A program made the translations under genes and the position numbers. Under the pieces are notes generated by a model, which saw nothing but the letters and a program-made list of their open reading frames with translations, was not told the origin of the DNA and ran no database searches. From Chitinibacter sp. SCUT-21 (GTDB lineage: Bacteria > Pseudomonadota > Gammaproteobacteria > Burkholderiales > Chitinibacteraceae), in the NCBI GenBank assembly GCA_041874755.1, contig CP102611.1, forward strand, positions 2,418,001-2,482,000: a stretch of 64,000 bases of DNA, given 5' to 3'. Shown in pieces: positions 1 through 64,000 of this stretch (position 1 is the first letter of the stretch; the number at the start of each line of letters is the position of its first letter).

Positions 1-7
1 CACTAAT

Positions 8-415
8 ATGAGCCGCTATCAATCTGCACGTAGCAAATTGCGAAAACAATCCATTACTGTCGCTCTAATGGTGAAGGCGATGCGTAGTTATTTTTCAAAA
101 TTGAATGACTTCAATTCAAATAGTGCAGATTATGAAGAGCTGCTGATTGAGCTCAATCGATGGGGTATTCGTAGCTACGGCTCTTTTATTGCATTGATAC
201 AAAAGCATAAAAAGGCTTTGCTTGAAAGTGATAGTGCGAGAATGTCGGAGCGTGAAATTGCATTTCACTGCAGTGATTTATCCGTAGATGAGCAAATTCA
301 GTTTCGGCGTCACGTTAGGCAAAGAGTATATTTTGCATACCAAGGATTGATTCGCAGCGCTCTGGAGCTTGAGTTTGGTGACGAAGCCAATCCAGTCATT
401 GAGATGAATGAATAG
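8..415 (+). CDS. hypothetical protein
   Basis: A 135-residue protein that I do not recognise. The frame stays open to the left edge of the window, so the real start may lie upstream of the ATG at 8. The N-terminus is basic (RSKLRKQ) and the rest looks helical and mixed-charge. There is no signal peptide, membrane segment or cysteine motif. Base composition is visibly richer in A and T than the carboxypeptidase gene that follows 51 bases later on the same strand. No terminator is visible between them, so cotranscription is possible. No function is proposed. Confidence 0.6.
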   Translation: MSRYQSARSKLRKQSITVALMVKAMRSYFSKLNDFNSNSADYEELLIELNRWGIRSYGSFIALIQKHKKALLESDSARMSEREIAFHCSDLSVDEQIQFRRHVRQRVYFAYQGLIRSALELEFGDEANPVIEMNE

Positions 416-466
416 GCATAACTTTTTCAGGCTACTAGCGTATTAAATATTTCAAAGGTTGAATTA

Positions 467-1609
467 ATGATTCGTATTACCTCGAATTTCGATTCCGGCT
501 CAATCGACGTCGTTGACGCGACCGACGCCGCCAATATCCGTCTGAAACTGCGCCCCGATAATGCGTCCGACTTTGCGCAGTGGTTTCACTTTCGTTTGAG
601 CGGCGCACGCGATGTCGATTGCACGCTGAAGATCGAAAATGCGGGGCAGAGTGCTTATCCCGATGGCTGGCCGGATTATCAGGCGGTGGCCTCGTATGAC
701 CGCGAGAACTGGTTTCGCGTCGAGACCGAATACGATGGCCAGACGCTCACGATCAAGCACACACCGCATACCGATGTGATGTGGTTTGCCTATTTCGAGC
801 CGTATAGCTGGGAGCGCCATCAGACGCTGATCGGTAATGCGGTGACTGCTGCGCCGTGGGTGAAGCTAGAGCAATTGGGCGTGACGCCTGATGGGCATGA
901 TTTCGATTTGCTGCGAATCGGTGTCCAAAAAGGCTATTACGGCATCAATAAAAAGAAAGTGTGGATCACTGCGCGCCAGCATCCGGGCGAGAGCATGGCT
1001 GAGTGGTTTGTCGAAGGTTTGCTCGAAACCTTGCTCGACCCACAAAACCCAATCGCGCGTGCCTTGCTGGAAAAATGCGTATTTTACGTCGTGCCGAATA
1101 TGAACCCCGATGGTAGCGTACGCGGCAATTTGCGTACCAACGCCAAGGGTGCCAACCTCAATCGCGAATGGCAAACGCCAAGTCTAGAGCGCAGCCCCGA
1201 AGTGTATTGGGTGCGCGAGAAAATGAAGCAGGTTGGCGTCGATGCCTTTTTTGATATTCATGGCGATGAGAGTATTCCGCACAATTTCGTGGCCGGTTGC
1301 GAGAGCAATGAATCGTTCTCGTGCCGCCAGCACGATTTGCAGGAGGCGTTCAAAAAAGCGTGGTTGGTGGCGAGCCCCGATTTCCAAGTTGAGCACGGCT
1401 ACGAAGTCGGTAAATTTGGCCCAGAGACGTTGACTTTGGGTACCAACTGGGTCGGCAATGAATTCGATTGCTTGGCGTATACGGTGGAAATGCCGTTTAA
1501 AGACACCGCAAATCGTCCGCTGCCCGAGGTGGGCTGGAATGGTGAGCGTTCGACTCAATTGGGTAGTTCGCTGCTAACTGCGTTGTACGCCATCATTGAG
1601 CAAATCTAA
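467..1609 (+). CDS. M14 family zinc carboxypeptidase (cytosolic type)
   Basis: A 380-residue metallocarboxypeptidase of the M14 family, closest in layout to the cytosolic (Nna1/AGBL-like) branch. It has an N-terminal beta-rich domain (about 1-140) before the catalytic domain. Visible signatures are the HPGE zinc motif (H172, E175), NPDG at 213-216, the substrate-binding N-x-NR at 230-233, the third zinc ligand in DIHGDE (H265), and the likely catalytic Glu341 in YTVEMPF. There is no signal peptide, so it should act in the cytoplasm on peptide C-termini. The substrate is unknown. An AAGG ribosome site lies 8 bases before the ATG. A strong hairpin follows the stop. Confidence 0.9.
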   Translation: MIRITSNFDSGSIDVVDATDAANIRLKLRPDNASDFAQWFHFRLSGARDVDCTLKIENAGQSAYPDGWPDYQAVASYDRENWFRVETEYDGQTLTIKHTPHTDVMWFAYFEPYSWERHQTLIGNAVTAAPWVKLEQLGVTPDGHDFDLLRIGVQKGYYGINKKKVWITARQHPGESMAEWFVEGLLETLLDPQNPIARALLEKCVFYVVPNMNPDGSVRGNLRTNAKGANLNREWQTPSLERSPEVYWVREKMKQVGVDAFFDIHGDESIPHNFVAGCESNESFSCRQHDLQEAFKKAWLVASPDFQVEHGYEVGKFGPETLTLGTNWVGNEFDCLAYTVEMPFKDTANRPLPEVGWNGERSTQLGSSLLTALYAIIEQI

Positions 1610-1617
1610 ATGATCCA

Positions 1618-1648
1618 GTAAAAAAGGCGCCTGAGGCGCCTTTTTTAC
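1618..1648. terminator. bidirectional intrinsic terminator
   Basis: Perfect inverted repeat: a GGCGCC stem, a three-base TGA loop, and A and T runs on the two sides. It sits between the carboxypeptidase gene and the convergent gene to its right, so it can serve both strands. Confidence 0.9.
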
Positions 1649-1664
1649 TGCTCGGACAACGAAA

Positions 1665-2642
1665 TTAATCGTTCTTTTCGAGTTTGAAGTAGAAAAACTC
1701 GCTCGTGCCATTGTCGTTATCGCTGGCGATGGCGCCTTTGATTTCATCTTCTTCGCTGCTGATGATTGCCAATGATTCAGCTTTGGTAATGACGACACGG
1801 CCAGCTTGATCAAGCAATGGTACTGAAGTTGGAGTCAGATCCAAAACCACGCCTTCTCTGAGTTGGTCAAGTTTAATCACACCCACGAAGCTGCCCAAAA
1901 TTTGGCCGTCGTTGTATGAGTCGCCAGTGGCTTCAACTGATGCGGTGTAAACCAAGCTGTTGTTTTTCGCCCAGAAGTCGCCGCCAGACAAGCCAGCTTC
2001 AAAGTTAGCTACTACTGGCAGTTTTACTTTGAAGGTTTCAACTTTGCTAAAGCGATCCAAACGACCGAACATGTAGTCGATCATTTCTTGACGCTTCACC
2101 GCGAAAATCAAGTTGCCGCCACCGTTGCCGCGGTTCATGATGTACGCTTTGCTATGTGTCAGCGCCAAGCCTTCGATGTTCAGTTCGCTAATGCCAGCCG
2201 CTGTTTTCAATTGGCTGTACAGGCTAACCAAGCTACGCTCGTGCTTAGTGATACGATCAGCCGAGAGCAAGAAGCCCACTTCGCGAACATTGGCCTTGCT
2301 GCCTGAGCCCAGTACCATGCTCCACGTTTGCTTACCAAGACGGAATTGATCCATTGCTTCAAAGTCAGGTTTCACTGATTTTGCAATGCGGCCCGTTGCT
2401 GGATCAATTGTGTATTCTTTGATCAATTGTTTGTCAGTAATGTAGAAGTTCTGATCCAGCTCGAACAACCATTGTGCATCGTCACCCACCGCATGGAAGA
2501 AACCATTGCGGTAAGTCAGGCCAGATGCCGATGGCAGGCCGGTGTTCAAGTTAGCTTGACCCAACTCTAATGAGTAGGTTTCAGCATTGGCGTGAAGAGC
2601 GAAAGTAGCTGCGAGGGTTGCAGCGATAAGATGTTTAAGCAT
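1665..2642 (-). CDS. secreted beta-propeller-like protein (DUF6929-like)
   Basis: A 325-residue exported protein. A clear signal peptide ends near residue 20 (HANA before ETYSL). The mature part has alternating strands with recurrent GLTYRNGFF, GLALTHSKAYIMNRG and NNSLVYTASVEATG stretches. These resemble six-bladed propeller proteins of the phytase-like/SdiA-regulated type, and I tentatively link it to DUF6929. No catalytic residues can be assigned. The start is supported by TAAGGA a few bases upstream on the minus strand. It is a single gene convergent with the carboxypeptidase. A periplasmic location is inferred from the signal peptide; the role is unknown. Confidence 0.7.
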   Translation of the reverse strand: MLKHLIAATLAATFALHANAETYSLELGQANLNTGLPSASGLTYRNGFFHAVGDDAQWLFELDQNFYITDKQLIKEYTIDPATGRIAKSVKPDFEAMDQFRLGKQTWSMVLGSGSKANVREVGFLLSADRITKHERSLVSLYSQLKTAAGISELNIEGLALTHSKAYIMNRGNGGGNLIFAVKRQEMIDYMFGRLDRFSKVETFKVKLPVVANFEAGLSGGDFWAKNNSLVYTASVEATGDSYNDGQILGSFVGVIKLDQLREGVVLDLTPTSVPLLDQAGRVVITKAESLAIISSEEDEIKGAIASDNDNGTSEFFYFKLEKND

Positions 2643-2968
2643 AGTGTCCTTACTCTATGTGACGCGGAGTTGCGCGGTCTCCGATAAAAAAACAGACGTC
2701 TTTGCGTCCTTATTGTGACAAAATTATTACATTGTTTGTTGTGCAATAGTGTGTCTTTAAGCAAAAGCTGACGAAATATTTTGCTAGCTGTTAATTATGC
2801 TGACGTCATTTTGGTGCAAATGTTCCCTTACTATTGGATCTATTTGGTAATTTTTACGGTTTACTAGTAAGAAAGTCGCGGCAAATCGATTTCCGCATGG
2901 CAATAAACACCTTGGCAAATATGCAACAGCAGCGTAATTTAAGAGGCCGACCTGCATTGGAGTTGAAG
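2643..2968. other. intergenic region, divergent promoters
   Basis: About 325 bases between the divergent propeller-like and hemerythrin genes. It is A/T-rich around 2700-2800, which suits promoters for both genes, but no strong -35/-10 pair stands out. A longer hemerythrin frame reaches back to a TTG at 2834. No RNA gene or repeat was recognised. Confidence 0.4.
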
Positions 2969-3493
2969 ATGCTCAATCCTTTTGCAACAGAATCTGTCAC
3001 GTTTGATACCCCCGTTGCGATGTTAATGGCCTGCCATGAACGAGTTCGGCATTACGCGGCATTAACCGAAACCCTGGTGCAACATGTGGCGCAACATGGT
3101 GCCGATGCCGCCGCGATTGCAGGGGCACAATCAATTTTGCGTTATTTTGATGTGGCGGCACCGCTGCATCATCAAGATGAAGACGAAGATCTCTTTCCCG
3201 CTTTATTGCAAGTGGGCTCTCCCGAATTGAAACAAACGATCGCAGCCATTATGGCCGAGCACGCCGAGTTAAGCGCTCTTTGGTCACAAGTGAGAGCGGC
3301 GTTATTGTCTTTGGTGGCTGGAAACGATAATGAGCTGACGGCCGAGCTGGCCCATCAGTTTGCCGAGCGTTATCGCGCTCATGCACGGCGAGAGGATGTG
3401 GATATCTACCCATATGCCAAAGCCTTGCTTGACGTGGCACATCTACAAGCCTTGGGGCGCAAGATGGCAGCCCGACGTGGGCAGCGAGTTTAG
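2969..3493 (+). CDS. hemerythrin domain-containing protein
   Basis: A 174-residue four-helix protein with hemerythrin HHE features. There is an early HERVRHY helix, then an HHQDEDEDLFP stretch, then MAEHAELSALW and a final AHARREDVDIYPYAK helix. These histidines and acidic residues are placed to bind a di-iron centre. I chose the ATG at 2969 because GGAG lies exactly six bases upstream. The same frame extends back to ATG 2897 and TTG 2834, but neither has a comparable ribosome site. Such proteins bind oxygen, nitric oxide or iron in the cytoplasm; the ligand here cannot be told. It stands alone. Confidence 0.88.
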   Translation: MLNPFATESVTFDTPVAMLMACHERVRHYAALTETLVQHVAQHGADAAAIAGAQSILRYFDVAAPLHHQDEDEDLFPALLQVGSPELKQTIAAIMAEHAELSALWSQVRAALLSLVAGNDNELTAELAHQFAERYRAHARREDVDIYPYAKALLDVAHLQALGRKMAARRGQRV

Positions 3494-3514
3494 TCTGGTT
3501 GGATCGGCGATGCC

Positions 3515-3910
3515 TTAGCCGATCACTAAGCGATACTCGCGTACGTCTAAAGGTGGCACCTCAGTGCCTTGCCATGGTTTGCGATATACAAAGCGCAGTG
3601 TTACCTCACCGGTTTGCCGCATGCTAAAGCGCCATGTGGTATCACCTTGCCCGTGCGCATTACTATTTTTGCGTGGGGTAAAGCGCCAATCTTGCACCAT
3701 TTTGATAGCATCAGAAGAACGACTCTCCGCATCGAGAAACCACATATAGCCTGTTCTCAAATCTGTGGGTAATGTCACGATGATTTGTTCTTTGGGTTTG
3801 ACGGTAATAATTTGCTGATGCTCGAGTGGGCTAAGCTGTTTATCGGCATAACAAAATGGGCTCAATAAAGCTAAGCCGATCACGCCCAGTTTGGTGATTA
3901 ATCGCATCAT
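3515..3910 (-). CDS. chagasin-family (I42) cysteine protease inhibitor, exported
   Basis: A 131-residue protein with an N-terminal signal peptide (cleavage near FCYA, residue 22). Its mature domain carries the chagasin hallmarks: a TGYMW loop equivalent to the NPTTGYxW motif, a GDTTWRF strand, and YRKPW equivalent to the RPW loop. Family members block papain-like cysteine proteases through these three loops. A bacterial periplasmic copy would guard against own or foreign cysteine proteases. The start has GGAGG just upstream; the second Met (3907) is an alternative. It is convergent with the hemerythrin gene. No papain-like protease is in the window. Confidence 0.82.
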   Translation of the reverse strand: MMRLITKLGVIGLALLSPFCYADKQLSPLEHQQIITVKPKEQIIVTLPTDLRTGYMWFLDAESRSSDAIKMVQDWRFTPRKNSNAHGQGDTTWRFSMRQTGEVTLRFVYRKPWQGTEVPPLDVREYRLVIG

Positions 3911-4136
3911 ATGCCCTCCTCGTGATTGAGTAGGCTTTAGATTACGTTGGCATATAATTACTTGCAGTGAAAAACTGCCGCTTGCTTTGTGTAAAATTAA
4001 AACACCAAGGGTATTGGCTTGAGTATTTTATAGTTAAAGACTTTTCTGGCTATACCTGTAGCGGTATAGAGGTTGATATGGAAAATTACCTGCGCTAAAC
4101 CGCGCTACAGATGCTGTTTAGAAGCGCAAAAAATAT

Positions 4137-4164
4137 AAAAAGCCGCAGTGTCATGCGGCTTTTT
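4137..4164 (-). terminator. intrinsic terminator downstream of the dienelactone hydrolase gene
   Basis: AAAAAGCCGCA pairs perfectly with TGCGGCTTTTT around a six-base loop. It lies 16 bases past the stop codon on the minus strand. Confidence 0.85.
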
Positions 4165-4180
4165 ATAGCGATCAAGAATC

Positions 4181-4918
4181 TTACTTTAGGTTACGGCGGA
4201 ATAGGTCAAACGCCAATTGATAGCCGAGCAAGGCCAATTGCGGATCATAGCGATCGCCTTCATCGCGCATAAACGCGTGCGGGCCGTTAAATTCGTGCCA
4301 AGTGAAGGTTTTGCCTGCTGCAACCAGCTGCTGATACACCTGTGCGCGGCCTGCCGCTGGAATATGCGGGTCTTGCTTGCCCCAAATCATCAGCAATTCA
4401 CCGCTAATGTCAGCCAGGCGCTCCATGCTGTGTTGGCCGGGCTGATTTGGAATTACATTGGTGTGCAGGTCAGTCGCGTAAAAACACGCTGTAGCTTTGA
4501 TTTCTGGCTGCAGCGCGGCGCGGAATGCTAAATGCCCGCCGATGCAAAAACCCATCGCGCCAAAATCACCGTTGTGCCAGCTTTGCTGTTTCGCCCAAGC
4601 AATCATCGCCGCGTTGTCAGTGTCGTAGCCTTCAACCGATTTAGCCATTTTGTCAGCGTTGCCTTTATCGCGGCCGGCGTCGTCGTAGGCGAGCACGGTG
4701 CCGATCGGATTAAGCTCATGGAACACTTCTGGCACCAGCACGTTATAACCATGGCCGGCGATAATTTTTGCCGCGCGCTCGATCGGGCCGGTTTGCTGGA
4801 AAATCTCGGAGTAAAACAGAATCGTCGGGTATTGGCCTGCTTCAGCAGGGCGGTGCACATAAGTGCGCATTACGCCAGTGGCGGTGTTTAAATCGGTGAT
4901 TTCGCTTTTAATCATCAT
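4181..4918 (-). CDS. dienelactone hydrolase family protein
   Basis: A 245-residue alpha/beta hydrolase of the dienelactone hydrolase family. The nucleophile is the cysteine of GFCIGG (C125). The other triad members are D183 in GKQDPHIP and H214 in NGPHAFMRDEG, in normal spacing for the family. There is no signal peptide, so it is cytoplasmic. Members hydrolyse dienelactones or other small esters; the real substrate here is unknown and no aromatic degradation genes are nearby. Translation may begin at either of two adjacent ATGs (4918, 4915), with AAGGA upstream. It lies downstream of purC on the same strand but is separated from it by a terminator. Confidence 0.9.
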   Translation of the reverse strand: MMIKSEITDLNTATGVMRTYVHRPAEAGQYPTILFYSEIFQQTGPIERAAKIIAGHGYNVLVPEVFHELNPIGTVLAYDDAGRDKGNADKMAKSVEGYDTDNAAMIAWAKQQSWHNGDFGAMGFCIGGHLAFRAALQPEIKATACFYATDLHTNVIPNQPGQHSMERLADISGELLMIWGKQDPHIPAAGRAQVYQQLVAAGKTFTWHEFNGPHAFMRDEGDRYDPQLALLGYQLAFDLFRRNLK

Positions 4919-4941
4919 GATGCAGGATCCTTGATAGAAAA

Positions 4942-4961
4942 AAACGCCCCGCAGGGCGTTT
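4942..4961 (-). terminator. intrinsic terminator of purC
   Basis: AAACGCCC and GGGCGTTT pair around a four-base loop. On the minus strand the hairpin is followed by a run of seven T, directly after the purC stop. Confidence 0.85.
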
Positions 4962-4975
4962 GAAAGCAGTGCTAG

Positions 4976-5854
4976 TTACTTGGTCAGCTTTTCCAGCGCT
5001 TCGCGGTATTTCGCTGCGGTTTTTTCCGCCACTTCTGCTGGCAATGCTGGTGCTGGTGGCGTTTTGTCCCAGCCAGTGGTTTCCAGCCAGTCGCGTACGA
5101 ACTGTTTATCGTAGCTTGGTGGGTTGGTGCCCGGCTGGTATTGGTCGGCAGGCCAGAAGCGGCTTGAGTCAGGCGTCAATGCCTCGTCCATCAAGCACAG
5201 CACGCCATTTTCATCGAGGCCAAATTCAAACTTGGTGTCGCCGATGATAATGCCGCGGGTGGCCGCGTATTCGCTGGCGGTTTTGTACAAGAGGATCGCG
5301 GTATCGCGTACTTTGGCTGCGAGTTCTGCGCCCAAGATTTCTTCACATTGCGCGTAGCTGATGTTCTCGTCGTGGTCGCCCACTGCCGCTTTGGTTGATG
5401 GCGTGAAGATTGGTTCTGGCAGTTTGTCGGCTTCAACCAAACCAGCTGGCAATTGGATACCGCACACGGTACCTTGCTGCTTGTATTCTTTCCAGCCGCT
5501 TCCAGCGATATACCCACGTACAATTGCTTCAACAGGAACTGGTTTTAGGCGTTTGCACACCACAGCGCGGCCTTCCACTTGTGGCAGGTCTTCGGCAGAC
5601 ACGACGTCTTCCGGTTGATCGCCAGTGAAGTGGCTAGGCACCACATCTTTCAATTTTTCAAACCAGAAGTTTGAGATAGAAGTGAGGATTTTGCCTTTTT
5701 CTGGAATCGGTTCGGCCAGAATCACGTCAAAGGCTGACAGACGATCGGTGGCGATCATCAGCATGCGGGTTTCGTCGATTTGATACAAATCGCGCACTTT
5801 GCCTGAGTAGATTTTTTTCAGGCTGGTCAGATTAGTAGAAGTCAGGCCGCTCAT
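4976..5854 (-). CDS. purC: phosphoribosylaminoimidazole-succinocarboxamide synthase
   Basis: SAICAR synthetase, which joins CAIR and aspartate with ATP in de novo purine synthesis. The protein is about 292 residues, the longer form of the family. It has the N-terminal [11 protein letters not shown] nucleotide-binding motif, the TDRLSAFDV motif, [15 protein letters not shown] in the middle and GDTKFEFG followed by [12 protein letters not shown] near the C-terminus. I start it at the ATG at 5854 because GGAG lies five bases upstream. An adjacent ATG at 5857 is too close to that site, and a longer frame reaches 5884. It is close to, but not in one operon with, purE/purK further right. Confidence 0.95.
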
Positions 5855-5968
5855 CATTGCTCCAGAAAGGTGGGTTTTGCCCACTAGGACGATTTAATGG
5901 CGTATTTTGCCTGAATCTGGCTCAGCCTGCATGTACTTACGTCGGCCGAGCTTGTGCGAGCGGGGAAA

Positions 5969-6457
5969 TTAAATCTGTTTGGTGAGTCGAAATACTTTGA
6001 CTGCCTCGCCGCGATGATCGCTCCGCGTTTCCCAGCCCTCATTGCTAAAGCCTAGTGAGGCGTAAAAATCGTAAGCGCTTTGGTTGTTGGCAAAGCAGAT
6101 CGTCGCCATTTCGGTCGCGCGGTGGCGCTGTTGCGCAATCGTGGTCAGGGCTGTGACTAAATAACGCGCCACACCCATACGCCGTGCCCGTGGGTTGACG
6201 ATCAAATGGCCAATCCAAGCTCTACCTTGGTTTTTGGCATTGTATAGGCTGGCATAACCCAGTGTTCGATCATGGTCACACACCACAAAACCATCTTCAT
6301 GGTTGGCCAAGTGCTCGAGCAATTTAAGTGGTTCCATGGGCCATTGGGCATGTGGAAACAAGTAGCGCAATTCTGTTGGAGACTCAGGCCACGTAATGAC
6401 GGTACTGAGATCATCCAGTGTTGCGCGGCGTAGTTGGTAGCGGGTCATCACATTCAT
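5969..6457 (-). CDS. GNAT family N-acetyltransferase
   Basis: A 162-residue single-domain GNAT protein. The acetyl-CoA pyrophosphate loop is recognisable as PRARRMGVARYLV (about residues 89-101), following the IGHLIVNP strand. The C-terminal ANNQSAYDFYASLGF motif is typical of small-molecule or protein N-acetyltransferases. No substrate can be assigned from sequence. Start codons at 6457 and 6448 are both possible and neither has a convincing ribosome site. It lies alone between purC and the non-coding region downstream of purK, all on the minus strand. Confidence 0.82.
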   Translation of the reverse strand: MNVMTRYQLRRATLDDLSTVITWPESPTELRYLFPHAQWPMEPLKLLEHLANHEDGFVVCDHDRTLGYASLYNAKNQGRAWIGHLIVNPRARRMGVARYLVTALTTIAQQRHRATEMATICFANNQSAYDFYASLGFSNEGWETRSDHRGEAVKVFRLTKQI

Positions 6458-6770
6458 GTTGGCGTTGTTTTAAGCGGTAAAAACTGAACGGTAAATGGAT
6501 TACAGCGTTAGAAATATTACTCCCATGGCCTCATCCTGGCAAAAACCCTGTTTGAAGCACTGTTTTTTACAACGCTACGGAGATGAGCCGCTATAGCGCA
6601 GGGGAGCTAGCTAGGCTGGTGCATTGACTTGCGGGAAGTGTATTTGATTTAGCTGGACCCGGGGTATTTGCCCTGGGGTTAATTTAAACCTGACTCTCTT
6701 GGCTATACGTATGGAGGTATCTTGGCCGGACCTAGCCGCATAGTCGCTCGGTCCGGCGGTTCTGGCGTTA
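6458..6770. other. structured intergenic region downstream of purK
   Basis: About 310 bases without a plausible gene. It holds a strong 8-bp hairpin just after purK (6725-6757), a C/G-rich hairpin near 6650-6675, short palindromes (CGCTATAGCG near 6590 and ATACGTAT near 6710), and a long-range pairing between GGCCTCATC near 6530 and GATGAGCC near 6580. The density of pairing suggests a structured RNA or several terminators, but I could not match it with certainty to a known family. Confidence 0.5.
6725..6757 (-). terminator. hairpin downstream of purK
   Basis: GCCGGACC and GGTCCGGC pair perfectly around a 17-base loop in which AGC and GCT add three more pairs. It lies 14 bases past the purK stop. 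There is no T run, so it is a weak candidate for intrinsic termination and may instead stabilise the 3' end. Confidence 0.5.
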
Positions 6771-7916
6771 TTAGAGTGTTTCTTTAATTGCGTTGGCTTG
6801 TTCTAGCGCGTCTTGCGCGGTTTCGGCCAGCACGTTGAAGTGGCCCATCTTGCGACCCACTCGGGCCATTTTCTTGCCGTACAGGTGCAATTTGGTGTTC
6901 GGCGCCATCATCAACACATCCCAACGCGGCTCGCTGCCGTCCTCGCCCCACACGTCGCCGAGCAGGTTGACCATCACCGTTGGTTTGAGCAGATCGGGTT
7001 TGCCCGGATACAAGCCGCACATCGCGCGTACTTGCTGCTCGAATTGGCTAGTTAGCGTCGCGTCCAGCGTGTAATGGCCCGAATTGTGCGGACGTGGCGC
7101 CATTTCGTTGATGACCAACTCGTCACCTTCGAGTACAAAAAACTCGACCGCCATCACGCCGATGTAGTCGAGCTTTTCAGCCAATGTCATCGCCATGGCG
7201 CGGGCGCGCTCAGATAGGGCGGGGTCAACGCGGGCTGGCACAATCGATACATCCAAAATGCCATTAACGTGCTCATTTTCGGCCACTGGGAAGCTAACGA
7301 CTTCACCTGCGCGCGTGCGTGTCACCACCACTGATACTTCAGCCACTAGCGGCATCATTTTTTCCAGCACACAGGGCTGGTGTTTCATTTCGGCGTGGGC
7401 AAAACGCGCTTCTTCTGCGGTTTTTACGCGCACTTGGCCTTTGCCGTCGTAACCTAAACGCGCGGTTTTCAAAATGCCGGGCAGGTAGGCCGATAAATCG
7501 CCGTCCAAATCGCCTGCGGTTTTGACCGCCACAAACGGCGCAACGCTTAAACCGGCGTCGCGAATAAAGGTTTTTTCGGCGATGCGATCTTGTGCGATCG
7601 CCACACAGTCGCCGCTGGGCGACACGGTAATGCCTTGCGCGGCCAGCCAGCGCATTGAATCGGCATTCACGTTTTCAAATTCGGTGGTAATGGCGGCACA
7701 GTGCTGCGCCATATACTGCAAGGCTTCAGGGTCAGTAAATGATTTGCACAAATGCACGTCGGCAAAATCGGCCGCCGGTGCGTGATTATCGGGGTCGAGT
7801 ACGGTGACGCCATAGCCCATATTTTTGGCGGCTGCCGCAAACATACGACCGAGCTGTCCCCCACCTAAAATACCCAGCATCGCAGGTGGGAGGATAGGTT
7901 TAGTAGTGCTCATCAT
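6771..7916 (-). CDS. purK: 5-(carboxyamino)imidazole ribonucleotide synthase
   Basis: The ATP-dependent enzyme that carboxylates AIR to N5-CAIR, which PurE then rearranges. About 380 residues with an ATP-grasp fold. The N-terminal GILGGGQLGRM dinucleotide-type loop opens the protein, TEFENV follows, KTARLGYDGKGQ marks the ATP-binding lid, and INEMAPRPHNSGHYT near the C-terminal third binds metal. I start it at the ATG-ATG pair (7916 or 7913) behind AGGA. The frame also extends to 8000, but that part is taken by the upstream gene. Its start overlaps the end of the small membrane-protein gene by 14-17 bases, which indicates translational coupling with purE. Confidence 0.94.
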   Translation of the reverse strand: MMSTTKPILPPAMLGILGGGQLGRMFAAAAKNMGYGVTVLDPDNHAPAADFADVHLCKSFTDPEALQYMAQHCAAITTEFENVNADSMRWLAAQGITVSPSGDCVAIAQDRIAEKTFIRDAGLSVAPFVAVKTAGDLDGDLSAYLPGILKTARLGYDGKGQVRVKTAEEARFAHAEMKHQPCVLEKMMPLVAEVSVVVTRTRAGEVVSFPVAENEHVNGILDVSIVPARVDPALSERARAMAMTLAEKLDYIGVMAVEFFVLEGDELVINEMAPRPHNSGHYTLDATLTSQFEQQVRAMCGLYPGKPDLLKPTVMVNLLGDVWGEDGSEPRWDVLMMAPNTKLHLYGKKMARVGRKMGHFNVLAETAQDALEQANAIKETL

Positions 7917-8172
7917 TGTCTTCCTTAAATTGCAGTTGAGCTTTGTACGCTTGATGTCGCGCAAAGCCCCATTGGCCAAAGCCGTATATCCCGCCAGCAA
8001 TTATTGCCATTGGGTTGGCAGCCAATACCCCGTGTTGAAAAGGGTAAACGCCGCTGTAATGCCATAGTGCTGCGAGTAAAATCGAACAGGTCAGCCCCCA
8101 AAATAAACAGCCCTTGACCAGTATGAAATACCAGCAAGGGCGTACCGAAGGGGTGCTGTTTTTCAGTGTCAT
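7900..8172 (-). CDS. small two-helix membrane protein between purE and purK
   Basis: A 90-residue protein of unknown family. Two hydrophobic segments are visible (about 14-37 and 48-70), followed by a charged tail ending KEDNDEHY, so it is probably an inner-membrane protein. That it is a real gene is supported by its junctions. Its ATG overlaps the purE stop codon as ATGA, and its own end overlaps the purK start by 14-17 bases, so the three are translationally chained. A role in purine metabolism is not implied by sequence; it may simply ride on the operon. Confidence 0.7.
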
Positions 8173-8657
8173 TCTACCGCAGGTAATTCCATCGCGAGCA
8201 CGGTTTGTTTTTGTGTTTCGCGGAAATCGTTGAGTTGTTGCGCTAGCGCAGGGTTGCCGCCCGCCAGCATCGCCACGGCAAACAGGCCCGCATTCGCTGC
8301 GCCAGCTTCACCAATCGCAAAAGTCGCAACAGGAATGCCTTTTGGCATTTGGACGATAGAGAGTAGAGAATCTTCACCGCGCAGGTATTTAGAAGGCACG
8401 GGTACGCCCAATACGGGCACCGTGGTTTTTGCTGCCAACATGCCTGGCAAATGTGCAGCACCGCCTGCACCAGCAATAATGCAAGTTAAGCCACGTGCTG
8501 CCGCTTCTTCGGCATATTGAAACAGTAAATCAGGCGTGCGGTGTGCTGACACCACTTTGCACTCAAACTCGACGCCAAAGGCTTTAAGCTGCTTGGCCGC
8601 GTGTTGCATCACATCCCAATCGCTGTTGCTACCCATTACTACGCCGACTTGAATCAT
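8169..8657 (-). CDS. purE: 5-(carboxyamino)imidazole ribonucleotide mutase
   Basis: Class I PurE, which moves the carboxyl group of N5-CAIR to give CAIR in purine synthesis. About 162 residues, normal for the family. Signature motifs are [10 protein letters not shown] near the start, [21 protein letters not shown] and [12 protein letters not shown] start it at the ATG at 8657, which has GGAG nine bases upstream and gives the usual [10 protein letters not shown] opening. A longer frame would begin at a TTG at 8678. It is the first gene of the purE-membrane protein-purK chain and its stop overlaps the next start codon. Confidence 0.95.
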
Positions 8658-8769
8658 CGCCGTCAACTCCAAACGCAAAAGCGGTCAATTTTACCGAAAA
8701 AACAAGCAAGTCCGATAGGGTTTTGGATAAAAGGTTGATGGTTTTACGCACTAATTAAGTATATTAGAT

Positions 8770-8798
8770 TTGACTTATGGAGTGGGGTGCTGCATTAT
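8770..8798 (+). promoter_or_regulatory. putative sigma-70 promoter
   Basis: TTGACT (8770-8775), a 17-base spacer, then CATTAT (8793-8798). It would start transcription near 8805, about 100 bases before a strong terminator. Inferred from consensus only. Confidence 0.35.
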
Positions 8799-8804
8799 CA
8801 TGGC

Positions 8805-8909
8805 TATATGGTTTGCCTTGGGTTTGTGGGGCAAGCCGTGCTGTAGTGTTTCATTTCCATCCTATGTCTTAATTGAGCGCCGCAATCGGTTGATTGTGGC
8901 GTTTTTTTT
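8805..8909 (+). ncRNA. candidate small RNA or leader RNA
   Basis: A non-coding segment of about 105 bases bounded by a plausible promoter and a strong terminator. Near its 5' end GGTTTGCC pairs with GGCAAGCC (one G-U) to form a hairpin, and the 3' end is a terminator stem with eight T. It ends 81 bases before the binding-protein gene. It could be a free small RNA or a premature-termination leader of that gene. I do not recognise a known riboswitch or RNA family. Confidence 0.35.
8878..8909 (+). terminator. strong intrinsic terminator with no coding gene upstream
   Basis: CGCCGCAATC pairs with GATTGTGGCG (one G-U) around a four-base loop and is followed by eight T. No open frame precedes it on this strand, which is the main reason to suspect an RNA gene or an attenuated leader. 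Confidence 0.85.
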
Positions 8910-8990
8910 GGCTGATGAATATTGAAGCTTGGGTGAGGAGTTATATTGCTGCTAGATTGAATCTCAGTAGTTTCTGCGTGGGATCAGTCC

Positions 8991-9785
8991 ATGATTGCTC
9001 GTTCAGTATTTGGTGCTGTCATTGGTGTTTTACTGCTATGGAGCCCGCTAGTGGCCGCATTTGATTGCGGACAGCAACCGATTAAAGTGGCGTTTTATCA
9101 ATTTGGCCTGCTCTATGACCAAGGGAAAGGTATCGATAAAGATGTGATTGATGAATTGCAAAAACGTACTCGCTGCCAATTTGCCATTCAAGTGATGCCG
9201 CGGGCTCGCATTTGGGCTGATTTGGCTAGTGGCCAGCTTGATATGAGTGTTTCTGCGGTTGCAACCCCGGAGCGAGAGCAATTTGCAAGATTTATTCCTT
9301 ATCTAGCCGGCAGAAATCGCACCATCTTGGATAAGAAAACTGCAGCGAGAGTCAAAACTGCTGAACAGTTTTTGCAGCTTAAGGAAGCGCAATTCGCTGC
9401 GGTACGCTCGATCAAGCATGGTAAAGACTATGATTTGTTTTTGGATCAATTACGCATGCAACAGCGGGTTCAAGACAGCCCGGATTTGGACGCCACCTTT
9501 AGTAAGCTCAGAGAGGGGCGCGTTCAAGGGATTTTTGCGCAGAGTGTTTTATATCGCTATGAATTGCGAAAATTGAATATGGAGCAGCAGGTTGAAGTAC
9601 AAAACTGGTTTCCCAACGATCAAGGGGTAAAGGCTGGTTTGGTATTGGCTAAATCACGATTTAGCGCCGAGCAGGCTCAAGCTTGGCAAAGCCAAATCAT
9701 TGCGATGCGTACTGATGGCACCCTGTACAAAATTTGCCGGCAGTATCTGCCCGAGGCGGAAGTAATGCAGCTATTGGATTTCTAA
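8991..9785 (+). CDS. periplasmic solute-binding protein, family 3 type
   Basis: A 264-residue exported protein. The signal peptide covers roughly residues 1-23 (cleavage after LVAA). The mature part has the bilobed family 3 pattern: VAFYQFGLLYDQGKGIDKDV at the start, then LASGQLDMSVSAVATPERE with the usual acidic/serine ligand region, and MRTDGTLYKICRQYLP at the end. In ABC importers such proteins bind amino acids, but no permease or ATPase gene is here. The next gene, four bases downstream, is a hybrid histidine kinase. A sensory role, feeding a periplasmic signal to that kinase, is therefore a reasonable inference. Confidence 0.85.
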   Translation: MIARSVFGAVIGVLLLWSPLVAAFDCGQQPIKVAFYQFGLLYDQGKGIDKDVIDELQKRTRCQFAIQVMPRARIWADLASGQLDMSVSAVATPEREQFARFIPYLAGRNRTILDKKTAARVKTAEQFLQLKEAQFAAVRSIKHGKDYDLFLDQLRMQQRVQDSPDLDATFSKLREGRVQGIFAQSVLYRYELRKLNMEQQVEVQNWFPNDQGVKAGLVLAKSRFSAEQAQAWQSQIIAMRTDGTLYKICRQYLPEAEVMQLLDF

Positions 9786-9789
9786 ATCG

Positions 9790-12465
9790 ATGCGAAAATC
9801 GGAGTCATTATCCCGGTATTTATTCGGCAAAATCTTGTTCTACAGTTTGCTGTTATCGTTACTAAGCAGCCTAGTGAATGGCTGGATTAGTTACCAAGAT
9901 AGTATCCAACGTAGCCAAGAGCAGGTTGAATCGGTGTTGTCTGCCTATCGAGCGACGCTGAGTAAATCCATTTGGGAAGTGGATTACGAAGCTGCGAAAT
10001 CGCATCTTCGCGGCCTAGACCATTTTCCTGCAGTGTTATCGGCCCGAGTGACAAGCGCAGGGCCGTTAATTGAATACACCAAGCATGACGCTGATCTACA
10101 GCAAAAATCCCCAGTATTAACCTATCCCCTATTATCGCAAGACGGTCAACGTGATTTGGGCCGCTTGGAAATCCGTTTAGATCAACACGCCTTAAACTTT
10201 GCGGTTTGGCGCGACACGCTGCGCTTTACCCTGATTGTTGCGTTTGAGTTGTTTTTGCTGGCGGTCTTGATTTTCTTTCTCTTTCGTCGCCATGTCTCCA
10301 GTCCGATTCAGGCTTTATCTGAGCACGTTCAGTCTATGAGTGAGGCGCGTCTGAGCGAGCCCGCCCCGATGCCAACGCAACATATGCGTAATGAATTACA
10401 CCAATTGGCCGAAGGGTTTACTCGGCTACAAAGTGATTTGTTGGCGCAATTTTCTGCTCGTGATGCCAGTGCCAAAGAGCTGGAAGCGCATCGTGATCAA
10501 TTAAACCAACTTTTGCAGCAACAAGAGCATCAGCTTGATATGGTCTTGCACCATATGGCTGATGGCGGCGCGGTGCTGGATGGAAAAGGGCAAATTCAAT
10601 TTGCCAATCCAGCTTGGGCGCGAATGATGAATCGACAAAATCCGCAAAATCTGATCGGCAGCTGGCCGACTCAATGGCTCAATAGCCCCCGCTGGTCTGA
10701 GCTCATTGCGCAATTAAGTGAGCTCGACACCCTGACGGGTGAGTCGATATTACTGAATCGAATCGAGGCGGCTCCGGTGCCGGTCGAGGCGAGTATTTCA
10801 GTGTTGGAGCGTGATACGCAAGGAGCAGTACAGCGAGTTCAAATCATGGTGCGCGATTTAACCTCGCGGATTGAATCCGAACGTGTGCTGATCGAGGCGA
10901 AAGAATCGGCACTGCAAGCCAGCTTGGCTAAATCAGCTTTTTTGGCCAATATGAGCCACGAAATTCGCACGCCACTCAATGCCGTGCTTGGCTTTGCAAC
11001 TTTGTTAGCCGATACCTCGCTGGATGAATTGCAAGGCCAGTATATTCAAAGCATCCGTACCTCGGGCACAGCTTTATTGATGCTTTTAAATGATTTGCTC
11101 GATTTTTCTAAAATCGAAGCAGGCCAATTACAGCTTGAACAAATCGATTACGATTTGCGCCGCTTGCTTGAGGACACGCAAGATATTGTGTGTGCGCAAG
11201 CGCAAGACAAAGGCTTGGATTTGGTGTGCTTGGTCGATGCTTCGGTGCCACTTAATTTAGTGGGCGATCCTAGCCGATTGCGACAAGTGCTTATTAATTT
11301 GCTAAATAACGCGCTGAAATTTACTCCACAGGGCGAAATCGTGACCCGTGCGCGTTTGGTCGCCAATGATGGGCAGAAGATCCGCATTCGCGTCGAGGTG
11401 CAAGACAACGGGATTGGTATTTCTGCAGAGGCCCAACGCGCCTTATTTCAACCGTTTCATCAGGCTGATGCGTCAACTACGCGCCGCTTTGGTGGCACTG
11501 GACTTGGTCTCTCGATTTGCCGTCGCTTAGTTGAGGCCATGAACGGGCAAATAGGCGTTGAAAGTGAATTAGGCCATGGTGCTACTTTCTGGTTTGAAAT
11601 TGAACAAACGCTGGGCGAGCAAAAAACACCGGTCGCCGCGCATGCCGAGCTGGCAGGCAAGCTGGTTTTTGTGTTGTCGCCCTCGGCGAGTAATCGCCAG
11701 AAGTTGGCCGAAGATTTGCGTCTAATGAAGTGTGAGGCTAGGTGCGTAGCATCCGAAACCGAGCTGATTGATTTGCTGGCGGCAGAGCAAACAGCGGCGG
11801 ATTTGGTTATGGTTGATTTGCCCGTCGCGGTGGAAATTAATTTGCGCTTACCCGCGACCCTACACGCAACGCCAAGATATGAAACAACGCCGCTGATTTT
11901 GGCCGTGACGCAGGGCGCTTTGGGGCAGGGGGCGTTGGCGGAACAAGCGGGCTATGCCGCTTATTTGAGTAAACCGATTCATTTTGATGATTTGCAAAAG
12001 TGTTTGGTGCAATTGCTTGATCAATCAAAACCAGCAGAGCAAAAAACATTGCTGACCCGTCATCGCATCGCTGAAATTGATGCACAAAGTCGGCATGCGG
12101 TCTTATTGGTCGAAGACAATTTGATGAACCAAAAAGTAGCGGCTTTGCTGTTGGAAAAACTAGGTGTTCGTGTTGATGTGGCGAATAACGGCGTGGAAGC
12201 GGTCACTGCCGTACAGAATCACAGTTACGATCTGATTTTAATGGATTGCCAAATGCCGGTGTTGGATGGTTATGGCGCCACGCGGCAGATTCGTGCGCTA
12301 CCCGAGCAGCAAGGAGGTATGCCGATTGTTGCGCTCACTGCCAATGCGTTTGCGGAAGACAAAGAGCAGTGTTTTGATGCCGGGATGAATGATTACATGA
12401 CCAAACCGATTCAAATTGACACCCTTAAAGCGATGCTTGCCAAGTGGTTACCCGTTATGGCGTGA
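9790..12465 (+). CDS. hybrid sensor histidine kinase with two receiver domains
   Basis: An 891-residue membrane sensor kinase. Order: transmembrane helix about 14-33, periplasmic domain to about 140, second helix about 144-166, HAMP-like linker, coiled coil, PAS-like region (about 250-360), HisKA with the phospho-accepting H390 in [11 protein letters not shown], ATPase with the N box near 502-510 and G boxes DNGIGIS and GGTGLGLS, then two receiver domains. The first (about 623-745) looks degenerate: it keeps D676 and K728 but lacks the usual early acidic pair. The second (about 769-889) is complete, with D819 and K872. No HPt domain follows, so the phosphate must pass elsewhere. Probably cotranscribed with the binding protein. 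It overlaps the convergent pilin gene by 11 bases. Confidence 0.93.
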
Positions 12466-12901
12466 TCGTGATGGTGACACTATCGCGATATAAGCCAGCG
12501 GCAGCTTGAAACTCGCCGCCATAGATGCGGGCAAAAAACGAGAATCGCCCTTGATTGCGATCATCGATCACCACGCTGCCGATTTGATTGCCCGAGTTGC
12601 CAAATATCTTTGAACAATTGCCGTCAAGGCATAATTGATAGCGCAGAGTCGAAGTCTGATTGCTGTGCTTAATTCTACGGTTTTCGATGCTGCCCGTGGT
12701 ATGTGACGGCCCTGCGGTGATGCTGGCCATACCGCCACCGCCTGTGCAATTGAGAAAAATAGCGTATTGGCGAGTGACATCGATTTCGGGGGTATAAACT
12801 CCTAAGTCGCCAATCGGCATTGAGCTGATATTGCAGCTCATCGCAAAGCTCTGGATCGGAAAGGCGATTGCGAGACAAAAGCTGGCTAATTGCGCGCGCA
12901 T
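12455..12901 (-). CDS. spore coat U domain protein, probable pilus tip subunit
   Basis: A 148-residue exported protein with a signal peptide ending near SFA (residue 20) and a single spore-coat-U (SCPU) domain. The domain has the conserved early cysteine (MSCNI), FLNCTGGG, a cysteine pair in QLCLDGNC, and the terminal [11 protein letters not shown] strand that acts as donor or acceptor in subunit assembly. It is the last gene of the chaperone-usher operon, the place of the tip adhesin in Csu-type clusters. Known CsuE tips have two domains and are about twice as long, so this one is short. Confidence 0.82.
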   Translation of the reverse strand: MRAQLASFCLAIAFPIQSFAMSCNISSMPIGDLGVYTPEIDVTRQYAIFLNCTGGGGMASITAGPSHTTGSIENRRIKHSNQTSTLRYQLCLDGNCSKIFGNSGNQIGSVVIDDRNQGRFSFFARIYGGEFQAAAGLYRDSVTITITP

Positions 12902-12902
12902 C

Positions 12903-15194
12903 TTATTGCTCCGTCGCCGTTGTGCAGCGCACGGCCGCTAATTCGCTGATCGGCTCGTCGCTAGGGGTAATGCTTAGCAAGGCTTTGCAATTATTGCCTT
13001 CAAGCACATACTCCCCTGATCCCAATTGTTCTGTATAAAAATGACCATCCATGCTGGTGCTGAGTAATACGCGTTCTCCATCGTGTTCGGTACTAAAAAG
13101 TAAATTGGCGAGTGGTTGGCCCGCGTGATCAAGAATTTGCCCGCTAATAGCGCGGATTTTTTTAAGTTTAAATGCGAGACGGCGCCCATCGCGATTGCCA
13201 CTGAGTAAATCGCGCTGGAGCCGATCAACGCTGTATTCGATTGGAATATCGTTTTGTACTAGGCCGATTTGCTGGTAATTAAAGCTCGATACGTCGGGCA
13301 ACATCAGCCACCCATCCTCATTCGTTTTCCCAATGAGCGCGCCATTTTGGGTGACGCCCACCTCAGCCAGCCCTGTTTCGACCAGCCCAAAGCTGTCATA
13401 AATATAGCGCGTCGCCGCCCATTGCCCGTGGCTATACGCTAGTGCACCTTGCCAAGTGGCGCGCCAGTTATTGATATTGCGCGAACCGTCTTGGCTTTGT
13501 AGCAGGCTGGCGTTGAATTGGCCGTGGCGCAGATTGCGCTCAAGCCACGCCGTATAATCGTGCCCCGTTTCTTGTTCTTGCGCGCTCAGGCTATATCCCC
13601 AGCCCTCGCCGCTGGGGGCGCTTTGGCTGAAGGTGGCTGAATGTAGTGCCTGCTGATTTCGGTATTGCACGCCACCATACAGACTTTGGCCGGGGCCAAA
13701 ATTCAGCGTTAGATTGACAAAACCACTCCATTTTTTGGTTTCTGGCCCGTTCAAACGTCGAATTTGCGCATTAAATGCGGCATTTTTCCACGGTGAAATT
13801 GAGTAATTGAGCGTGTAGCGGTGAAAGTCTTGAGCGGGAGATGGACTTTTTTGGCGACCATATTCTAGGCCAATATTGCCCAAATCACGATGTCCCCAAT
13901 TGGCACCCAGATTGGCTGTCCAATCAATGTGCTCTGTGCTCAATAGTGTGTTCTGCGCTGGCCAATAGCTTGGACTTTGCCGTTGAGCATTGGCGTAGAC
14001 GCTCCATTGCTCGTTGCTGTAACGATACTGCACTTGCTGGGCATGGCCTCGCTCTTGGGTATCGTGCGCTGACCAAGATAATACGCTGCCTAGAACCCCA
14101 TACTGCCCAAGTTTGAAATTGCTGATCAGACCATAACTGCGATCAGTTGGATTGCCGCTCGCTTGTGCGCCCAGCGTCCACCAATCGGTGAGGCCGACAC
14201 GGTGAAAGGCCGAATAGGCAAGGCCCGCATAGTCGTTAAAACTGCCATTATTGCGTTGCACGCCTAGGTTGTAATTAAATTCGTGCAAGCCCGCTTTGAG
14301 TAAAGAGTCATCAAAATAATACGGAATCGTGTAATGGCTGATGCCACCGTATTGATCTTTGATGATGAGCTCGACATTTTGCAGGCCAGAGAAATATTGC
14401 AAATCACTGAGCTGATACATGCCCGGTTGTAACTGAATGGTGTTGACGCGCTGGCCGTTGAGGTAAACCTCGGCGGTTGAGGGTTGGGTAATTGCGGCTT
14501 GGGTTTGAAAGCTGGGGGCGCTGTCAAAATCGGGCTGCATGCTAAACACCCGCGAAATGCCAATGCCGGCCATGGCTTGGTTAAAACCGAGTGCGGCTTG
14601 GCGCGGGCTTAAATCACCAAGCGTGGCGCGCAGCATCAAATCGGGCCGGTCGTAATCGAGCGTGGTATTAAGACGCCGCCATTGATCCTGCTGTGTGTTG
14701 TAGTCATGCTCGCTGCGGAAATTGAAGTTTTGCGCATTCACATTCAGCGTAGGGCTGATTTGATACTCCAAGCCGCCATCCTGATTGCTGTGTAACGCAG
14801 ACAGCCGATAGCTTAAATACGCTGATAATGGCGCTGGTGCTGGGAATCGTTCGCTATGTTGCTGCTTGAGCGCAATATTTTTCTCGCCAAACGTGCTGGC
14901 TGGTGCATCGAGGTAAACCGTGAGCTCGGCGGCATCAATTTTGCTGACGATGTCGCTTAATTGATCGGCCCGGTAGTAATTCGTACCCGCCAAGGTTTGC
15001 TGCACGCCCTTTGGGGTATTGATTCCTGAGTTAATGAGGGTCTGTTCTGCAAGCCAATACCCATCTTGATCGTAAATGGCTTCGACGTCCCCTTGGGTAA
15101 CACCATTGACGATTAGATGCACCACTACCGCCTCGGAGGCCGCAGCACTGGCGCAACAGGCGGTAAGCAAAAGGCTGGCAATTAGTTTTTGCAT
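12903..15194 (-). CDS. outer membrane usher of an archaic chaperone-usher pilus
   Basis: A 763-residue usher of the FimD/PapC superfamily, archaic (CsuD-like) branch. A signal peptide ends near residue 19. An N-terminal chaperone-binding region is followed by a long beta-barrel rich in alternating aromatic and polar strands (YRLSALHSNQDG, LNYSISPWKN) and a plug-like PSTAEVYLNGQRVNT segment. The C-terminal domains include GQPLANLLFS. It should form the pore through which pilin subunits are polymerised. It overlaps the chaperone gene by 13 bases and is followed by the tip gene after one base. It is slightly shorter than typical family members. Confidence 0.92.
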   Translation of the reverse strand: MQKLIASLLLTACCASAAASEAVVVHLIVNGVTQGDVEAIYDQDGYWLAEQTLINSGINTPKGVQQTLAGTNYYRADQLSDIVSKIDAAELTVYLDAPASTFGEKNIALKQQHSERFPAPAPLSAYLSYRLSALHSNQDGGLEYQISPTLNVNAQNFNFRSEHDYNTQQDQWRRLNTTLDYDRPDLMLRATLGDLSPRQAALGFNQAMAGIGISRVFSMQPDFDSAPSFQTQAAITQPSTAEVYLNGQRVNTIQLQPGMYQLSDLQYFSGLQNVELIIKDQYGGISHYTIPYYFDDSLLKAGLHEFNYNLGVQRNNGSFNDYAGLAYSAFHRVGLTDWWTLGAQASGNPTDRSYGLISNFKLGQYGVLGSVLSWSAHDTQERGHAQQVQYRYSNEQWSVYANAQRQSPSYWPAQNTLLSTEHIDWTANLGANWGHRDLGNIGLEYGRQKSPSPAQDFHRYTLNYSISPWKNAAFNAQIRRLNGPETKKWSGFVNLTLNFGPGQSLYGGVQYRNQQALHSATFSQSAPSGEGWGYSLSAQEQETGHDYTAWLERNLRHGQFNASLLQSQDGSRNINNWRATWQGALAYSHGQWAATRYIYDSFGLVETGLAEVGVTQNGALIGKTNEDGWLMLPDVSSFNYQQIGLVQNDIPIEYSVDRLQRDLLSGNRDGRRLAFKLKKIRAISGQILDHAGQPLANLLFSTEHDGERVLLSTSMDGHFYTEQLGSGEYVLEGNNCKALLSITPSDEPISELAAVRCTTATEQ

Positions 15195-15910
15195 GCACTG
15201 GTAGGAATATCAATCGTTTGACGCAGGGTTTGCAAGTCGGTCTCAATTTGAATCTCGGTACGGCTTTCTTGGCATGCTTGCGCCGGTAAGTCGAGCTGAT
15301 AAGCGCGGCGTACCCCAGGGTGCAAATACCATTGATCGAATTGTTTGATTTCAGCACCCGTTTTGCCAATCAGCACGCGGCTTAGGCGTTGCGTGGTGTT
15401 GCCGGTGTTGCTGAGTTCAAAATGCAGTTGCTGCTGCTTAATTTGAATTGGGCTGGCTTCAAGCTGGGTTTGCACAGGGCTAGGGCGCAGAAAAATGGGC
15501 ACACCAAAGCTGACGACCATCGCCACTTGGCCTTGATTTTCATCGCTTTGTAGTGGCGGTTGTTCATTAATATACAGGCGATAGGCGCGCTCTTGCGCAT
15601 TGGCGATCCCTTTGCGGCCAAGGCGGATCACCTGTTTTTGGCGTGGCGGCACTTCAAATTGGCGTGGGAAAAAAATCAGCTCGTCGGGTGCTGCGGTATA
15701 GCTTTCATTGCCACTCGCATCCTGAGTCCAGCGTTTGAGCTCAAGGGCGATGCGCAGTGGCGTATCGCCCTGATTGCTGACGGTAATTGCTTGTGATTTA
15801 TCGTTGGCACCAAATTCGATCCGAATAGGCGAAACGGCAAATTGCCCAGCAAACAGGCTGCCATGCACCAACAGGAATAGGGCGATCAAGTAATTTCGCA
15901 TTTTCATCAT
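15182..15910 (-). CDS. periplasmic pilus assembly chaperone
   Basis: A 242-residue PapD-like chaperone, archaic (CsuC-like) type. It has a signal peptide (cleavage near SLFA, residue 21) and two immunoglobulin-like domains. The FAVSPIRIEF opening strand, NQGDTPLRIALE, the FPRQFEVPPRQKQVIRLG stretch that holds the G1-type edge, and RAYRLYINEQPP are typical. It captures SCPU pilins in the periplasm and delivers them to the usher encoded next. Two nearby Met codons (residues 1, 2 and 4) leave the exact start open by a few residues. Confidence 0.9.
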   Translation of the reverse strand: MMKMRNYLIALFLLVHGSLFAGQFAVSPIRIEFGANDKSQAITVSNQGDTPLRIALELKRWTQDASGNESYTAAPDELIFFPRQFEVPPRQKQVIRLGRKGIANAQERAYRLYINEQPPLQSDENQGQVAMVVSFGVPIFLRPSPVQTQLEASPIQIKQQQLHFELSNTGNTTQRLSRVLIGKTGAEIKQFDQWYLHPGVRRAYQLDLPAQACQESRTEIQIETDLQTLRQTIDIPTSACKN

Positions 15911-15972
15911 CTCGCAGCCTTAAAAACATAGCTGTTGTTTACTTTAGCCCCATTCTTCACTTCCAGCGCAGT

Positions 15973-16431
15973 TTATGGCGTTAGCGTTAGGACTACGGTG
16001 TCGGTGTAGCCTGCTTGCACTGGCGCAACATTGATCGCGCTTTCAAGGACGGTGGCGGTTAATTTAACGCTATCTGGTGAGCTGATCCCTGCGCCAGTGC
16101 CTGATGTTTTGCTCAACGCTAAATCATATGGCAATAAATCGCTGCCACTTTTCATGTTTTTTTGTGAGCCTGCCGCATTTTGCCCGTCATTGGCACTCAG
16201 GGTATAAGGGACACCATTACTACACCAAAATTGCGCATCACCTTGTTGAGTTTTATCGCCTGAGCCTGCTTTCAGGTCGCCCAAATTAATCGTGACGTCT
16301 ACATCGCTCACAAAGGCGCAGGTGCCGACGACATTGGCATTGATAATGACGTTTTTGCTGGCCGCCATTGCTGGGGTGATGGTGCCCAAAATGAGGAGTG
16401 ACGAGATTAAAGAGATTGCGCTTTTTTTCAT
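15973..16431 (-). CDS. spore coat U domain pilin subunit
   Basis: A 152-residue exported SCPU-domain pilin. I place the start at the ATG at 16431, preceded by AAGGGG eight bases upstream. It gives a clean signal peptide, MKKSAIS to PAMA (residue about 23). The mature domain has GTCAFVSD with the first conserved cysteine, FWCSNG with the second, and the closing YTDTVVLTLTP strand. Similar to the next upstream pilin; the two are probably the major or adaptor subunits. The longer frame to 16545 adds residues with no signal character and is rejected. Confidence 0.88.
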   Translation of the reverse strand: MKKSAISLISSLLILGTITPAMAASKNVIINANVVGTCAFVSDVDVTINLGDLKAGSGDKTQQGDAQFWCSNGVPYTLSANDGQNAAGSQKNMKSGSDLLPYDLALSKTSGTGAGISSPDSVKLTATVLESAINVAPVQAGYTDTVVLTLTP

Positions 16432-16553
16432 GCTTGATGCCCCTTGTTGCTGGGGTTTATCAACATAATAAACCCACTTGCCCGCAAGTTTAATGGCATG
16501 CCATCTGCAATTTGGATGGAATAATCTACCGCAGCTCAGCGACAAATTACCAT

Positions 16554-17006
16554 TTAGGGGTTAACGCTTAATACCACGGTATCGGTATAACTACCGAGCG
16601 GTCGGTTGGAGTAATCGCTCTCGCGCACTGTGGCGCTCAGTTGTAAATTGATTTGCCCGCCTTGGCTGACGCCGCGACTTGGGCTGACGGTGATGTCGTA
16701 CGGTAGTTTCGCGGTGCCTGTGCGCAGCATCATTTGCCGCTGTGTGCCACTTGGATACAGGCCATCGCTTAAACGCGCGTTAAATTCAGTGCCATTTGAG
16801 CAGGTGATCGGTACCTGCGTTTGTCGCGTTCGATCGCCGTGACTAAGGGCGCCAAAATCTAGAATGATGTCGCCTGAAGTTACAAAGCTACAGCTACCGA
16901 GCACGGTCACTTGCATTTGCAAATTAGCGCTGCCGCCAGCCATGGCGTTCATGCTCAAGCCGATTAGGCAGGCCAGGCTTAATAATCGAAGGAGATGCGT
17001 TGCCAT
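16554..17006 (-). CDS. spore coat U domain pilin subunit
   Basis: A 150-residue exported SCPU-domain protein with signal peptide MATHLLRLLSL to NAMA (about residue 23) from an ATG at 17006. The first cysteine is in LGSCSFVTSG, the second in ITCSNGTEF, and the closing strand is SYTDTVVLSVNP. It is a paralogue of the pilin encoded next downstream. Together with the chaperone, usher and tip genes it defines a Csu-like pilus used by other bacteria for attachment to surfaces. Its start lies within the end of the preceding small gene (28-base overlap). Confidence 0.87.
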   Translation of the reverse strand: MATHLLRLLSLACLIGLSMNAMAGGSANLQMQVTVLGSCSFVTSGDIILDFGALSHGDRTRQTQVPITCSNGTEFNARLSDGLYPSGTQRQMMLRTGTAKLPYDITVSPSRGVSQGGQINLQLSATVRESDYSNRPLGSYTDTVVLSVNP

Positions 17007-17218
17007 TGTTGCTCTTTGAATTGATGAACTTTTGCCCAAGCCATTTTAGCTTGGCAATCGAACTTCATTTCAACCCGATTAGCGTCAATTTTACCGCCCT
17101 TGGCCGGGCTCATTTCCATTGCACGGCATTGCGGCTCAATATTGGCGCGGATTCGAATATCTTTGGCTAGTCCGAGTAGCGGCCAGGCCGTGATGACGAT
17201 AAAGAATACAAAGCGCAT
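16979..17218 (-). CDS. small exported protein, first gene of the pilus operon
   Basis: A 79-residue protein from an ATG at 17218 with a signal peptide (MRFVFFIVITAW to GLA). The mature part is only about 60 residues and has two cysteines, in NIEPQCRAM and MKFDCQAKM. Their placement recalls the first half of an SCPU domain, but the closing strands are absent. It may be a truncated pilin relative or a small accessory subunit. It overlaps the next pilin start by 28 bases and so is probably cotranslated. The operon begins just downstream of mnmE with no visible terminator between. Confidence 0.6.
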   Translation of the reverse strand: MRFVFFIVITAWPLLGLAKDIRIRANIEPQCRAMEMSPAKGGKIDANRVEMKFDCQAKMAWAKVHQFKEQQWQRISFDY

Positions 17219-17298
17219 GGACGATTCACGCCGCAACTGAAGAGATAGATTCATCTTAGCCTAGCCTTGCTATGACGTGAGCATCTTCGATGGGCGTG

Positions 17299-18642
17299 CT
17301 ATTTACCAATGCAGAAGCGGCTAAAAATCACGCCGAGCAAGTCGTCGCTCGTGAATTCACCGGTAATCTCGTTTAAGCAATTTTGCGCTAGGCGCAATTC
17401 TTCGGCGAGGATTTCAATTTGCAAATATGCCGCATCGGCTGTCGCCAAATGTTCGCGCGCGGCGCGGATTGCGGTGAGGTGGCGTTCGCGCGCGATAAAT
17501 ACGCCGTCGTTAATACCCTGCCAGCCTATTTGCTTGAGTAGCTTGCTGCGCAATTCTTTCAGGCCAATACCCTGCTTGGCTGAAACGTGGATTTCGTCTT
17601 CCGCCACTTCGCCCGGTACTTCACCGGTTAAATCAATTTTGTTAAACACGCGCAGCACTTTCAAGCTGGCGGGTAATTTGGCCAGAATATTCTGATCGTG
17701 TTCGGTAATGCCTTCGCGGCTGTCGAGCAGCAGTAGTGCCAGATCGGCCTTTTCGACCGCAGCCCAGGTGCGCTCGATGCCGATTTTTTCAACCGTATCG
17801 TCGGTGTCGCGCAGGCCAGCGGTATCGATCACGTGAAGCGGTACGCCGTCGAGCTGAATCAGCTCGCGCACCGTGTCGCGCGTGGTGCCGGCGATGTCGG
17901 TGACAATCGCGACGTCTTCACCCGCTAGCGCATTCATCAAACTCGATTTGCCCACGTTGGGCTGGCCGATCAGCACCACGTGCATGCCTTCGCGCAGTAA
18001 TTTGCCCTGCGTTGCTGTCGCGAGCGTAGTTTCGAGTTGGGCGGCGATGCCCGCCAGTTTGCCGCGAGCGTCTGCGGCTTCTAAGAAATCGATATCTTCT
18101 TCGGGGAAGTCGAGCGTGGCTTCGACCAACATGCGCAGCGTGATCAGCTCGTCGACTAGGGTATGCACTTCGCGCGAAAATGCGCCGTCGAGTGATTTAA
18201 GCGCCGATTTCGCGGCGGCTTCCGATTGCGCGTCGATAATGTCGGCGACGGCTTCGGCCTGCGCCAAGTCGAGTTTGCCGTTTAAAAATGCGCGTTTGGT
18301 GAATTCGCCCGGTTGCGCGTGCCGAGCGCCCAGCTCAATGCAGCGCTTCAAAAGCATATTCATCACCACCGGCCCACCGTGGCCTTGTAGCTCGAGCACG
18401 TCTTCGCCGGTGAATGAAGCCGGGTTGGGGAAAAACAGCGCGATGCCCTCGTCGAGCGTGCTGCCATCATGGGCTTTGAAGTGCGCAAAATGCGCAAAAC
18501 GTGGTTTGAGTGCTGATTGTTCGCGACCTAGCAAACCACGAATCACGGCAGATAAATCCTTGCCCGAAACGCGAATCACGCCGACACCTCCTCGACCTGG
18601 TGCGGTGGCAATGGCGGCGATGGTATCGGGTGTATAGAGCAT
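17299..18642 (-). CDS. mnmE: tRNA uridine-5-carboxymethylaminomethyl(34) synthesis GTPase
   Basis: MnmE (TrmE), the GTPase that with MnmG modifies the wobble uridine of several tRNAs. It is 447 residues from the ATG at 18642, which has AGGA six bases upstream. The N-terminal folate-binding TrmE domain ([16 protein letters not shown]) is followed by helices and an inserted G domain: G1 at 226-233 (GQPNVGKS), TTRDT, DTAG at 273-276 and NKID at 334-337. The C-terminal CIGK motif (444-447) with its catalytic cysteine is intact. Last gene of the canonical rpmH-rnpA-yidD-yidC-mnmE series on the minus strand. Confidence 0.97.
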
Positions 18643-18717
18643 GTTATATCCTGCTGGGTATGTCTTTCTATTGATTATATTTATTGCTATCCAGGGAAAT
18701 ACCCTGACTGCATAAAC

Positions 18718-18741
18718 AAACGCCACCTTGCGGTGGCGTTT
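18718..18741 (-). terminator. hairpin downstream of yidC
   Basis: AAACGCCACC pairs with GGTGGCGTTT around a four-base loop, immediately after the yidC stop on the minus strand. The T tract is interrupted, so some read-through into mnmE is likely. Confidence 0.65.
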
Positions 18742-18746
18742 TGAGT

Positions 18747-20405
18747 TTAGCTATTTTTGGCTAACTGCGATTGTTTTTCAACTTGCTTGGTAATCACGTA
18801 CTGCTGTGCGATCGACAAGATGTTGTTCACGACCCAGTACAGTACCAAACCGGCCGGGAAGAAGAAGAAGAAGACCGAGAACGCAATTGGCATCCACTTC
18901 ATCATCTTCGCTTGCATTGGATCCGGTGGAGGTGGCGACAATGATGATTGAACATACATCGACACCGCCATAATCAATGGCAAGATGTAGAACGGATCTG
19001 GGATCGCCAAGTCGTGAATCCAGAACTCCCACGGCGCTTGGCGCAATTCAACTGCGGCCAACAGCATCCAGTAGAAGGCGATGAAGACTGGAATCTGTAC
19101 CAGCATCGGCAAGCAGCCGCCGAGCGGGTTTACTTTTTCTGTCTTGTACATTTCCATCACGGCTTGTTGGAACTTCATGCGGTCGTCGCCATGGCGCTGT
19201 TTCAACGCTTCCATGCGTGGTGCCAATTGGCGCATTTTCGCCATTGAGCGGTAGCTAGCACTCGCCAATGGGAAGAAGGCCAATTTGATCAAAATGGTCA
19301 CCAAGATAATCGACCAGCCCCAGTTGCCAACGTACTCGTGGATGAATTGCAGTACGGCAAACAACGGCTTACTAAAGATCGTGAACATGCCGTAGTCTTT
19401 AACGAGGTCAAAGTCTTTGGCAACCGCCGTCAGGCGCTTGGTTTCTTGCGGACCAACGTACAGACCGACTGATTTTTCCGCTTTTTGGCCCGCTGCAATC
19501 GTTGGAATATCCACGGTTGCGCTCACTGCAAACATATTGTCTGGCAGTGCTTTCATTTCATAACGGCAAGCATTCGGTGTGCACAAAGCGGCGCTGTCTT
19601 TCGGCGAGAAGATCCAACCAGAAACAAAGTAATGCTGAATCATTGAAATCCAGCCGTCTTTCGCGCTTGGTACGTATTTGGCTTCACCCTTGGTGATTTT
19701 CTCGAAATCAACCTTCTGGAATTTGCCTTCGTCGGTGTAGACCGCAGGGCCAGTGAAAGTGTGAGTGCCAAACATGCCTGGGTTTTCAACTTTACCGTCG
19801 CGGATGAGGCGATAGTAAGCGCTGGCCGTCACTGGTGCTGCGCTGGCATTGTTGATTTCATACTTCACATCAACCACGTAGTTATCGCGTTTGAAGGTGT
19901 AGATTTTGGCGATCTTCACGCCGCTCGCCGTTGTGGTTTCTAGGCGAACCGCCACTTCGTTTTGACCGTCGGCCAATTGGTAGCTGGTTTTGGCGCTGGT
20001 AAATTGATCTTTATGCGTTGGCAGGCCATCACCGAGCAAGCCAGTTTGCGCCACATAAATGTGTTCGCCTTCATCTTGCAACAAGGTAAATGGTTTTTTC
20101 GGATCTTTAGTGTCGCCGTGTTTCAGCAATTTCACTTCACGCAGGTCAGCACCGTTGGTGTCGATTACGGCTTGCAGCAAATCGGTGGTCACGGTGATGC
20201 GTTGGCCTTTGGCAAGGCGACCGGCTTCAGGTTGCGCTACGGTGCTGGTGGTGGCTGTTGCGCTGGCAGCGCCTGAGGCGGCGGCAACAGAAGACGCTAC
20301 CGCAGGTTTTTTAATCTGCGGGTAGGTTTTCTCCATATACTGCTGCCAGAAATACAAAATGCCGAACGACAGCGCAATAAATACGATGAGTCTCTTGGTA
20401 TCCAT
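18747..20405 (-). CDS. yidC: membrane protein insertase
   Basis: YidC, which inserts and folds inner-membrane proteins with or without SecYEG. About 552 residues from the ATG at 20405, which gives the usual [15 protein letters not shown] first helix. A longer frame starts at a TTG (20426). Features in order: N-terminal helix, low-complexity Ala/Ser/Thr linker, large periplasmic beta domain (about 60-340), then the conserved five-helix core with [41 protein letters not shown] and the [13 protein letters not shown] helix. The length matches Gram-negative YidC. Part of the rpmH-rnpA-yidD-yidC series. Confidence 0.97.
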
Positions 20406-20440
20406 GTTATACGGACGAGCTCCCAACTCAGATTAAGGTG

Positions 20441-20650
20441 TTAAGGTACCGGATCGTATCCACTGCCACCCCAAGGATGGCAGCGACACAAGCGGCGCAC
20501 AGTTAAACTCGAGCCTTTGACAGCGCCGTGTTTTTGAATCGCCTCGATGCAATAGTGCGAGCAGGTTGGCGTAAAACGGCAGCGTGGCCCTAATAAAGGG
20601 CTAATCATCAGCTGGTAAAGTTTCACAAATGCGATGATAAGGCGCGACAC
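20441..20650 (-). CDS. yidD: membrane protein insertion efficiency factor
   Basis: YidD, a 69-residue peripheral inner-membrane protein that assists YidC-dependent insertion. The family hallmarks are present: [21 protein letters not shown] with its three cysteines in conserved positions, [10 protein letters not shown], and [13 protein letters not shown] at the C-terminus. It overlaps the rnpA gene by 28 bases and lies 35 bases before yidC, the standard arrangement. Confidence 0.96.
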
Positions 20651-21000
20651 GAGCGAATTTTCTTGAATAAACTCAATAAAGCCGCACGTGCGGCTGCGCC
20701 TTCGTGGCGATTAAACGCCTTGCGTGAACGAACCACAATATCTAGCCCTGCCAATTGAGTGGCATTGAGGCGGAAAGTTTCGCGGATCGTACGCTTAATA
20801 TAATTTCGGCCTACTGCCCGCTTGTCGGTTTTTTTGCCAACCACCAGACCTAACCGAGCTTCGGTGCTCTGATTGGGTTTGCCTAGTAGTTGAAAGTAAT
20901 CATTCCCAACAGACGCGCGCAAACTAAAAACGGATGAAAAATCATCCGTTTTTAGTATGCGCTGTGTGCGCGTAAAGCGGTAGCAAGGCAAGCTACTCAT
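20623..21000 (-). CDS. rnpA: ribonuclease P protein component
   Basis: The 125-residue protein subunit of RNase P, which aids the catalytic RNA in 5' maturation of tRNA. Signature residues are the N-terminal [18 protein letters not shown] region that contacts the leader and the basic RNR-type helix [13 protein letters not shown]. It starts 19 bases after rpmH and overlaps yidD at its end. The catalytic RNA gene is not in this window. Confidence 0.95.
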
Positions 21001-21019
21001 ACTGTCGTGTGCTTATTGA

Positions 21020-21154
21020 TTAAGCAGACAGTACTTTACGGCCTTTAGCGCGGCGTGCGTTCAGAACGCGACGGCCACCTACAGTGCTCATGCGAACGCG
21101 AAAGCCGTGAGTGCGCTTGCGTTTGATTACAGAAGGTTGGAAAGTACGCTTCAT
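21020..21154 (-). CDS. rpmH: 50S ribosomal protein L34
   Basis: A 44-residue, very basic ribosomal protein read directly from the minus strand. It begins [18 protein letters not shown] and continues with [19 protein letters not shown], ending VLSA. This is the standard L34 sequence at full length. It is the first gene of the minus-strand operon that runs rpmH-rnpA-yidD-yidC-mnmE, and is divergent from dnaA. Confidence 0.98.
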
Positions 21155-21192
21155 GATAAATCCTAGATTGACAAAGGTGCAGTAAACACGCG

Positions 21193-21222
21193 ATTTAATC
21201 AGTGAACCAGTCCCGTTGTCAA
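21193..21222 (-). promoter_or_regulatory. putative rpmH operon promoter
   Basis: On the minus strand a perfect TTGACA (21217-21222) is followed after 18 bases by TTAAAT (21193-21198). This places transcription start about 30 bases before the L34 start codon. Consensus-based inference. Confidence 0.6.
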
Positions 21223-21266
21223 GCCAAAAAGAACGAGTGGGGGCGAAGGGGGATTCGCTTAATGCC

Positions 21267-21297
21267 TGTGGATAAGTTGCGAATAAAGCGGTACAAT
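21267..21297 (+). promoter_or_regulatory. dnaA promoter region with DnaA boxes
   Basis: TGTGGATAA (21267-21275) is a perfect DnaA box. TGCGAATAA (21278-21286) is a second with one mismatch in the same orientation. A -10-like TACAAT (21292-21297) with TGGATA 17 bases upstream would put the first box over the -35, which fits autoregulation by DnaA. Only two boxes are visible in the 242-base rpmH-dnaA space, so calling this the replication origin is not secure. Confidence 0.6.
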
Positions 21298-21396
21298 CGC
21301 TCGCTTCCCATGATCAACAATATATCCATTCACCAACCGCGCAAACGGCATGCATTGTAAAAGCAGTCGAAATGGCGTGGTGATGGGCTGTCCCTA

Positions 21397-22815
21397 ATGC
21401 AAATAAACGTCTCAACTGAAGACCTATGGTCCCATTGTCTCAATGAGCTCCAGCAAACTCTGGCGGCTAGCCAGTTTAATATCTGGATCAAGCCGTTGGC
21501 CAATAGTGCGCAGGTAGTGGATGGCAGCTTGATCATTGCGGTGCCAAATCAGATTTTTTTACAGTTCATTCGTGACCGCTATTTAGGCATGATTGAAATG
21601 GCCGCTGCCAAGGTATGCAATGGTGTGCCACCGCATATCGAATTAAAAGTAGGCCTGCTGCCTGCTGCAGCGCCAGCCAAGGCGGCGACTAAGCCGCAAG
21701 AAAATATTAAAGAAGAAGTGGCCGAAGCTGCGCCTGCCCCTATTGCTGCGCCAAAGCCAGCAAAGCGCTTTGATGCCGCGGGTTCAAACCATGAGCTCAT
21801 GCGTCTTAATCCGGGTCATACCTTTGATACTTTAGTCACCGGTAAAGCCAATCAGGTGGCGCGCGCTGCAGCGATGCAGGTCGCGGAAAATCCGGGTGTC
21901 AGCTACAACCCATTGTTTGTCTATGGCGGCGTGGGCTTGGGTAAAACACACTTGACGCAGGCGATTGGTAATTTTGTACATCAGCACAATCCGCAGGCGA
22001 AAATTCGCTACATCCACGCCGAAAAATACGTGCAAGACGTGGTGAAGGCGTATCAGCACAAGTCGTTTGACGACTTTAAAAAGTATTACCATTCGCTCGA
22101 TGTGTTGCTGGTCGACGATATTCAGTTTTTCGTTGGCAAAGATCGCACACAAGAAGAATTCTTTTATCTATTTAATGCGCTGCTCGAAAGCGGTAAGCAG
22201 ATTATCTTAACGTCGGACAAAATTCCACGCGAAATCGAAGGCTTGCAAGAGCGTTTAACGAGTCGTTTCTCATGGGGCCTGATCGTACCGATTGAACCGC
22301 CAGAAACCGAGATGCGCGTGGCGATTTTGATGAAAAAAGCCGAAGCCGAGCACTTTAAGCTCGATGCTGCGGTGGCGTTCTTTATCGCCAAAAACATCCG
22401 CTCGAATGTGCGCGAGCTCGAAGGTGCGTTAAAACGCGTGATGGCCTACGCGCGCTTTACCAATCAAGCGATCACGGTTGATTCGGCCAAAGAAGCCTTG
22501 CGCGATATTTTGGCTTCGGGCAATCGCCAGGTTTCGGTAGAAAATATCCAAAAAACCGTCGCAGATTTTTACAAAATCAAAGTCGCTGATATGCATAGCA
22601 AAAAGCGCACGCGCGATATTGCGCGGCCGCGCCAATTGGCGATGGCTTTGACCAAAGAGTTGACGCAAATGAGCTTGCCGGCGATTGGCGACGCGTTTGG
22701 TGGTCGTGATCACACCACGGTATTGCACGCATGCCGAACGATTCAAGATTTTCGTCAAAGCGACCAAGAATTGGCGCACCAATACAGTGTGCTGCTACAG
22801 ATGTTGCGTTCCTGA
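21397..22815 (+). CDS. dnaA: chromosomal replication initiator protein
   Basis: DnaA, the AAA+ initiator that binds DnaA boxes and melts the origin. It is 472 residues. Domain I (1-85) contacts helicase and DiaA-type partners. A short Ala/Pro-rich domain II (about 88-125) is followed by the AAA+ domain with Walker A GGVGLGKT (177-184) and Walker B LLVDDIQ (about 237-243). Domain IV holds the helix-turn-helix with GGRDHTTVLHACRTI. Full length for the family. It opens the dnaA-dnaN-gyrB series and is divergent from rpmH. Confidence 0.98.
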   Translation: MQINVSTEDLWSHCLNELQQTLAASQFNIWIKPLANSAQVVDGSLIIAVPNQIFLQFIRDRYLGMIEMAAAKVCNGVPPHIELKVGLLPAAAPAKAATKPQENIKEEVAEAAPAPIAAPKPAKRFDAAGSNHELMRLNPGHTFDTLVTGKANQVARAAAMQVAENPGVSYNPLFVYGGVGLGKTHLTQAIGNFVHQHNPQAKIRYIHAEKYVQDVVKAYQHKSFDDFKKYYHSLDVLLVDDIQFFVGKDRTQEEFFYLFNALLESGKQIILTSDKIPREIEGLQERLTSRFSWGLIVPIEPPETEMRVAILMKKAEAEHFKLDAAVAFFIAKNIRSNVRELEGALKRVMAYARFTNQAITVDSAKEALRDILASGNRQVSVENIQKTVADFYKIKVADMHSKKRTRDIARPRQLAMALTKELTQMSLPAIGDAFGGRDHTTVLHACRTIQDFRQSDQELAHQYSVLLQMLRS

Positions 22816-22918
22816 ACGAAAACCACGCTGCAGTCTTTCCCTAGACTGATGTGGTGTGTGATTTCAGGTAGAATTAGCTTTCTTTTTTTATTTATCGATT
22901 TGGACTGGGTGAGGGAAA

Positions 22919-24025
22919 ATGCAACTGCTGCAAGCTGAACGCGATTCGCTCTTAAAACCGCTGGCAACCGTAACTGGTATCGTTGAGCGCAGACATACTT
23001 TGCCGATTCTCTCGAACGTGCTGATTAAAAAGGACGGCGAGCGCCTCGTCTTCACCGGCACCGACCTCGAAATTCAAATTAGCAGCCAGCAAAGCGAAGG
23101 CTTTTCGGGCGGTGATTTTGCTATTACCGTTGCGGCGAAAAAGCTCTCAGATATTCTGCGCGCGATTCCGGATAAAACCGTCGTGTCGTTCGAAGAGGCC
23201 GATGGCCGTTTGACTATTAAAGCTGGCAAGAGCCGCTTTGCCTTGCAAACGCTGCCGGCGAATGATTTCCCGCAATTGGCGGTCGATACTAATTTGCGCG
23301 CGACAGTGCGTATGCCACAAGGCCAATTGAAAGCGCTGCTGAGCCGCGTGCAATTTGCGATGGCGCACCAAGACATTCGTTACTACTTGAACGGTATGTT
23401 CATGGTAACTGAAGGTAATTTGCTTAAGCTCGTGGCAACCGATGGCCACCGTTTGGGCTTTGCCTCAACCGAGCTGACTAGCTCGTTTGAAAAAAACGAA
23501 GTGATTTTGCCGCGCAAAACGATTCTTGAATTGTATAAATTGCTGGCGGACGTGGATGACGAAGTGGCGATTGATATCGCTGCGAATCAAGTGAAATTTA
23601 GCTTTGGCAATATCGTGATCCACAGCAAAGTGGTCGACGGTAAATTCCCCGACTACAACCGTGTGATTCCGCAAAACAACACGCGTTTGCTCAGCGTCGA
23701 TCGCCAAGCGCTATTGTCTTCAATGCAACGCGCGGCGATTTTGTCGAACGAGAAATTCCGTGGCGTGCGTTTGGTGTTGACCGACAATATGCTGAAAATC
23801 CTGTGCAATAACAATGAACAGGAAGAAGCGCAAGAAGAGCTTGAAGTGGTATATGGCCACGACCCACTGGATGTGGGCTTTAACATTCAATACCTACTGG
23901 ATGTATTGACGAATCTGTCGGTGGAAACGCTGCATTGCTACTTTGGTGATGTCAATTCCAGCGTGCTGGTGACGATTCCTGATAACGAGCACTTCAAGTA
24001 CATCGTAATGCCGATGCGTATTTAG
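22919..24025 (+). CDS. dnaN: DNA polymerase III beta subunit (sliding clamp)
   Basis: DnaN, a 368-residue protein that dimerises into the ring tethering DNA polymerase III to DNA. The three-domain clamp pattern is present: MQLLQAERDSLLKPL at the start, RRHTLPILSNVL in domain I, ATDGHRLGFA in domain II, and the C-terminal YIVMPMRI segment that forms part of the partner-binding pocket. About 100 bases separate it from dnaA, with no terminator between. It is followed by a strong terminator before gyrB. Confidence 0.98.
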   Translation: MQLLQAERDSLLKPLATVTGIVERRHTLPILSNVLIKKDGERLVFTGTDLEIQISSQQSEGFSGGDFAITVAAKKLSDILRAIPDKTVVSFEEADGRLTIKAGKSRFALQTLPANDFPQLAVDTNLRATVRMPQGQLKALLSRVQFAMAHQDIRYYLNGMFMVTEGNLLKLVATDGHRLGFASTELTSSFEKNEVILPRKTILELYKLLADVDDEVAIDIAANQVKFSFGNIVIHSKVVDGKFPDYNRVIPQNNTRLLSVDRQALLSSMQRAAILSNEKFRGVRLVLTDNMLKILCNNNEQEEAQEELEVVYGHDPLDVGFNIQYLLDVLTNLSVETLHCYFGDVNSSVLVTIPDNEHFKYIVMPMRI

Positions 24026-24038
24026 TCGTAGGTGTGAC

Positions 24039-24068
24039 TACAAAAAGGGCGTTTTCGCCCTTTTTGTA
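24039..24068 (+). terminator. intrinsic terminator after dnaN
   Basis: TACAAAAAGGGCG pairs perfectly with CGCCCTTTTTGTA around a TTTT loop. It suggests that gyrB has its own promoter or depends on read-through. Confidence 0.9.
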
Positions 24069-24102
24069 TCTTGCAGCCTTGTCTCTCACACCGAAATTCT
24101 GA

Positions 24103-26529
<2,427 letters not shown>

Positions 26530-26824
26530 TCTTTTTTGTAGGATCCCATTAACTTCTAGATATTTCCCACTTTTCTAGATTTTTGGGATTTCAGTTTGAA
26601 GCTAAAAAAGCCCCGCAAGGGGCTTTTCTATTGAATTCTTGCAATATTAATAAACAAAAATCATCGTAGGATTGGCAATAAGCACTGTCGGATGATGTCT
26701 GCTACAGGCCACCAAAGCTGAAATTCTCAAGCTCGTCTTTCAAGGTCTAATGCTCGCCCTAAGTCGGCACCTGTTTGCGAAACATAGGGCGATCAAGCGA
26801 GCCTAATTTTAAGCCCCGGTTAGT
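26530..26824. other. intergenic region between gyrB and the chitin-binding protein gene
   Basis: About 295 bases between convergent genes. It holds the gyrB terminator (26606-26627) and a second inverted repeat, TCGCCCTA (26754-26761) with TAGGGCGA (26785-26792), which may end the minus-strand gene. No coding frame or RNA gene is evident. Confidence 0.5.
26606..26627 (+). terminator. intrinsic terminator after gyrB
   Basis: AAAAGCCCC pairs with GGGGCTTTT around a GCAA tetraloop. Confidence 0.9.
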
Positions 26825-28321
26825 TTAGTCTAAAGACAAATTAACCCGACTTGCTTGTCCCGGCAGATTTAGCGGTTGTCCAACTACTTCACCGCCCGTT
26901 CCCATCCAGAACCGACCCTGTTCGGTACCAAAGGCATAATTGCTGCAAATTTCATTGTGCCATTGGTTATAGACCGCGCTGCCGGTCGCTTTGCGAATCT
27001 CTGTCCACTGACCAGTACTTGGGCTGCGGTATTTCACATTGCTAAAGTATGCGGCCCGACGCGTATTGGCTAGACACGAGGTTTTTTCTTCGTACCAATC
27101 TTCAACAAAGGCTGCTGCACCATAGGGCGAAACTTTGGCTTGATAGCGCATGGTGGCAAATTTGGTGCGCGCGCCACTTGGTAGCTCAGTGAAATACAGT
27201 GTGTAATCGGTTTTCTCGTCGCTGGTTGCTGCGACTTCCAATTCAAAGCGATACGTCACATTCACCTGTGGTTTGTAGGGCGCGTAGCATTTTATGCCTG
27301 TGCCTTCGCCGCCAAAGTTAGAGCAGGTAGCAATACCCTTATCAATCACCGTCGGGCTGATGCCATTGACGTCCCATAGCGAGAACAACAATTGGTTGGT
27401 TTGAATACCGGTATACCCGCCGGGGAAATTGATGGCGGAGTAGTAGGTGGTTGGCGCCCAAGATTGCGGCGTCACATCAACGCTAAAGCCATTCCAAAGC
27501 GGTGAGGACCAATTCAGATGAATCGAATTGGCGCGGGTGGTGTGGGCAAAAGCTTGACCGGTTATTTCAGTTTCGCGGCTACTGCCATCGGCCAAACGAA
27601 TGCTGGCGCGCACTTGCTGTGCGCTGGCTTTGCCCGCTATCCACCACGCACTGACTTCGCCTTGGGCATTGGTCTTTTCGGCCAATGGGAATACCCAACC
27701 GCTGTCGTTGCCATTGATTGGAGTCCAGTTGACTTTACAACCAGCCAGCGCTTTTCCACCATTGCTGACTACCACTTTAATTGCTTGGGGTTTGTGGGTG
27801 TTATTTGCTTCTGATCGTATATTTGGGTCGTACAGCGTACTTGAATACACCGAACCCATCCGTGCTACGCCAGCGCTGCGAGTGATCGCGACGATGCTGC
27901 TGCCGTTGGCGCATGCATCTGGCGCAATGACTGTTGGTGTTGCGCTTGGGGCTGCTGTTGGTTTGTTAGTTGGCACCGGAGTGCTGGTCGCAACAGGAGT
28001 AGGCTTTATCGTCGCGATCGGGGTCGGTGCTAGGGTCAAGACTGGACGAGACGTCGGTTTTACGGTGGCGAGCGGGGTTGCTGTGGTTACTGGAGTGGGA
28101 TTAGGTTTGGCCGTCGCCACTTTGATCCATGCGCCCCATTGACCACTTTTGCTAGGGTCCTCACCGCGAGTCCACCATTTGTTCTGGTAGATTTGTCCCT
28201 GATGGCTTACTTGCATGCCTGGCGTGGCGTACACTTGTTGCGCATTCCAAGGGCTTACGGTTGTCGCTTGCGCCAGTGTTGCAATCAGAGCGCTGCTACT
28301 CAGTACCAAAAGATGATGCAC
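26825..28321 (-). CDS. secreted chitin-binding protein (CBM5/12, Ig-like, DUF3472)
   Basis: A 498-residue exported protein. Start is GTG at 28321 with GGAG six bases upstream. A signal peptide (1-19) is followed by a CBM5/12 chitin-binding module (about 23-68: SPWNAQQVYATPGM, YQNKWWTRGEDPS, WGAWIKV). A Pro/Thr/Ala linker runs to about 135. Next is an Ig-like (Big-1 type) domain (about 140-255) with a cysteine. A C-terminal DUF3472-like domain runs from about 262, with YYSAINFPGGYTGIQT and FSLWDVNG. The first module predicts binding to chitin or related polymers at the cell exterior. DUF3472 has no firmly known activity to my knowledge. A T2SS is encoded in the same window and is a possible export route. 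Confidence 0.82.
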   Translation of the reverse strand: MHHLLVLSSSALIATLAQATTVSPWNAQQVYATPGMQVSHQGQIYQNKWWTRGEDPSKSGQWGAWIKVATAKPNPTPVTTATPLATVKPTSRPVLTLAPTPIATIKPTPVATSTPVPTNKPTAAPSATPTVIAPDACANGSSIVAITRSAGVARMGSVYSSTLYDPNIRSEANNTHKPQAIKVVVSNGGKALAGCKVNWTPINGNDSGWVFPLAEKTNAQGEVSAWWIAGKASAQQVRASIRLADGSSRETEITGQAFAHTTRANSIHLNWSSPLWNGFSVDVTPQSWAPTTYYSAINFPGGYTGIQTNQLLFSLWDVNGISPTVIDKGIATCSNFGGEGTGIKCYAPYKPQVNVTYRFELEVAATSDEKTDYTLYFTELPSGARTKFATMRYQAKVSPYGAAAFVEDWYEEKTSCLANTRRAAYFSNVKYRSPSTGQWTEIRKATGSAVYNQWHNEICSNYAFGTEQGRFWMGTGGEVVGQPLNLPGQASRVNLSLD

Positions 28322-28730
28322 GATAGACTCCTCATGAACTTCAAATACCTTTGTGGGGTATGTTTGTGAAGTTTATTTTGTATTTGATCTTCATTTGTAT
28401 ACCTATTGTTTAGGTCGCAAATAAAGTGATTTACATGAATAACGATGGCTTGACGCCCGCGCGGAGTATATCAGTAATTGTTAATGTTATGACATGGGCA
28501 TTGTGCCGCCCGTCTACTAGGGAGGGGAGGGCTACTTATTGTCTCGGCCATCCCGTGTAATGTTTGCCGCCTATTTCATCGCGGCTCAATAAGGCAACTA
28601 TGGCAGTTCGTTCGATTAGGCTATTGCGTGTTTCCTCGCGGACATTTCGGTCATTTTCGTGTCGAAATTCAAAAAAAACAGCCCGCAAAACGGGCTGTTG
28701 TAGGCTGCTAACTAAAGTGGCTGAGTGAAA
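28322..28730. other. intergenic region upstream of the chitin-binding protein gene
   Basis: About 410 bases between two minus-strand genes. The right end holds the terminator of the OmpA-like gene (28671-28699). The left 130 bases are A/T-rich and presumably carry the promoter of the chitin-binding protein gene, with GGAG before its GTG. Nothing else is recognised; G-rich runs near 28520 are unexplained. Confidence 0.45.
28671..28699 (-). terminator. intrinsic terminator of the OmpA-like lipoprotein gene
   Basis: AACAGCCCG pairs with CGGGCTGTT around CAAAA. On the minus strand it is followed by a run of eight T. Confidence 0.88.
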
Positions 28731-29384
28731 TTACTGAGCTTTGGCTGGCTCGGCGACAAAAATTTCAACGCGGCGATTTTGCGCTTTGCCCACGGTAGTG
28801 CTGTTGTCTGCCACGGGTTCACGAGAGCCACGGCCTTCGATGTTGAGTCGATTGCTCGCTACATTTTTGCCGATCAAGTAGCTTTGCACTGCGGCGGCAC
28901 GGTTGACCGACAACGGCTCATTAATAGCATCACTACCCGTGCTGTCGGTATGACCAACGATGCGTACTAGGGTGACTGGGTTCTGATTTAATGTCACGGC
29001 CAATTTGTCGAGCACTGGGCGCATATTGGGTTTAATAATGGCTTTGCCAGTATCGAAAGAGAAATCGCTAGGTACTTCGAGTTTCAATTCATTGTTGGGT
29101 GTTTTACTCACTTCAATGCCAGTGCCTTTGGCCGCTTCTTCCATTTCTTTGCGCTGTTTTTCCATGTGTGCAGACCAGGCATAACCACCAATTGCACCAA
29201 TCGCCGCACCAATTGCGGCATCACGGCCGGTGTGGCTGCCTTTTGATGCTTTACTAATCAAAGCGCCTGCCGCTGCACCGCCTAAGGCGCCGATCATCGC
29301 GCCTTGTTGTTCGGGGGTGATATTGGCACACCCGGTAACGCTCAAACTTAAAGCAATCATGCTCGTGATCAGTAGTTTTTTCAT
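28731..29384 (-). CDS. OmpA family lipoprotein with glycine-zipper segment
   Basis: A 217-residue lipoprotein from the ATG at 29384. The signal ends in the lipobox SVTGC, so C19 is the lipidated residue. A glycine-zipper segment follows (IGALGGAAAGALISKA and AAIGAAIGAIGGYAW). The C-terminal OmpA domain (about 110-217) has FDTGKAIIKPNM, GHTDSTGSD, LSVNRAAAVQSYL and the RRVEIFV motif that contacts peptidoglycan. It probably anchors the outer membrane to the cell wall. A longer frame to 29438 lacks signal character. Single gene with its own terminator. Confidence 0.9.
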   Translation of the reverse strand: MKKLLITSMIALSLSVTGCANITPEQQGAMIGALGGAAAGALISKASKGSHTGRDAAIGAAIGAIGGYAWSAHMEKQRKEMEEAAKGTGIEVSKTPNNELKLEVPSDFSFDTGKAIIKPNMRPVLDKLAVTLNQNPVTLVRIVGHTDSTGSDAINEPLSVNRAAAVQSYLIGKNVASNRLNIEGRGSREPVADNSTTVGKAQNRRVEIFVAEPAKAQ

Positions 29385-29637
29385 TTTGGCGTGTCCTATT
29401 GTTTTCAGTGGCGTAATCAGACCATATTTAGATGACATATGCTGTTAAAAATTGCCACCTTCTCTGTGAATTTAGCCACCAAATGTCCGTTTGGTGTGAA
29501 TCTATCCAGGCCCAGCTTCTCAAGCGGTTCGCTGTGAGGTGTGAATACCCCTCTATTTTTAGCAGAGCTGGCATGAATCAATCCTGAACAACATCGCTTT
29601 TTGCACCGTGCAATCGTTTGCGCAATGTTGAGCTGGG

Positions 29638-29967
29638 CTATTCATTTATCGCTTGGATGGTATTAGCGGGAGCAGATAACACGACATTGGTGCTCGACTC
29701 AATTAAACCCACAATCGCTTCACGTGGTCCAAGACGCCAAGCATCGCTGGCGTAGAAGGTTTCTTGTGACTGATTTAAATCGTCCATGTCTCGAAAGGCG
29801 CGTATTAAAACATAGGTATCGGCATCATATTGCGATGATCCAAAGGCAATCACGCGAATACCCCATTGGCGTAATAAGGGCACACTTTGCGCGGCAACTA
29901 AGTGGTGAAACATCTGACCCGTACCCGCTTTGAGTTGATAGGTGCGAATTTCAAGCAATATTTCCAT
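29638..29967 (-). CDS. NIPSNAP family protein
   Basis: A 109-residue soluble protein of the NIPSNAP (dimeric alpha-beta barrel) family. The opening EIRTYQLKAGTG and the middle GIRVIAFGSSQYDADTYVLIRAF pattern are characteristic. AAGGAA precedes the ATG. The biochemical role of bacterial members is mostly unknown; several sit with small-molecule metabolism genes. Here it stands alone on the minus strand, divergent from the PEP mutase-like and ada genes. Confidence 0.82.
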   Translation of the reverse strand: MEILLEIRTYQLKAGTGQMFHHLVAAQSVPLLRQWGIRVIAFGSSQYDADTYVLIRAFRDMDDLNQSQETFYASDAWRLGPREAIVGLIESSTNVVLSAPANTIQAINE

Positions 29968-30131
29968 CTTGTTCCTTCAATGCGGCAGTCTTTTGCCCGC
30001 GTAAAGCGCTAAAAACCGCGTAATTTGCCTTATTTTTTGCGGCTCAGCAAAGAAAAATACTTGTCCAGTTTTCGGTTGCGAGTGCGGTGGGGCTGCCGTA
30101 CTGTAGTGCCATTATTTGATTGGAAAGCAGT

Positions 30132-30905
30132 ATGAATTTCAACGCACTACATCAGCAAAATACGCCGCTATTACTCGCCAATGTCTGGGATGCCAGTAGT
30201 GCCCAGCGGGCACAACAAGCCGGTTATCAAGCGCTTGGCACTTCCAGTGCCGCGATAGCCGCAACTATGGGCTATCTCGACGGTGAATGTATGCCTTTTG
30301 CTGAATTATTGTTTCTAGTTCAGCGCATCAAATCAGCCACCCATTTGCCGCTGTCGGTTGATCTTGAGGCTGGCTATAGCCGTGATCCGCAACTGATTGC
30401 GGCTCATATCCAAAAATTAGCCCAGCTTGGTGTCGTCGGCGTTAATTTGGAAGACTCTCTCGTCACTGCGGGGCGGCGCATCTTACGGCCCGTGGATGAA
30501 TTTACTGCAACGATTGCCCAAGTGCGGGTGAGTTTGCGTGAGCAAGACTGCGAGATATTTTTAAATATTCGCACGGATGGCTATGTATTAGCACTCGCAG
30601 ATGCACGATCAGAAACGATTCTGCGCGGTCAGCGCTACCATGCAGCCGGTGCCGATGGTTTATTTGTACCGGGTATTACCGCCGTAGAGGATATCGCTGC
30701 GGTGGTTGCGGGCGTGGAGTTGCCGATCAATGTGATGAGCCTGCCAAGTCTGCCAGATTTTCAGGTATTACAGCAATTGGGTGTGAAGCGGATTAGTATG
30801 GGGAATTTTGTATTTGATCGTTTGCAGCAACAATTAAGCGAATTGTTCGTCGCGATCCGCTGCGATCAATCGTTTACTCGGGTTTTTGAATATGCGCATC
30901 AATGA
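30132..30905 (+). CDS. isocitrate lyase/PEP mutase family protein
   Basis: A 257-residue TIM-barrel protein of the isocitrate lyase/phosphoenolpyruvate mutase superfamily. Motifs: LLANVWDASSAQRAQQAGY at the start, LGTSSAAIAATMGYLDG, SVDLEAGYSRDP for the metal-binding aspartate region, GVNLEDS, and NIRTDGY. The catalytic KKCGH-type lyase motif of true isocitrate lyases is absent. It is therefore more likely a 2-methylisocitrate lyase-like or carboxy-lyase of unknown substrate. The start at 30132 follows GGAAAG; an upstream TTG at 30120 is unlikely. Its end overlaps the ada start by 14 bases. Confidence 0.85.
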   Translation: MNFNALHQQNTPLLLANVWDASSAQRAQQAGYQALGTSSAAIAATMGYLDGECMPFAELLFLVQRIKSATHLPLSVDLEAGYSRDPQLIAAHIQKLAQLGVVGVNLEDSLVTAGRRILRPVDEFTATIAQVRVSLREQDCEIFLNIRTDGYVLALADARSETILRGQRYHAAGADGLFVPGITAVEDIAAVVAGVELPINVMSLPSLPDFQVLQQLGVKRISMGNFVFDRLQQQLSELFVAIRCDQSFTRVFEYAHQ

Positions 30906-31965
30906 TGAGCAACAAATTGCGACTTACTATCAAGCGCTGCTCGATCGTTCGCCTGAGTATGTGGGTAGCTTTTTTGTTGGGGTGAAAACGACTTTGGTGT
31001 TTTGTATTGCCACATGCCGAGCGCGCAAACCCAAGCGTGAAAATGTCGAGTTTTATACCCAATTCAAAGAAGCATTAGACGCAGGCTATCGGCCGTGCAA
31101 AATTTGCCGCCCCACCGAAAACGCCCATTTGGCTCCACCGCTAGTAGAAAAAGCTTTGCAATTGCTACGCGCCAATCCCAAAGAAAAAGTCAGCGATGAT
31201 CAGTTGCGCAAATTGGGGATCAGCCCCGAAATGTTACGCCGCTGGTTTGGTCAGCATTATGGGATGACGTTTCAGGCCTTTCAGCGCATGTTGCGTATAA
31301 ATACCGCATTGGAGGAGCTTAAATTGGGAAAACGGAGCACCGAAACGGCATTTACCGTAGGCTATGAGTCGATTAGTGGCTTTGGCTATACCTATAAAAA
31401 AGTGCTCGGGCATAGCCCGATGCACAGTGCGGATGCGGCGGTAATTGTGATTCAGCGCTTAACTACGCCACTGGGGCCGATGTTTGTGTGTGCAACCGAG
31501 CAAGGCATTTGCTTATTAGAATTTGTCGATCGGCGCATGCTGGAAACCGAATTTAAAGATCTGCAGCGTTTGCTAAAAGCTCGAATTATTGCGGGTGAAA
31601 ATCAGCATACCCGACAGGCTGAGCAAGAGCTAGCCGAGTATTTTGCAGGCCATCGCCAATATTTTGGTGTGGCGATACATACTCCAGGTACAGACTTCCA
31701 GCTCTCAGTATGGAAGGCGCTACAAGGCATACCCTATGGAGAAACGGTGTCGTATCAGACGCAGGCTGATGCCATTGGCAAGCCGCTGGCCGTGCGCGCC
31801 GTGGCGTCCGCCAATGGCTGCAATCGAATCGCGATCATCGTCCCGTGTCATCGAGTGATTGGTAAAGATGGCTCACTCACCGGCTATGGGGGCGGTTTGG
31901 AGCGTAAACGCTGGTTGCTGGAACACGAACAAGCGTACGTAAGAACAAATGACACCTTAATTTAG
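30892..31965 (+). CDS. ada: bifunctional methylphosphotriester repair protein and transcriptional activator Ada
   Basis: A 357-residue protein with all three Ada modules. The N-terminal zinc domain has cysteines 38, 42, 69 and 72 (FCIATC and CKIC). Counted from the ATG at 30892 these match the numbers of E. coli Ada exactly, which supports this start. Cys38 takes methyl from phosphotriesters. A middle AraC-type helix-turn-helix (about 85-180) is followed by the methyltransferase domain with the acceptor C319 in VPCHRVIG. It repairs O6-methylguanine and, once methylated, activates alkylation-response genes. It overlaps the preceding lyase-like gene by 14 bases. Confidence 0.94.
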   Translation: MRINDEQQIATYYQALLDRSPEYVGSFFVGVKTTLVFCIATCRARKPKRENVEFYTQFKEALDAGYRPCKICRPTENAHLAPPLVEKALQLLRANPKEKVSDDQLRKLGISPEMLRRWFGQHYGMTFQAFQRMLRINTALEELKLGKRSTETAFTVGYESISGFGYTYKKVLGHSPMHSADAAVIVIQRLTTPLGPMFVCATEQGICLLEFVDRRMLETEFKDLQRLLKARIIAGENQHTRQAEQELAEYFAGHRQYFGVAIHTPGTDFQLSVWKALQGIPYGETVSYQTQADAIGKPLAVRAVASANGCNRIAIIVPCHRVIGKDGSLTGYGGGLERKRWLLEHEQAYVRTNDTLI

Positions 31966-32046
31966 AAACGGACAGCCCCACCACGGTGGGGCCTAGATGG
32001 GGATATCTTCTTGTCGATTGTCCGCTATAGATTTGATGCGAATACC

Positions 32047-32397
32047 CTAGTTAAAAAATCGTCGCCATTCAGATGCTTTCACTAACTGGCGACAGTGATT
32101 GCTGTCGAGGCGGCGACCAAGATAGCGACCGCGATCGTAGGCGATGTTGCGAGCGGCAATGGCATCGAGTTTGCGTTTGGATGACATGGCGTCGACTTCT
32201 TTGAATGCACTGAGTCGAGCCAGCTTGTAACGTCCTTCGCGACGATCTTCGTGTTCGGCGCAATATTTCATTGCGCCAGCAAAAGCCCCAATGCGATGTG
32301 CGTCTTGGCGACTATCGGCCCAAGTGGGGGAAGCCATCAACAACAGGGCACTAACCATAAACAGCAAAATTTGAATCAACGTGAGTTTGTTTTTCAT
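32047..32397 (-). CDS. small exported protein of unknown function
   Basis: A 116-residue protein with a signal peptide (MKNKLTLIQILLFM to TWA, about residue 27). The mature part is about 90 residues, rich in Arg, Ala and His, with cysteines in MKYCAEHED and NHCRQLV that could pair. I do not recognise the family. I start it at the ATG at 32397, four bases after the stop of the preceding small gene, which makes them a two-gene unit. A much longer frame on this strand (to 32655) only reads the neighbour out of frame and is rejected. Confidence 0.62.
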   Translation of the reverse strand: MKNKLTLIQILLFMVSALLLMASPTWADSRQDAHRIGAFAGAMKYCAEHEDRREGRYKLARLSAFKEVDAMSSKRKLDAIAARNIAYDRGRYLGRRLDSNHCRQLVKASEWRRFFN

Positions 32398-32401
32398 GAG
32401 C

Positions 32402-32731
32402 TTAGTTCCAACGGTCTTTACGGATTTCACGGCGAATTTCGCGGCGGGCTTCACGACGCTCTTGGCGAACTTCGCGCTCGGCTTTGCGTTTGGCTGAGCG
32501 CACTTCACGCGCACCTTCGCGAATCGCTTGGCGACGCTCCCACGCGTTATCGGCTTCGTAAAAATCTTTCGCGGCTTCGCGGCGCTCGGCAGCCACTTCG
32601 CGCGCACCGTCAATCTTGGCTTTGGTAACTTCCCGCACTCCATCGCGGTAGGCATCGTGAACGCTGGCTTGGCTTTGGGTGGCAGTCAGCCCGATCAATA
32701 GGGTGGCAATCAGGGTAAGAATGCGTGACAT
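32402..32731 (-). CDS. small exported highly charged helical protein
   Basis: A 109-residue protein from the ATG at 32731. A signal peptide (MSRILTLIATLL to SQA) is followed by a mature chain that is nearly all Arg, Glu, Ala and Lys. Repeated REV/RRE segments such as GAREVRSAKRKAEREV suggest one long charged helix. It ends four bases before the next small exported gene. No family is recognised. A periplasmic structural or nucleic-acid- or polyanion-binding role is possible but speculative. Confidence 0.65.
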   Translation of the reverse strand: MSRILTLIATLLIGLTATQSQASVHDAYRDGVREVTKAKIDGAREVAAERREAAKDFYEADNAWERRQAIREGAREVRSAKRKAEREVRQERREARREIRREIRKDRWN

Positions 32732-32829
32732 CTGTGGCTCCAATATGCTTTTGGCAATAAGCGGCATCATAGGGGCGCAAGATGGTGGGATGAATCGTTT
32801 GTGCGGTTTCGCACAAACGATTTAATGCG

Positions 32830-33507
32830 TCAAAATTCGTGTGGTAAGGCTTGTAAAATGCGAAACACACCGCGCTCGTCTTGGGTGATGTAGTTGCCAT
32901 TGCGCAGTTGCGTCAGCATGCGATTGACCATTTCGCGCGATAGGCCGATGCGCTCGGCGATTTCCTGCTGGCTTAAAACCAAGCCGCTCTTTTGGTGGCC
33001 CGACTTGCTCGCGCGTCTATCCAATTGAATCAACAGGCGGCGCAGGCGGTGGTAGCCATTCGATTGGGAGATCAGATTAATCGTATTGATCAGGTGGTAG
33101 ACGCCGTGCGCTAGCTCTTGCGCTACCGCTTGCCAAGCCGCAGGACAGAGGGCGAGCGCTTGGCGTAAATCGGCGAGCGGCAATTGTAAATAATGCGCGT
33201 CTTCTTGTACCGTGAGCTGAATCTGCATCGGCTCGCTAATAAAGAGTGCGTGCAATCCGGCAATCGAGCCTGCTGCCATATGGCCATACAAAAAACGTCG
33301 CTGACCCGCATGCGCATTCGCTGCCGCCAAAATGGTGCCGGAAGAAAAAAATAACACCTGATCAACGCTTTGCCCCTCAAGCCATAATTGCGTACCCGCA
33401 GGCGCATCAAATTCTTGCCCTTTGGCAATCAGCGCTTCTCGCTGCTCGGCGGGGAACGCCTGTAGTAGCGGAAATAGCAGGGGCAACATCGGGTCTTGGG
33501 TTGACAT
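32830..33507 (-). CDS. Crp/Fnr family transcriptional regulator
   Basis: A 225-residue regulator with an N-terminal cyclic-nucleotide-binding-like jelly roll (about 20-130) and a C-terminal winged helix. The recognition segment is LSQQEIAERIGLSREMVNRM (about 179-198). The jelly roll lacks the four-cysteine iron-sulfur pattern of FNR and the classic RxS cAMP contact cannot be confirmed, so the signal is unknown. I start at the ATG at 33507; an upstream extension to 33684 would overlap the divergent neighbour. It is divergent from the nucleotidyltransferase-like gene, whose promoter it may control. Confidence 0.86.
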   Translation of the reverse strand: MSTQDPMLPLLFPLLQAFPAEQREALIAKGQEFDAPAGTQLWLEGQSVDQVLFFSSGTILAAANAHAGQRRFLYGHMAAGSIAGLHALFISEPMQIQLTVQEDAHYLQLPLADLRQALALCPAAWQAVAQELAHGVYHLINTINLISQSNGYHRLRRLLIQLDRRASKSGHQKSGLVLSQQEIAERIGLSREMVNRMLTQLRNGNYITQDERGVFRILQALPHEF

Positions 33508-33641
33508 CGCGTGGGCTAATTGGGGTTGGGGAAGGCAATTTTCGCATTTTGCGGCGGAGTAAGGGGTTTTTCTTGTGATCTCTGGCCGCTTGAACACGAT
33601 GATTGATTTAGCTTTGTTTGGCCCCCAATTAGGATGAGGCA

Positions 33642-34280
33642 ATGTGTGCTGAAATACGCTTGGGGACGATCGATTTGCTGCCACAAAATATGCAACAGTT
33701 AATTCAGTGGATTCGGGCGGAAGAATCGCTAATGGCCGCGCTGCGCCTCGCTCGATCGCTTGAATTACCCCAGTGGTGTATTGCCGCAGGATCTATCCGT
33801 AATTTGGTCTGGGATCGAATACATGGCTTTGATTTTCAGCTGGCCGAAATCGATCTGATTTATTGGGATGACCGCGACATCTCGAGCGAGCGCGATCAGG
33901 CTGCGCAACAGCAATTGTCGCAACTCGCGCCCCACTGGCAATGGGATGTGTGCAATCAAGCTGGCGTGCATCGCTGGTATCGTAATCAGAACGGCCAAGC
34001 GATTGTGCCGTTTTCATCGACCTTGGCGGCCATGGCCAGCTGGCCAGAAACCGCCACCGCAATTGGCGCCTCACTCGATCAGCATGACGCATTGCACATC
34101 TGGGCGCCGCCCTTATACGGCGGAGAGTCGGCTTTGCTGGATTTATTCGCTTTGCGCTTACGTCACAATCCAACGCAAGTATCGCGCGCGGTGTTTGAGC
34201 AGCGAGTACAGGACAAGCAGTTTTTACAGCGCTGGCCCAAATTGCATTTGATGAAAGCATACAATCAGGCAGACTGTTAG
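33642..34280 (+). CDS. nucleotidyltransferase-like protein (DUF925 family)
   Basis: A 212-residue protein of the DUF925 (NTP_transf_6) family. Signatures are CIAAGSIRNLVWDRIHG, the acidic AEIDLIYWDD segment that sits where nucleotidyltransferases hold metal, and WDVCNQAGVHRWY. The family is predicted to transfer nucleotides, but substrates are unknown. GAGG precedes the start. It is the first gene of a likely unit with the HugZ-like gene (23-base gap) and rstA (4-base gap after that). Confidence 0.85.
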   Translation: MCAEIRLGTIDLLPQNMQQLIQWIRAEESLMAALRLARSLELPQWCIAAGSIRNLVWDRIHGFDFQLAEIDLIYWDDRDISSERDQAAQQQLSQLAPHWQWDVCNQAGVHRWYRNQNGQAIVPFSSTLAAMASWPETATAIGASLDQHDALHIWAPPLYGGESALLDLFALRLRHNPTQVSRAVFEQRVQDKQFLQRWPKLHLMKAYNQADC

Positions 34281-34303
34281 AATGGAGGAAAAAAGGAGCT
34301 GCA

Positions 34304-34936
34304 ATGTTGTGGTCTGAAGCGATTGCTTTGATTCGCCGCCGCCGTACACTGGCGCTGGCGAGTATGTCGGCGCAGATGCCCGGTTATCCGCATGTGTCTT
34401 GGCTGCCTATGGTGGCCGATGAGGCTGGGCGACCATTGTTGGTGATGAGCCGTTTGGCCGAACACACCCAAAATATTCTGCAAGACGCCAAGGTCAGTGT
34501 GTTACTGCATGAGGAAGAGATGGCGCTAGATAAAGCGCGCCTCACTATTGTGGGGGATTTGCAGCCCGCCACGCTCGATGAGCTGCTCGCCGCACGCTTG
34601 GCGCGTTACAATCCTGAATTAGCCAGTTATCTGCAAATGAGTGATTTTGCAGTGTGGCGCTTGTGGCCGCGCCGTGCGCGGTATATCGCCGGTTTTGGCA
34701 AAATGGGCTGGATCGAAGGCGAGCAGTGGGAAAGTGCTTTTGCGCTCAGTTTGCCGCAAGAAGCACAATTAATCGCCGAATTTAGCCCCGCCACGGCATT
34801 TGAGCTGGTGGGAGTTGATCTCGGTGGCTGTGATTTGCGCCGCGATCAAGTGTTGCAACGTTATGAGTTTGCACAAGCTGCCCGCAGTATTGATGAAGTT
34901 ACAATGGCGCTAGAACAATTATTGCAAGGAATTTAA
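34304..34936 (+). CDS. HugZ-like pyridoxamine 5'-phosphate oxidase-fold protein
   Basis: A 210-residue protein with a split-barrel flavin/heme-binding fold and a C-terminal extension. PHVSWLPMVADEAGRP and LVMSRLAEHTQNI match the barrel. RYIAGFGKMGWI is characteristic of the heme-utilisation HugZ/CREG-like branch. HugZ proteins degrade or bind heme; the histidine-rich C-terminal heme motif is not obvious here, so the activity is uncertain. AGGAG lies five bases before the start. It sits four bases before rstA, so they are probably cotranscribed. Confidence 0.8.
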   Translation: MLWSEAIALIRRRRTLALASMSAQMPGYPHVSWLPMVADEAGRPLLVMSRLAEHTQNILQDAKVSVLLHEEEMALDKARLTIVGDLQPATLDELLAARLARYNPELASYLQMSDFAVWRLWPRRARYIAGFGKMGWIEGEQWESAFALSLPQEAQLIAEFSPATAFELVGVDLGGCDLRRDQVLQRYEFAQAARSIDEVTMALEQLLQGI

Positions 34937-34940
34937 TCGA

Positions 34941-35669
34941 ATGAGCACGCGCGTTTTATTTGTGGAAGATGATGCTGATCTGGCCGAATTGATCGGTGGC
35001 TTTTTGCGCTCGTTTGAATTTTCGGTTGATGTTCTCAGTGATGGTAATGGTGTTATCGACAGCGTGAGAGCCAATCCGCCCGAGTTGATTTTGCTCGACA
35101 TTATGTTGCCCGGCAAAGATGGATTAACGCTGTGTCGTGAGTTGCGCGAGTTTTACGCCGGCCCGATTATTTTGCTGACCTCGCTCAATAGCGATATGAA
35201 TCAGATTTTGGGTTTTGAAATTGGCGCGACCGATTATGTGGTGAAAACCACGCCGCCATCGGTGTTGCTGGCGCGCATACGTGCGCACTTGCGCCATGTC
35301 GGCCAAAAAGGCTCGGATTTGATTGCCTCGGCGCCGGCGAAAGATCAATCGGTACTCAATTTTGGCAAACTACAAATCGACGCGCGCAATCGCAGCTCGA
35401 AATACCGCGGCCAGCCTATGGGTCTGTCGACCAGCGATTTTGATTTGCTGTGGGAGTTGGCCAGCCACGCCGGTGAAATTCTAAGTCGCGATCATTTGCT
35501 GAAAAAACTGCGCGGCATCGAATACGATGGCTTGGATCGCAGTATGGACGTAGCGATTTCGCGTTTGCGTAAAAAGCTCGATGACGATCCGCTGGATCCG
35601 CTGAAAATCAAAACCATCCGTAACAAGGGGTATTTGTTTGCGGCCGATATTTGGTGGCAAGAAGAGTAA
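34941..35669 (+). CDS. rstA: two-component response regulator RstA
   Basis: A 242-residue OmpR-family regulator. The receiver has the acidic pair D11/D12 after VLFVE, the phospho-acceptor D53 in LLDIMLPGKDG, T80 and K102. The stretches GPIILLTSLNSDMN and VVKTTPPSVLLAR are close to E. coli RstA as I remember it. The C-terminal winged helix carries LSTSDFDLLWELASHAGE and SRLRKKLDDDP. In enterobacteria RstA responds to low pH or low magnesium and activates the acid-shock gene asr. Here rstB follows after a 187-base gap that holds a repeat element, and an Asr-like gene follows rstB. Confidence 0.92.
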   Translation: MSTRVLFVEDDADLAELIGGFLRSFEFSVDVLSDGNGVIDSVRANPPELILLDIMLPGKDGLTLCRELREFYAGPIILLTSLNSDMNQILGFEIGATDYVVKTTPPSVLLARIRAHLRHVGQKGSDLIASAPAKDQSVLNFGKLQIDARNRSSKYRGQPMGLSTSDFDLLWELASHAGEILSRDHLLKKLRGIEYDGLDRSMDVAISRLRKKLDDDPLDPLKIKTIRNKGYLFAADIWWQEE

Positions 35670-35856
35670 GATACGCGGCGGGGTATGTTGTTTTTTGCCA
35701 TTGCAGTTCTCGGCAAAGCCGAGCCCTAGAGTTAATGCTGTCGACTGCCGCCTTATGTTCTATTCCCACACCCCCCGCCCTCTCCTGGAGAGGGGACCTC
35801 GCTGCGCGAGTTGATGTGAACTGAATGGATAGCAATGCAATGATTGAAATGAGTCC
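35670..35856 (+). other. rstA-rstB spacer with repeat element
   Basis: A 187-base gap inside what is normally a tight two-gene operon. Most of it is the three-hairpin repeat at 35708-35810. Only about 45 bases remain before rstB. Confidence 0.6.
35708..35810 (+). repeat. dispersed three-hairpin repeat, copy 1
   Basis: A roughly 100-base element. It opens with the hairpin CTCGGC-AAA-GCCGAG, has a variable middle, then CTATTCCCAC, a hairpin of CTC and GAG runs around CCTGG, and a final CCTCGC/GCGAG hairpin. The same modules in the same order occur inverted at 44246-44360. It lies between rstA and rstB. Confidence 0.75.
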
Positions 35857-37161
35857 ATGATGCGCCAGGTTTTTATTCGCTTTTATCTCACCGTGGTGCT
35901 GTGCTTTTTGGTGTCGTCTTTGCTGATTGGCGGTTTATACAAGCAAATGATCGAGCGCACCAATCAGCGTTATTTGAGCGATATGTTTTTGTCGACCGTT
36001 TCGCTGATCGAGAAAGAGCTGGGCGATTTGCCGCAATCGATGTGGCACGACGAAGCTTCGCGCCTGCGCGGTAAATTGCCAGTGCCGGTGGATATTGAAT
36101 CGCTCGATGCGTATGTGTTGTCACAAGAAAACCAAGAATCGCTCGAGCGCGGCGATATTATTCTGCTGAAAGATCGTGGCCTGTATTTGCACCGTATCCA
36201 CCAAACCAAGCAAATGGTGGTGTTGGGCCCGATTCCGTTCTTGCAGTCGCTCGATGGCATTTCCTGGCCCGATATTTTGGCGCTGGTGCTGATGTGTTTG
36301 GCGCTGGGCATCCCAACCTGGCTGTGGTTACGTCCATTTTGGCGCGATTTGATTCAAGTTATTCGCCAAAGCCGTCGCCTGGGCGCGGGCGATTTTAGCG
36401 TACGGGTGAATTTGGAAGACAGCTCGCCCTTGGCGGCGCTGGGCTCAAACTTTAACCGGATGGCGCATGATGTCGAAGAATTAACCGCCTCGCGCCGCGC
36501 GATGATCGATGCGGTGTCGCACGATTTACGCACGCCATTAGCGCGCTTGCGCTATCGCCTTGAAGCCATTAAAGCGGGAGCCAATAGCCAATCGCAAGTT
36601 GAAGGGATCGAGCGTGACTTGGGGCAAATTGACCAGTTGATCGACGAATGGCTAACGATGTCTAGCCTTGATAGCCCGCAATTGCGTATGGAAGTGCAGC
36701 CCTTGGAAATTGTACCGTGGCTACAACGCTTGCTGGGTGAATACACGCTCGATGGTGCAGAGCCGACATTTGAGAATACCACCGGGCAAGAAAGCCCGCT
36801 ATTGGATGTTGATAGCTATTACTTTGGTCGCGCGGTGGGCAACTTGCTGTCGAATGCGCGTCGCTATGGCGGCAAACAAATTCATGTGACTTTGCTGTGG
36901 CAAGACGGCACAGCCACTTTACACATTGACGATAATGGCGACGGTATTCCCGTTGAAGACCGCGCCCGCTTGCTGCAACCCTTTACCCGCCTGGAAGGTA
37001 GTCGCAATAAAGCCACAGGTGGTTTTGGTCTGGGTTTGGCGATTGTGGCAATGATTATGCGTGGCCATGGTGGCGCAGTCAGCATCTTAGATGCACCCAG
37101 TGGTGGTGCGCGTTTAAGCCTTACGTGGCCTACGCCGATGCGTTCAGTCGACTCACTGTAA
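35857..37161 (+). CDS. rstB: two-component sensor histidine kinase RstB
   Basis: A 434-residue membrane kinase. N-terminal helix about 8-27 (FYLTVVLCFLVSSLLIGGLYK), short periplasmic domain to about 135, second helix about 138-158, HAMP (about 160-210), HisKA with H222 in AVSHDLRTPLARLRYRLE, and ATPase with an N box in the 330s and GGFGLGLAIV. The opening, the WLRPFW after the second helix and the RTPLARLRYRLE stretch agree with E. coli RstB as I recall it. It should phosphorylate RstA. The start may be either of two adjacent Met codons. Separated from rstA by a repeat-bearing spacer. Confidence 0.9.
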   Translation: MMRQVFIRFYLTVVLCFLVSSLLIGGLYKQMIERTNQRYLSDMFLSTVSLIEKELGDLPQSMWHDEASRLRGKLPVPVDIESLDAYVLSQENQESLERGDIILLKDRGLYLHRIHQTKQMVVLGPIPFLQSLDGISWPDILALVLMCLALGIPTWLWLRPFWRDLIQVIRQSRRLGAGDFSVRVNLEDSSPLAALGSNFNRMAHDVEELTASRRAMIDAVSHDLRTPLARLRYRLEAIKAGANSQSQVEGIERDLGQIDQLIDEWLTMSSLDSPQLRMEVQPLEIVPWLQRLLGEYTLDGAEPTFENTTGQESPLLDVDSYYFGRAVGNLLSNARRYGGKQIHVTLLWQDGTATLHIDDNGDGIPVEDRARLLQPFTRLEGSRNKATGGFGLGLAIVAMIMRGHGGAVSILDAPSGGARLSLTWPTPMRSVDSL

Positions 37162-37191
37162 GAACATGTAGTAAGGTGTAATCAAATTACG

Positions 37192-37205
37192 TACTTTGCG
37201 TTACA
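37192..37205 (+). promoter_or_regulatory. putative RstA-binding box
   Basis: TACTTTGCGTTACA matches the E. coli RstA consensus TACATNTNGTTACA at 10 of 12 specified positions, with the GTTACA half intact. It lies about 106 bases before the Asr-like start codon. A -10-like CATAAT (37248-37253) stands about 50 bases downstream. Consensus taken from memory of the published E. coli box. Confidence 0.5.
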
Positions 37206-37310
37206 CAATCTCACTAAGTATGTAGTGCAGGAATATTACCAAAACCGCATAATCCGCCGCGTTGAAGCATTCACGTTGAATGCCGTTAAAGATTATTGCG
37301 GAGTTTTAAG

Positions 37311-37829
37311 ATGAACAAGATCGCTGCTGGCGTTATCGCTACTGTATTTGCTGCTGCTTCAGTTTTCGCTGTTGCAGCTCCTGCTAAGAAAGCTTCTGAA
37401 GCTTCTAAAGCGTCTAAAGTTGCTGTTGCTTCTAAAGCTTCTGCTGCACAAAAAGCACAAGCTAAAGCGGCTTCTAAAGCTTCTGTAGCGTCTAAAGCTT
37501 CTGCTGCACAAAAAGCACAAGCTAAAGCAGCGTCTAAAGCTTCTGTAGCATCTAAAGCTTCTGCAGCACAAAAAGCACAAGCTAAAGCGGCTTCTAAAGC
37601 TTCTGTAGCGTCTAAAGCTTCTGCTGCACAAAAAGCACAAGCTAAAGCAGCGTCTAAAGCTTCTGTAGCATCTAAAGCTTCTGCAGCACAAAAAGCACAA
37701 GCTAAAGCGGCTTCTAAAGCTTCTGTAGCGTCTAAAGCTTCTGCTGCTCAAAAAGCACAAGCTAAAGCAGCTTCTAAAGCTTCTGTAGCTTCTAAAGCAT
37801 CTGCAGTTAAAGCTTCTGCTGCTAAATAA
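37311..37829 (+). CDS. periplasmic Lys/Ala/Ser/Gln repeat protein, Asr-like
   Basis: A 172-residue exported protein; the ATG at 37311 has GGAG seven bases upstream. A signal peptide (MNKIAAGVIATVFAAASVFA, cleavage near AVA-AP) precedes six near-identical 20-residue repeats with the core AAQKAQAKAASKASVASKAS. The repeats use only Ala, Lys, Ser, Gln and Val, so the mature protein is strongly basic and has just one Glu. E. coli Asr is likewise a small, basic, periplasmic protein with AQKAQAAKK-type repeats, is induced by acid through RstA, and neighbours ydgD. Here rstA-rstB lie upstream, a YdgD-sized protease gene downstream and an RstA-like box in front. Homology through low-complexity sequence is uncertain, so the identity rests mainly on context. 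Confidence 0.65.
   Translation: MNKIAAGVIATVFAAASVFAVAAPAKKASEASKASKVAVASKASAAQKAQAKAASKASVASKASAAQKAQAKAASKASVASKASAAQKAQAKAASKASVASKASAAQKAQAKAASKASVASKASAAQKAQAKAASKASVASKASAAQKAQAKAASKASVASKASAVKASAAK
37441..37800 (+). repeat. 60-bp tandem repeat array inside the Asr-like gene
   Basis: Six 60-base units. Units alternate between two versions, and the 120-base block 37501-37620 is repeated without any difference at 37621-37740. This indicates a recent in-frame duplication. The array length is therefore likely to vary between strains. Confidence 0.95.
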
Positions 37830-37854
37830 TCTAGAATTTATTTCTAGCTTAGAG

Positions 37855-37881
37855 AAAAGGACGGCTTGCCGTCCTTTTTTT
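37855..37881 (+). terminator. intrinsic terminator after the Asr-like gene
   Basis: AAAAGGACGG pairs with CCGTCCTTTT around a CTTG loop, followed by further T. It separates the repeat-protein gene from the protease gene 24 bases on, so the protease is either read through or independently transcribed. Confidence 0.9.
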
Positions 37882-37904
37882 ATGGTGGCTTGAAAGGATA
37901 AATC

Positions 37905-38720
37905 ATGAAGCGTTGGGTAATTGCGGTGCTGGCTCTGTGGCTCACTTTGCCTGTTAGGGCCGAGGACGAAGCGCAAATTCAAAAAGAGCGCTTGGCGCTA
38001 TTTTTTGGCCACGATGACCGCATCAATATTCCTGCGCCGTATGCTGCACCGTACAATGCGATTGGTCGGCTAGAAGTCAAATCGGGCGGCACGTGTACTG
38101 CAACCTTGATTGCACCTGATTTGGCGATCACTGCGGCGCATTGCTTTTTGATGACCCCGCGTAAAATTGATGCCGGTCGCTGGTTTATGGCTGGTTTTCA
38201 TGACGGTAAATATCAGGCGCGCTATCAAGTCACTGGCCAAGTATTTCATCCTAAATTTCGCCAAGGTCTGCGCTATGAGGGTGACGATGTCTATATCGAG
38301 CCCAGTGCTGCACCGTATGATATTGCGGTCATGAAGTTGAAATTGAAAGACGGCCAAGCACCAGAGCCGATGCCATTTTTTCAAGGCAGCCGCAAACAGC
38401 TAATGCAAACGATTTTGCGCGCCGAGCAGCAAATTAATCAGGGCGGGTTTGCCGAAGACCACGATACGATTTTGTCTGCGCATTTGGGCTGCACGCTAAC
38501 GCAGCTACGGCGCAATGGCACGATTTTCCATCGCTGCGATACCTTGTCGGGCGATTCGGGCTCGCCGATTTGGCTGGATTTGCCAACTGGGCCGACTTTA
38601 ATCGCGGTGCAAAGCTCTGCGCCTGATTGGTTTAATCGCAAGCTGGCCGACAATGTGGGCGTGACGGTGCTGCAATTGCCGCCTGCTGCGCGCAAATTGA
38701 TGAAAAATACAGGCCAGTAA
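37905..38720 (+). CDS. secreted trypsin-like serine protease, YdgD-like
   Basis: A 271-residue S1-family serine protease with a signal peptide (MKRWVIAVLALWLTLPVRA). The catalytic triad is H79 in ITAAHC, D139 in PYDIAVMKL and S218 in GDSGSP. Cysteines near each (64/80, 196/211) could form the usual disulfides. The active protein should be periplasmic or secreted. Length and context, next to an Asr-like gene and rstAB, recall E. coli YdgD, a putative S1 peptidase encoded beside asr. Processing of the repeat protein is a natural hypothesis but is not shown by sequence. Confidence 0.88.
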   Translation: MKRWVIAVLALWLTLPVRAEDEAQIQKERLALFFGHDDRINIPAPYAAPYNAIGRLEVKSGGTCTATLIAPDLAITAAHCFLMTPRKIDAGRWFMAGFHDGKYQARYQVTGQVFHPKFRQGLRYEGDDVYIEPSAAPYDIAVMKLKLKDGQAPEPMPFFQGSRKQLMQTILRAEQQINQGGFAEDHDTILSAHLGCTLTQLRRNGTIFHRCDTLSGDSGSPIWLDLPTGPTLIAVQSSAPDWFNRKLADNVGVTVLQLPPAARKLMKNTGQ

Positions 38721-38738
38721 GGCCGATTTTGCCGGCCT
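38720..38738 (+). terminator. weak hairpin after the protease gene
   Basis: AGGCCG pairs with CGGCCT around a seven-base loop directly after the stop. There is no T run, so termination here is uncertain. Confidence 0.35.
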
Positions 38739-38811
38739 AATCCATTTCATCGCCACGCAGTAAGCGATACAATGGACTGATTCGATTATAAAAATAGCAG
38801 TGGAAGTGAAT

Positions 38812-40068
38812 ATGGATATCCAAGCCTATATGTTAAACGTGGGCCGTCAGGCTCGCGCCGCTAGCCGTGCGATGGCCAAAGCCAGCACCGGTGCAAAAAA
38901 TACTGCGCTGAACGCGATTGCCGATGCAATCGTGCGCGACGCAGATAAACTGCTAGCGGCCAATGGTCGCGATATGGAGCAGGCGCGGGCGGATGGCTTG
39001 GAGCCGGCGATGCTCGATCGCTTGCAGCTCACCGAAAAAACCATCGCGACGATGGCGCAAGGTCTGCGCGAAATGGTGGCGCTGCCAGATCCAATCGGCA
39101 ATATGGGCGACTTCAAATATCGTCCAAGCGGCATTCAAGTCGGTAAAATGCGCGTTCCGCTCGGCGTGATCGGCATTATTTATGAAGCGCGTCCGAATGT
39201 GACTGCGGACGCGGCAGGTCTCTGTATTAAATCGGGTAACGCCACGATCTTACGCGGCGGCCGCGAAGCATTCCATTGCAATCAGGCGATTGCTGAATGT
39301 GTTAAAGAAGGTTTGGCGGCAGCAGGCTTGCCAGCCACTGCAGTGCAAATCATCGAAACACCCGATCGCGCGGCGGTGGGCGAGTTGATTACGATGAGCG
39401 AGTTTGTCGATGTCATCGTGCCACGCGGCGGCAAAGGCCTGATCGAGCGTATTTCGCGCGACGCGCGCGTGCCAGTAATCAAGCACTTGGACGGCATTTG
39501 CCACGTCTATATCGACGACGAAGCCGATCCAGCCAAAGCGATTCGTATTGCGGATAACGCCAAAACGCATCGTTACGGCACGTGCAATACGATGGAAACT
39601 TTGCTGGTCAACGAAAACGTAGCCGAGCTGATTTTGCCTGAGCTGGCGAAAGTTTACGCCGCCAAATCGGTTGAACTGCGCGGCTGCGAAAAAACGCGCG
39701 CGATCTTGCCAAATATCGTTGCGGCGACTGAGGAAGATTGGGCGACTGAATACTTGGCGCCGATCTTGGCGATTAAACTCGTCGCCGATGTGGATGAAGC
39801 GATTGCGCACATTAATCAATGGAGCAGCGCGCACACCGACGCGATCATTACCGAAAACTACACTAAAGCGCGTCAATTTCTGCGTGAAGTCGATTCAGCC
39901 TCGGTGATGGTTAACGCGTCAACGCGTTTTGCCGATGGTTTTGAATATGGTTTGGGCGCTGAAATCGGCATTTCTACCGACAAAATCCACGCGCGTGGTC
40001 CAGTAGGCTTGGAAGGGCTGACGAGCGAAAAGTGGATCGTCTTTGGCGACGGCGAGGTACGCGTTTAA
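38812..40068 (+). CDS. proA: gamma-glutamyl phosphate reductase
   Basis: ProA, which reduces gamma-glutamyl phosphate to glutamate semialdehyde with NADPH in proline synthesis. About 418 residues from the ATG at 38812, behind a GGAAG site; a GTG at 38800 is less likely. The aldehyde dehydrogenase fold is clear from [16 protein letters not shown] and [14 protein letters not shown] [13 protein letters not shown]. The catalytic cysteine is C258 in [31 protein letters not shown] near the end is the family signature. First gene of a tight proA-aroQ-nadD-rsfS group. Confidence 0.97.
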
Positions 40069-40343
40069 TGAGCGTGCCCGCCGATTTGCAGGCTTTGCGC
40101 GAGCAGATTGACTTGCTCGTTCAGCAACTCTTTGCCGTGCTGTCCGAGCGTTTCAAAGTCACCGCACAAGTGGGGCAATTGAAAAAGCAGCATCAATTGC
40201 CCGCGCAAGACACAAACCGCGAAGCACAGCAGTTGGAAAAAACCGCCGCGCGCGCGGCACAAACCGGCTTAGATCCAGACTTTGCGCAACGTTTGCAGCG
40301 CTTAATTTTGGATGAGGTCGTTGCGCAGCATCAACGCTGCTAG
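40068..40343 (+). CDS. chorismate mutase (AroQ class)
   Basis: A 91-residue all-helical chorismate mutase domain of the AroQ type, which converts chorismate to prephenate for Phe and Tyr synthesis. It has the LREQIDLLVQQLFAVLSERF first helix, in which the arginine and Asp/Glu contacts lie, then the VGQLKKQ segment and LILDEVVAQHQ. Its ATG shares the last base of the proA stop (TAATG), so the two are translationally coupled. No fused dehydratase or dehydrogenase domain is present. Proline-pathway linkage is presumably only transcriptional. Confidence 0.85.
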   Translation: MSVPADLQALREQIDLLVQQLFAVLSERFKVTAQVGQLKKQHQLPAQDTNREAQQLEKTAARAAQTGLDPDFAQRLQRLILDEVVAQHQRC

Positions 40344-40353
40344 GGCTGCGCCT

Positions 40354-40980
40354 ATGCAAAAAATCGGCGTATTTGGCGGTACGTTTGACCCGATTCATTA
40401 CGGTCACATCGAATTGGCGCGCTGCATGCGTGATACTTTGCAGCTCGATTGTGTGCGGCTGATACCCACCGGATTGCCGCCGCATCGCGCGCCATCGCGC
40501 ATTAGCCCGCAGCAGCGTTTTGACTGGGTGAAGGCGGCGATTGCCAATGAAAAAGGTCTAGTCGCCGACAATAGAGAAGTGGTTCGTGATGGGTATTGCT
40601 ATACGATCGATACCCTGATTGAGTTGCAGCAAGATACCCTTGCTGCTTTGCTGGTGTGGTTGATCGGTGCTGATTCATGGTTGAGCTTGAACCGCTGGCA
40701 CCGTTGGCGCGAATTGCTTGATATCGGCCACTTGCTGATCGCCGCGCGGCCAGACTATGCTTTAGAAGGCTTAAGCGCTGATTTATCAGCAGAATTTCGC
40801 AATCGCAGTGTAATTGCCAACACCGAAACGCTGTCTCGGGGTAAAATCAGCCTATTATCAAGCCCATTGATGCCTGTTTCGTCGACGAAAGTGCGAGAAA
40901 TGCTCGCACGTGGGGAAGATGTTTCAGCACTCACCCCAGTGTTTGACCAAATTAAAGCCAGTGGGCTTTACCGTTTTTGA
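40354..40980 (+). CDS. nadD: nicotinate-nucleotide adenylyltransferase
   Basis: NadD, which adenylates nicotinate mononucleotide in NAD synthesis. It is 208 residues from the ATG at 40354. The nucleotidyltransferase loop GGTFDPIHYGH (8-18) is complete. IPTGLPPHRAPS, LVWLIGADSW and the C-terminal SSTKVREML motif match the family. It follows the chorismate mutase gene after 10 bases and is followed 10 bases later by rsfS, a pairing widely conserved in bacteria. Confidence 0.96.
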   Translation: MQKIGVFGGTFDPIHYGHIELARCMRDTLQLDCVRLIPTGLPPHRAPSRISPQQRFDWVKAAIANEKGLVADNREVVRDGYCYTIDTLIELQQDTLAALLVWLIGADSWLSLNRWHRWRELLDIGHLLIAARPDYALEGLSADLSAEFRNRSVIANTETLSRGKISLLSSPLMPVSSTKVREMLARGEDVSALTPVFDQIKASGLYRF

Positions 40981-40990
40981 AGGAAATACA

Positions 40991-41377
40991 ATGAATGAAA
41001 CTTTAAGCGCAATGCGCGATGTGGCTGTCAACGCTTTGGAAGACATCAAAGCCAAAGACATCCAAGTACTCGATACATCTAAACTGACTGATTTATTTGA
41101 ATGCATGATCGTCGCAACGGGCGACTCAAACCGTCAAGTACGCGCTCTGGCCAATAATGTTGCGGTTGATTTGAAAGCCAAAGGCTACGAGATCATGAGC
41201 ACCGAAGGTGAAGAAACCGGCGAGTGGGTCTTGGTTGATGCCGGTAGCTTGGTGGTGCATGTGATGTTGCCAGCTGTGCGTGATTACTACGATCTGGAAC
41301 AACTGTGGGGCGGTCAAAAGCCAACCTTCAACCCAATGGGCCGTGCCTGGTCCGCAGCTAGTTCGGTTGATGATTAA
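40991..41377 (+). CDS. rsfS: ribosome silencing factor
   Basis: RsfS (RsfA), a 128-residue protein that binds L14 and blocks subunit joining when nutrients are short. The family signature is visible in IQVLDTSKLTDLFECMIVATG, SNRQVRALANNV, EGEETGEWVLVDAGSLVVHV and YYDLEQLWG. The ATG at 40991 has AAGGAA upstream; the longer frame starting inside nadD is rejected. It lies directly after nadD. Confidence 0.96.
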   Translation: MNETLSAMRDVAVNALEDIKAKDIQVLDTSKLTDLFECMIVATGDSNRQVRALANNVAVDLKAKGYEIMSTEGEETGEWVLVDAGSLVVHVMLPAVRDYYDLEQLWGGQKPTFNPMGRAWSAASSVDD

Positions 41378-41401
41378 TCCAGCGCAGCAGCAATAAATAA
41401 C

Positions 41402-41440
41402 AATGGCGGTTTAGGTTTATTCCTATGCCGCCATTACTAT
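41402..41440 (+). terminator. hairpin after rsfS
   Basis: AATGGCGG (41402-41409) pairs with CCGCCATT (41428-41435). Inside the loop TAGG and CCTA add four pairs. T-rich sequence follows. It probably ends the proA-rsfS transcript. Confidence 0.7.
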
Positions 41441-41494
41441 TTTGCTTATTGCATATTTAGATCTATGGATATAGCCACACGATCTTTTTAATTG

Positions 41495-41516
41495 CGGAAT
41501 TTATCCGTAAATTCCG
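41495..41516 (+). promoter_or_regulatory. hairpin in the cysD leader
   Basis: CGGAATTTA and TAAATTCCG form a perfect 9-bp inverted repeat around TCCG, followed by TTTCTT, 34 bases before the cysD ATG. It could be an operator, an attenuator or a leader structure. No known regulator site is assigned. Confidence 0.45.
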
Positions 41517-41550
41517 TTTCTTATGATTTTTAAGTCTGAAAGTCCACGCC

Positions 41551-42477
41551 ATGAATACCTTGTCTGAAGCACGGCTGACGCACCTAAAGCAGCTTGAAGC
41601 CGAATCCATCCACATCATCCGTGAAGTGGCTGCCGAATTTGAAAACCCAGTAATGCTGTACTCAATTGGTAAAGATTCAGCCGTGATGCTGCATCTGGCC
41701 AAAAAAGCCTTTGCTCCGGGCAAGCCACCGTTCCCGCTGATGCACGTGGATACAACTTGGAAATTCCAAGATATGTACAAACTGCGCGAAAAGCAGAAAG
41801 CCGAGGGTTGGAATCTGATCACGCACGTTAATCAAGAAGGTGTTGATGCGGGTATTAACCCGTTTACCGCGGGTTCTGCCAAGCACACCGACGTGATGAA
41901 AACACAAGGCTTGAAACAAGCTTTGAACAAATACGGTTTTGACGCCGCTTTCGGTGGCGCGCGCCGCGACGAAGAAAAATCGCGTGCCAAAGAGCGCGTG
42001 TATTCATTCCGCGATAAGAACCACCGTTGGGACCCAAAAAACCAGCGTCCAGAATTGTGGAACATCTACAACTCGAAAGTCGACAAAGGCGAATCGATCC
42101 GCGTGTTCCCGATTTCGAACTGGACCGAACTCGATATCTGGCAGTACATCTACCTCGAAAACATCGAAATCGTGCCGCTGTATTACTCGGCTGAGCGCGA
42201 AGTGGTGGATTACAACGGTACCTTGGTGATGATCGACGACGATCGCATCTTGCAATACCTAACACCTGAGCAAAAAGCGTCGATCCAGAAAAAATGGGTG
42301 CGTTTCCGTACGCTGGGCTGTTACCCATTAACGGGCGCGGTAGAGTCGAAAGCGCAAAGCTTGCCTGAAATTATTCAGGAAATGCTGCTGGCGACGACTT
42401 CCGAGCGCCAAGGCCGCGCGATTGACCATGATAGCGCTGGGTCGATGGAGAAGAAAAAAATGGAAGGCTACTTCTAA
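41551..42477 (+). CDS. cysD: sulfate adenylyltransferase subunit 2
   Basis: CysD, the ATP-pyrophosphatase subunit that with CysN makes adenosine 5'-phosphosulfate from sulfate and ATP, the entry step of assimilatory sulfate reduction. It is 308 residues, normal length. The PP-loop is SIGKDS (38-43), with [33 protein letters not shown] and the C-terminal [13 protein letters not shown] typical of the family. It is followed by a 272-base gap before cysN, unusual because these two genes normally abut or overlap. Confidence 0.97.
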
Positions 42478-42749
42478 ACACGTCGATTCGCTGGCTGCGC
42501 GACTGCATGTCCGCGTTGTGCGCTCCTCGCAATCCGCATGGACTTGATGTCCATTTACGTTTGCTGCGGTGCTGACGCCTTGACCTGCAGCCGCTCGCGG
42601 CGCGACTGAACGTGTTGATGATGAAAGCCCGTACGGCCTTGAATGAAATAGTTGTGTGTAGGGTGGGTTAGGCCAAAGGCCGTAACCCACCATGATTACC
42701 ACGGTTTCGCGGCCGTTTCGTACGAATATATTGAGATTGGAAGAACACT
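42478..42749 (+). other. cysD-cysN spacer
   Basis: A 272-base gap within the sulfate activation operon. It carries the palindrome at 42662-42691 and G/C-rich sequence without a credible gene. No terminator with a T run is seen, so cysN may still be cotranscribed. Confidence 0.55.
42662..42691. repeat. GGTGGGTTA-type intergenic palindrome
   Basis: GGTGGGTTA and TAACCCACC are perfect inverted arms, and GGCC/GGCC form an inner stem around AAA. Palindromes of this GTAGGGTGGGTTA type are, to my knowledge, widespread intergenic repeats in beta and gamma proteobacteria. This one sits between cysD and cysN. Confidence 0.7.
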
Positions 42750-44195
42750 ATGTCACATCAATCCGACTTGATCGCCAGTGATATCCTGGCCTATTTGAAA
42801 CAGCATGAAAACAAAGACATGCTGCGCTTTATTACTTGCGGTAACGTCGATGACGGCAAATCTACGCTGATCGGCCGTTTGCTGCACGACTCAAAACTGA
42901 TTTTTGACGATCACCTCGCGGCGATTCAAAAAGACAGTAAAAAATTCAACACCACCGATCAAGAAATCGACTTGGCCTTGCTGGTGGATGGCTTGCAAGC
43001 CGAGCGCGAGCAGGGCATTACCATTGACGTGGCCTACCGCTACTTCAGCACTGAAAAACGCAAATTCATCATCGCCGACTGCCCAGGCCACGAGCAATAC
43101 ACGCGCAATATGGCCACCGGCGCGTCAACGTCTGATCTGGCGATTATCCTGATCGACGCGCGTTACGGCGTGCAAACGCAAACGCGTCGCCACAGCTTCA
43201 TCGTGTCGCTGCTAGGCATCAAGCACGTGATCGTGGCCGTGAACAAAATGGACTTGGTGGATTTCTCTGAAGCGCGTTACAACGAAATTCGCGCGCAGTA
43301 CTTGGAATTTGCCAAAGAGCTGAACATCGCCGACATCCGTTTCGTTCCGCTGTCTGCGCTGCGTGGCGACAACGTCGTCAACGAATCGGACAAAACGCCA
43401 TGGTACGAAGGCGAAACGTTGATGGGCTTGCTGGAAAGCGTGCAAATCAATAAAGACGCCAAGCTCGACGCATTCCGCCTGCCAGTGCAATACGTGAATC
43501 GCCCGAATCTGGACTTCCGTGGCTTCTGCGGCACGATTGCGGCGGGCCATGTATTGCCGGGCGACGAAATCGTTGCGCTGCCATCGGGTAAAAAATCGAA
43601 AGTCAAAGCGATTGTGACGTACGAAGGCGAGCAAACCGTCGCGTTCTCAGGCCAAGCAATTACGCTGACGCTGGAAGACGAAATCGATATTTCGCGTGGC
43701 GATATGATCGTTCGCGCGCAAGATGCGCAGCCGCACGTCGGTAGCGCGTTTGACGCGCACGTGGTGTGGATGAACGAAGCGCCGCTGGTGGTTGGTAAGG
43801 AGTATGTGGTTAAGCTCGGCGGCAAGCAATGCTTTGGGCGCATTACCTCGGTACAGTATCGTATCGACGTGAACAGCCTTGAGCACATCAACGCGAGCGA
43901 GCTCAAACTGAATGAAATCGCCTTGGCGCGTTTCGAGCTGACTGCACCAATCGCCTATGACAAATACAGCGATTGCCGTGGCACAGGTAGCCTGATTGTG
44001 ATCGATCGCCTAAGCAATGCCACTGTTGGTGCTGGCATGATCGTTGCGCCAGCGGAGGCGAGCGCAGCTTCACAAAGTATTGCTGATCTGGATGAATTGA
44101 GCCGTCTGCGTGCGTTTGAAGCGGATCTGAATGCTCTTGTGCGCAAGCACTTCCCGCATTGGGGCGCGAAGGATATTCGTGATTTATTGAAATAA
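42750..44195 (+). CDS. cysN: sulfate adenylyltransferase subunit 1 (GTPase)
   Basis: CysN, the elongation-factor-like GTPase that drives APS synthesis by CysD. It is 481 residues, without the fused APS kinase domain of NodQ/CysNC. G1 is GNVDDGKS (31-38), the switch region is [16 protein letters not shown]3 is DCPGHE (110-115) and G4 is NKMD (165-168). Two beta-barrel domains follow, with [23 protein letters not shown] at the end. It is followed by an intrinsic terminator. No other sulfur genes are in the window. Confidence 0.97.
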
Positions 44196-44213
44196 TCATC
44201 GCAATGTGATGAG

Positions 44214-44241
44214 AAAACGGCAGCCAAGGCTGCCGTTTTTT
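44214..44241 (+). terminator. intrinsic terminator after cysN
   Basis: AAAACGGCAGCC pairs perfectly with GGCTGCCGTTTT around a two-base loop, followed by T. Confidence 0.9.
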
Positions 44242-44245
44242 ATGG

Positions 44246-44360
44246 CTAGCCCTCCTCGCAAAGCGAGGCTCCCCTCAAGGAGGGGACGGGAGGGGTGGGA
44301 ATAGATTATAAAGGCTGCAAATATGCCAGCCTGTTTGCTAGGCTCGGCTTTGCCGAGACT
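44246..44360 (-). repeat. dispersed three-hairpin repeat, copy 2 (inverted)
   Basis: Read on the minus strand it gives CTCGGCAAAGCCGAG, CCTAG, a variable middle, CTATTCCCACCCC, a CCCCTCC/GAGGGG hairpin and CCTCGC-TTT-GCGAGG. These are the modules of the copy at 35708-35810 in the same order, with differences in the loops. Confidence 0.75.
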
Positions 44361-44396
44361 TGAATAATTAGGTTCTTCCACTTTGTTCGCAGCCTG

Positions 44397-44422
44397 ACGG
44401 CAGCTTTGGCTGCCGTTTTTTT
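44397..44422 (+). terminator. second terminator with the same stem
   Basis: ACGGCAGC pairs with GCTGCCGT around TTTG and is followed by seven T. The stem repeats that of the cysN terminator about 180 bases upstream. Confidence 0.8.
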
Positions 44423-44555
44423 ATGCTCAACTCGATTTTGCTGACTTTTTTTGCAACGGCTGCAGTGTAATGGTGTAAACCGTCATCATTTTCACGGCAC
44501 AATACTGGGCTAAGCTTATTAAGTAGTGCGCCGTGGACGGCGCAGATAGGAATGT

Positions 44556-45602
44556 ATGGCGCAAAATGTGTCCCGTGTGGTGCTGCGATTAAGTCACGAG
44601 CCGATCAAGGTGTATGACTGGTTCGCCTTTGATGCCGAAGGCGAGCAAATAGCGCATCAACTCACTAGCAATCAGCACTGGCCTAGTGCTGCTCAGCTCG
44701 ATTTAGCGATTCCAGCGCAATGGCTGACCGCTCACCGCTTAGCTCTGCCCAAAGTCAATGAAAAACAGCGCCAGCAATTAATTACGCAAGCGCTTGAAGA
44801 TCGCGTACTGGGGCGTTTGGACGACTATCAATGGCAAGCTGGGCCGGTTGAGAATGGCCACTGCACGGTGTGGTTGCTGGAAATTAGCAAATTGGCACAG
44901 CTCAAAACATGGGCGAACGAACAAGGCTTGCACTTCACGCGCTGGATTACGGAATTTGCGCTGCTGGGTGAGCAAAACGATTGTATGTTGGCTGCCAGCA
45001 GCGGCCTGATGGCGCGATTGGGCGGCGAGTGTGTTTGGTTGGCCGACGAGAGCGAATTGCTGGCGCTGCGCGGCGAGCGAGTGCTGCAGGCTTTAAATTT
45101 TAATCAAGTTGTCGCACCCAGCAAAACAGCAGTCAGCTTTTATCATGGCAAAACTCCTGCGGTATCGCTCCACATGTCTTGGCAGGATTGGCGTTGGGCG
45201 GTATATCTACTGGGGGTATGCATTGCGCTGGTACTGTTGAGCATGATGCTGCAATGGCGTACTTTGGCGCAACGTGAAAGCGCTTTGCGCCAAGAAATCC
45301 GCCAAACTTTTGCCAGCCTGTATCCGGGTATGCCGATTGTGGACCCGATGTTGCAATGGCAAAGTCTGCAAAAAAAGGGCGAGGTACGTGGCGGTGATGC
45401 ACTTGATCTGCTGTATCGCAGCGCTGCGCAAATGGCTGGCGATTACAACGCGCACAGCATTAGCGTTAAAAATGGCAAAGTCAGCTTGATTGTTCCCGCG
45501 GCACAAGGCGCAGCTTTGCTGAGTCAATTGCAGGCGCAGGGCGCCCAAGTGCAAAGTACAAATCTGCCCGATGGGCGCTTGAATGTGGAGTTGCAACCAT
45601 GA
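44556..45602 (+). CDS. gspL: type II secretion system protein GspL
   Basis: GspL, the bitopic inner-membrane protein that recruits the GspE ATPase to the platform. It is 348 residues. The N-terminal cytoplasmic actin-like domain (about 1-205, with LDLAIPAQWLTAHRLALP) precedes one transmembrane helix about 216-234 (AVYLLGVCIALVLLSMML) and a small periplasmic ferredoxin-like domain at the C-terminus. AGGA lies four bases before the ATG. Its stop overlaps the gspM start by four bases, the usual coupling. Here gspLMN form the first block of the T2SS cluster instead of the last. Confidence 0.9.
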   Translation: MAQNVSRVVLRLSHEPIKVYDWFAFDAEGEQIAHQLTSNQHWPSAAQLDLAIPAQWLTAHRLALPKVNEKQRQQLITQALEDRVLGRLDDYQWQAGPVENGHCTVWLLEISKLAQLKTWANEQGLHFTRWITEFALLGEQNDCMLAASSGLMARLGGECVWLADESELLALRGERVLQALNFNQVVAPSKTAVSFYHGKTPAVSLHMSWQDWRWAVYLLGVCIALVLLSMMLQWRTLAQRESALRQEIRQTFASLYPGMPIVDPMLQWQSLQKKGEVRGGDALDLLYRSAAQMAGDYNAHSISVKNGKVSLIVPAAQGAALLSQLQAQGAQVQSTNLPDGRLNVELQP

Positions 45603-46087
45603 GCGACCCAATGATTAGCCACGGCATCATCAGCAAGGCACGCTTGTATTGGCAAGCGCGTAGCCCGCGCGAGCAACGCGCGCTGCAAATCTGGGCCGGC
45701 GCATTGTGTGCCGCCGCGCTGTATTTTGGCGTGTACGAGCATTTGCGAACGCAAATTGCTCGTTTAGAGCGCAGCGTGCCGTTGCTGGAAAGCCAGTTAA
45801 TGACGATGCGCGGTAGCCAGAACGAGATCTCCATTCTAAAGCCTAATGCCGCGCAGGCCGATTTACGCTCGGCAGCATTTGCTGCTTTGAGCGCCAAACA
45901 AATCAGCGCCGATGTGCGCTCGATCAGCGCCAAACAAGTCGAGCTGAGCGCCACGCTGCCCAATGTCAGCGAAGCCGTGAATCTGGCGCACAGTTTACGC
46001 AGCGAAATCAGCGCCCAAGCGCTTAGCGTACAAATCACCGCGACCGAGCAAGGCGCGTCTTTGGTCTTAGTGTTGGAGCGGCCATGA
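45599..46087 (+). CDS. gspM: type II secretion system protein GspM
   Basis: GspM, a 162-residue bitopic inner-membrane protein that pairs with GspL in the assembly platform. One transmembrane helix lies at about 28-46 (ALQIWAGALCAAALYFGV), preceded by the typical WQARSPREQRAL. A coiled region (about 47-80) and a small ferredoxin-like periplasmic domain follow. It overlaps both neighbours by four bases (ATGA), indicating translational coupling. Confidence 0.9.
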   Translation: MSDPMISHGIISKARLYWQARSPREQRALQIWAGALCAAALYFGVYEHLRTQIARLERSVPLLESQLMTMRGSQNEISILKPNAAQADLRSAAFAALSAKQISADVRSISAKQVELSATLPNVSEAVNLAHSLRSEISAQALSVQITATEQGASLVLVLERP

Positions 46088-46827
46088 GTCGGGGAAAGAA
46101 AATCAGCTTAGGCTGCGCATTGGCGCTGCTGTTCACCGCGATCTTATTGTTACGCATGCCGGTGGCGGCTATCCCCTTGCCCGCATCGATGTCGCTGGTA
46201 CAGGCCAGCGGCACCGTGTGGCAAGGGCGAGCAAGCGCACTGGGCTTGGAAGGCGTGGCGATACAGCAAAATCTAAGCTGGCAATTTGAGCCACAAGCTT
46301 TATTGCACGCACAGTTGGCTTGGCAATTACATGCACAAGCGGCCTCCGCGCAAAATCCAGTACCGAGTCAGGCTCGCGTGGTAATCGGCTGGCGTGGACT
46401 CGCAATGGAAAATGTCGATATCACGCTACCGTTGGAAGGCGTGCTACGCAGCATGCCGAAGATCGCTAGTTGGGGGCTTGGTGGCACAGCGCAAATACGT
46501 AGCGCTCATTTATCCAAGCAGGTGGGAGATAGCGCCGAGCTGATCCTCAACCCCCTCTTTAGCCAGCTAGTGCCAGCGCTCAGCCCTTTGGCCACCCTGC
46601 GCGCCAATCTGCAAATGAATGAAACTGGCGCAAATTGGAGCATCAACCCCGCAGGAGCTAGCGCCATCAGCGTGAATGGCCAAGGCACGCTGCTATGGCA
46701 AGGTGGGCGACTGATCAGCAAACAAGGCGAAATCAATTTGCAGCCAGATGACAAAGTCAAACAACAGCTCGCGCCGCTGCTGCTGCAAATTCCGGCTACG
46801 GCGAATGGGTATCAGATTAAGTTCTAA
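46084..46827 (+). CDS. gspN: type II secretion system protein GspN
   Basis: GspN, an accessory T2SS protein of 247 residues found in only some systems. It has a single N-terminal hydrophobic segment (about 7-24) and a periplasmic part rich in beta strands. The early ASGTVWQGRAS motif is typical of the family. Its exact job is unclear. It overlaps gspM by four bases and ends the gspLMN block; a lipoprotein gene follows about 200 bases later. Confidence 0.87.
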   Translation: MSRGKKISLGCALALLFTAILLLRMPVAAIPLPASMSLVQASGTVWQGRASALGLEGVAIQQNLSWQFEPQALLHAQLAWQLHAQAASAQNPVPSQARVVIGWRGLAMENVDITLPLEGVLRSMPKIASWGLGGTAQIRSAHLSKQVGDSAELILNPLFSQLVPALSPLATLRANLQMNETGANWSINPAGASAISVNGQGTLLWQGGRLISKQGEINLQPDDKVKQQLAPLLLQIPATANGYQIKF

Positions 46828-47024
46828 GTTTTGATTGGCTCATACAGGTTAACTGGTACGTTGGTCTTCCCGTGTCTGCGTATCAAGAAATATTGCTATA
46901 TTCTAATATTGACTTACATCATGTTTTCAAAATAAATACAAAATATCTGTGGTTTGCACCGTTGACATTCTTTTATTTGCTGACTTTTATTGTTAGCATA
47001 TTCCCTTTCAAGAGGGGGTGTAGA

Positions 47025-48740
47025 ATGTCAGGAAATAAATCTTTGGGGCTGTTGTTGTGCTTAAGCCTAGTGGCGTGTGGAGGCGGTGGTGGTGATGCGC
47101 CAACTGCTAGCGGTTCAATACCTGCTACAACTGCAATACCTCCTTCTGCAACTGCAGCGCCGAGTGCTGCGAAGTCAGTTTCTGGTGTTGCAGCTTATGG
47201 TGCGGCATTAGCCAATGCGGATATCATTATTAAAGGCGCTAACGGCAAAACCGTAACGGCCAAAGCCGATGCAAACGGTAAATGGACGGTAGCGGATGTG
47301 AGTGGCCTGAATGCGCCGCTGATTATTCAAGCCAAAGGCACGGTCGGTGGTGTAACTCAAGAGTTGTACAGCGTACTAAGCACCGCGCCTACAGGCCCAG
47401 TGACTGCTAACGTAACACCATTAACAACAGCCTTGCTTAGCCAAGCGGCAGGTGTAACGCCCGCTGCATTATTTGCAGATCCAGCCAAGATCGTGGCGCT
47501 GAGCCCGGCTAAAGTAGAAGCGGCTAAAGCCAAGTTGAAGGCGGCTTTGAGCGATTACATGACCGCACTCGGCGTTGATGCCAGCAAAGTCGATCTGATT
47601 TCCACGACCTTTGAGGCCAATAGTAAAGGCTTAGATAAGTTGATGGATTTGGTCAAAGTATCATCAAGTGGCACAGGTGATGCGACTGCGATTGTGATTA
47701 AAGATCATGGTACAGGTGAAACGGTTGAATTTAAAGCCGCTGAAACGCCGAAAAAGCTAAGCAAACCAAGTGTCGAAACCCAAAATCTAAACTTGGCAGG
47801 CATACGCGATTTGATCGCAAAATTTAATGCCCTTGCTCAAAGCAAAGATGGTGTTATGTCCAGCGATTTTGCAACGCTGTGGGATGATGCTTTCTTAGAT
47901 GATGGCATTACTAAAGCACAAGACGTTTCTTACTTCCGTGAAGAATATAAAAAAAATCCAAACCTAGTGTGGAAAATTACTCTGCTTGATATCAAGGGGT
48001 GCGTTAAAGATGTCTGCAAACTCGATTTAAAATTTGAAAGTTCAAAGGGTGATATCGAGGTGGGAGGAGATAACCCAGTTCGCCAGAATGCCGCTGGAAA
48101 ATGGCTGATTTATGGGAATCAGCAACAGCAAAAACGCTGGGATGTGAATAGCTATAAGGTATATGGCTACGATGGTAGCTTGCTGGATCAATCGCCATTT
48201 AGTATGAGCGAAAAATACGCGGCTATAACGATTGCCAATCAAACCATTCAAATGGAAGCGCTGGATGGCGGAAATTTAAAATTAACAGGCTGGAATGGCA
48301 CTTACGCCCATAAGGTTGATCGCCGTGCAATTATGTTGTGCAATCCGGTGAGTAATGGCGTAAACCCTAGCGACACAGCTAAGTATGTACTGCTAGCAAA
48401 TACTAGCCAAGCCGCTACTTTAAATGATCTTAAAGGGGCGAGATTTGAGCACAATGAAGGTTGCGGCTATAGCACATCGACTGTTGCTATTAATGCATCT
48501 GGTGAAGGCGTATTTACTGATGCAAAAGGCAGCGAAACCGTGCCTGCCACTGATATTGCAAAGGCTTTCTCGCCTAGTGGTTTGGATACGGGTGATGAAG
48601 TGATTTATTTAAAAGCATTCAAAGTGTTCTACCCTGGTCCAGAAGGTTACTACTGGCATATGGTAGTTGAACGCACCATGGTAAAAGCAGATCCTTCGAA
48701 AAGTTATCTGGCTTGGTGGAAAGAAACTGTCGCTCAATAA
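47025..48740 (+). CDS. large lipoprotein of unknown function
   Basis: A 571-residue lipoprotein from the ATG at 47025, behind a G-rich ribosome site. The signal ends in LSLVAC, with C18 lipidated and followed by a run of Gly. An N-terminal carboxypeptidase-regulatory-like beta domain is suggested by VSGVAAYGAALANADIIIKG and ANGKWTVADVSGL. The long C-terminal part is not recognised. The rest of the frame to 46872 is too hydrophobic and lacks a ribosome site. It lies between gspN and the convergent gspE. Being a T2SS-associated or surface protein is an inference from location only. Confidence 0.72.
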   Translation: MSGNKSLGLLLCLSLVACGGGGGDAPTASGSIPATTAIPPSATAAPSAAKSVSGVAAYGAALANADIIIKGANGKTVTAKADANGKWTVADVSGLNAPLIIQAKGTVGGVTQELYSVLSTAPTGPVTANVTPLTTALLSQAAGVTPAALFADPAKIVALSPAKVEAAKAKLKAALSDYMTALGVDASKVDLISTTFEANSKGLDKLMDLVKVSSSGTGDATAIVIKDHGTGETVEFKAAETPKKLSKPSVETQNLNLAGIRDLIAKFNALAQSKDGVMSSDFATLWDDAFLDDGITKAQDVSYFREEYKKNPNLVWKITLLDIKGCVKDVCKLDLKFESSKGDIEVGGDNPVRQNAAGKWLIYGNQQQQKRWDVNSYKVYGYDGSLLDQSPFSMSEKYAAITIANQTIQMEALDGGNLKLTGWNGTYAHKVDRRAIMLCNPVSNGVNPSDTAKYVLLANTSQAATLNDLKGARFEHNEGCGYSTSTVAINASGEGVFTDAKGSETVPATDIAKAFSPSGLDTGDEVIYLKAFKVFYPGPEGYYWHMVVERTMVKADPSKSYLAWWKETVAQ

Positions 48741-48765
48741 TGTTCATTTGAGTTAGGTAAAAGTA

Positions 48766-48796
48766 AAAGCCACTGATGATTGTCAGTGGCTTTTTA
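48766..48796. terminator. bidirectional terminator between the lipoprotein gene and gspE
   Basis: AAAAGCCACTGA pairs with TCAGTGGCTTTT around a six-base loop, with A and T runs on both sides, between convergent genes. Confidence 0.9.
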
Positions 48797-48822
48797 ATTC
48801 AACCGCTTCTCGTTGGCGTCAA

Positions 48823-50289
48823 TTATCCCCGCGTAATTCTCAGCATCTCTTCCACACTCGTTACCCCTTCTAATACTCGCAATGCGGCGTCTTTGCGCAG
48901 GCTGTGCATGCCCAGTGTTTCAGCATGGCTGCGGATGTCTTGCTCATTAGCTGAGTTGTGAATTTGCATACGCATGGCTTCGTCGACGATCAGCAATTCA
49001 TGAATGCCGGTACGGCCACGGTAGCCAGTGTGGGCGCAAGCGGAGCAGCCGATGGGGCGGTAGAGGGTAATACTCTGCTTGGTATCAATCTCTAGCTCTT
49101 TTAATTCTTTTTCGCTAGCGATATACCCCTGCTTGCAACTTGGGCATAAAGTGCGAACCAAACGCTGTGCGAGTACGCCTATCGTTGATGAGGCGAGCAA
49201 GAACGGTTCGATGCCCATATCGACTAGCCGCGTGATCGCGCTGCTGGCGTCGTTGGTATGCAGCGTGGCGAGCACCAAATGGCCGGTGAGTGAGGCTTGC
49301 ACGGCGATTTGCGCGGTTTCCAAGTCGCGAATTTCACCGATCATGATAATGTCGGGGTCTTGGCGTAGGATGGCGCGTAACGCGCGGGCAAAGCTCATCT
49401 CGATGCGCGGGTTAACCTGCGTTTGGCCGATTCCGTCCAAATCGTATTCGATCGGGTCTTCCACCGTCATGATATTGCTGTTTTTCGCGTCCAAACTGGC
49501 GAGCGCGGCGTACAGCGTGGTCGTTTTACCTGAGCCAGTCGGGCCGGTCACCAGCACAATGCCGTGCGGTGCGGCGAGCAATTGCGTCAGTTCTTTCAGT
49601 GTTTTGTCGCCCATGCCGAGCTTGGCGAGCGACAGCCGGCCCGCAGATTTATCGAGTAAACGCAGCACAGCGCGCTCGCCGTGGCCCGTCGGCAAAGTCG
49701 AGACGCGCACGTCAACCGGACGGCCTGCGATGCGAAGGTTAATGCGGCCGTCTTGCGGTAGGCGTTTTTCGGCGATATCGAGCCCCGCCATCACTTTAAT
49801 CCGCGATACCAGCGCGGCGTGCAGCGCGCGATTCGGTTCGATCACGTCGCGTAATGTACCGTCGACGCGGTAGCGCACCACCGAGCGCGTCTCGAACGGC
49901 TCGATATGTACGTCGGATGCGTTTTCGCGCAGCGCTTCGGTGAAAATGGCGTTAATCAGCTTGATGACCGGCGATGATTCTTCCGCTTCCATCAAGTCTG
50001 ACACTTCGGGCATATCTTGAATCAGCCGCGCTAAATCGGCCGATTCTTCAATATCGTCGACCAAGTTGGCTGCGCCGCCTTGCTGGCTGCTGCTGAAGGT
50101 TTGATTCAGTAAGGTTTCAAACTCAGCGGTATTCACCGGATGCAGTCGGCTTGCCCCCAGTTGGCGACGCAATTCGCTCATGGCGGATAAGCTGCCGCCG
50201 TGGCGAAAATATATCGGTGTGACGCCATCGTGTTCTGCGCCGTCGAGCACACCAAATTCGCGCGCATAGCTATAGGATACAATCGTCAT
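48823..50289 (-). CDS. gspE: type II secretion system ATPase GspE
   Basis: GspE, the cytoplasmic hexameric ATPase that powers pseudopilus assembly. It is 488 residues. The N-terminal domain (about 1-100) docks on GspL. The catalytic part has SDVHIEPF, Walker A GPTGSGKTT (249-257), the Asp box near 276-281, Walker B DIIMIGE (313-319) and the His box GHLVLATLHTNDA. The zinc-binding tetracysteine is C382, C385, C415 and C418. All key residues are intact. The start overlaps the gspD stop by four bases. It is the third gene of a minus-strand gspC-D-E block. Confidence 0.96.
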   Translation of the reverse strand: MTIVSYSYAREFGVLDGAEHDGVTPIYFRHGGSLSAMSELRRQLGASRLHPVNTAEFETLLNQTFSSSQQGGAANLVDDIEESADLARLIQDMPEVSDLMEAEESSPVIKLINAIFTEALRENASDVHIEPFETRSVVRYRVDGTLRDVIEPNRALHAALVSRIKVMAGLDIAEKRLPQDGRINLRIAGRPVDVRVSTLPTGHGERAVLRLLDKSAGRLSLAKLGMGDKTLKELTQLLAAPHGIVLVTGPTGSGKTTTLYAALASLDAKNSNIMTVEDPIEYDLDGIGQTQVNPRIEMSFARALRAILRQDPDIIMIGEIRDLETAQIAVQASLTGHLVLATLHTNDASSAITRLVDMGIEPFLLASSTIGVLAQRLVRTLCPSCKQGYIASEKELKELEIDTKQSITLYRPIGCSACAHTGYRGRTGIHELLIVDEAMRMQIHNSANEQDIRSHAETLGMHSLRKDAALRVLEGVTSVEEMLRITRG

Positions 50290-52373
50290 TGCGGGGTATT
50301 GCTCTGTACGGAAGGTTTATTCTTGTTTTCTGGTGAATACACCGATGAGCCTGCGTCTGGTAATTGCTCGGGTAATTGCACTTTCGGCAAATCTTGCAAG
50401 AACCAATGCTCGCCTACTTTGTACTCGCCCTGCTGATTGCGCAGGTATTGGTATCGATCGTTCGACAGGCTGAAATTCGATACCGCATCTTTGATCAATA
50501 CCGGGCGCAGGAAAATCATCAAATTGACTTTCTGATAACTGCGGTTTTGGTATTTAAATAATTCGCCCACCACCGGAATATCGCCCAAGCCTGGAATTTG
50601 ATTGCCTGAGTTGGCGAGCCTATCTTCAATCAGCCCGCCGAGTACGACGATTTGTCCGTCGTCGACCAAAACTTTGGTTTCAATTGTGCGCACCTTGGTC
50701 GCCAAACCGGTGCCATTGGTATTGACCGAGTTATCAATGCTGGAGACTTCCTGATACACATTCAGTGTAATCACGCCGCCCTCGGAGACTTGCGGGCGCA
50801 CGCGCAGCTTGATACCGATGTCTTTACGCTCGACGGTGGTAAACGGGTTGGGGTTATTACCGGTCGCCGACTGAGTGCCGGTAATAATCGGAATATTCTG
50901 CCCGACAGTGATTTTGGCTTCTTCGTTGTCGAGCATCAGCAAATTCGGCGTTGAGAGCACATTGCCGTTGCCGCTGCTTTGCAGCGCCGATGCAATTACG
51001 CCCAGTGAAGCAGTGCCGTCACGCGGGTCACCATTAAACAGCCCCATCGTCAGGCCGAGCGGCACGGCGGCTGGCGTTTTATTGATAATCGCCGTCGCGA
51101 TATTGCCCAAGGTATTGCTGCCAGTTGAAATATTACTCACGCCGCCGGCGCCGATTTTGTCGTTGCCACCCGCCACAATCCATTGGAAACCAAATTCCGA
51201 TAGTTTGGATAAATTGACTTCGGCGATCATTGCCTCAACATAAATTTGGCTGCGTCGTACGTCGAGCTTGTCGATCACCGCGCGCAAATTGTTATACACA
51301 TTTTGCGGCGCGGTAATAATCAGCGAGTTGGTCACGGTGTCAGCCTGCACGCGCACCGTCGCGCCAGCTACTTGCACCGTGGTGGCGGTGCTGGTGGTTT
51401 GCGGTGAGCTGTTATTAAACGCCGAGCTGTTGGCTGCGGAATTATTGTTATTAGTTTGCGGCGCAGGGCTGGCGTCGTCTTGACCGGTGAGCAAGCCTTT
51501 TAAGGTATTGGCGAGCTTGGCCGCTTCGGCGTTGCGCAGGTAGATTACATTAATGCTGCTATCGTTCGTCGCCGCTTCGTCCAATTGCGATACCAGTGCG
51601 CGCAATTGCGAGGTTTGTGCGGCATTAATCGCGCGGATCATTAAGCGATTACCACGCGGGTCGGGCACCACAATCGAGCGGCGTACACCATCGGGCGCAG
51701 GGATCGCGCTCGCGCCATTTTGTACGCTCACTTCGGGCATCAGTCGCGCGATATTTTGCGCCACATCCAATGCTGAAGCGTGCTCAAGTTTCAGGGTAAA
51801 GATTTCGCTGTTTTTTGGCTGGTCGATATTGTCGATAATGCGTGCCAGGCGGCGCACATTGTCGGCGTAATCGGTAATCACAATCGTGTTGCTGGTGCCC
51901 GATTGATACGCGCTGATCAGGCTATTGGGCGTGGCCAGCGGGCGCAGCATCGTCGCCATTTGATTGGCGCCTTCATTATTCAGATTAAAAATCTGCGTAA
52001 TGATTTGCTCGCCATTGGCGTTTTCGCCGCGCACCAGTGTTTTATTGCTCAGCGCCTTGCTGTCCGCTTCGGGCTGGATTTTGATTGCACCATTGCTTTG
52101 CACTGTGGCAAAACCCGCTTGGCGTAGCGCCGATTGCAAAATCGGGTAGACCAGCTCTTTGCTAACGGGCTGAGTCGAGACGATATTAATCGTGCCTTTG
52201 ACGCGCGGATCTAGAATGAAATTCTTGCCCGTAATCAGGCTAATGGCTTTGACCGTGGTTTCGATGTCTGAATTGACAAAATTCAGCATCACTTTTTCGT
52301 CGTTATTGGCCCAACTTAAGGAGCTCAGGCAACTGGCGAGCAAAACGGCCAACAGGGTATTTTTGATTTTCAT
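50286..52373 (-). CDS. gspD: type II secretion system secretin GspD
   Basis: GspD, the outer-membrane secretin through which folded proteins leave. It is 695 residues with a signal peptide (cleavage near SWA, residue 22). N0 starts at MLNFVNSDIETTVKAIS, and N1-N3 follow with FTLKLEHASALDVAQ and an Asn/Ser-rich linker in N3 (about 295-330). The secretin core carries VPLGLTMG, TPNLLMLDNEEAKITVGQ and VLGGLIEDR. The C-terminal region has no obvious pilotin-dependent S-domain, though this cannot be settled by eye. It overlaps gspC and gspE by four bases each. Confidence 0.95.
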   Translation of the reverse strand: MKIKNTLLAVLLASCLSSLSWANNDEKVMLNFVNSDIETTVKAISLITGKNFILDPRVKGTINIVSTQPVSKELVYPILQSALRQAGFATVQSNGAIKIQPEADSKALSNKTLVRGENANGEQIITQIFNLNNEGANQMATMLRPLATPNSLISAYQSGTSNTIVITDYADNVRRLARIIDNIDQPKNSEIFTLKLEHASALDVAQNIARLMPEVSVQNGASAIPAPDGVRRSIVVPDPRGNRLMIRAINAAQTSQLRALVSQLDEAATNDSSINVIYLRNAEAAKLANTLKGLLTGQDDASPAPQTNNNNSAANSSAFNNSSPQTTSTATTVQVAGATVRVQADTVTNSLIITAPQNVYNNLRAVIDKLDVRRSQIYVEAMIAEVNLSKLSEFGFQWIVAGGNDKIGAGGVSNISTGSNTLGNIATAIINKTPAAVPLGLTMGLFNGDPRDGTASLGVIASALQSSGNGNVLSTPNLLMLDNEEAKITVGQNIPIITGTQSATGNNPNPFTTVERKDIGIKLRVRPQVSEGGVITLNVYQEVSSIDNSVNTNGTGLATKVRTIETKVLVDDGQIVVLGGLIEDRLANSGNQIPGLGDIPVVGELFKYQNRSYQKVNLMIFLRPVLIKDAVSNFSLSNDRYQYLRNQQGEYKVGEHWFLQDLPKVQLPEQLPDAGSSVYSPENKNKPSVQSNTPQ

Positions 52374-53182
52374 GGATTTACGGTATAGCTCAGGTTCTGC
52401 TGTTGATCTTGGCGCGTAATCAGCACCGATAATTGGTTTTGCTGACTAAATGCGGCGTACAGCAAGGAAATATCGTCGAGTTTATTCAGCGGCCGCCCAT
52501 TGACGGCCTTGATAATGTCGCCATCGCGTAATTGCAAGACTTGCGCCAATTGCTGCTCGCTGGCGCGCTCGACCGCAATACCACCGGCAGGGCTGGTATT
52601 TAAACCGCGGCTCCAATTGGCCAAATTGCCCCCCTGCAAAATGCCGGTAAGCTGGCCACGTGTCAGGCTAATGCCACTGCTCGCAACCGGTGCGACTGAG
52701 TTGCTTTGGGGTATGGTGCTGTGGCTAAGCTCTGAATTGGCTTGTTGGGCAATACCCGATGCATTCAAAAATACTTTGCGCTGCGCGCCATTTTTATCGA
52801 GCACGATATGATCACGATGGGCCGCAATTAATTTGCCGTATTGGCCCGCTTCTTGGCCGAGCTTAACGGCGACAGCGCTTGCTTCTATGCCATCAATAAT
52901 CGCGACGCCGTTGCTGCCCGAAATCAGCGCGCGCAAGCTCAAGCTACTCGCTTCAGCGGAAACGGTGTTTTGGCCTGTTTGATTAAATAGCCGTGTTACG
53001 CTGGCAGGATCGATGTGTTGCACATTTGGTGCCGCTTGCGGTAAACGTATTGGGCGAGGCGAACTAGTTGGGGTGATTAATTGCCAAATTAGCCCCGCGA
53101 AGAGCCAAAGCGCCCATAGCCCGAGCAAGCTTTGTACTGCGCGTGCCAGCCATTTGGCATTCATAAACGAGGCTAATTGCAT
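52370..53182 (-). CDS. gspC: type II secretion system protein GspC
   Basis: GspC, the inner-membrane protein linking the platform to the secretin and helping choose substrates. About 270 residues from the ATG at 53182, which has AGGA upstream; the frame reaches back to a TTG at 53221. One transmembrane helix (about 19-40) is followed by a proline-rich spacer, the HR domain around VAIIDGIEASAVAVKLG, and a C-terminal PDZ-like domain with DGDIIKAVNGRPLNKLDD. First gene of the divergent gspCDE block; gspF starts about 240 bases away on the other strand. Confidence 0.88.
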   Translation of the reverse strand: MQLASFMNAKWLARAVQSLLGLWALWLFAGLIWQLITPTSSPRPIRLPQAAPNVQHIDPASVTRLFNQTGQNTVSAEASSLSLRALISGSNGVAIIDGIEASAVAVKLGQEAGQYGKLIAAHRDHIVLDKNGAQRKVFLNASGIAQQANSELSHSTIPQSNSVAPVASSGISLTRGQLTGILQGGNLANWSRGLNTSPAGGIAVERASEQQLAQVLQLRDGDIIKAVNGRPLNKLDDISLLYAAFSQQNQLSVLITRQDQQQNLSYTVNP

Positions 53183-53424
53183 ATTTCCTAATAAGCTAAA
53201 GCGATGAATTTTGATCGGCAAAATGAAGCACTAAAGTTCAGTGTAATAAATTCGCCGTTAAGGCTGTCTTTGTGTGTCATATCAAAATGATTTTGCCATA
53301 GAATAGTCATATTGAAGCATTGTTAAATGACTTCCTTGTGTATTACAGACGACTTGAACGATAAATTGAAATTTTTTTGTCGGCATAATGCCTTTTTTAG
53401 CTTTTTAAAGCGATTCCACCTGCT

Positions 53425-54627
53425 GTGACAGCCTTTCGTTATCAAGCCATTGCCGCGAGCGGTGGCAAACCCCAATCGGGTCAAATCGACGCCGAATCAT
53501 TGCGCCATGCGCGTAGTCTGTTGCGCGAGCAAGGTTGGCATGTCTTGACGATTGCCGCGGCGAATGCCGAATCGGGTGCCGCGCAGCGCTTGCGCATTTC
53601 TAGCCAAGACTTGGCCACGCTAACACGCCAATTCTCGGCACTACTTGACGCCGGTTTAACCATTGATGAATTGCTTGTCGTGTTGGCCGAGCAAGCCGAT
53701 CAGCCTAAAGTGCAGCAAATTTTGGCGCAATTGCGCCAAGACGTGATGGCCGGCATGCCGCTCTCGAGCGCGATGGATTCTTTCCCGCGCGTTTTCCCGC
53801 TGCTGTATCGCACACTGATTCGCGCCGGGGAGGAATCGGGCAAGCTCGCTGGCGTAATGCAGCGCTTGGCCGATTATTTAGAAGCGCGGGGCGAGCTCAA
53901 TAGCAAAATTGCAATGGCGTTTATTTATCCTGCGGTCGTGATGTTCGTCTCCGCCCTCGTGATTTTGGGCATGCTGACGTGGGTGGTGCCGCAAATGGTG
54001 CAGGTGTTTGAATCGGCCAAGCAAACCTTGCCGTTTTTAACCCGCGCGCTGCTGTGGATCAGCGCCGCGCTGCAAAGCATGGGCATTTGGATCGCGCTTT
54101 CAATCGCAATCGCGGCCGTGGCCGGATTTTATGCACTCAAAAAACCCGAGCTTAAATTTCGTTTTCACACTTGGCGTTTAACATGGCCAGTCTTGGGCTA
54201 CCTTGATCGCATTGCCAATACCGCACGCTTTGCCAGCACGCTGTCGATTTTGGTCGGTAGCGGCGTGCCGCTGCTTAAATCACTCGACGCCGCCGAAGGC
54301 GTGATGAGTAATTTAAAGCTGCAGTCTGCGGTGGGCGAAGTGGCTGGGCAAGTGCGCGAAGGCGTTAGCCTTGCGCGCGCGATGCGAGCAGCCAATGAAT
54401 TTCCGCCGCTAATTTTGCATTTGGTCGCCAGTGGCGAAGCTACCGGGCGGCTCTCGCAAATGCTCGATCGCGCCGCCTCCGAGCAAAGCAAAGAGCTCGA
54501 TCGCAAAGTCACCGCCTTCACCAGCCTACTGGGCCCTGCGATGGTGCTAGTGATGGGCGCGGTGGTGATGATGATCGTGCTGGCGATCTTGTTGCCGGTG
54601 TTTGAAATGAACCAATTGGTTAAATAA
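53425..54627 (+). CDS. gspF: type II secretion system platform protein GspF
   Basis: GspF, the polytopic inner-membrane platform protein. It is 400 residues, starting at a GTG (53425). It shows the two homologous cytoplasmic halves and three hydrophobic segments (about 165-190, 213-235 and 370-393). LTRQFSALLDAGLTIDELL and FASTLSILVGSGVPLLKSLD are the typical paired motifs, and RAGEESGKL and VASGEATGRL the second pair. It is divergent from gspC, so the space between (53183-53424) must hold two promoters. Confidence 0.95.
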   Translation: MTAFRYQAIAASGGKPQSGQIDAESLRHARSLLREQGWHVLTIAAANAESGAAQRLRISSQDLATLTRQFSALLDAGLTIDELLVVLAEQADQPKVQQILAQLRQDVMAGMPLSSAMDSFPRVFPLLYRTLIRAGEESGKLAGVMQRLADYLEARGELNSKIAMAFIYPAVVMFVSALVILGMLTWVVPQMVQVFESAKQTLPFLTRALLWISAALQSMGIWIALSIAIAAVAGFYALKKPELKFRFHTWRLTWPVLGYLDRIANTARFASTLSILVGSGVPLLKSLDAAEGVMSNLKLQSAVGEVAGQVREGVSLARAMRAANEFPPLILHLVASGEATGRLSQMLDRAASEQSKELDRKVTAFTSLLGPAMVLVMGAVVMMIVLAILLPVFEMNQLVK

Positions 54628-54636
54628 GGGTAGGGA

Positions 54637-55137
54637 ATGACGACTGTTCAGATTCGCCATAGCACCAGCGCGGATATCGATGCGATTACGCGGATTTATG
54701 CCGGAAAAAAAGCCTATACCGGCACTTTGGGCCTGCCTTATCCGTCGCTAGAAGTTTGGCAAAAGAAACTCGGCACGATGCCTCAAGGCTCGTATAGCCT
54801 AGTTGCCGATTTAAATGGCGAAGTGGTCGGCAATTTATTTTTGGGCGTCGAGCAAAACCCGCGTCGTAAACATGTTGCGAGTTTTGGGATTTGGGTGCGC
54901 GATGATCTGCAGGGGCAACAGATTGGTAGCCAGCTGATGGCGGCAGCGATTGATCTGGCCGACAATTGGCTCAATGTGCATCGGCTTGAAATCACCGTTT
55001 ACACCGACAATGACGCGGCAATTGCTTTGTACCGTAAATTTGGCTTTGAGATCGAAGGCGAAGGTAAAGATTTTGCCTTTCGCGATGGGAGCTACGCCAA
55101 TGTATTTTACATGGCGCGAATTCGCTCTGCTGCATGA
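54637..55137 (+). CDS. GNAT acetyltransferase, YhhY/AaaT-like
   Basis: A 166-residue acetyltransferase. The acetyl-CoA loop is QQIGSQLM after GIWVRDDLQG. The flanking RRKHVASFGIWV, ADNWLNVHRLEITVYTDN and KFGFEIEGEGKDFAFRDG stretches are close to E. coli YhhY (AaaT), an N-acetyltransferase acting on some amino acids. It starts nine bases after gspF and ends about 60 bases before gspG, all on one strand. It is thus inside the T2SS operon, although it has no known role in secretion. Confidence 0.85.
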   Translation: MTTVQIRHSTSADIDAITRIYAGKKAYTGTLGLPYPSLEVWQKKLGTMPQGSYSLVADLNGEVVGNLFLGVEQNPRRKHVASFGIWVRDDLQGQQIGSQLMAAAIDLADNWLNVHRLEITVYTDNDAAIALYRKFGFEIEGEGKDFAFRDGSYANVFYMARIRSAA

Positions 55138-55196
55138 TGTATTGCTTTGAATGACTTTTTGGGCTTTGATTGTGGGGCTATACCCCTGAGGATGAA

Positions 55197-55613
55197 ATGA
55201 AAAAGAACCGTGGTTTTACCTTGATTGAGATTTTGGTCGTTGTGTCGATTCTGGCGATTTTGGGCGCGCTAATTGTGCCTAAGATTATGGATAGACCGAA
55301 TGAAGCGCGCATTGTGGCGGCCAAACAAGATGTGGCGTCGATTATGGCGGCGCTTAAACTATACAAATTGGATAACGGCCGCTACCCAACGACCGAGCAA
55401 GGGTTGAAAGCCTTGGTGCAAAAACCGCAAACCGAGCCGGTGCCGAATAATTGGAAAGCGGGCGGCTATCTGGAAAAAGCGCCGAAAGATCCTTGGGGGG
55501 CCGACTACGTGTACTTGAACCCCGGTGCGCATGGTGAAATTGACGTGCTGAGCTACGGCCCGGATGGGCAGGCTGGGGCGCCGGAGACCCAAATCGGCTC
55601 GTGGCAGCAATAA
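55197..55613 (+). CDS. gspG: major pseudopilin GspG
   Basis: GspG, the main subunit of the T2SS pseudopilus. It is 138 residues from the ATG at 55197, which has AGGA four bases upstream. The prepilin leader MKKNRG is cut by the prepilin peptidase before FTLIEILVV. The hydrophobic helix is followed by the conserved ARIVAAKQDVASIMAALKLY, the GRYPTTEQGL loop and the C-terminal WGADYVYLNPG and DVLSYGPDG calcium-binding region. No gspO peptidase gene is in the window. Confidence 0.96.
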   Translation: MKKNRGFTLIEILVVVSILAILGALIVPKIMDRPNEARIVAAKQDVASIMAALKLYKLDNGRYPTTEQGLKALVQKPQTEPVPNNWKAGGYLEKAPKDPWGADYVYLNPGAHGEIDVLSYGPDGQAGAPETQIGSWQQ

Positions 55614-55644
55614 AACAGCGGCTGCGAGACTCGATCACGGCGTT

Positions 55645-55702
55645 AGAAAAGCACTCAAAATCCTCATGTACTGCAGTACATTCCGGTTTTTCGTGCTTTT
55701 CT
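55645..55702. repeat. inverted repeat centred on TGTACTGCAGTACA
   Basis: AGAAAAGCAC at the left and GTGCTTTTCT at the right are perfect inverted arms. The centre (55667-55680) is a perfect palindrome. The intervening TCAAAATCCTCA and TTCCGGTTTTT segments are partly complementary. It resembles widespread intergenic elements. Confidence 0.75.
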
Positions 55703-55889
55703 GCCTTGTGCTCAAGCCTCTCGCTCGCCGTTTTGTTTGAGCGGCAAAAGAGCGATATGTGTCAGGCTGGGGCTTGAAGTCCCGTGTAGCGAAAACCGCA
55801 GCAAGGAGAGAGACAAACGGCTTTATCGTTTGGCTCACGACGAAGCAAGGGCAGCGCGGAGCGCTTTTCGCCCGGGGCGCCTTCTCTTG

Positions 55890-55921
55890 CTTACTTCTCT
55901 TGGCGAAGCAAGAGAAGTAAG
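55890..55921. repeat. perfect 13-bp hairpin
   Basis: CTTACTTCTCTTG and CAAGAGAAGTAAG pair without mismatch around GCGAAG. There is no T run, so it is more likely a repetitive palindrome than a terminator. Confidence 0.75.
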
Positions 55922-55990
55922 TGCCGCGGCGCATAGCCGCCAATCCAAGGTTCAATATTTGAAGCACGTTCTAGTGCCACCAGAGATATT

Positions 55991-56488
55991 TTGAAAAAAG
56001 CGCACTCACAATCCGGTTTCACCCTGCTCGAAATTCTGGTCGTTACCGCGATCATTTTGATCGCGACGAGCATGGTCGCGTTTCAATTTAATCGCGGCAG
56101 CGGCGTGCCGGAGGCGGGTGAGCGGCTGGTGTTGCAATTTGAAGCGGCGCGCGATGAGGCGGTGGCGAAAGGGCGGATGGTGGCGTGGAGTAGCGATGGC
56201 GCGGGCTATCAGTTTTGGTGGCAAAACGAGCGCCTTGAATGGGAGCCTATGCAGCATAACGACAGCTTGCGCAGTACACGTTTGGCCGATGGAGTGCGTA
56301 TTCGCGCTCAGCGCGTCAATCAGCAAGAACGCCCTTTGGGCGAGCGAGTGTTATTCCCCAGTGATGGTGTGATTGAGCCCTTTGTGATTGAAATCAGCGG
56401 CGGCGAGCAAACCCTGCTGCTGAGCGCCGATGTGATGGCGCGCTTTACGCTGGCCGATAGCGCCATCCACGCGACACATACGCCATGA
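55991..56488 (+). CDS. gspH: minor pseudopilin GspH
   Basis: GspH, a minor pseudopilin at the pseudopilus tip, 165 residues. The leader is MKKAHSQSG followed by FTLLEILVVTAIILIATSM. Start is a TTG at 55991, the only start codon close to the leader, so weak initiation is expected. The C-terminal half has the family FPSDGVIEPFVIEI strand pattern. It overlaps gspI by four bases. Separated from gspG by the palindrome-rich spacer. Confidence 0.87.
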   Translation: MKKAHSQSGFTLLEILVVTAIILIATSMVAFQFNRGSGVPEAGERLVLQFEAARDEAVAKGRMVAWSSDGAGYQFWWQNERLEWEPMQHNDSLRSTRLADGVRIRAQRVNQQERPLGERVLFPSDGVIEPFVIEISGGEQTLLLSADVMARFTLADSAIHATHTP

Positions 56489-56853
56489 AGACGCAGCGTG
56501 GTTTTACCTTGGTTGAAGTTTTGATCGCGCTGGCGGTGTTGGGGATTACCTTGGCGGCGGCGGCGCGGCTGGTGATCGGCAGTACCGATACCTTGATCGA
56601 TTATCGCACGCGCACCTTGGCGAGCTGGGTGGCGAGTAATTTGGTTAATCACAGCTTAGCGACGCGTGCTTTTCCTGAAACTGGCTCAACGCAGGGGCAA
56701 GTTGAGCAGGGCGGTGAGCAGTTTATTTACCGCATGAATGTCAGCCCCACACCCAATTACAGTTTTCGGCGTATCGAGCTCTCGGTGATGGCGGCCGAGC
56801 GGCCTGAGCATATTTTGTCTTTACAGGTGTTTTATGCCTCTAGGGCGGAGTAA
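56485..56853 (+). CDS. gspI: minor pseudopilin GspI
   Basis: GspI, 122 residues, the minor pseudopilin that nucleates the GspI-J-K tip complex. The leader MKTQRG is cut before FTLVEVLIALAVLGITLAAA. ASWVASNLVNH and the FYRMNVSP-like YRMNVSPTPNY strand are typical. The start overlaps the gspH stop (ATGA). Confidence 0.92.
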   Translation: MKTQRGFTLVEVLIALAVLGITLAAAARLVIGSTDTLIDYRTRTLASWVASNLVNHSLATRAFPETGSTQGQVEQGGEQFIYRMNVSPTPNYSFRRIELSVMAAERPEHILSLQVFYASRAE

Positions 56854-56857
56854 TGTG

Positions 56858-57451
56858 ATGCAGGCTAGATCTAATATGGCTTGTAGCGGTATACCCAATA
56901 AAGCTACGCAGCGTGGCTTTACCTTGCTTGAGCTGTTGGTTGCGCTGGCGATTTTCGCCATCATGAGCCTGATTACTTATCGCGGCGTGAGCATGCTGAT
57001 CGATACGCGCAGCGCGGTGGTGAGCGAAACGCAATATTGGCGAGAGCTGACTTTGGCTTTTGAGCGGCTTGAAAACGATTTAAGTCAATTGGCGCCACGC
57101 CCTTGGCGTGATCAGCAAGGCCAATGGCAAGCGCCGTTGCGCAGCACCGAGCAGGGCTTGGAATTTATCCGCTTTGACGCTAATCGCGCGCCGTTGCATG
57201 GGGTGTATGAGTGTAGCGAGCAAGCGTTGCGACTCAAACTTTACCCGCAAGCCGATTTAGCTTCGGGCGATCAAGCTGCGGTGCATGTGTTGCTCAAGCC
57301 CTTAAGCCAGTGCGAGTTTGCGTTTATGGATAAAAATAATCAATGGCAAAGCAGTTGGCGCGAGGCCGAAACCAGGCCACGTGCGATTCGGATTCGGCTC
57401 GCGATTGCGCAGCGGCAAGGCGTGTACGAACGGGTGTTTTTAATTCCATGA
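56858..57451 (+). CDS. gspJ: minor pseudopilin GspJ
   Basis: GspJ, about 197 residues. I prefer the ATG at 56858, with GGAG seven bases upstream and just after the gspI stop; an earlier ATG at 56834 would overlap gspI. A leader ending in QRG is cut before FTLLELLVALAIFAIMSLI. DLSQLAPRPWRDQQG and LEFIRFDANR match the family. With about 25 residues before the cleavage site, the leader is unusually long for a pseudopilin. The stop overlaps the gspK start as ATGA. Confidence 0.9.
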   Translation: MQARSNMACSGIPNKATQRGFTLLELLVALAIFAIMSLITYRGVSMLIDTRSAVVSETQYWRELTLAFERLENDLSQLAPRPWRDQQGQWQAPLRSTEQGLEFIRFDANRAPLHGVYECSEQALRLKLYPQADLASGDQAAVHVLLKPLSQCEFAFMDKNNQWQSSWREAETRPRAIRIRLAIAQRQGVYERVFLIP

Positions 57452-58344
57452 CGATGCCGCCAATTCAAGCTCACTCAGGTTCACGGCAGGCGGGCGTCGC
57501 GATTATTGCCGTGTTGATGGTCGCCGCCTTGGTTGCGTCCATTGGTGGGTTGCTGATGTTGCGTCAGCAGCGGGCTTTGCAGCAATTGGAGGTGCGTAAA
57601 GACAGCGCCGAAGCGCGTGCCGCCACATGGTCGGTTTTACAATTGGTTCGCCTCACTTTGCGTGACGACGCGCGCCTGGCCCAGCCCGACCATATGCTCA
57701 AACCGTGGGCGGTGCCGATTCCAGAAATTCAAATTGAAAACGGTGGTTTAAGCGGCCGGCTGATTGAGCTAAATGGCCGCTTTAATCTAAACCATGTGCT
57801 CAGCACTGACGGTAAAATCGACGCGCAGGGCTTGGCCGCGTATCGGCAATTGCTGGTCAATTTGGCGCTGCCCGCGCAATTGGCCGATGCGCTTGAGCGA
57901 TCTTGGCCCACGCAGGCGAAAAACACGCCGCTGCAAGCGGTGGTGGAAATTAACGAATTAGCCAAAATAGACGGGTATAATGCCGCCGTTCTGCAAAGGC
58001 TGGAGCCGCATTTAGTGGCGCTGCCGGTTAGCACACAAATCAATGTGAATTTTGTGTCGGCTGAGGTGCTGGCCGCGTGGATGCCAAAGCTTGGGGTATC
58101 TCGTGCTGAGCAAGTATTAGCAAGCCGTAGGGGTAAATACTTCGCCAGTGTCGATGAGTTTGCCGCTGTGGTGCCTGCTCAATTGCGCGGTGATATTCCG
58201 CAAGCGAAACTCACGGTAAAAAGCAGTTTCTTTTGGGCTGATATGGGCGCACGCTTTGGCTCTGTATTTTTGCAGCACCGCGCTTTGCTTGATCGCTCGA
58301 AAGCCGATATGCCCACGGTATTGTGGATGCGACGAATTTATTAA
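57448..58344 (+). CDS. gspK: minor pseudopilin GspK
   Basis: GspK, 298 residues, the largest pseudopilin, capping the tip. It starts at the ATG at 57448 that overlaps the gspJ stop. The leader ends in RQAG, before VAIIAVLMVAALVASIGGLL; as in other GspK proteins Glu5 of the mature chain is absent. LNGRFNLNHVL, VEINELAKIDG and VNFVSAEVLAAWMPKLGVS are family features of the alpha domain. Last gene of the T2SS cluster in this window. Confidence 0.92.
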   Translation: MTMPPIQAHSGSRQAGVAIIAVLMVAALVASIGGLLMLRQQRALQQLEVRKDSAEARAATWSVLQLVRLTLRDDARLAQPDHMLKPWAVPIPEIQIENGGLSGRLIELNGRFNLNHVLSTDGKIDAQGLAAYRQLLVNLALPAQLADALERSWPTQAKNTPLQAVVEINELAKIDGYNAAVLQRLEPHLVALPVSTQINVNFVSAEVLAAWMPKLGVSRAEQVLASRRGKYFASVDEFAAVVPAQLRGDIPQAKLTVKSSFFWADMGARFGSVFLQHRALLDRSKADMPTVLWMRRIY

Positions 58345-58415
58345 AAATACCCGTTGATGCGATCAGCTCACGGAAATATAAGGCCAATAGTTGGCTCAAT
58401 TACAGAGAGATGAAT

Positions 58416-59306
58416 ATGTTAAATAAAGCCATCACCTGTGCAGTTCTCAGCGCCGCGGCGATGACTGCGCAGGCCAGCGATACCACGATCAGCTACGCCA
58501 TCACGCCCGTGATGGTGCCCGAGTTTGATTTAAACAAGGGCGGCACAGCTGATGCCACGTGGATGATGGCGTCGATTGGCGTCAATAAACAGCTGGATGC
58601 GCAACGCAGCATCGGTGTTGATGTCTCGGCAATGCGCCAAGATTGGAATTTTAACCAGCCTGTTGCTTGGGGTAATGTGAATCCGCCGTGGGGCACTTTG
58701 CACCGCTGGACGATGAGCGTGCCGATGACTTACGCCAGCGCATCTGGCTGGCTGTACAACATCAGCCCGGGCGTTGAGCTATCGTCTGAAAGTGGCGCTG
58801 AAAATTCGGATAGCCTGAGCTATGGTGCTACGGCATTCGCGGCCAAGATGTTTTCGCCTAGTTTGCTACTGGGTTTGGGTTTGAGTGCTTGGACAGGGTT
58901 GGAAGAGGGAGAGCTTTTTCCATTTGTGGTCGTGAAATGGAAAATGACCGATAGCCTCACATTACAAAACCCATTCCACGCCGGCCCTGCCGGCCCTGCC
59001 GGCTTGGAAGTGAGCTGGCAAGCAACGCCAGCACTCGAAGTGGCTGCTGGCGGTACGATTCGTCAATTTACCAGCCGGTTGTCAAACACCAATGCCGTTG
59101 CCGCCAATGGTTTGCTGGAAAACAGCTCTACGCCCTTATTTGTGCGCGCAGCTTATACGATCAGCAAAGAAGTACGCTTTGATGTGTATGGTGGTGCGGC
59201 AATGGGTGGAGAGCTGACCATCAGCGATCAGCATAATCAACAGGTCAGCACGGAAAAATACGATGCAATGCCATTTTTGGCCTTGTCGTTGTCGGGCCGT
59301 TTCTAA
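58416..59306 (+). CDS. probable outer membrane beta-barrel protein (DUF6268-like)
   Basis: A 296-residue exported protein. The ATG at 58416 has GAGAG six bases upstream and gives the signal peptide MLNKAITCAVLSAAAM to AQA. The mature chain alternates polar and aromatic residues in strands and ends with FLALSLSGRF, a C-terminal Phe typical of outer membrane barrels. I tentatively compare it to the DUF6268 family. A short GPAGPAG repeat lies near the middle. No catalytic motif is seen. It follows gspK after about 70 bases on the same strand and is ended by a terminator. Confidence 0.68.
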   Translation: MLNKAITCAVLSAAAMTAQASDTTISYAITPVMVPEFDLNKGGTADATWMMASIGVNKQLDAQRSIGVDVSAMRQDWNFNQPVAWGNVNPPWGTLHRWTMSVPMTYASASGWLYNISPGVELSSESGAENSDSLSYGATAFAAKMFSPSLLLGLGLSAWTGLEEGELFPFVVVKWKMTDSLTLQNPFHAGPAGPAGLEVSWQATPALEVAAGGTIRQFTSRLSNTNAVAANGLLENSSTPLFVRAAYTISKEVRFDVYGGAAMGGELTISDQHNQQVSTEKYDAMPFLALSLSGRF

Positions 59307-59322
59307 GTCTGTCCGTTTGAAA

Positions 59323-59352
59323 AAAAAAGCCCGTTTTCATACGGGCTTTTTT
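59323..59352. terminator. bidirectional intrinsic terminator
   Basis: AAAAAAGCCCGT pairs with ACGGGCTTTTTT around TTTCAT, between the barrel gene and the convergent Asn-rich gene. Confidence 0.92.
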
Positions 59353-59372
59353 CTTTAAAGACTCGGTTGCGC

Positions 59373-59933
59373 TTAACGCGGGGCGTTGACCACGATGTAG
59401 TTTACCGTGCTGCCTGAATATTGGGGCTGATACCAGGTGCTGCCACACTGTTGGTAGGTAATGCCGTTGATATTCACGGGCACGCAATTGCTTGGCACTG
59501 AGTTGACAATCGAACCAATCACTGCGGCAGTACCAACGACTGCTGCGGTCGTTACAATGGCTTGACCTACATCCCAATCATCATCGTCATACCAACCGCC
59601 GCAACCATGGTGGCAACCGCCATTACCGTTCACATTGACGTTTACATTGCGATTGTTGTCGACATTGACATTGCGTTTGCTGTTATCGATGTTGACCTTG
59701 TTGTTGCCCTTATTCACTGTGTTGCCAGAGGCTACTTTATTGCCTTTTACCGCGCGATTATTGCTCACCTTTGGCGCCGACTTCATATTGGCTTTCGGCG
59801 CAGGGCGTGCCGCCGCAGCTTTGCCGCCGCCACCTCCCACGGCACGTGGGCCTGCTTGGACAACGGGTACACTCAAGGCAAGGGTTAACATGGCACAAAT
59901 TGGAAGCACGGTAGTACGTAAAATATTCTGCAT
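59373..59933 (-). CDS. secreted Asn-rich protein of unknown function
   Basis: A 186-residue exported protein from the ATG at 59933, behind GGGGA. The signal peptide ends near VVQA. A Gly/Ala/Pro/Lys-rich segment is followed by an Asn/Val repeat region (residues about 68-104, with NVNVDNNRNVNVN). Next come a Cys/Gly/Asp cluster (GGCHHGCGGWYDDDDW), a hydrophobic glycine-containing helix, and a compact end with INGITYQQCGSTWYQPQY. I have seen this ending in other uncharacterised exported proteins but cannot name a family. Ten bases downstream of the DUF2092 gene, so a two-gene unit is likely. Confidence 0.68.
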   Translation of the reverse strand: MQNILRTTVLPICAMLTLALSVPVVQAGPRAVGGGGGKAAAARPAPKANMKSAPKVSNNRAVKGNKVASGNTVNKGNNKVNIDNSKRNVNVDNNRNVNVNVNGNGGCHHGCGGWYDDDDWDVGQAIVTTAAVVGTAAVIGSIVNSVPSNCVPVNINGITYQQCGSTWYQPQYSGSTVNYIVVNAPR

Positions 59934-59948
59934 GATCAATTCCCCGGA

Positions 59949-60722
59949 TTATTGAGCAGCACGTTCGCTGAATTTGATTGCCGTTGCATTGGCGGGAGCT
60001 TTAAACGTGAAATGTGTCGCGGCAAATTTCGGCGCAGTGTTCCAGTCTAAAATTTCAACGTGTTGTGGCATCGCTGCATCAGCTGTGTTGGTGATGGCAA
60101 CTTTGCGGGGCAGCAATCGCTCGGTGCTTTCAATCCAGATTTGCCAATCGACGCTGCCTTGGCGGAAGGCATAGTGATCACACAATACTTCGCCGACGAA
60201 ATCGCGTCCCACATAAATGGCTGAGTCAAATTGGACGTTGTCAGCTTCTGGGGTGCCCCAGATAAACAAATCTTTTAAAGGCACGGCTAAGCCATATTTG
60301 CTCTCAACCGTATCGAGCATTTCGCGCACGCTGCCGGTGTAATCTACGGTGCTGTAATACCCTTTTTTCGGGCTGTAAAGTGTTGCTTGTTTGCCATCAA
60401 AATAAAAATCGACGGCTTTATTCGCGGTTTCAACGCTAGCGTTAAATTGATTTGGGGCGACGTATTCAATGAGGGTGGAGCCACCAATTTGGATTTTTTG
60501 TCCGTTGGTTAACACTTTTTCATGTGTTGCTTGCGTTGTGATTTCAAATGCCTTTAACTCTCGTAATGCCGCGCCCATCCGTTTTAGTGCGGTGATCGGG
60601 CGATAATCAATATTGACTTGCTCAACCACCACCGTCGCTTCGGTGGCATGGCTCAATGGCGATAGTGTGGCGAGGCCAATTAGGCAGCTGCCGAGTAAGG
60701 TTCGATACATGTGAGGATGCAT
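59949..60722 (-). CDS. DUF2092 domain-containing exported protein
   Basis: A 257-residue protein with a signal peptide (cleavage near SHA, residue 26) and a DUF2092 domain. Features are ALKRMGAALRELKAFEI near the start, VDFYFDGKQATLYSPKKGYYSTVD, and LCDHYAFRQGSVDWQIWIES. The fold resembles LolA/LolB-like lipoprotein carriers, so a periplasmic lipid- or lipoprotein-related role is possible but not established. GGAG lies seven bases before the ATG. Followed closely by the Asn-rich secreted protein gene. Confidence 0.83.
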   Translation of the reverse strand: MHPHMYRTLLGSCLIGLATLSPLSHATEATVVVEQVNIDYRPITALKRMGAALRELKAFEITTQATHEKVLTNGQKIQIGGSTLIEYVAPNQFNASVETANKAVDFYFDGKQATLYSPKKGYYSTVDYTGSVREMLDTVESKYGLAVPLKDLFIWGTPEADNVQFDSAIYVGRDFVGEVLCDHYAFRQGSVDWQIWIESTERLLPRKVAITNTADAAMPQHVEILDWNTAPKFAATHFTFKAPANATAIKFSERAAQ

Positions 60723-60907
60723 TGCTCAACTCCTTGGGTGCGATGAAAAGTGAGTTTGAAACCTGATGTGCTTGCAGCACGCTGTAGTGAATTACTCATT
60801 GTTTTTATAAGTAAATGTAATTATGCGTCAATAATTTTTTATTTGGCACTGTTTTTGTGTAAGTTTAATCAAAGAATGGGTATTTTTGCGAGGGCAACAA
60901 GGTGGCG

Positions 60908-61405
60908 ATGAATGTATTAGTAGTTTCCGTTTTAGGGAAAGATAAGCCGGGCTTAGTTGAGCAGTTGGCCGCTTTGATTTCAGCGCAAGGTGGCAATTGG
61001 CTCGAATCATCTTTTTCCCGCTTGGCTGGGCAATTTGCGGGCATTGTTAAAGTCGCAGTCGAAAAAGACGGTGCGGCTTTATTGGCGGCTTTGCAGGCGG
61101 TGCCTGATTTAGACGTGCGTGGTGTACTCGATCAAGACCAAGTCGCACAATCGCAACAATTGTTTGGCTTGCATCTGGTTGGGCACGACCGAATTGGAAT
61201 TGTGAAAGACGTCGCGTCGATTTTGGCGCGCTATCAAGTAAACGTCGAAAAATTGACCACTTGGCTAGAGAGCGCTCCGATGTCGGGTGACACGATGTTT
61301 CATGCCAATGCTGATTTATCAGCGCCTGCCCAGCTGGATTTGGCGACTGTTCGCATCGCGCTTGAAGCTATTGCCGATGATTTGATGGTTGAATGGATCG
61401 CTTAA
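60908..61405 (+). CDS. GcvR-like protein with two ACT domains
   Basis: A 165-residue protein with tandem ACT domains: one opening with VSVLGKDKPGLVEQLAALI, the second with LHLVGHDRIGIVKDVASILA. This layout matches GcvR, which in E. coli holds back the glycine cleavage activator GcvA. Glycine binding is expected by family but not proven here, and no gcv genes are in the window. I prefer the ATG at 60908, with AGGTGG upstream; a GTG at 60902 is in frame. Its stop is directly followed by the start of the next gene. Confidence 0.83.
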   Translation: MNVLVVSVLGKDKPGLVEQLAALISAQGGNWLESSFSRLAGQFAGIVKVAVEKDGAALLAALQAVPDLDVRGVLDQDQVAQSQQLFGLHLVGHDRIGIVKDVASILARYQVNVEKLTTWLESAPMSGDTMFHANADLSAPAQLDLATVRIALEAIADDLMVEWIA

Positions 61406-62371
61406 ATGCGCCGCCATGCCTTGCTTGCCACGCTGCTTTCGTTGCCAATTTCACAGGTAATGGCCTTGCCCTTGGTCACAGTGGTGGAGAGCTACCATCC
61501 AGAGAATGCATGGGACAAGGCATATTTGCAGGGCATTAAAAGCAAGCTTGATGGGGTGGCTGAGCTGCAATTTATCGCACTTGATACCAAGCGCTTGCCA
61601 ACCGATGAGCATTTGCAGCAGGCGGCTTTGGCGCTGGAGCAAATTCAGCGGCAACCGCCAGCCGTGGCTATCTTGGGCGACGATGCCGCGCTGGCCTTGC
61701 TTGGGCCCAAACTCTCGCGCATGAATATCCCCAGTATTTTTTTGGGGATTAACGCCAACCCTGAGCGCTATTTTGACGGTGCAAAGTTGCCAAGTAATGT
61801 CAGCGGCGTACTCGAGCGGCCGCAATATAAAAGCAGTTTTGCGCTGATTCGCGAATTGATTCCTACTGCGCGGCGCATTTTGGTGCTGCTTGATCAGGAT
61901 CGCTCTGCTGCAATTTTGCACGATGATATCGTGCAGTTGAAAGATGCGCATGTCGATGTGTTGATGGTAGCGAGCATTGATGAGTGGAAAAAAAGCATTC
62001 ATCAAGCTGCAGGCAAATATGATGCAGTGCTCGTTGGGACTTACCAAGCCTTGGTTGACGAAAAAACGCAACAAAATATCGAAGCGGATGTCGTCATGAA
62101 ATGGACGAACACCAATAGCAAAGTGCCCTTATTTGGTTTTTGGGATTTCCAAGTGGGGCGCGATGCCACCGTGGGCGGAGCGGTGATTGCCGGTTTTGAG
62201 CAAGGCGAGGTCGCAGGGAAAATGACCAAGTCGCAATTGCAATTGCCCAAGCAAAGCCAAGCCATCAAGCAAGGCAGCACGGCTCGTTTGATGTTGAGCC
62301 GCACTTTGGTTGAGCGCTGGAAATTAAGCATCCCCAGCGCGATGCAGAACCGAATTAGCTGGCTGCCTTAA
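61406..62371 (+). CDS. orphan periplasmic binding protein (ABC_sub_bind type)
   Basis: A 321-residue exported protein with a signal peptide (MRRHALLATLLSLP to MA). It has the two-lobed type 1 binding fold: VTVVESYHPENAWDKAYLQGI, then AILGDDAALALLGPKL, NIPSIFLGINANPERY, and later DAVLVGTYQALVDEK and VPLFGFWDFQVGRDATVGGAVIAG. It resembles COG2984-type substrate-binding proteins. No permease or ATPase gene is adjacent; it directly abuts the GcvR-like gene. It may serve a distant transporter or act as a sensor module. Its ligand is unknown. Confidence 0.78.
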   Translation: MRRHALLATLLSLPISQVMALPLVTVVESYHPENAWDKAYLQGIKSKLDGVAELQFIALDTKRLPTDEHLQQAALALEQIQRQPPAVAILGDDAALALLGPKLSRMNIPSIFLGINANPERYFDGAKLPSNVSGVLERPQYKSSFALIRELIPTARRILVLLDQDRSAAILHDDIVQLKDAHVDVLMVASIDEWKKSIHQAAGKYDAVLVGTYQALVDEKTQQNIEADVVMKWTNTNSKVPLFGFWDFQVGRDATVGGAVIAGFEQGEVAGKMTKSQLQLPKQSQAIKQGSTARLMLSRTLVERWKLSIPSAMQNRISWLP

Positions 62372-62381
62372 GTAGCAAGGC

Positions 62382-63548
62382 TTATAGCTCGCCCGAGCGA
62401 TCTTGCCCACGCAAGCCTGGCGCGGTTGCGCCTTCCAATCCGCGCGAGAAGGCGATGACTTTAAATAATTCGCCCATCTCTGCCTGACCTAATAATTTTT
62501 GCAGCGCCGCTGCGGTGCGTAAGTATTCAACCGATTTGCTATCGAGTTGCGCCGCGCGATCCAAAATGCCGCAATCAATTAAATAGCTGGCCTGAGAGGT
62601 ATAGCCGTCTAGCGCAAGGCCGGATTGCTCTGCGGCGCTATACATCGCAGAAAAATCCACGTGGCACGTTAAATCGGTCAGGCCCGGAAAGTGGAACATA
62701 TCGTGCACCGTGTGGTGGCGATAATGGCCGATCAGCGTGCCCATGCTGCGCTCGGGATGATAAAACTCGCCGGCTGGAAAACCGTAATCAAGCATTAAAA
62801 TCATGCCGCGTTTGAGGCTATTGGATAGCGCCTTGATAAAGCCTTGCGCTTCGATCTGGATTTCGCTGGTGTAGCCCGGAATCTGCGGCCACGTGGCGCA
62901 AGTGGCCAAAATCGCCGCGTCTTTGCTTGGATCAAGCTGGCGGCTTTCCCATGCGAAACCGTCGTCGTTCGCGACAATGCCGCGCCGTTGCCATTCGCCA
63001 TCGTGAAGCTGTACGACTTCACACGGCATCGCGTCGAGCACTTCATTGCCAACGATGACGCCGGTAAACTCGCTCGGTAGCGAGTCTAGCCACACCGCGC
63101 GATCGGCCAAATGCGGCACCAAGGTTTGCAGCGTTTGCAATTGGCGCTCGCGCAATTCGCCCGATAATTCCAAAATGCCGTATTGCGCCGGCAATTGTTC
63201 CAATCGCTCAAGTTCAGCCAGAATTTGCGCCGCCAGTTGCCCCGTTCCCGCGCCGACTTCGATGACATTGCCGCCACTTTCGGCGAGCACATGTGCAATC
63301 GTCGTCGCGACGCAGCCGCCAAATAGCGGTGACAAGCCCGGCGCGGTAATAAAATCGCCTGCCGTACCAAACTTAGCCGCGCCGCCGCTGTAATAACCTA
63401 AACCGGGCGTGTAGAGCGCGAGTCGCATATAATCGACAAACGGCAGCCAGCCGCCGTTCGCGGCGATTTGCGCGCGAATGTGTTGGCACAGTTGCTCGCT
63501 GGCGGCGAGTGCTTCGGGGCTTGGGGTAGGCAGTTGCGCTTGAGTCAT
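62382..63548 (-). CDS. SAM-dependent methyltransferase, MidA/NDUFAF7 family
   Basis: A 388-residue class I methyltransferase of the COG1565/MidA family. It has the FVDYMRLALYTPGLGYYSGG opening, the family TAGDFITAPGLSPLFGG, the SAM-binding VIEVGAGTGQLAAQIL (about 95-110), and GNEVLDAMPCEV. The later MLDYGFPAGEFYHPER stretch is typical. The mitochondrial homologue NDUFAF7 dimethylates an arginine of a complex I subunit; the bacterial substrate is unproven. Convergent with the binding-protein gene, 10 bases apart, and divergent from the pteridine reductase gene. Confidence 0.9.
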   Translation of the reverse strand: MTQAQLPTPSPEALAASEQLCQHIRAQIAANGGWLPFVDYMRLALYTPGLGYYSGGAAKFGTAGDFITAPGLSPLFGGCVATTIAHVLAESGGNVIEVGAGTGQLAAQILAELERLEQLPAQYGILELSGELRERQLQTLQTLVPHLADRAVWLDSLPSEFTGVIVGNEVLDAMPCEVVQLHDGEWQRRGIVANDDGFAWESRQLDPSKDAAILATCATWPQIPGYTSEIQIEAQGFIKALSNSLKRGMILMLDYGFPAGEFYHPERSMGTLIGHYRHHTVHDMFHFPGLTDLTCHVDFSAMYSAAEQSGLALDGYTSQASYLIDCGILDRAAQLDSKSVEYLRTAAALQKLLGQAEMGELFKVIAFSRGLEGATAPGLRGQDRSGEL

Positions 63549-63616
63549 GGTGCGGGCAAGTCAAATTCAAACAAAACGCTATTGTATTGGGTTTTCATCG
63601 GTGAGATTGCGAAGTG

Positions 63617-64000
63617 ATGAATAAAGTCGTTCTGATTACCGGCGGTGCCAAGCGCGTTGGCGCGGGTATTGCGCGCTATTTGCACGCGCGCGGCTGGCGC
63701 GTGTTGCTGCACTATCGTGCATCCAGCGCCGAGGCGCAGGCTTTGGCCGATGAACTCAATGCGCTGCGCGCCGATTCAGTGGCTATTTATCAGCTCGATT
63801 TGCTGCAGATTGAACGCTTGCCCGAGCTCGTTGCCGCCGCCATCGCGCAATTTGGCCGCCTTGATGCGGTGATCAATAATGCGTCGTCTTTTTTCCCGAC
63901 GCCGATTGGCGAGTTTAGCGAGGCGGCGTGGACCGATTTGCTTGGCTCAAACCTGAAAGCGCCGCTGTTTTTAGCACAAGCCGCGTGCGATGAGTTAAAG
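63617..64000 (+). CDS. pteridine reductase / SDR family, 3' end cut by window
   Basis: The first 128 codons of a short-chain dehydrogenase/reductase, truncated by the window edge. The N-terminal NADPH loop is TGGAKRVGAGIARYL, with an arginine that favours NADPH. HYRASSAEAQ, QLDLLQ and INNASSFFPTPIG follow. The SSFFPTPIG pattern and the short DxxQ spacing are typical of bacterial pteridine reductases (FolM/PTR1-like), which reduce dihydropterins. The catalytic Tyr-x-x-x-Lys is beyond the window. Divergent from the methyltransferase gene. Confidence 0.85.
   Translation, partial: MNKVVLITGGAKRVGAGIARYLHARGWRVLLHYRASSAEAQALADELNALRADSVAIYQLDLLQIERLPELVAAAIAQFGRLDAVINNASSFFPTPIGEFSEAAWTDLLGSNLKAPLFLAQAACDELK

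Follow-up and report, generated by a model that had tools for sequence, protein, structure and literature searches.

A compact locus of the RstAB-Asr-YdgD type, probably an envelope stress module, in Chitinibacter sp. SCUT-21

Asr is among the proteins of E. coli that acid induces most strongly, at about 1,000-fold at pH 4.4 (available part of PMC10746267). RstA binds the asr promoter of E. coli through an RstA box, and acid is the signal (available part of PMC11135836). The window analyzed here, a 64,000-nucleotide stretch of the Chitinibacter sp. SCUT-21 genome, places an exported repeat protein and an exported protease next to rstAB. The question is whether this repeat protein is an Asr under RstA control and whether the protease is its partner. 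The locus contains the following features, with promoter positions (+) counted from the start of the box.

34941..35669, + strand: rstA, OmpR-family response regulator RstA, 242 aa
35857..37161, + strand: rstB, sensor histidine kinase, 434 aa
37192..37205, + strand: RstA box TACTTTGCGTTACA, two mismatches versus TACATNTNGTTACA
37213..37217, + strand: ACTAA, corresponding to the conserved ACCAA element (+21 to +25), putative half-site
37248..37253, + strand: CATAAT, -10-like hexamer at +56, putative promoter element
37311..37829, + strand: asr-like repeat gene, exported Lys/Ala/Ser/Gln repeat protein, 172 aa
37855..37881, + strand: terminator-like hairpin between the repeat gene and ydgD
37905..38720, + strand: ydgD, exported trypsin-like serine protease, 271 aa

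The initial annotation had named rstA, rstB, the repeat gene, and the protease gene in this order, and all four were found in place on the + strand. The end of rstA and the start of rstB are 187 bp apart. The repeat gene starts at an ATG, which gives 172 aa; the mechanical open reading frame opens at a TTG at 37296.

Regulator genes and distribution of the locus

RstA scored 340.8 bits against the NCBIfam RstA equivalog model NF007977, above the cutoff of 330 bits. It is 55% identical to E. coli RstA. Its recognition helix is DRSMDVAISRLRKK in the window and DRSVDVAISRLRKK in E. coli, and the helix is intact in 43/43 genomes of the family. Klebsiella RstA contacts bases through Arg199, Val203, and Arg207 (available part of PMC4117788). 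The same three residues are identical in the window and E. coli proteins, with a numbering offset of one that we set. In a class-wide search at E 1e-75, RstA was matched in 12 of 369 genomes, and only the window's own genome exceeded the RstA cutoff.

The kinase is called RstB by best model and position only. It scored 461.2 bits against the NCBIfam RstB model NF007898, under the cutoff of 478 bits, and the next model scored 157.8. The gene is directly 3' of rstA in 43/43 family genomes. The protein is 35% identical to E. coli RstB and sits on a long branch of the RstB tree. That tree contained 69 rows (43 from the family, 25 from a second family, and E. coli) and was built without 31 second-family loci where RstB was missing or short. 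The window's genome also contains a paralog tied to a CopR-like two-component pair.

The proposed linkage holds among relatives. The repeat gene and ydgD lie beside rstA and rstB in 38 of the 43 family genomes. The repeat gene and protease are both absent from the other five, and proA is then directly 3' of rstB. The trio recurs in a second family, which is Chromobacteriaceae-like and whose Asr-like proteins bridge the repeat protein and E. coli Asr. This family carries ydgD in 44 of 61 genomes, adjoined by the asr-like gene; the asr-ydgD or rstAB locus was examined in 56 of the 61, in some of them only at the asr end and ydgD. Genomes G027, G570, G572, and G579 matched RstA only more weakly, and G559 had no match. 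ydgD was absent from these five at the search threshold, and no Asr-like gene was among the listed frames at the RstA-like locus of G027. The compact arrangement is typical of two families and is not peculiar to Chitinibacter sp. SCUT-21. Asr has been reported in the related betaproteobacteria Laribacter hongkongensis and Chromobacterium violaceum (PMC3135505, Table 8, presence only). The available part of that paper does not mention rstAB, ydgD, or the promoter.

The Enterobacterales neighborhood compared was that of E. coli K-12. There, ydgD is downstream of asr, as in the window, but ydgU lies between them. rstA lies 9.4 kb beyond ydgD in E. coli, whereas rstAB adjoins the repeat gene in the window. 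In this chitin-degrading host, the sensor-regulator pair, the putative disordered protective protein, and its proposed partner protease adjoin, and in E. coli they are partly apart.

Promoter of the repeat gene

The RstA box lies 100 to 124 bp 5' of the repeat gene in 38/38 family genomes carrying the gene, compared with 117 bp 5' of asr in E. coli K-12. It was found at 0/5 of the empty sites in genomes without the gene. The pattern TACNTNNNGTTACA has two sites genome-wide, one of which is the window box. The ACCAA-like element has an invariant A at +21, C at +22, and A at +24 in 38/38 promoters, and E. coli asr has AACCAA at +20 to +25. The -10 bases ATAAT at +57 to +61 are kept in 35 to 38 of 38, and E. 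coli asr has TATAGT at +56. The spacing of box, ACCAA-like element, and -10 hexamer is that of the E. coli asr promoter. The box at -77 to -55 in E. coli asr (PMC9026648) agrees with this register. Across 43 whole genomes, the box plus ACCAA pattern gave 23 matches, all 23 in the repeat-gene promoter, and the reversed control gave 0.

In the second family, the promoter could be read in 34 of the 44 genomes with YdgD and in the other 10 could not. A box with at most two mismatches is present in 32 of these 34, versus 14 of 840 random ATGs. Of the two misses, G565 was a wrong start, and a perfect box is present there. This register is common to Enterobacterales and two betaproteobacterial families, and it shows how far regulator and target promoter can stay matched. 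RstAB probably switches on the putative disordered protective protein.

The box has tandem TACA-like half-sites, as in Klebsiella (available part of PMC4117788). ACTAA at 37213..37217 is probably a third RstA half-site. This site at +20 is our proposal and is not described for Klebsiella RstA in the available part of that paper. A minus-strand box at 37157-37170 with one mismatch was dropped; a similar site occurs in only 3/38 relatives, all from the window's genus. A general promoter scan listed no sigma-70-like promoter at the locus, and no PhoB site was evidently conserved in the family promoter alignment when judged by eye.

Repeat protein and protease

In the repeat array, a 60-bp unit recurs 6.6 times, with 92% matches. 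The six QKAQ-centered units all translate into one and the same 20-residue peptide; five codons differ, and all of the changes are synonymous. The protein has six QKAQ cores spaced 20 residues apart. Export was judged by eye from the N terminus. The 150 residues past residue 22 contain 31 Lys, 0 Arg, 0 His, and 1 Asp/Glu, and F, W, Y, I, L, M, and C are all absent. An exported, basic protein without bulky residues and with a QKAQ core fits the functional Asr family, and a further trait of that family, a promoter with an RstA box, is present in 38/38 family genomes. E. coli Asr also has a signal peptide, a Lys/Ala/Gln-rich mature part, and QKAQ cores. It has two cores and contains His, whereas the window protein has its six cores in a 20-residue repeat and has no His.

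Direct homology to Asr gave no signal by Pfam or shuffled alignment. The window protein did not match the Pfam Asr model PF06392 at E 10, compared with 2.2e-12 for E. coli Asr, and matched no other Pfam model. The second-family Asr-like proteins gave E values of 1.4 to 2.5 against PF06392, which fell short of the cutoff. The window protein is therefore named Asr-like and not a PF06392 member. Its alignment to E. coli Asr was composition level only (z -0.75; 405/500 shuffles equally good), and its alignment to G074 gave z 0.1. The protein of G557 aligned above composition with both the window protein (z 2.7) and E. coli Asr (z 3.0). Four of nine proteins beat composition against E. coli Asr in shuffled alignments (z 2.7 to 4.1). 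The intermediate G567 has APAQKAQALKKHHK, versus APAQKAQAAKKHHK in E. coli Asr. These intermediates, the position, and the promoter, not direct similarity, point to homology with Asr and make convergence unlikely.

The protease matches PF00089 and PF13365 (trypsin-like), and it matched no NCBIfam model. Sequence, fold, and tree all place it closest to E. coli YdgD. E. coli YdgD (PDB 7uxg, titled a putative serine protease) was the best sequence match (1.3e-46) and the best fold match (6.9e-23), with 36 to 40% identity. The tree contained 50 rows: E. coli, 12 named Enterobacterales proteins, and no more than three rows from each genus group. By these comparisons the window protease is a YdgD ortholog; the initial annotation had allowed for an unrelated protease, and this is ruled against. 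The catalytic triad is common to 7uxg and window YdgD, and its His, Asp, and Ser are present in 119/119 aligned relatives (among 120 listed of 444 matches, plus E. coli). The residue that we counted as 189, which alone does not fix P1 specificity, is Asp in 114 and Asn in 5 of the 119 aligned relatives. A class-wide protease search at E 1e-20 matched 1 of 369 genomes, the window's own, a threshold too strict for judging distribution. Terminator-like hairpins occur at the repeat gene-ydgD junction in 38/38 family genomes versus 5/380 mononucleotide shuffles. The hairpin at 37855-37881 was absent from the list of a general terminator scan.

Processing by YdgD and other readings

Where YdgD exists, 76 of 80 readable Asr proteins contain the KAQ core; of the 17 genomes that lack YdgD, none has it. 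The four with YdgD but no core are G561, G563, G564, and G565. Two genomes were excluded from this count, G099 because its repeat is masked or gapped and G529 because its contig breaks off too early, and the rows for G566, G561, G563, and G564 were taken from read sequences in place of automatic zeros. Protease and KAQ-type Asr were lost together in both families. The Asr of G568 ends just before the core that its sisters G567 and G569 retain. Of three pairs in an independent-pairs test, two or all three pointed the same way (p 0.25 to 0.5), which is not significant for about three independent events. The association of KAQ core and YdgD is new. The shared inheritance suggests that YdgD may process the protective repeat protein.

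E. coli Asr undergoes two-step processing. It is reportedly cut after QKAQ near residue 58, and we know of no named protease for it. Our literature search found no substrate for YdgD, though its structure is solved, and no paper joining RstA, asr, and ydgD. Joint inheritance merges the two gaps, Asr without a named protease and YdgD without a substrate, into one simple test.

Gene order, the conserved box, joint presence or absence, the identity of YdgD, and the Asr intermediates were observed directly. They support the claim that an Asr-type set lies beside rstAB as one compact locus, through linkage, orthology, promoter, and intermediates. The locus is very likely an RstAB-Asr-YdgD envelope stress module. 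The best explanation overall, which we consider reasonably probable, is a compact module of this kind in which YdgD cuts the Asr precursor at KAQ cores. Taken separately, processing of the repeat protein by YdgD has about an even chance from the sequence comparisons. RstB would sense an envelope signal, possibly low pH as in E. coli, and phosphorylate RstA. RstA would bind two half-sites, and probably a third, spaced at 10 bp in the rstB-repeat gene intergenic region, and activate the promoter, with the putative -10 located 56 bp 3' of the box start. The product would be a secreted, Lys-rich, unfolded Asr-type protein that may shield envelope proteins as a disordered chaperone. The terminator 3' of the repeat gene probably passes only part of transcription to ydgD, and we propose that this partial read-through lets the Asr substrate outnumber the protease. 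Exported YdgD would then cut the precursor at (Q)KAQ cores.

YdgD may instead serve the same stress response separately, as a periplasmic quality-control protease placed beside asr for co-expression, with the repeat protein processed by others or never. We hold this to be somewhat short of an even chance. It agrees with the four genomes that keep YdgD with a coreless Asr, with the small number of independent events, and with the E. coli ydgD deletion, which had a larger effect at pH 8 than at pH 5.5 in a study that treated Asr and YdgD separately (PMC13339887). Should YdgD favor Lys at P1, it would also shred a Lys-rich substrate rather than mature it. The joint losses in both families and the truncated Asr of G568 argue for the processing role.

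The signal could also be another one, such as low Mg, metal, cationic peptides, or phosphate, with the repeat protein acting chiefly as a polycation, for example, covering anionic lipopolysaccharide, and not as an acid chaperone. The divergent, long-branched RstB, the paralog tied to the CopR-like pair, and about 30 positive charges against 1 acidic residue fit this reading. It is unlikely given the conserved promoter and regulator contacts and the acid induction of RstA-driven asr in E. coli (available parts of PMC11135836 and PMC10746267). Much the least probable is that an unrelated, low-complexity exported protein converged on Lys/Ala/Gln repeats behind an RstA-controlled promoter. The lack of a Pfam Asr match and of direct similarity past composition would allow it, but the same ydgD neighbor, the same promoter register, intermediates such as G567, and the above-composition links through G557 stand against it.

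Within the favored explanation of a YdgD-cut Asr, a stronger version is speculative and rather doubtful. The repeat protein would be a polyprotein precursor, and YdgD would be a dedicated maturase that cuts every (Q)KAQ core and releases many identical short polycationic chaperone peptides. KAQ core and protease would be coevolving as substrate and enzyme across Enterobacterales and two betaproteobacterial families. Repeat number would set the dose; the repeat protein of one relative contains up to 21 cores.

Genes of the locus

The genome of Chitinibacter sp. SCUT-21 (G000) is complete and contains 3.45 Mb. The frame list of the window confirmed the coordinates in the initial annotation for all four genes of the locus:

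34941-35669 (+), rstA
35857-37161 (+), rstB
37311-37829 (+), repeat gene (asr-like)
37905-38720 (+), ydgD (trypsin-like protease)

The RstA call passed the curated model. RstB was the best model for the second gene, but its score was under the cut-off. The repeat protein had no match among the Pfam and NCBIfam models searched. Its gene contains 6.6 copies of a 60-bp unit with 92% matches. The six QKAQ units encode a single identical 20-residue peptide, and every change at the 5 variable codons is synonymous, which points to protein-level selection or recent copying.

The protease had been called YdgD-like, and both sequence and fold bore this out. It was 39.5% identical to E. coli YdgD over residues 26 to 255. 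The best PDB sequence match was 7uxg (1.3e-46; next, 3e-6), which is identical in sequence to E. coli YdgD. A fold search with the predicted structure (mean pLDDT, 93.4) also ranked 7uxg first (6.9e-23). The two best named loci were from Chitinibacter sp. GC72 and C. tainanensis.

Two other frames lie nearby. The first is next to rstA in some genomes of the family but not in others, and the second was read from the frame list only.

34304-34936 (+), pyridoxamine-oxidase-fold protein with weak HutZ/HugZ similarity, ending 4 bp upstream of rstA
32402-32770 (-), second small exported protein, highly charged and Lys/Arg/Glu-rich

Linkage and promoter in the window's family

RstA was present in all 43 genomes of the window's family, and the protease was present in 38. 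A Lys/Ala-rich exported gene followed rstB in all 38 protease-positive genomes; its frame was complete in 30, was truncated within the repeat by a contig end in 5, and had a masked or gapped repeat with a readable start in 3. For the five cut genes, the protease was near the end of a different contig. The other 5 of 43 genomes, from two genus-level groups, encode neither repeat gene nor protease, and rstB is followed by proA. These five formed one group on the RstB tree, so the absence is, by this tree, one joint loss.

PMC4117788 describes the RstA box as TACATNTNGTTACA, its TACA half-sites arranged in tandem. When up to 2 mismatches were allowed, a box was found on the gene strand 100 to 124 bp upstream of the ATG in 38/38 genomes having the repeat gene and in 0/5 of the rstB-proA gaps. 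In the box-aligned promoters, GTTACA was invariant (38/38), as were A +21, C +22, and A +24 (positions from the box start). ATAAT at +57 to +61 was kept in 35 to 38 of 38. In the E. coli asr promoter, the box lies 117 bp upstream of the ATG and is followed by AACCAA (+20 to +25) and then TATAGT (+56). The position of -77 to -55 given for the E. coli box in PMC9026648 agrees with the -10 assigned at +56. In many relatives, the third element, 10 bp beyond the second half-site, is TACC or TACA, and we infer a candidate RstA site of three half-sites. The base-reading residues of the window RstA are those of E. coli RstA.

Across the 43 whole genomes, box plus ACCAA as a single pattern gave 23 matches, all in the repeat-gene promoter as judged by their positions relative to the RstA and protease matches; this strict pattern misses 15/38 promoters, the window's included. 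The reversed pattern gave no matches. TACNTNNNGTTACA occurred at two sites in the G000 genome, one of them the repeat-gene promoter. The other (G000:C1:2249385-2249398; locus L135) reads TACATTTGGTTACA and lies just downstream of a 326-codon reading frame. In genome G013, a perfect box lies immediately upstream of rstA (L098:218), with no asr-like gene downstream of rstB among the listed frames; autoregulation may be possible there.

A second family and the KAQ core

The second family (61 genomes, that of G117) is probably Chromobacteriaceae, because Paludibacterium, Crenobacter, and Craterilacuibacter are named among the protease relatives. It contained YdgD in 44/61 genomes and RstA in 60/61 (E 1e-75). 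The commonest order was rstA, rstB, asr-like gene, ydgD. Of the 34 promoters that could be read, 32 had a box (at most 2 mismatches) 122 to 140 bp upstream, versus 14/840 ATGs sampled from these loci; the surroundings of the real promoters are included in this control. At two loci (L145 and L146; genomes G551 and G552), rstAB is divergent from asr-ydgD, with a perfect box between them on the asr strand; the box remains with asr-ydgD. On the YdgD tree, a single branch separated each of the second family (support, 91), the window's family (100), and Enterobacterales (99) from all other sequences.

In the Asr-like protein of second-family genome G567, APAQKAQALKKHHK corresponds to APAQKAQAAKKHHK in E. 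coli Asr. In shuffle tests against E. coli Asr, 4/9 proteins aligned above composition (z, 2.7 to 4.1). No such excess was seen for the window protein (z, -0.75), the G074 protein (z, 0.70), or three Asr-like proteins from genomes without YdgD (z, 0.13 to 0.46). The window protein aligned above composition with that of G557 (z, 2.7) and not with that of G074 (z, 0.1).

Among the 80 genomes that encode YdgD and whose Asr could be read, 76 had a KAQ core, mostly QKAQ; the other four belong to one genus-level group. The core was found in none of the 17 genomes that lack YdgD and were read at the rstAB locus. Five of these lack Asr, 10 encode a short coreless Asr-like protein (57 to 78 residues), and 2 contain a divergent remnant at most. 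The Asr of G568 stops just ahead of the core, which is kept in G567 and G569. Because the genomes are related, independent events are fewer than these counts: the minimum on the RstB tree was at least 3 changes for YdgD and 5 for KAQ, with at most 3 independent pairs (p, 0.25 to 0.5). In one genus-level group without ydgD (L137, L138, L140, L142, and L160 to L164), rstAB is followed by an exported Lys/Ala protein of 57 to 74 residues without KAQ. Three of these nine loci keep an RstA box with 2 mismatches, and the other six do not.

Proposed module and paralogues

We conclude from sequence, position, promoter, and joint inheritance that the locus is a probable RstAB-controlled Asr-type module. 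E. coli Asr is reportedly cut twice, the second time after QKAQ. By the KAQ pattern, YdgD may process the Asr-type protein. Acid would be sensed by RstAB, as in E. coli (PMC11135836), and the repeat protein may act as a disordered chaperone (PMC10746267, citing Ren 2022). Deletion of E. coli ydgD alters acid resistance, more strongly at pH 8 than at pH 5.5 (PMC13339887). A terminator-like hairpin lies between repeat gene and ydgD in 38/38 relatives versus 5/380 shuffles, the site chosen in G137 being doubtful; it would leave substrate (repeat protein) in excess of protease.

Asr in betaproteobacteria is not new, since in 2011 PMC3135505 recorded two copies in Laribacter hongkongensis and also listed Asr in Chromobacterium violaceum. 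Two papers in the open-licence literature mention both YdgD and asr. We found no account there treating RstA, asr, and ydgD together, and none of the rstAB-repeat gene-ydgD locus among the matches listed.

The G000 genome contains a second QKAQ-repeat gene far from the locus:

L167:1528-4001 (G000:C1 from about 2006027), repeat gene, small exported protein, CopR-like response regulator, sensor kinase

This arrangement was found in 5 of 9 paralogue loci read (G000, G004, G126, G123, and G127). The other four are unlinked asr paralogues. Two contain a perfect TACATTTGGTTACA box (L171 in G138; L175 in G137), and two contain, by eye, a variant with GGTTACA (L173 in G145; L174 in G148). These boxes suggest putative RstA regulons holding several asr copies. 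The region upstream of the G000 and G004 paralogues contains, by eye, a GATTAA-AATG-GTTAATC-like palindrome.
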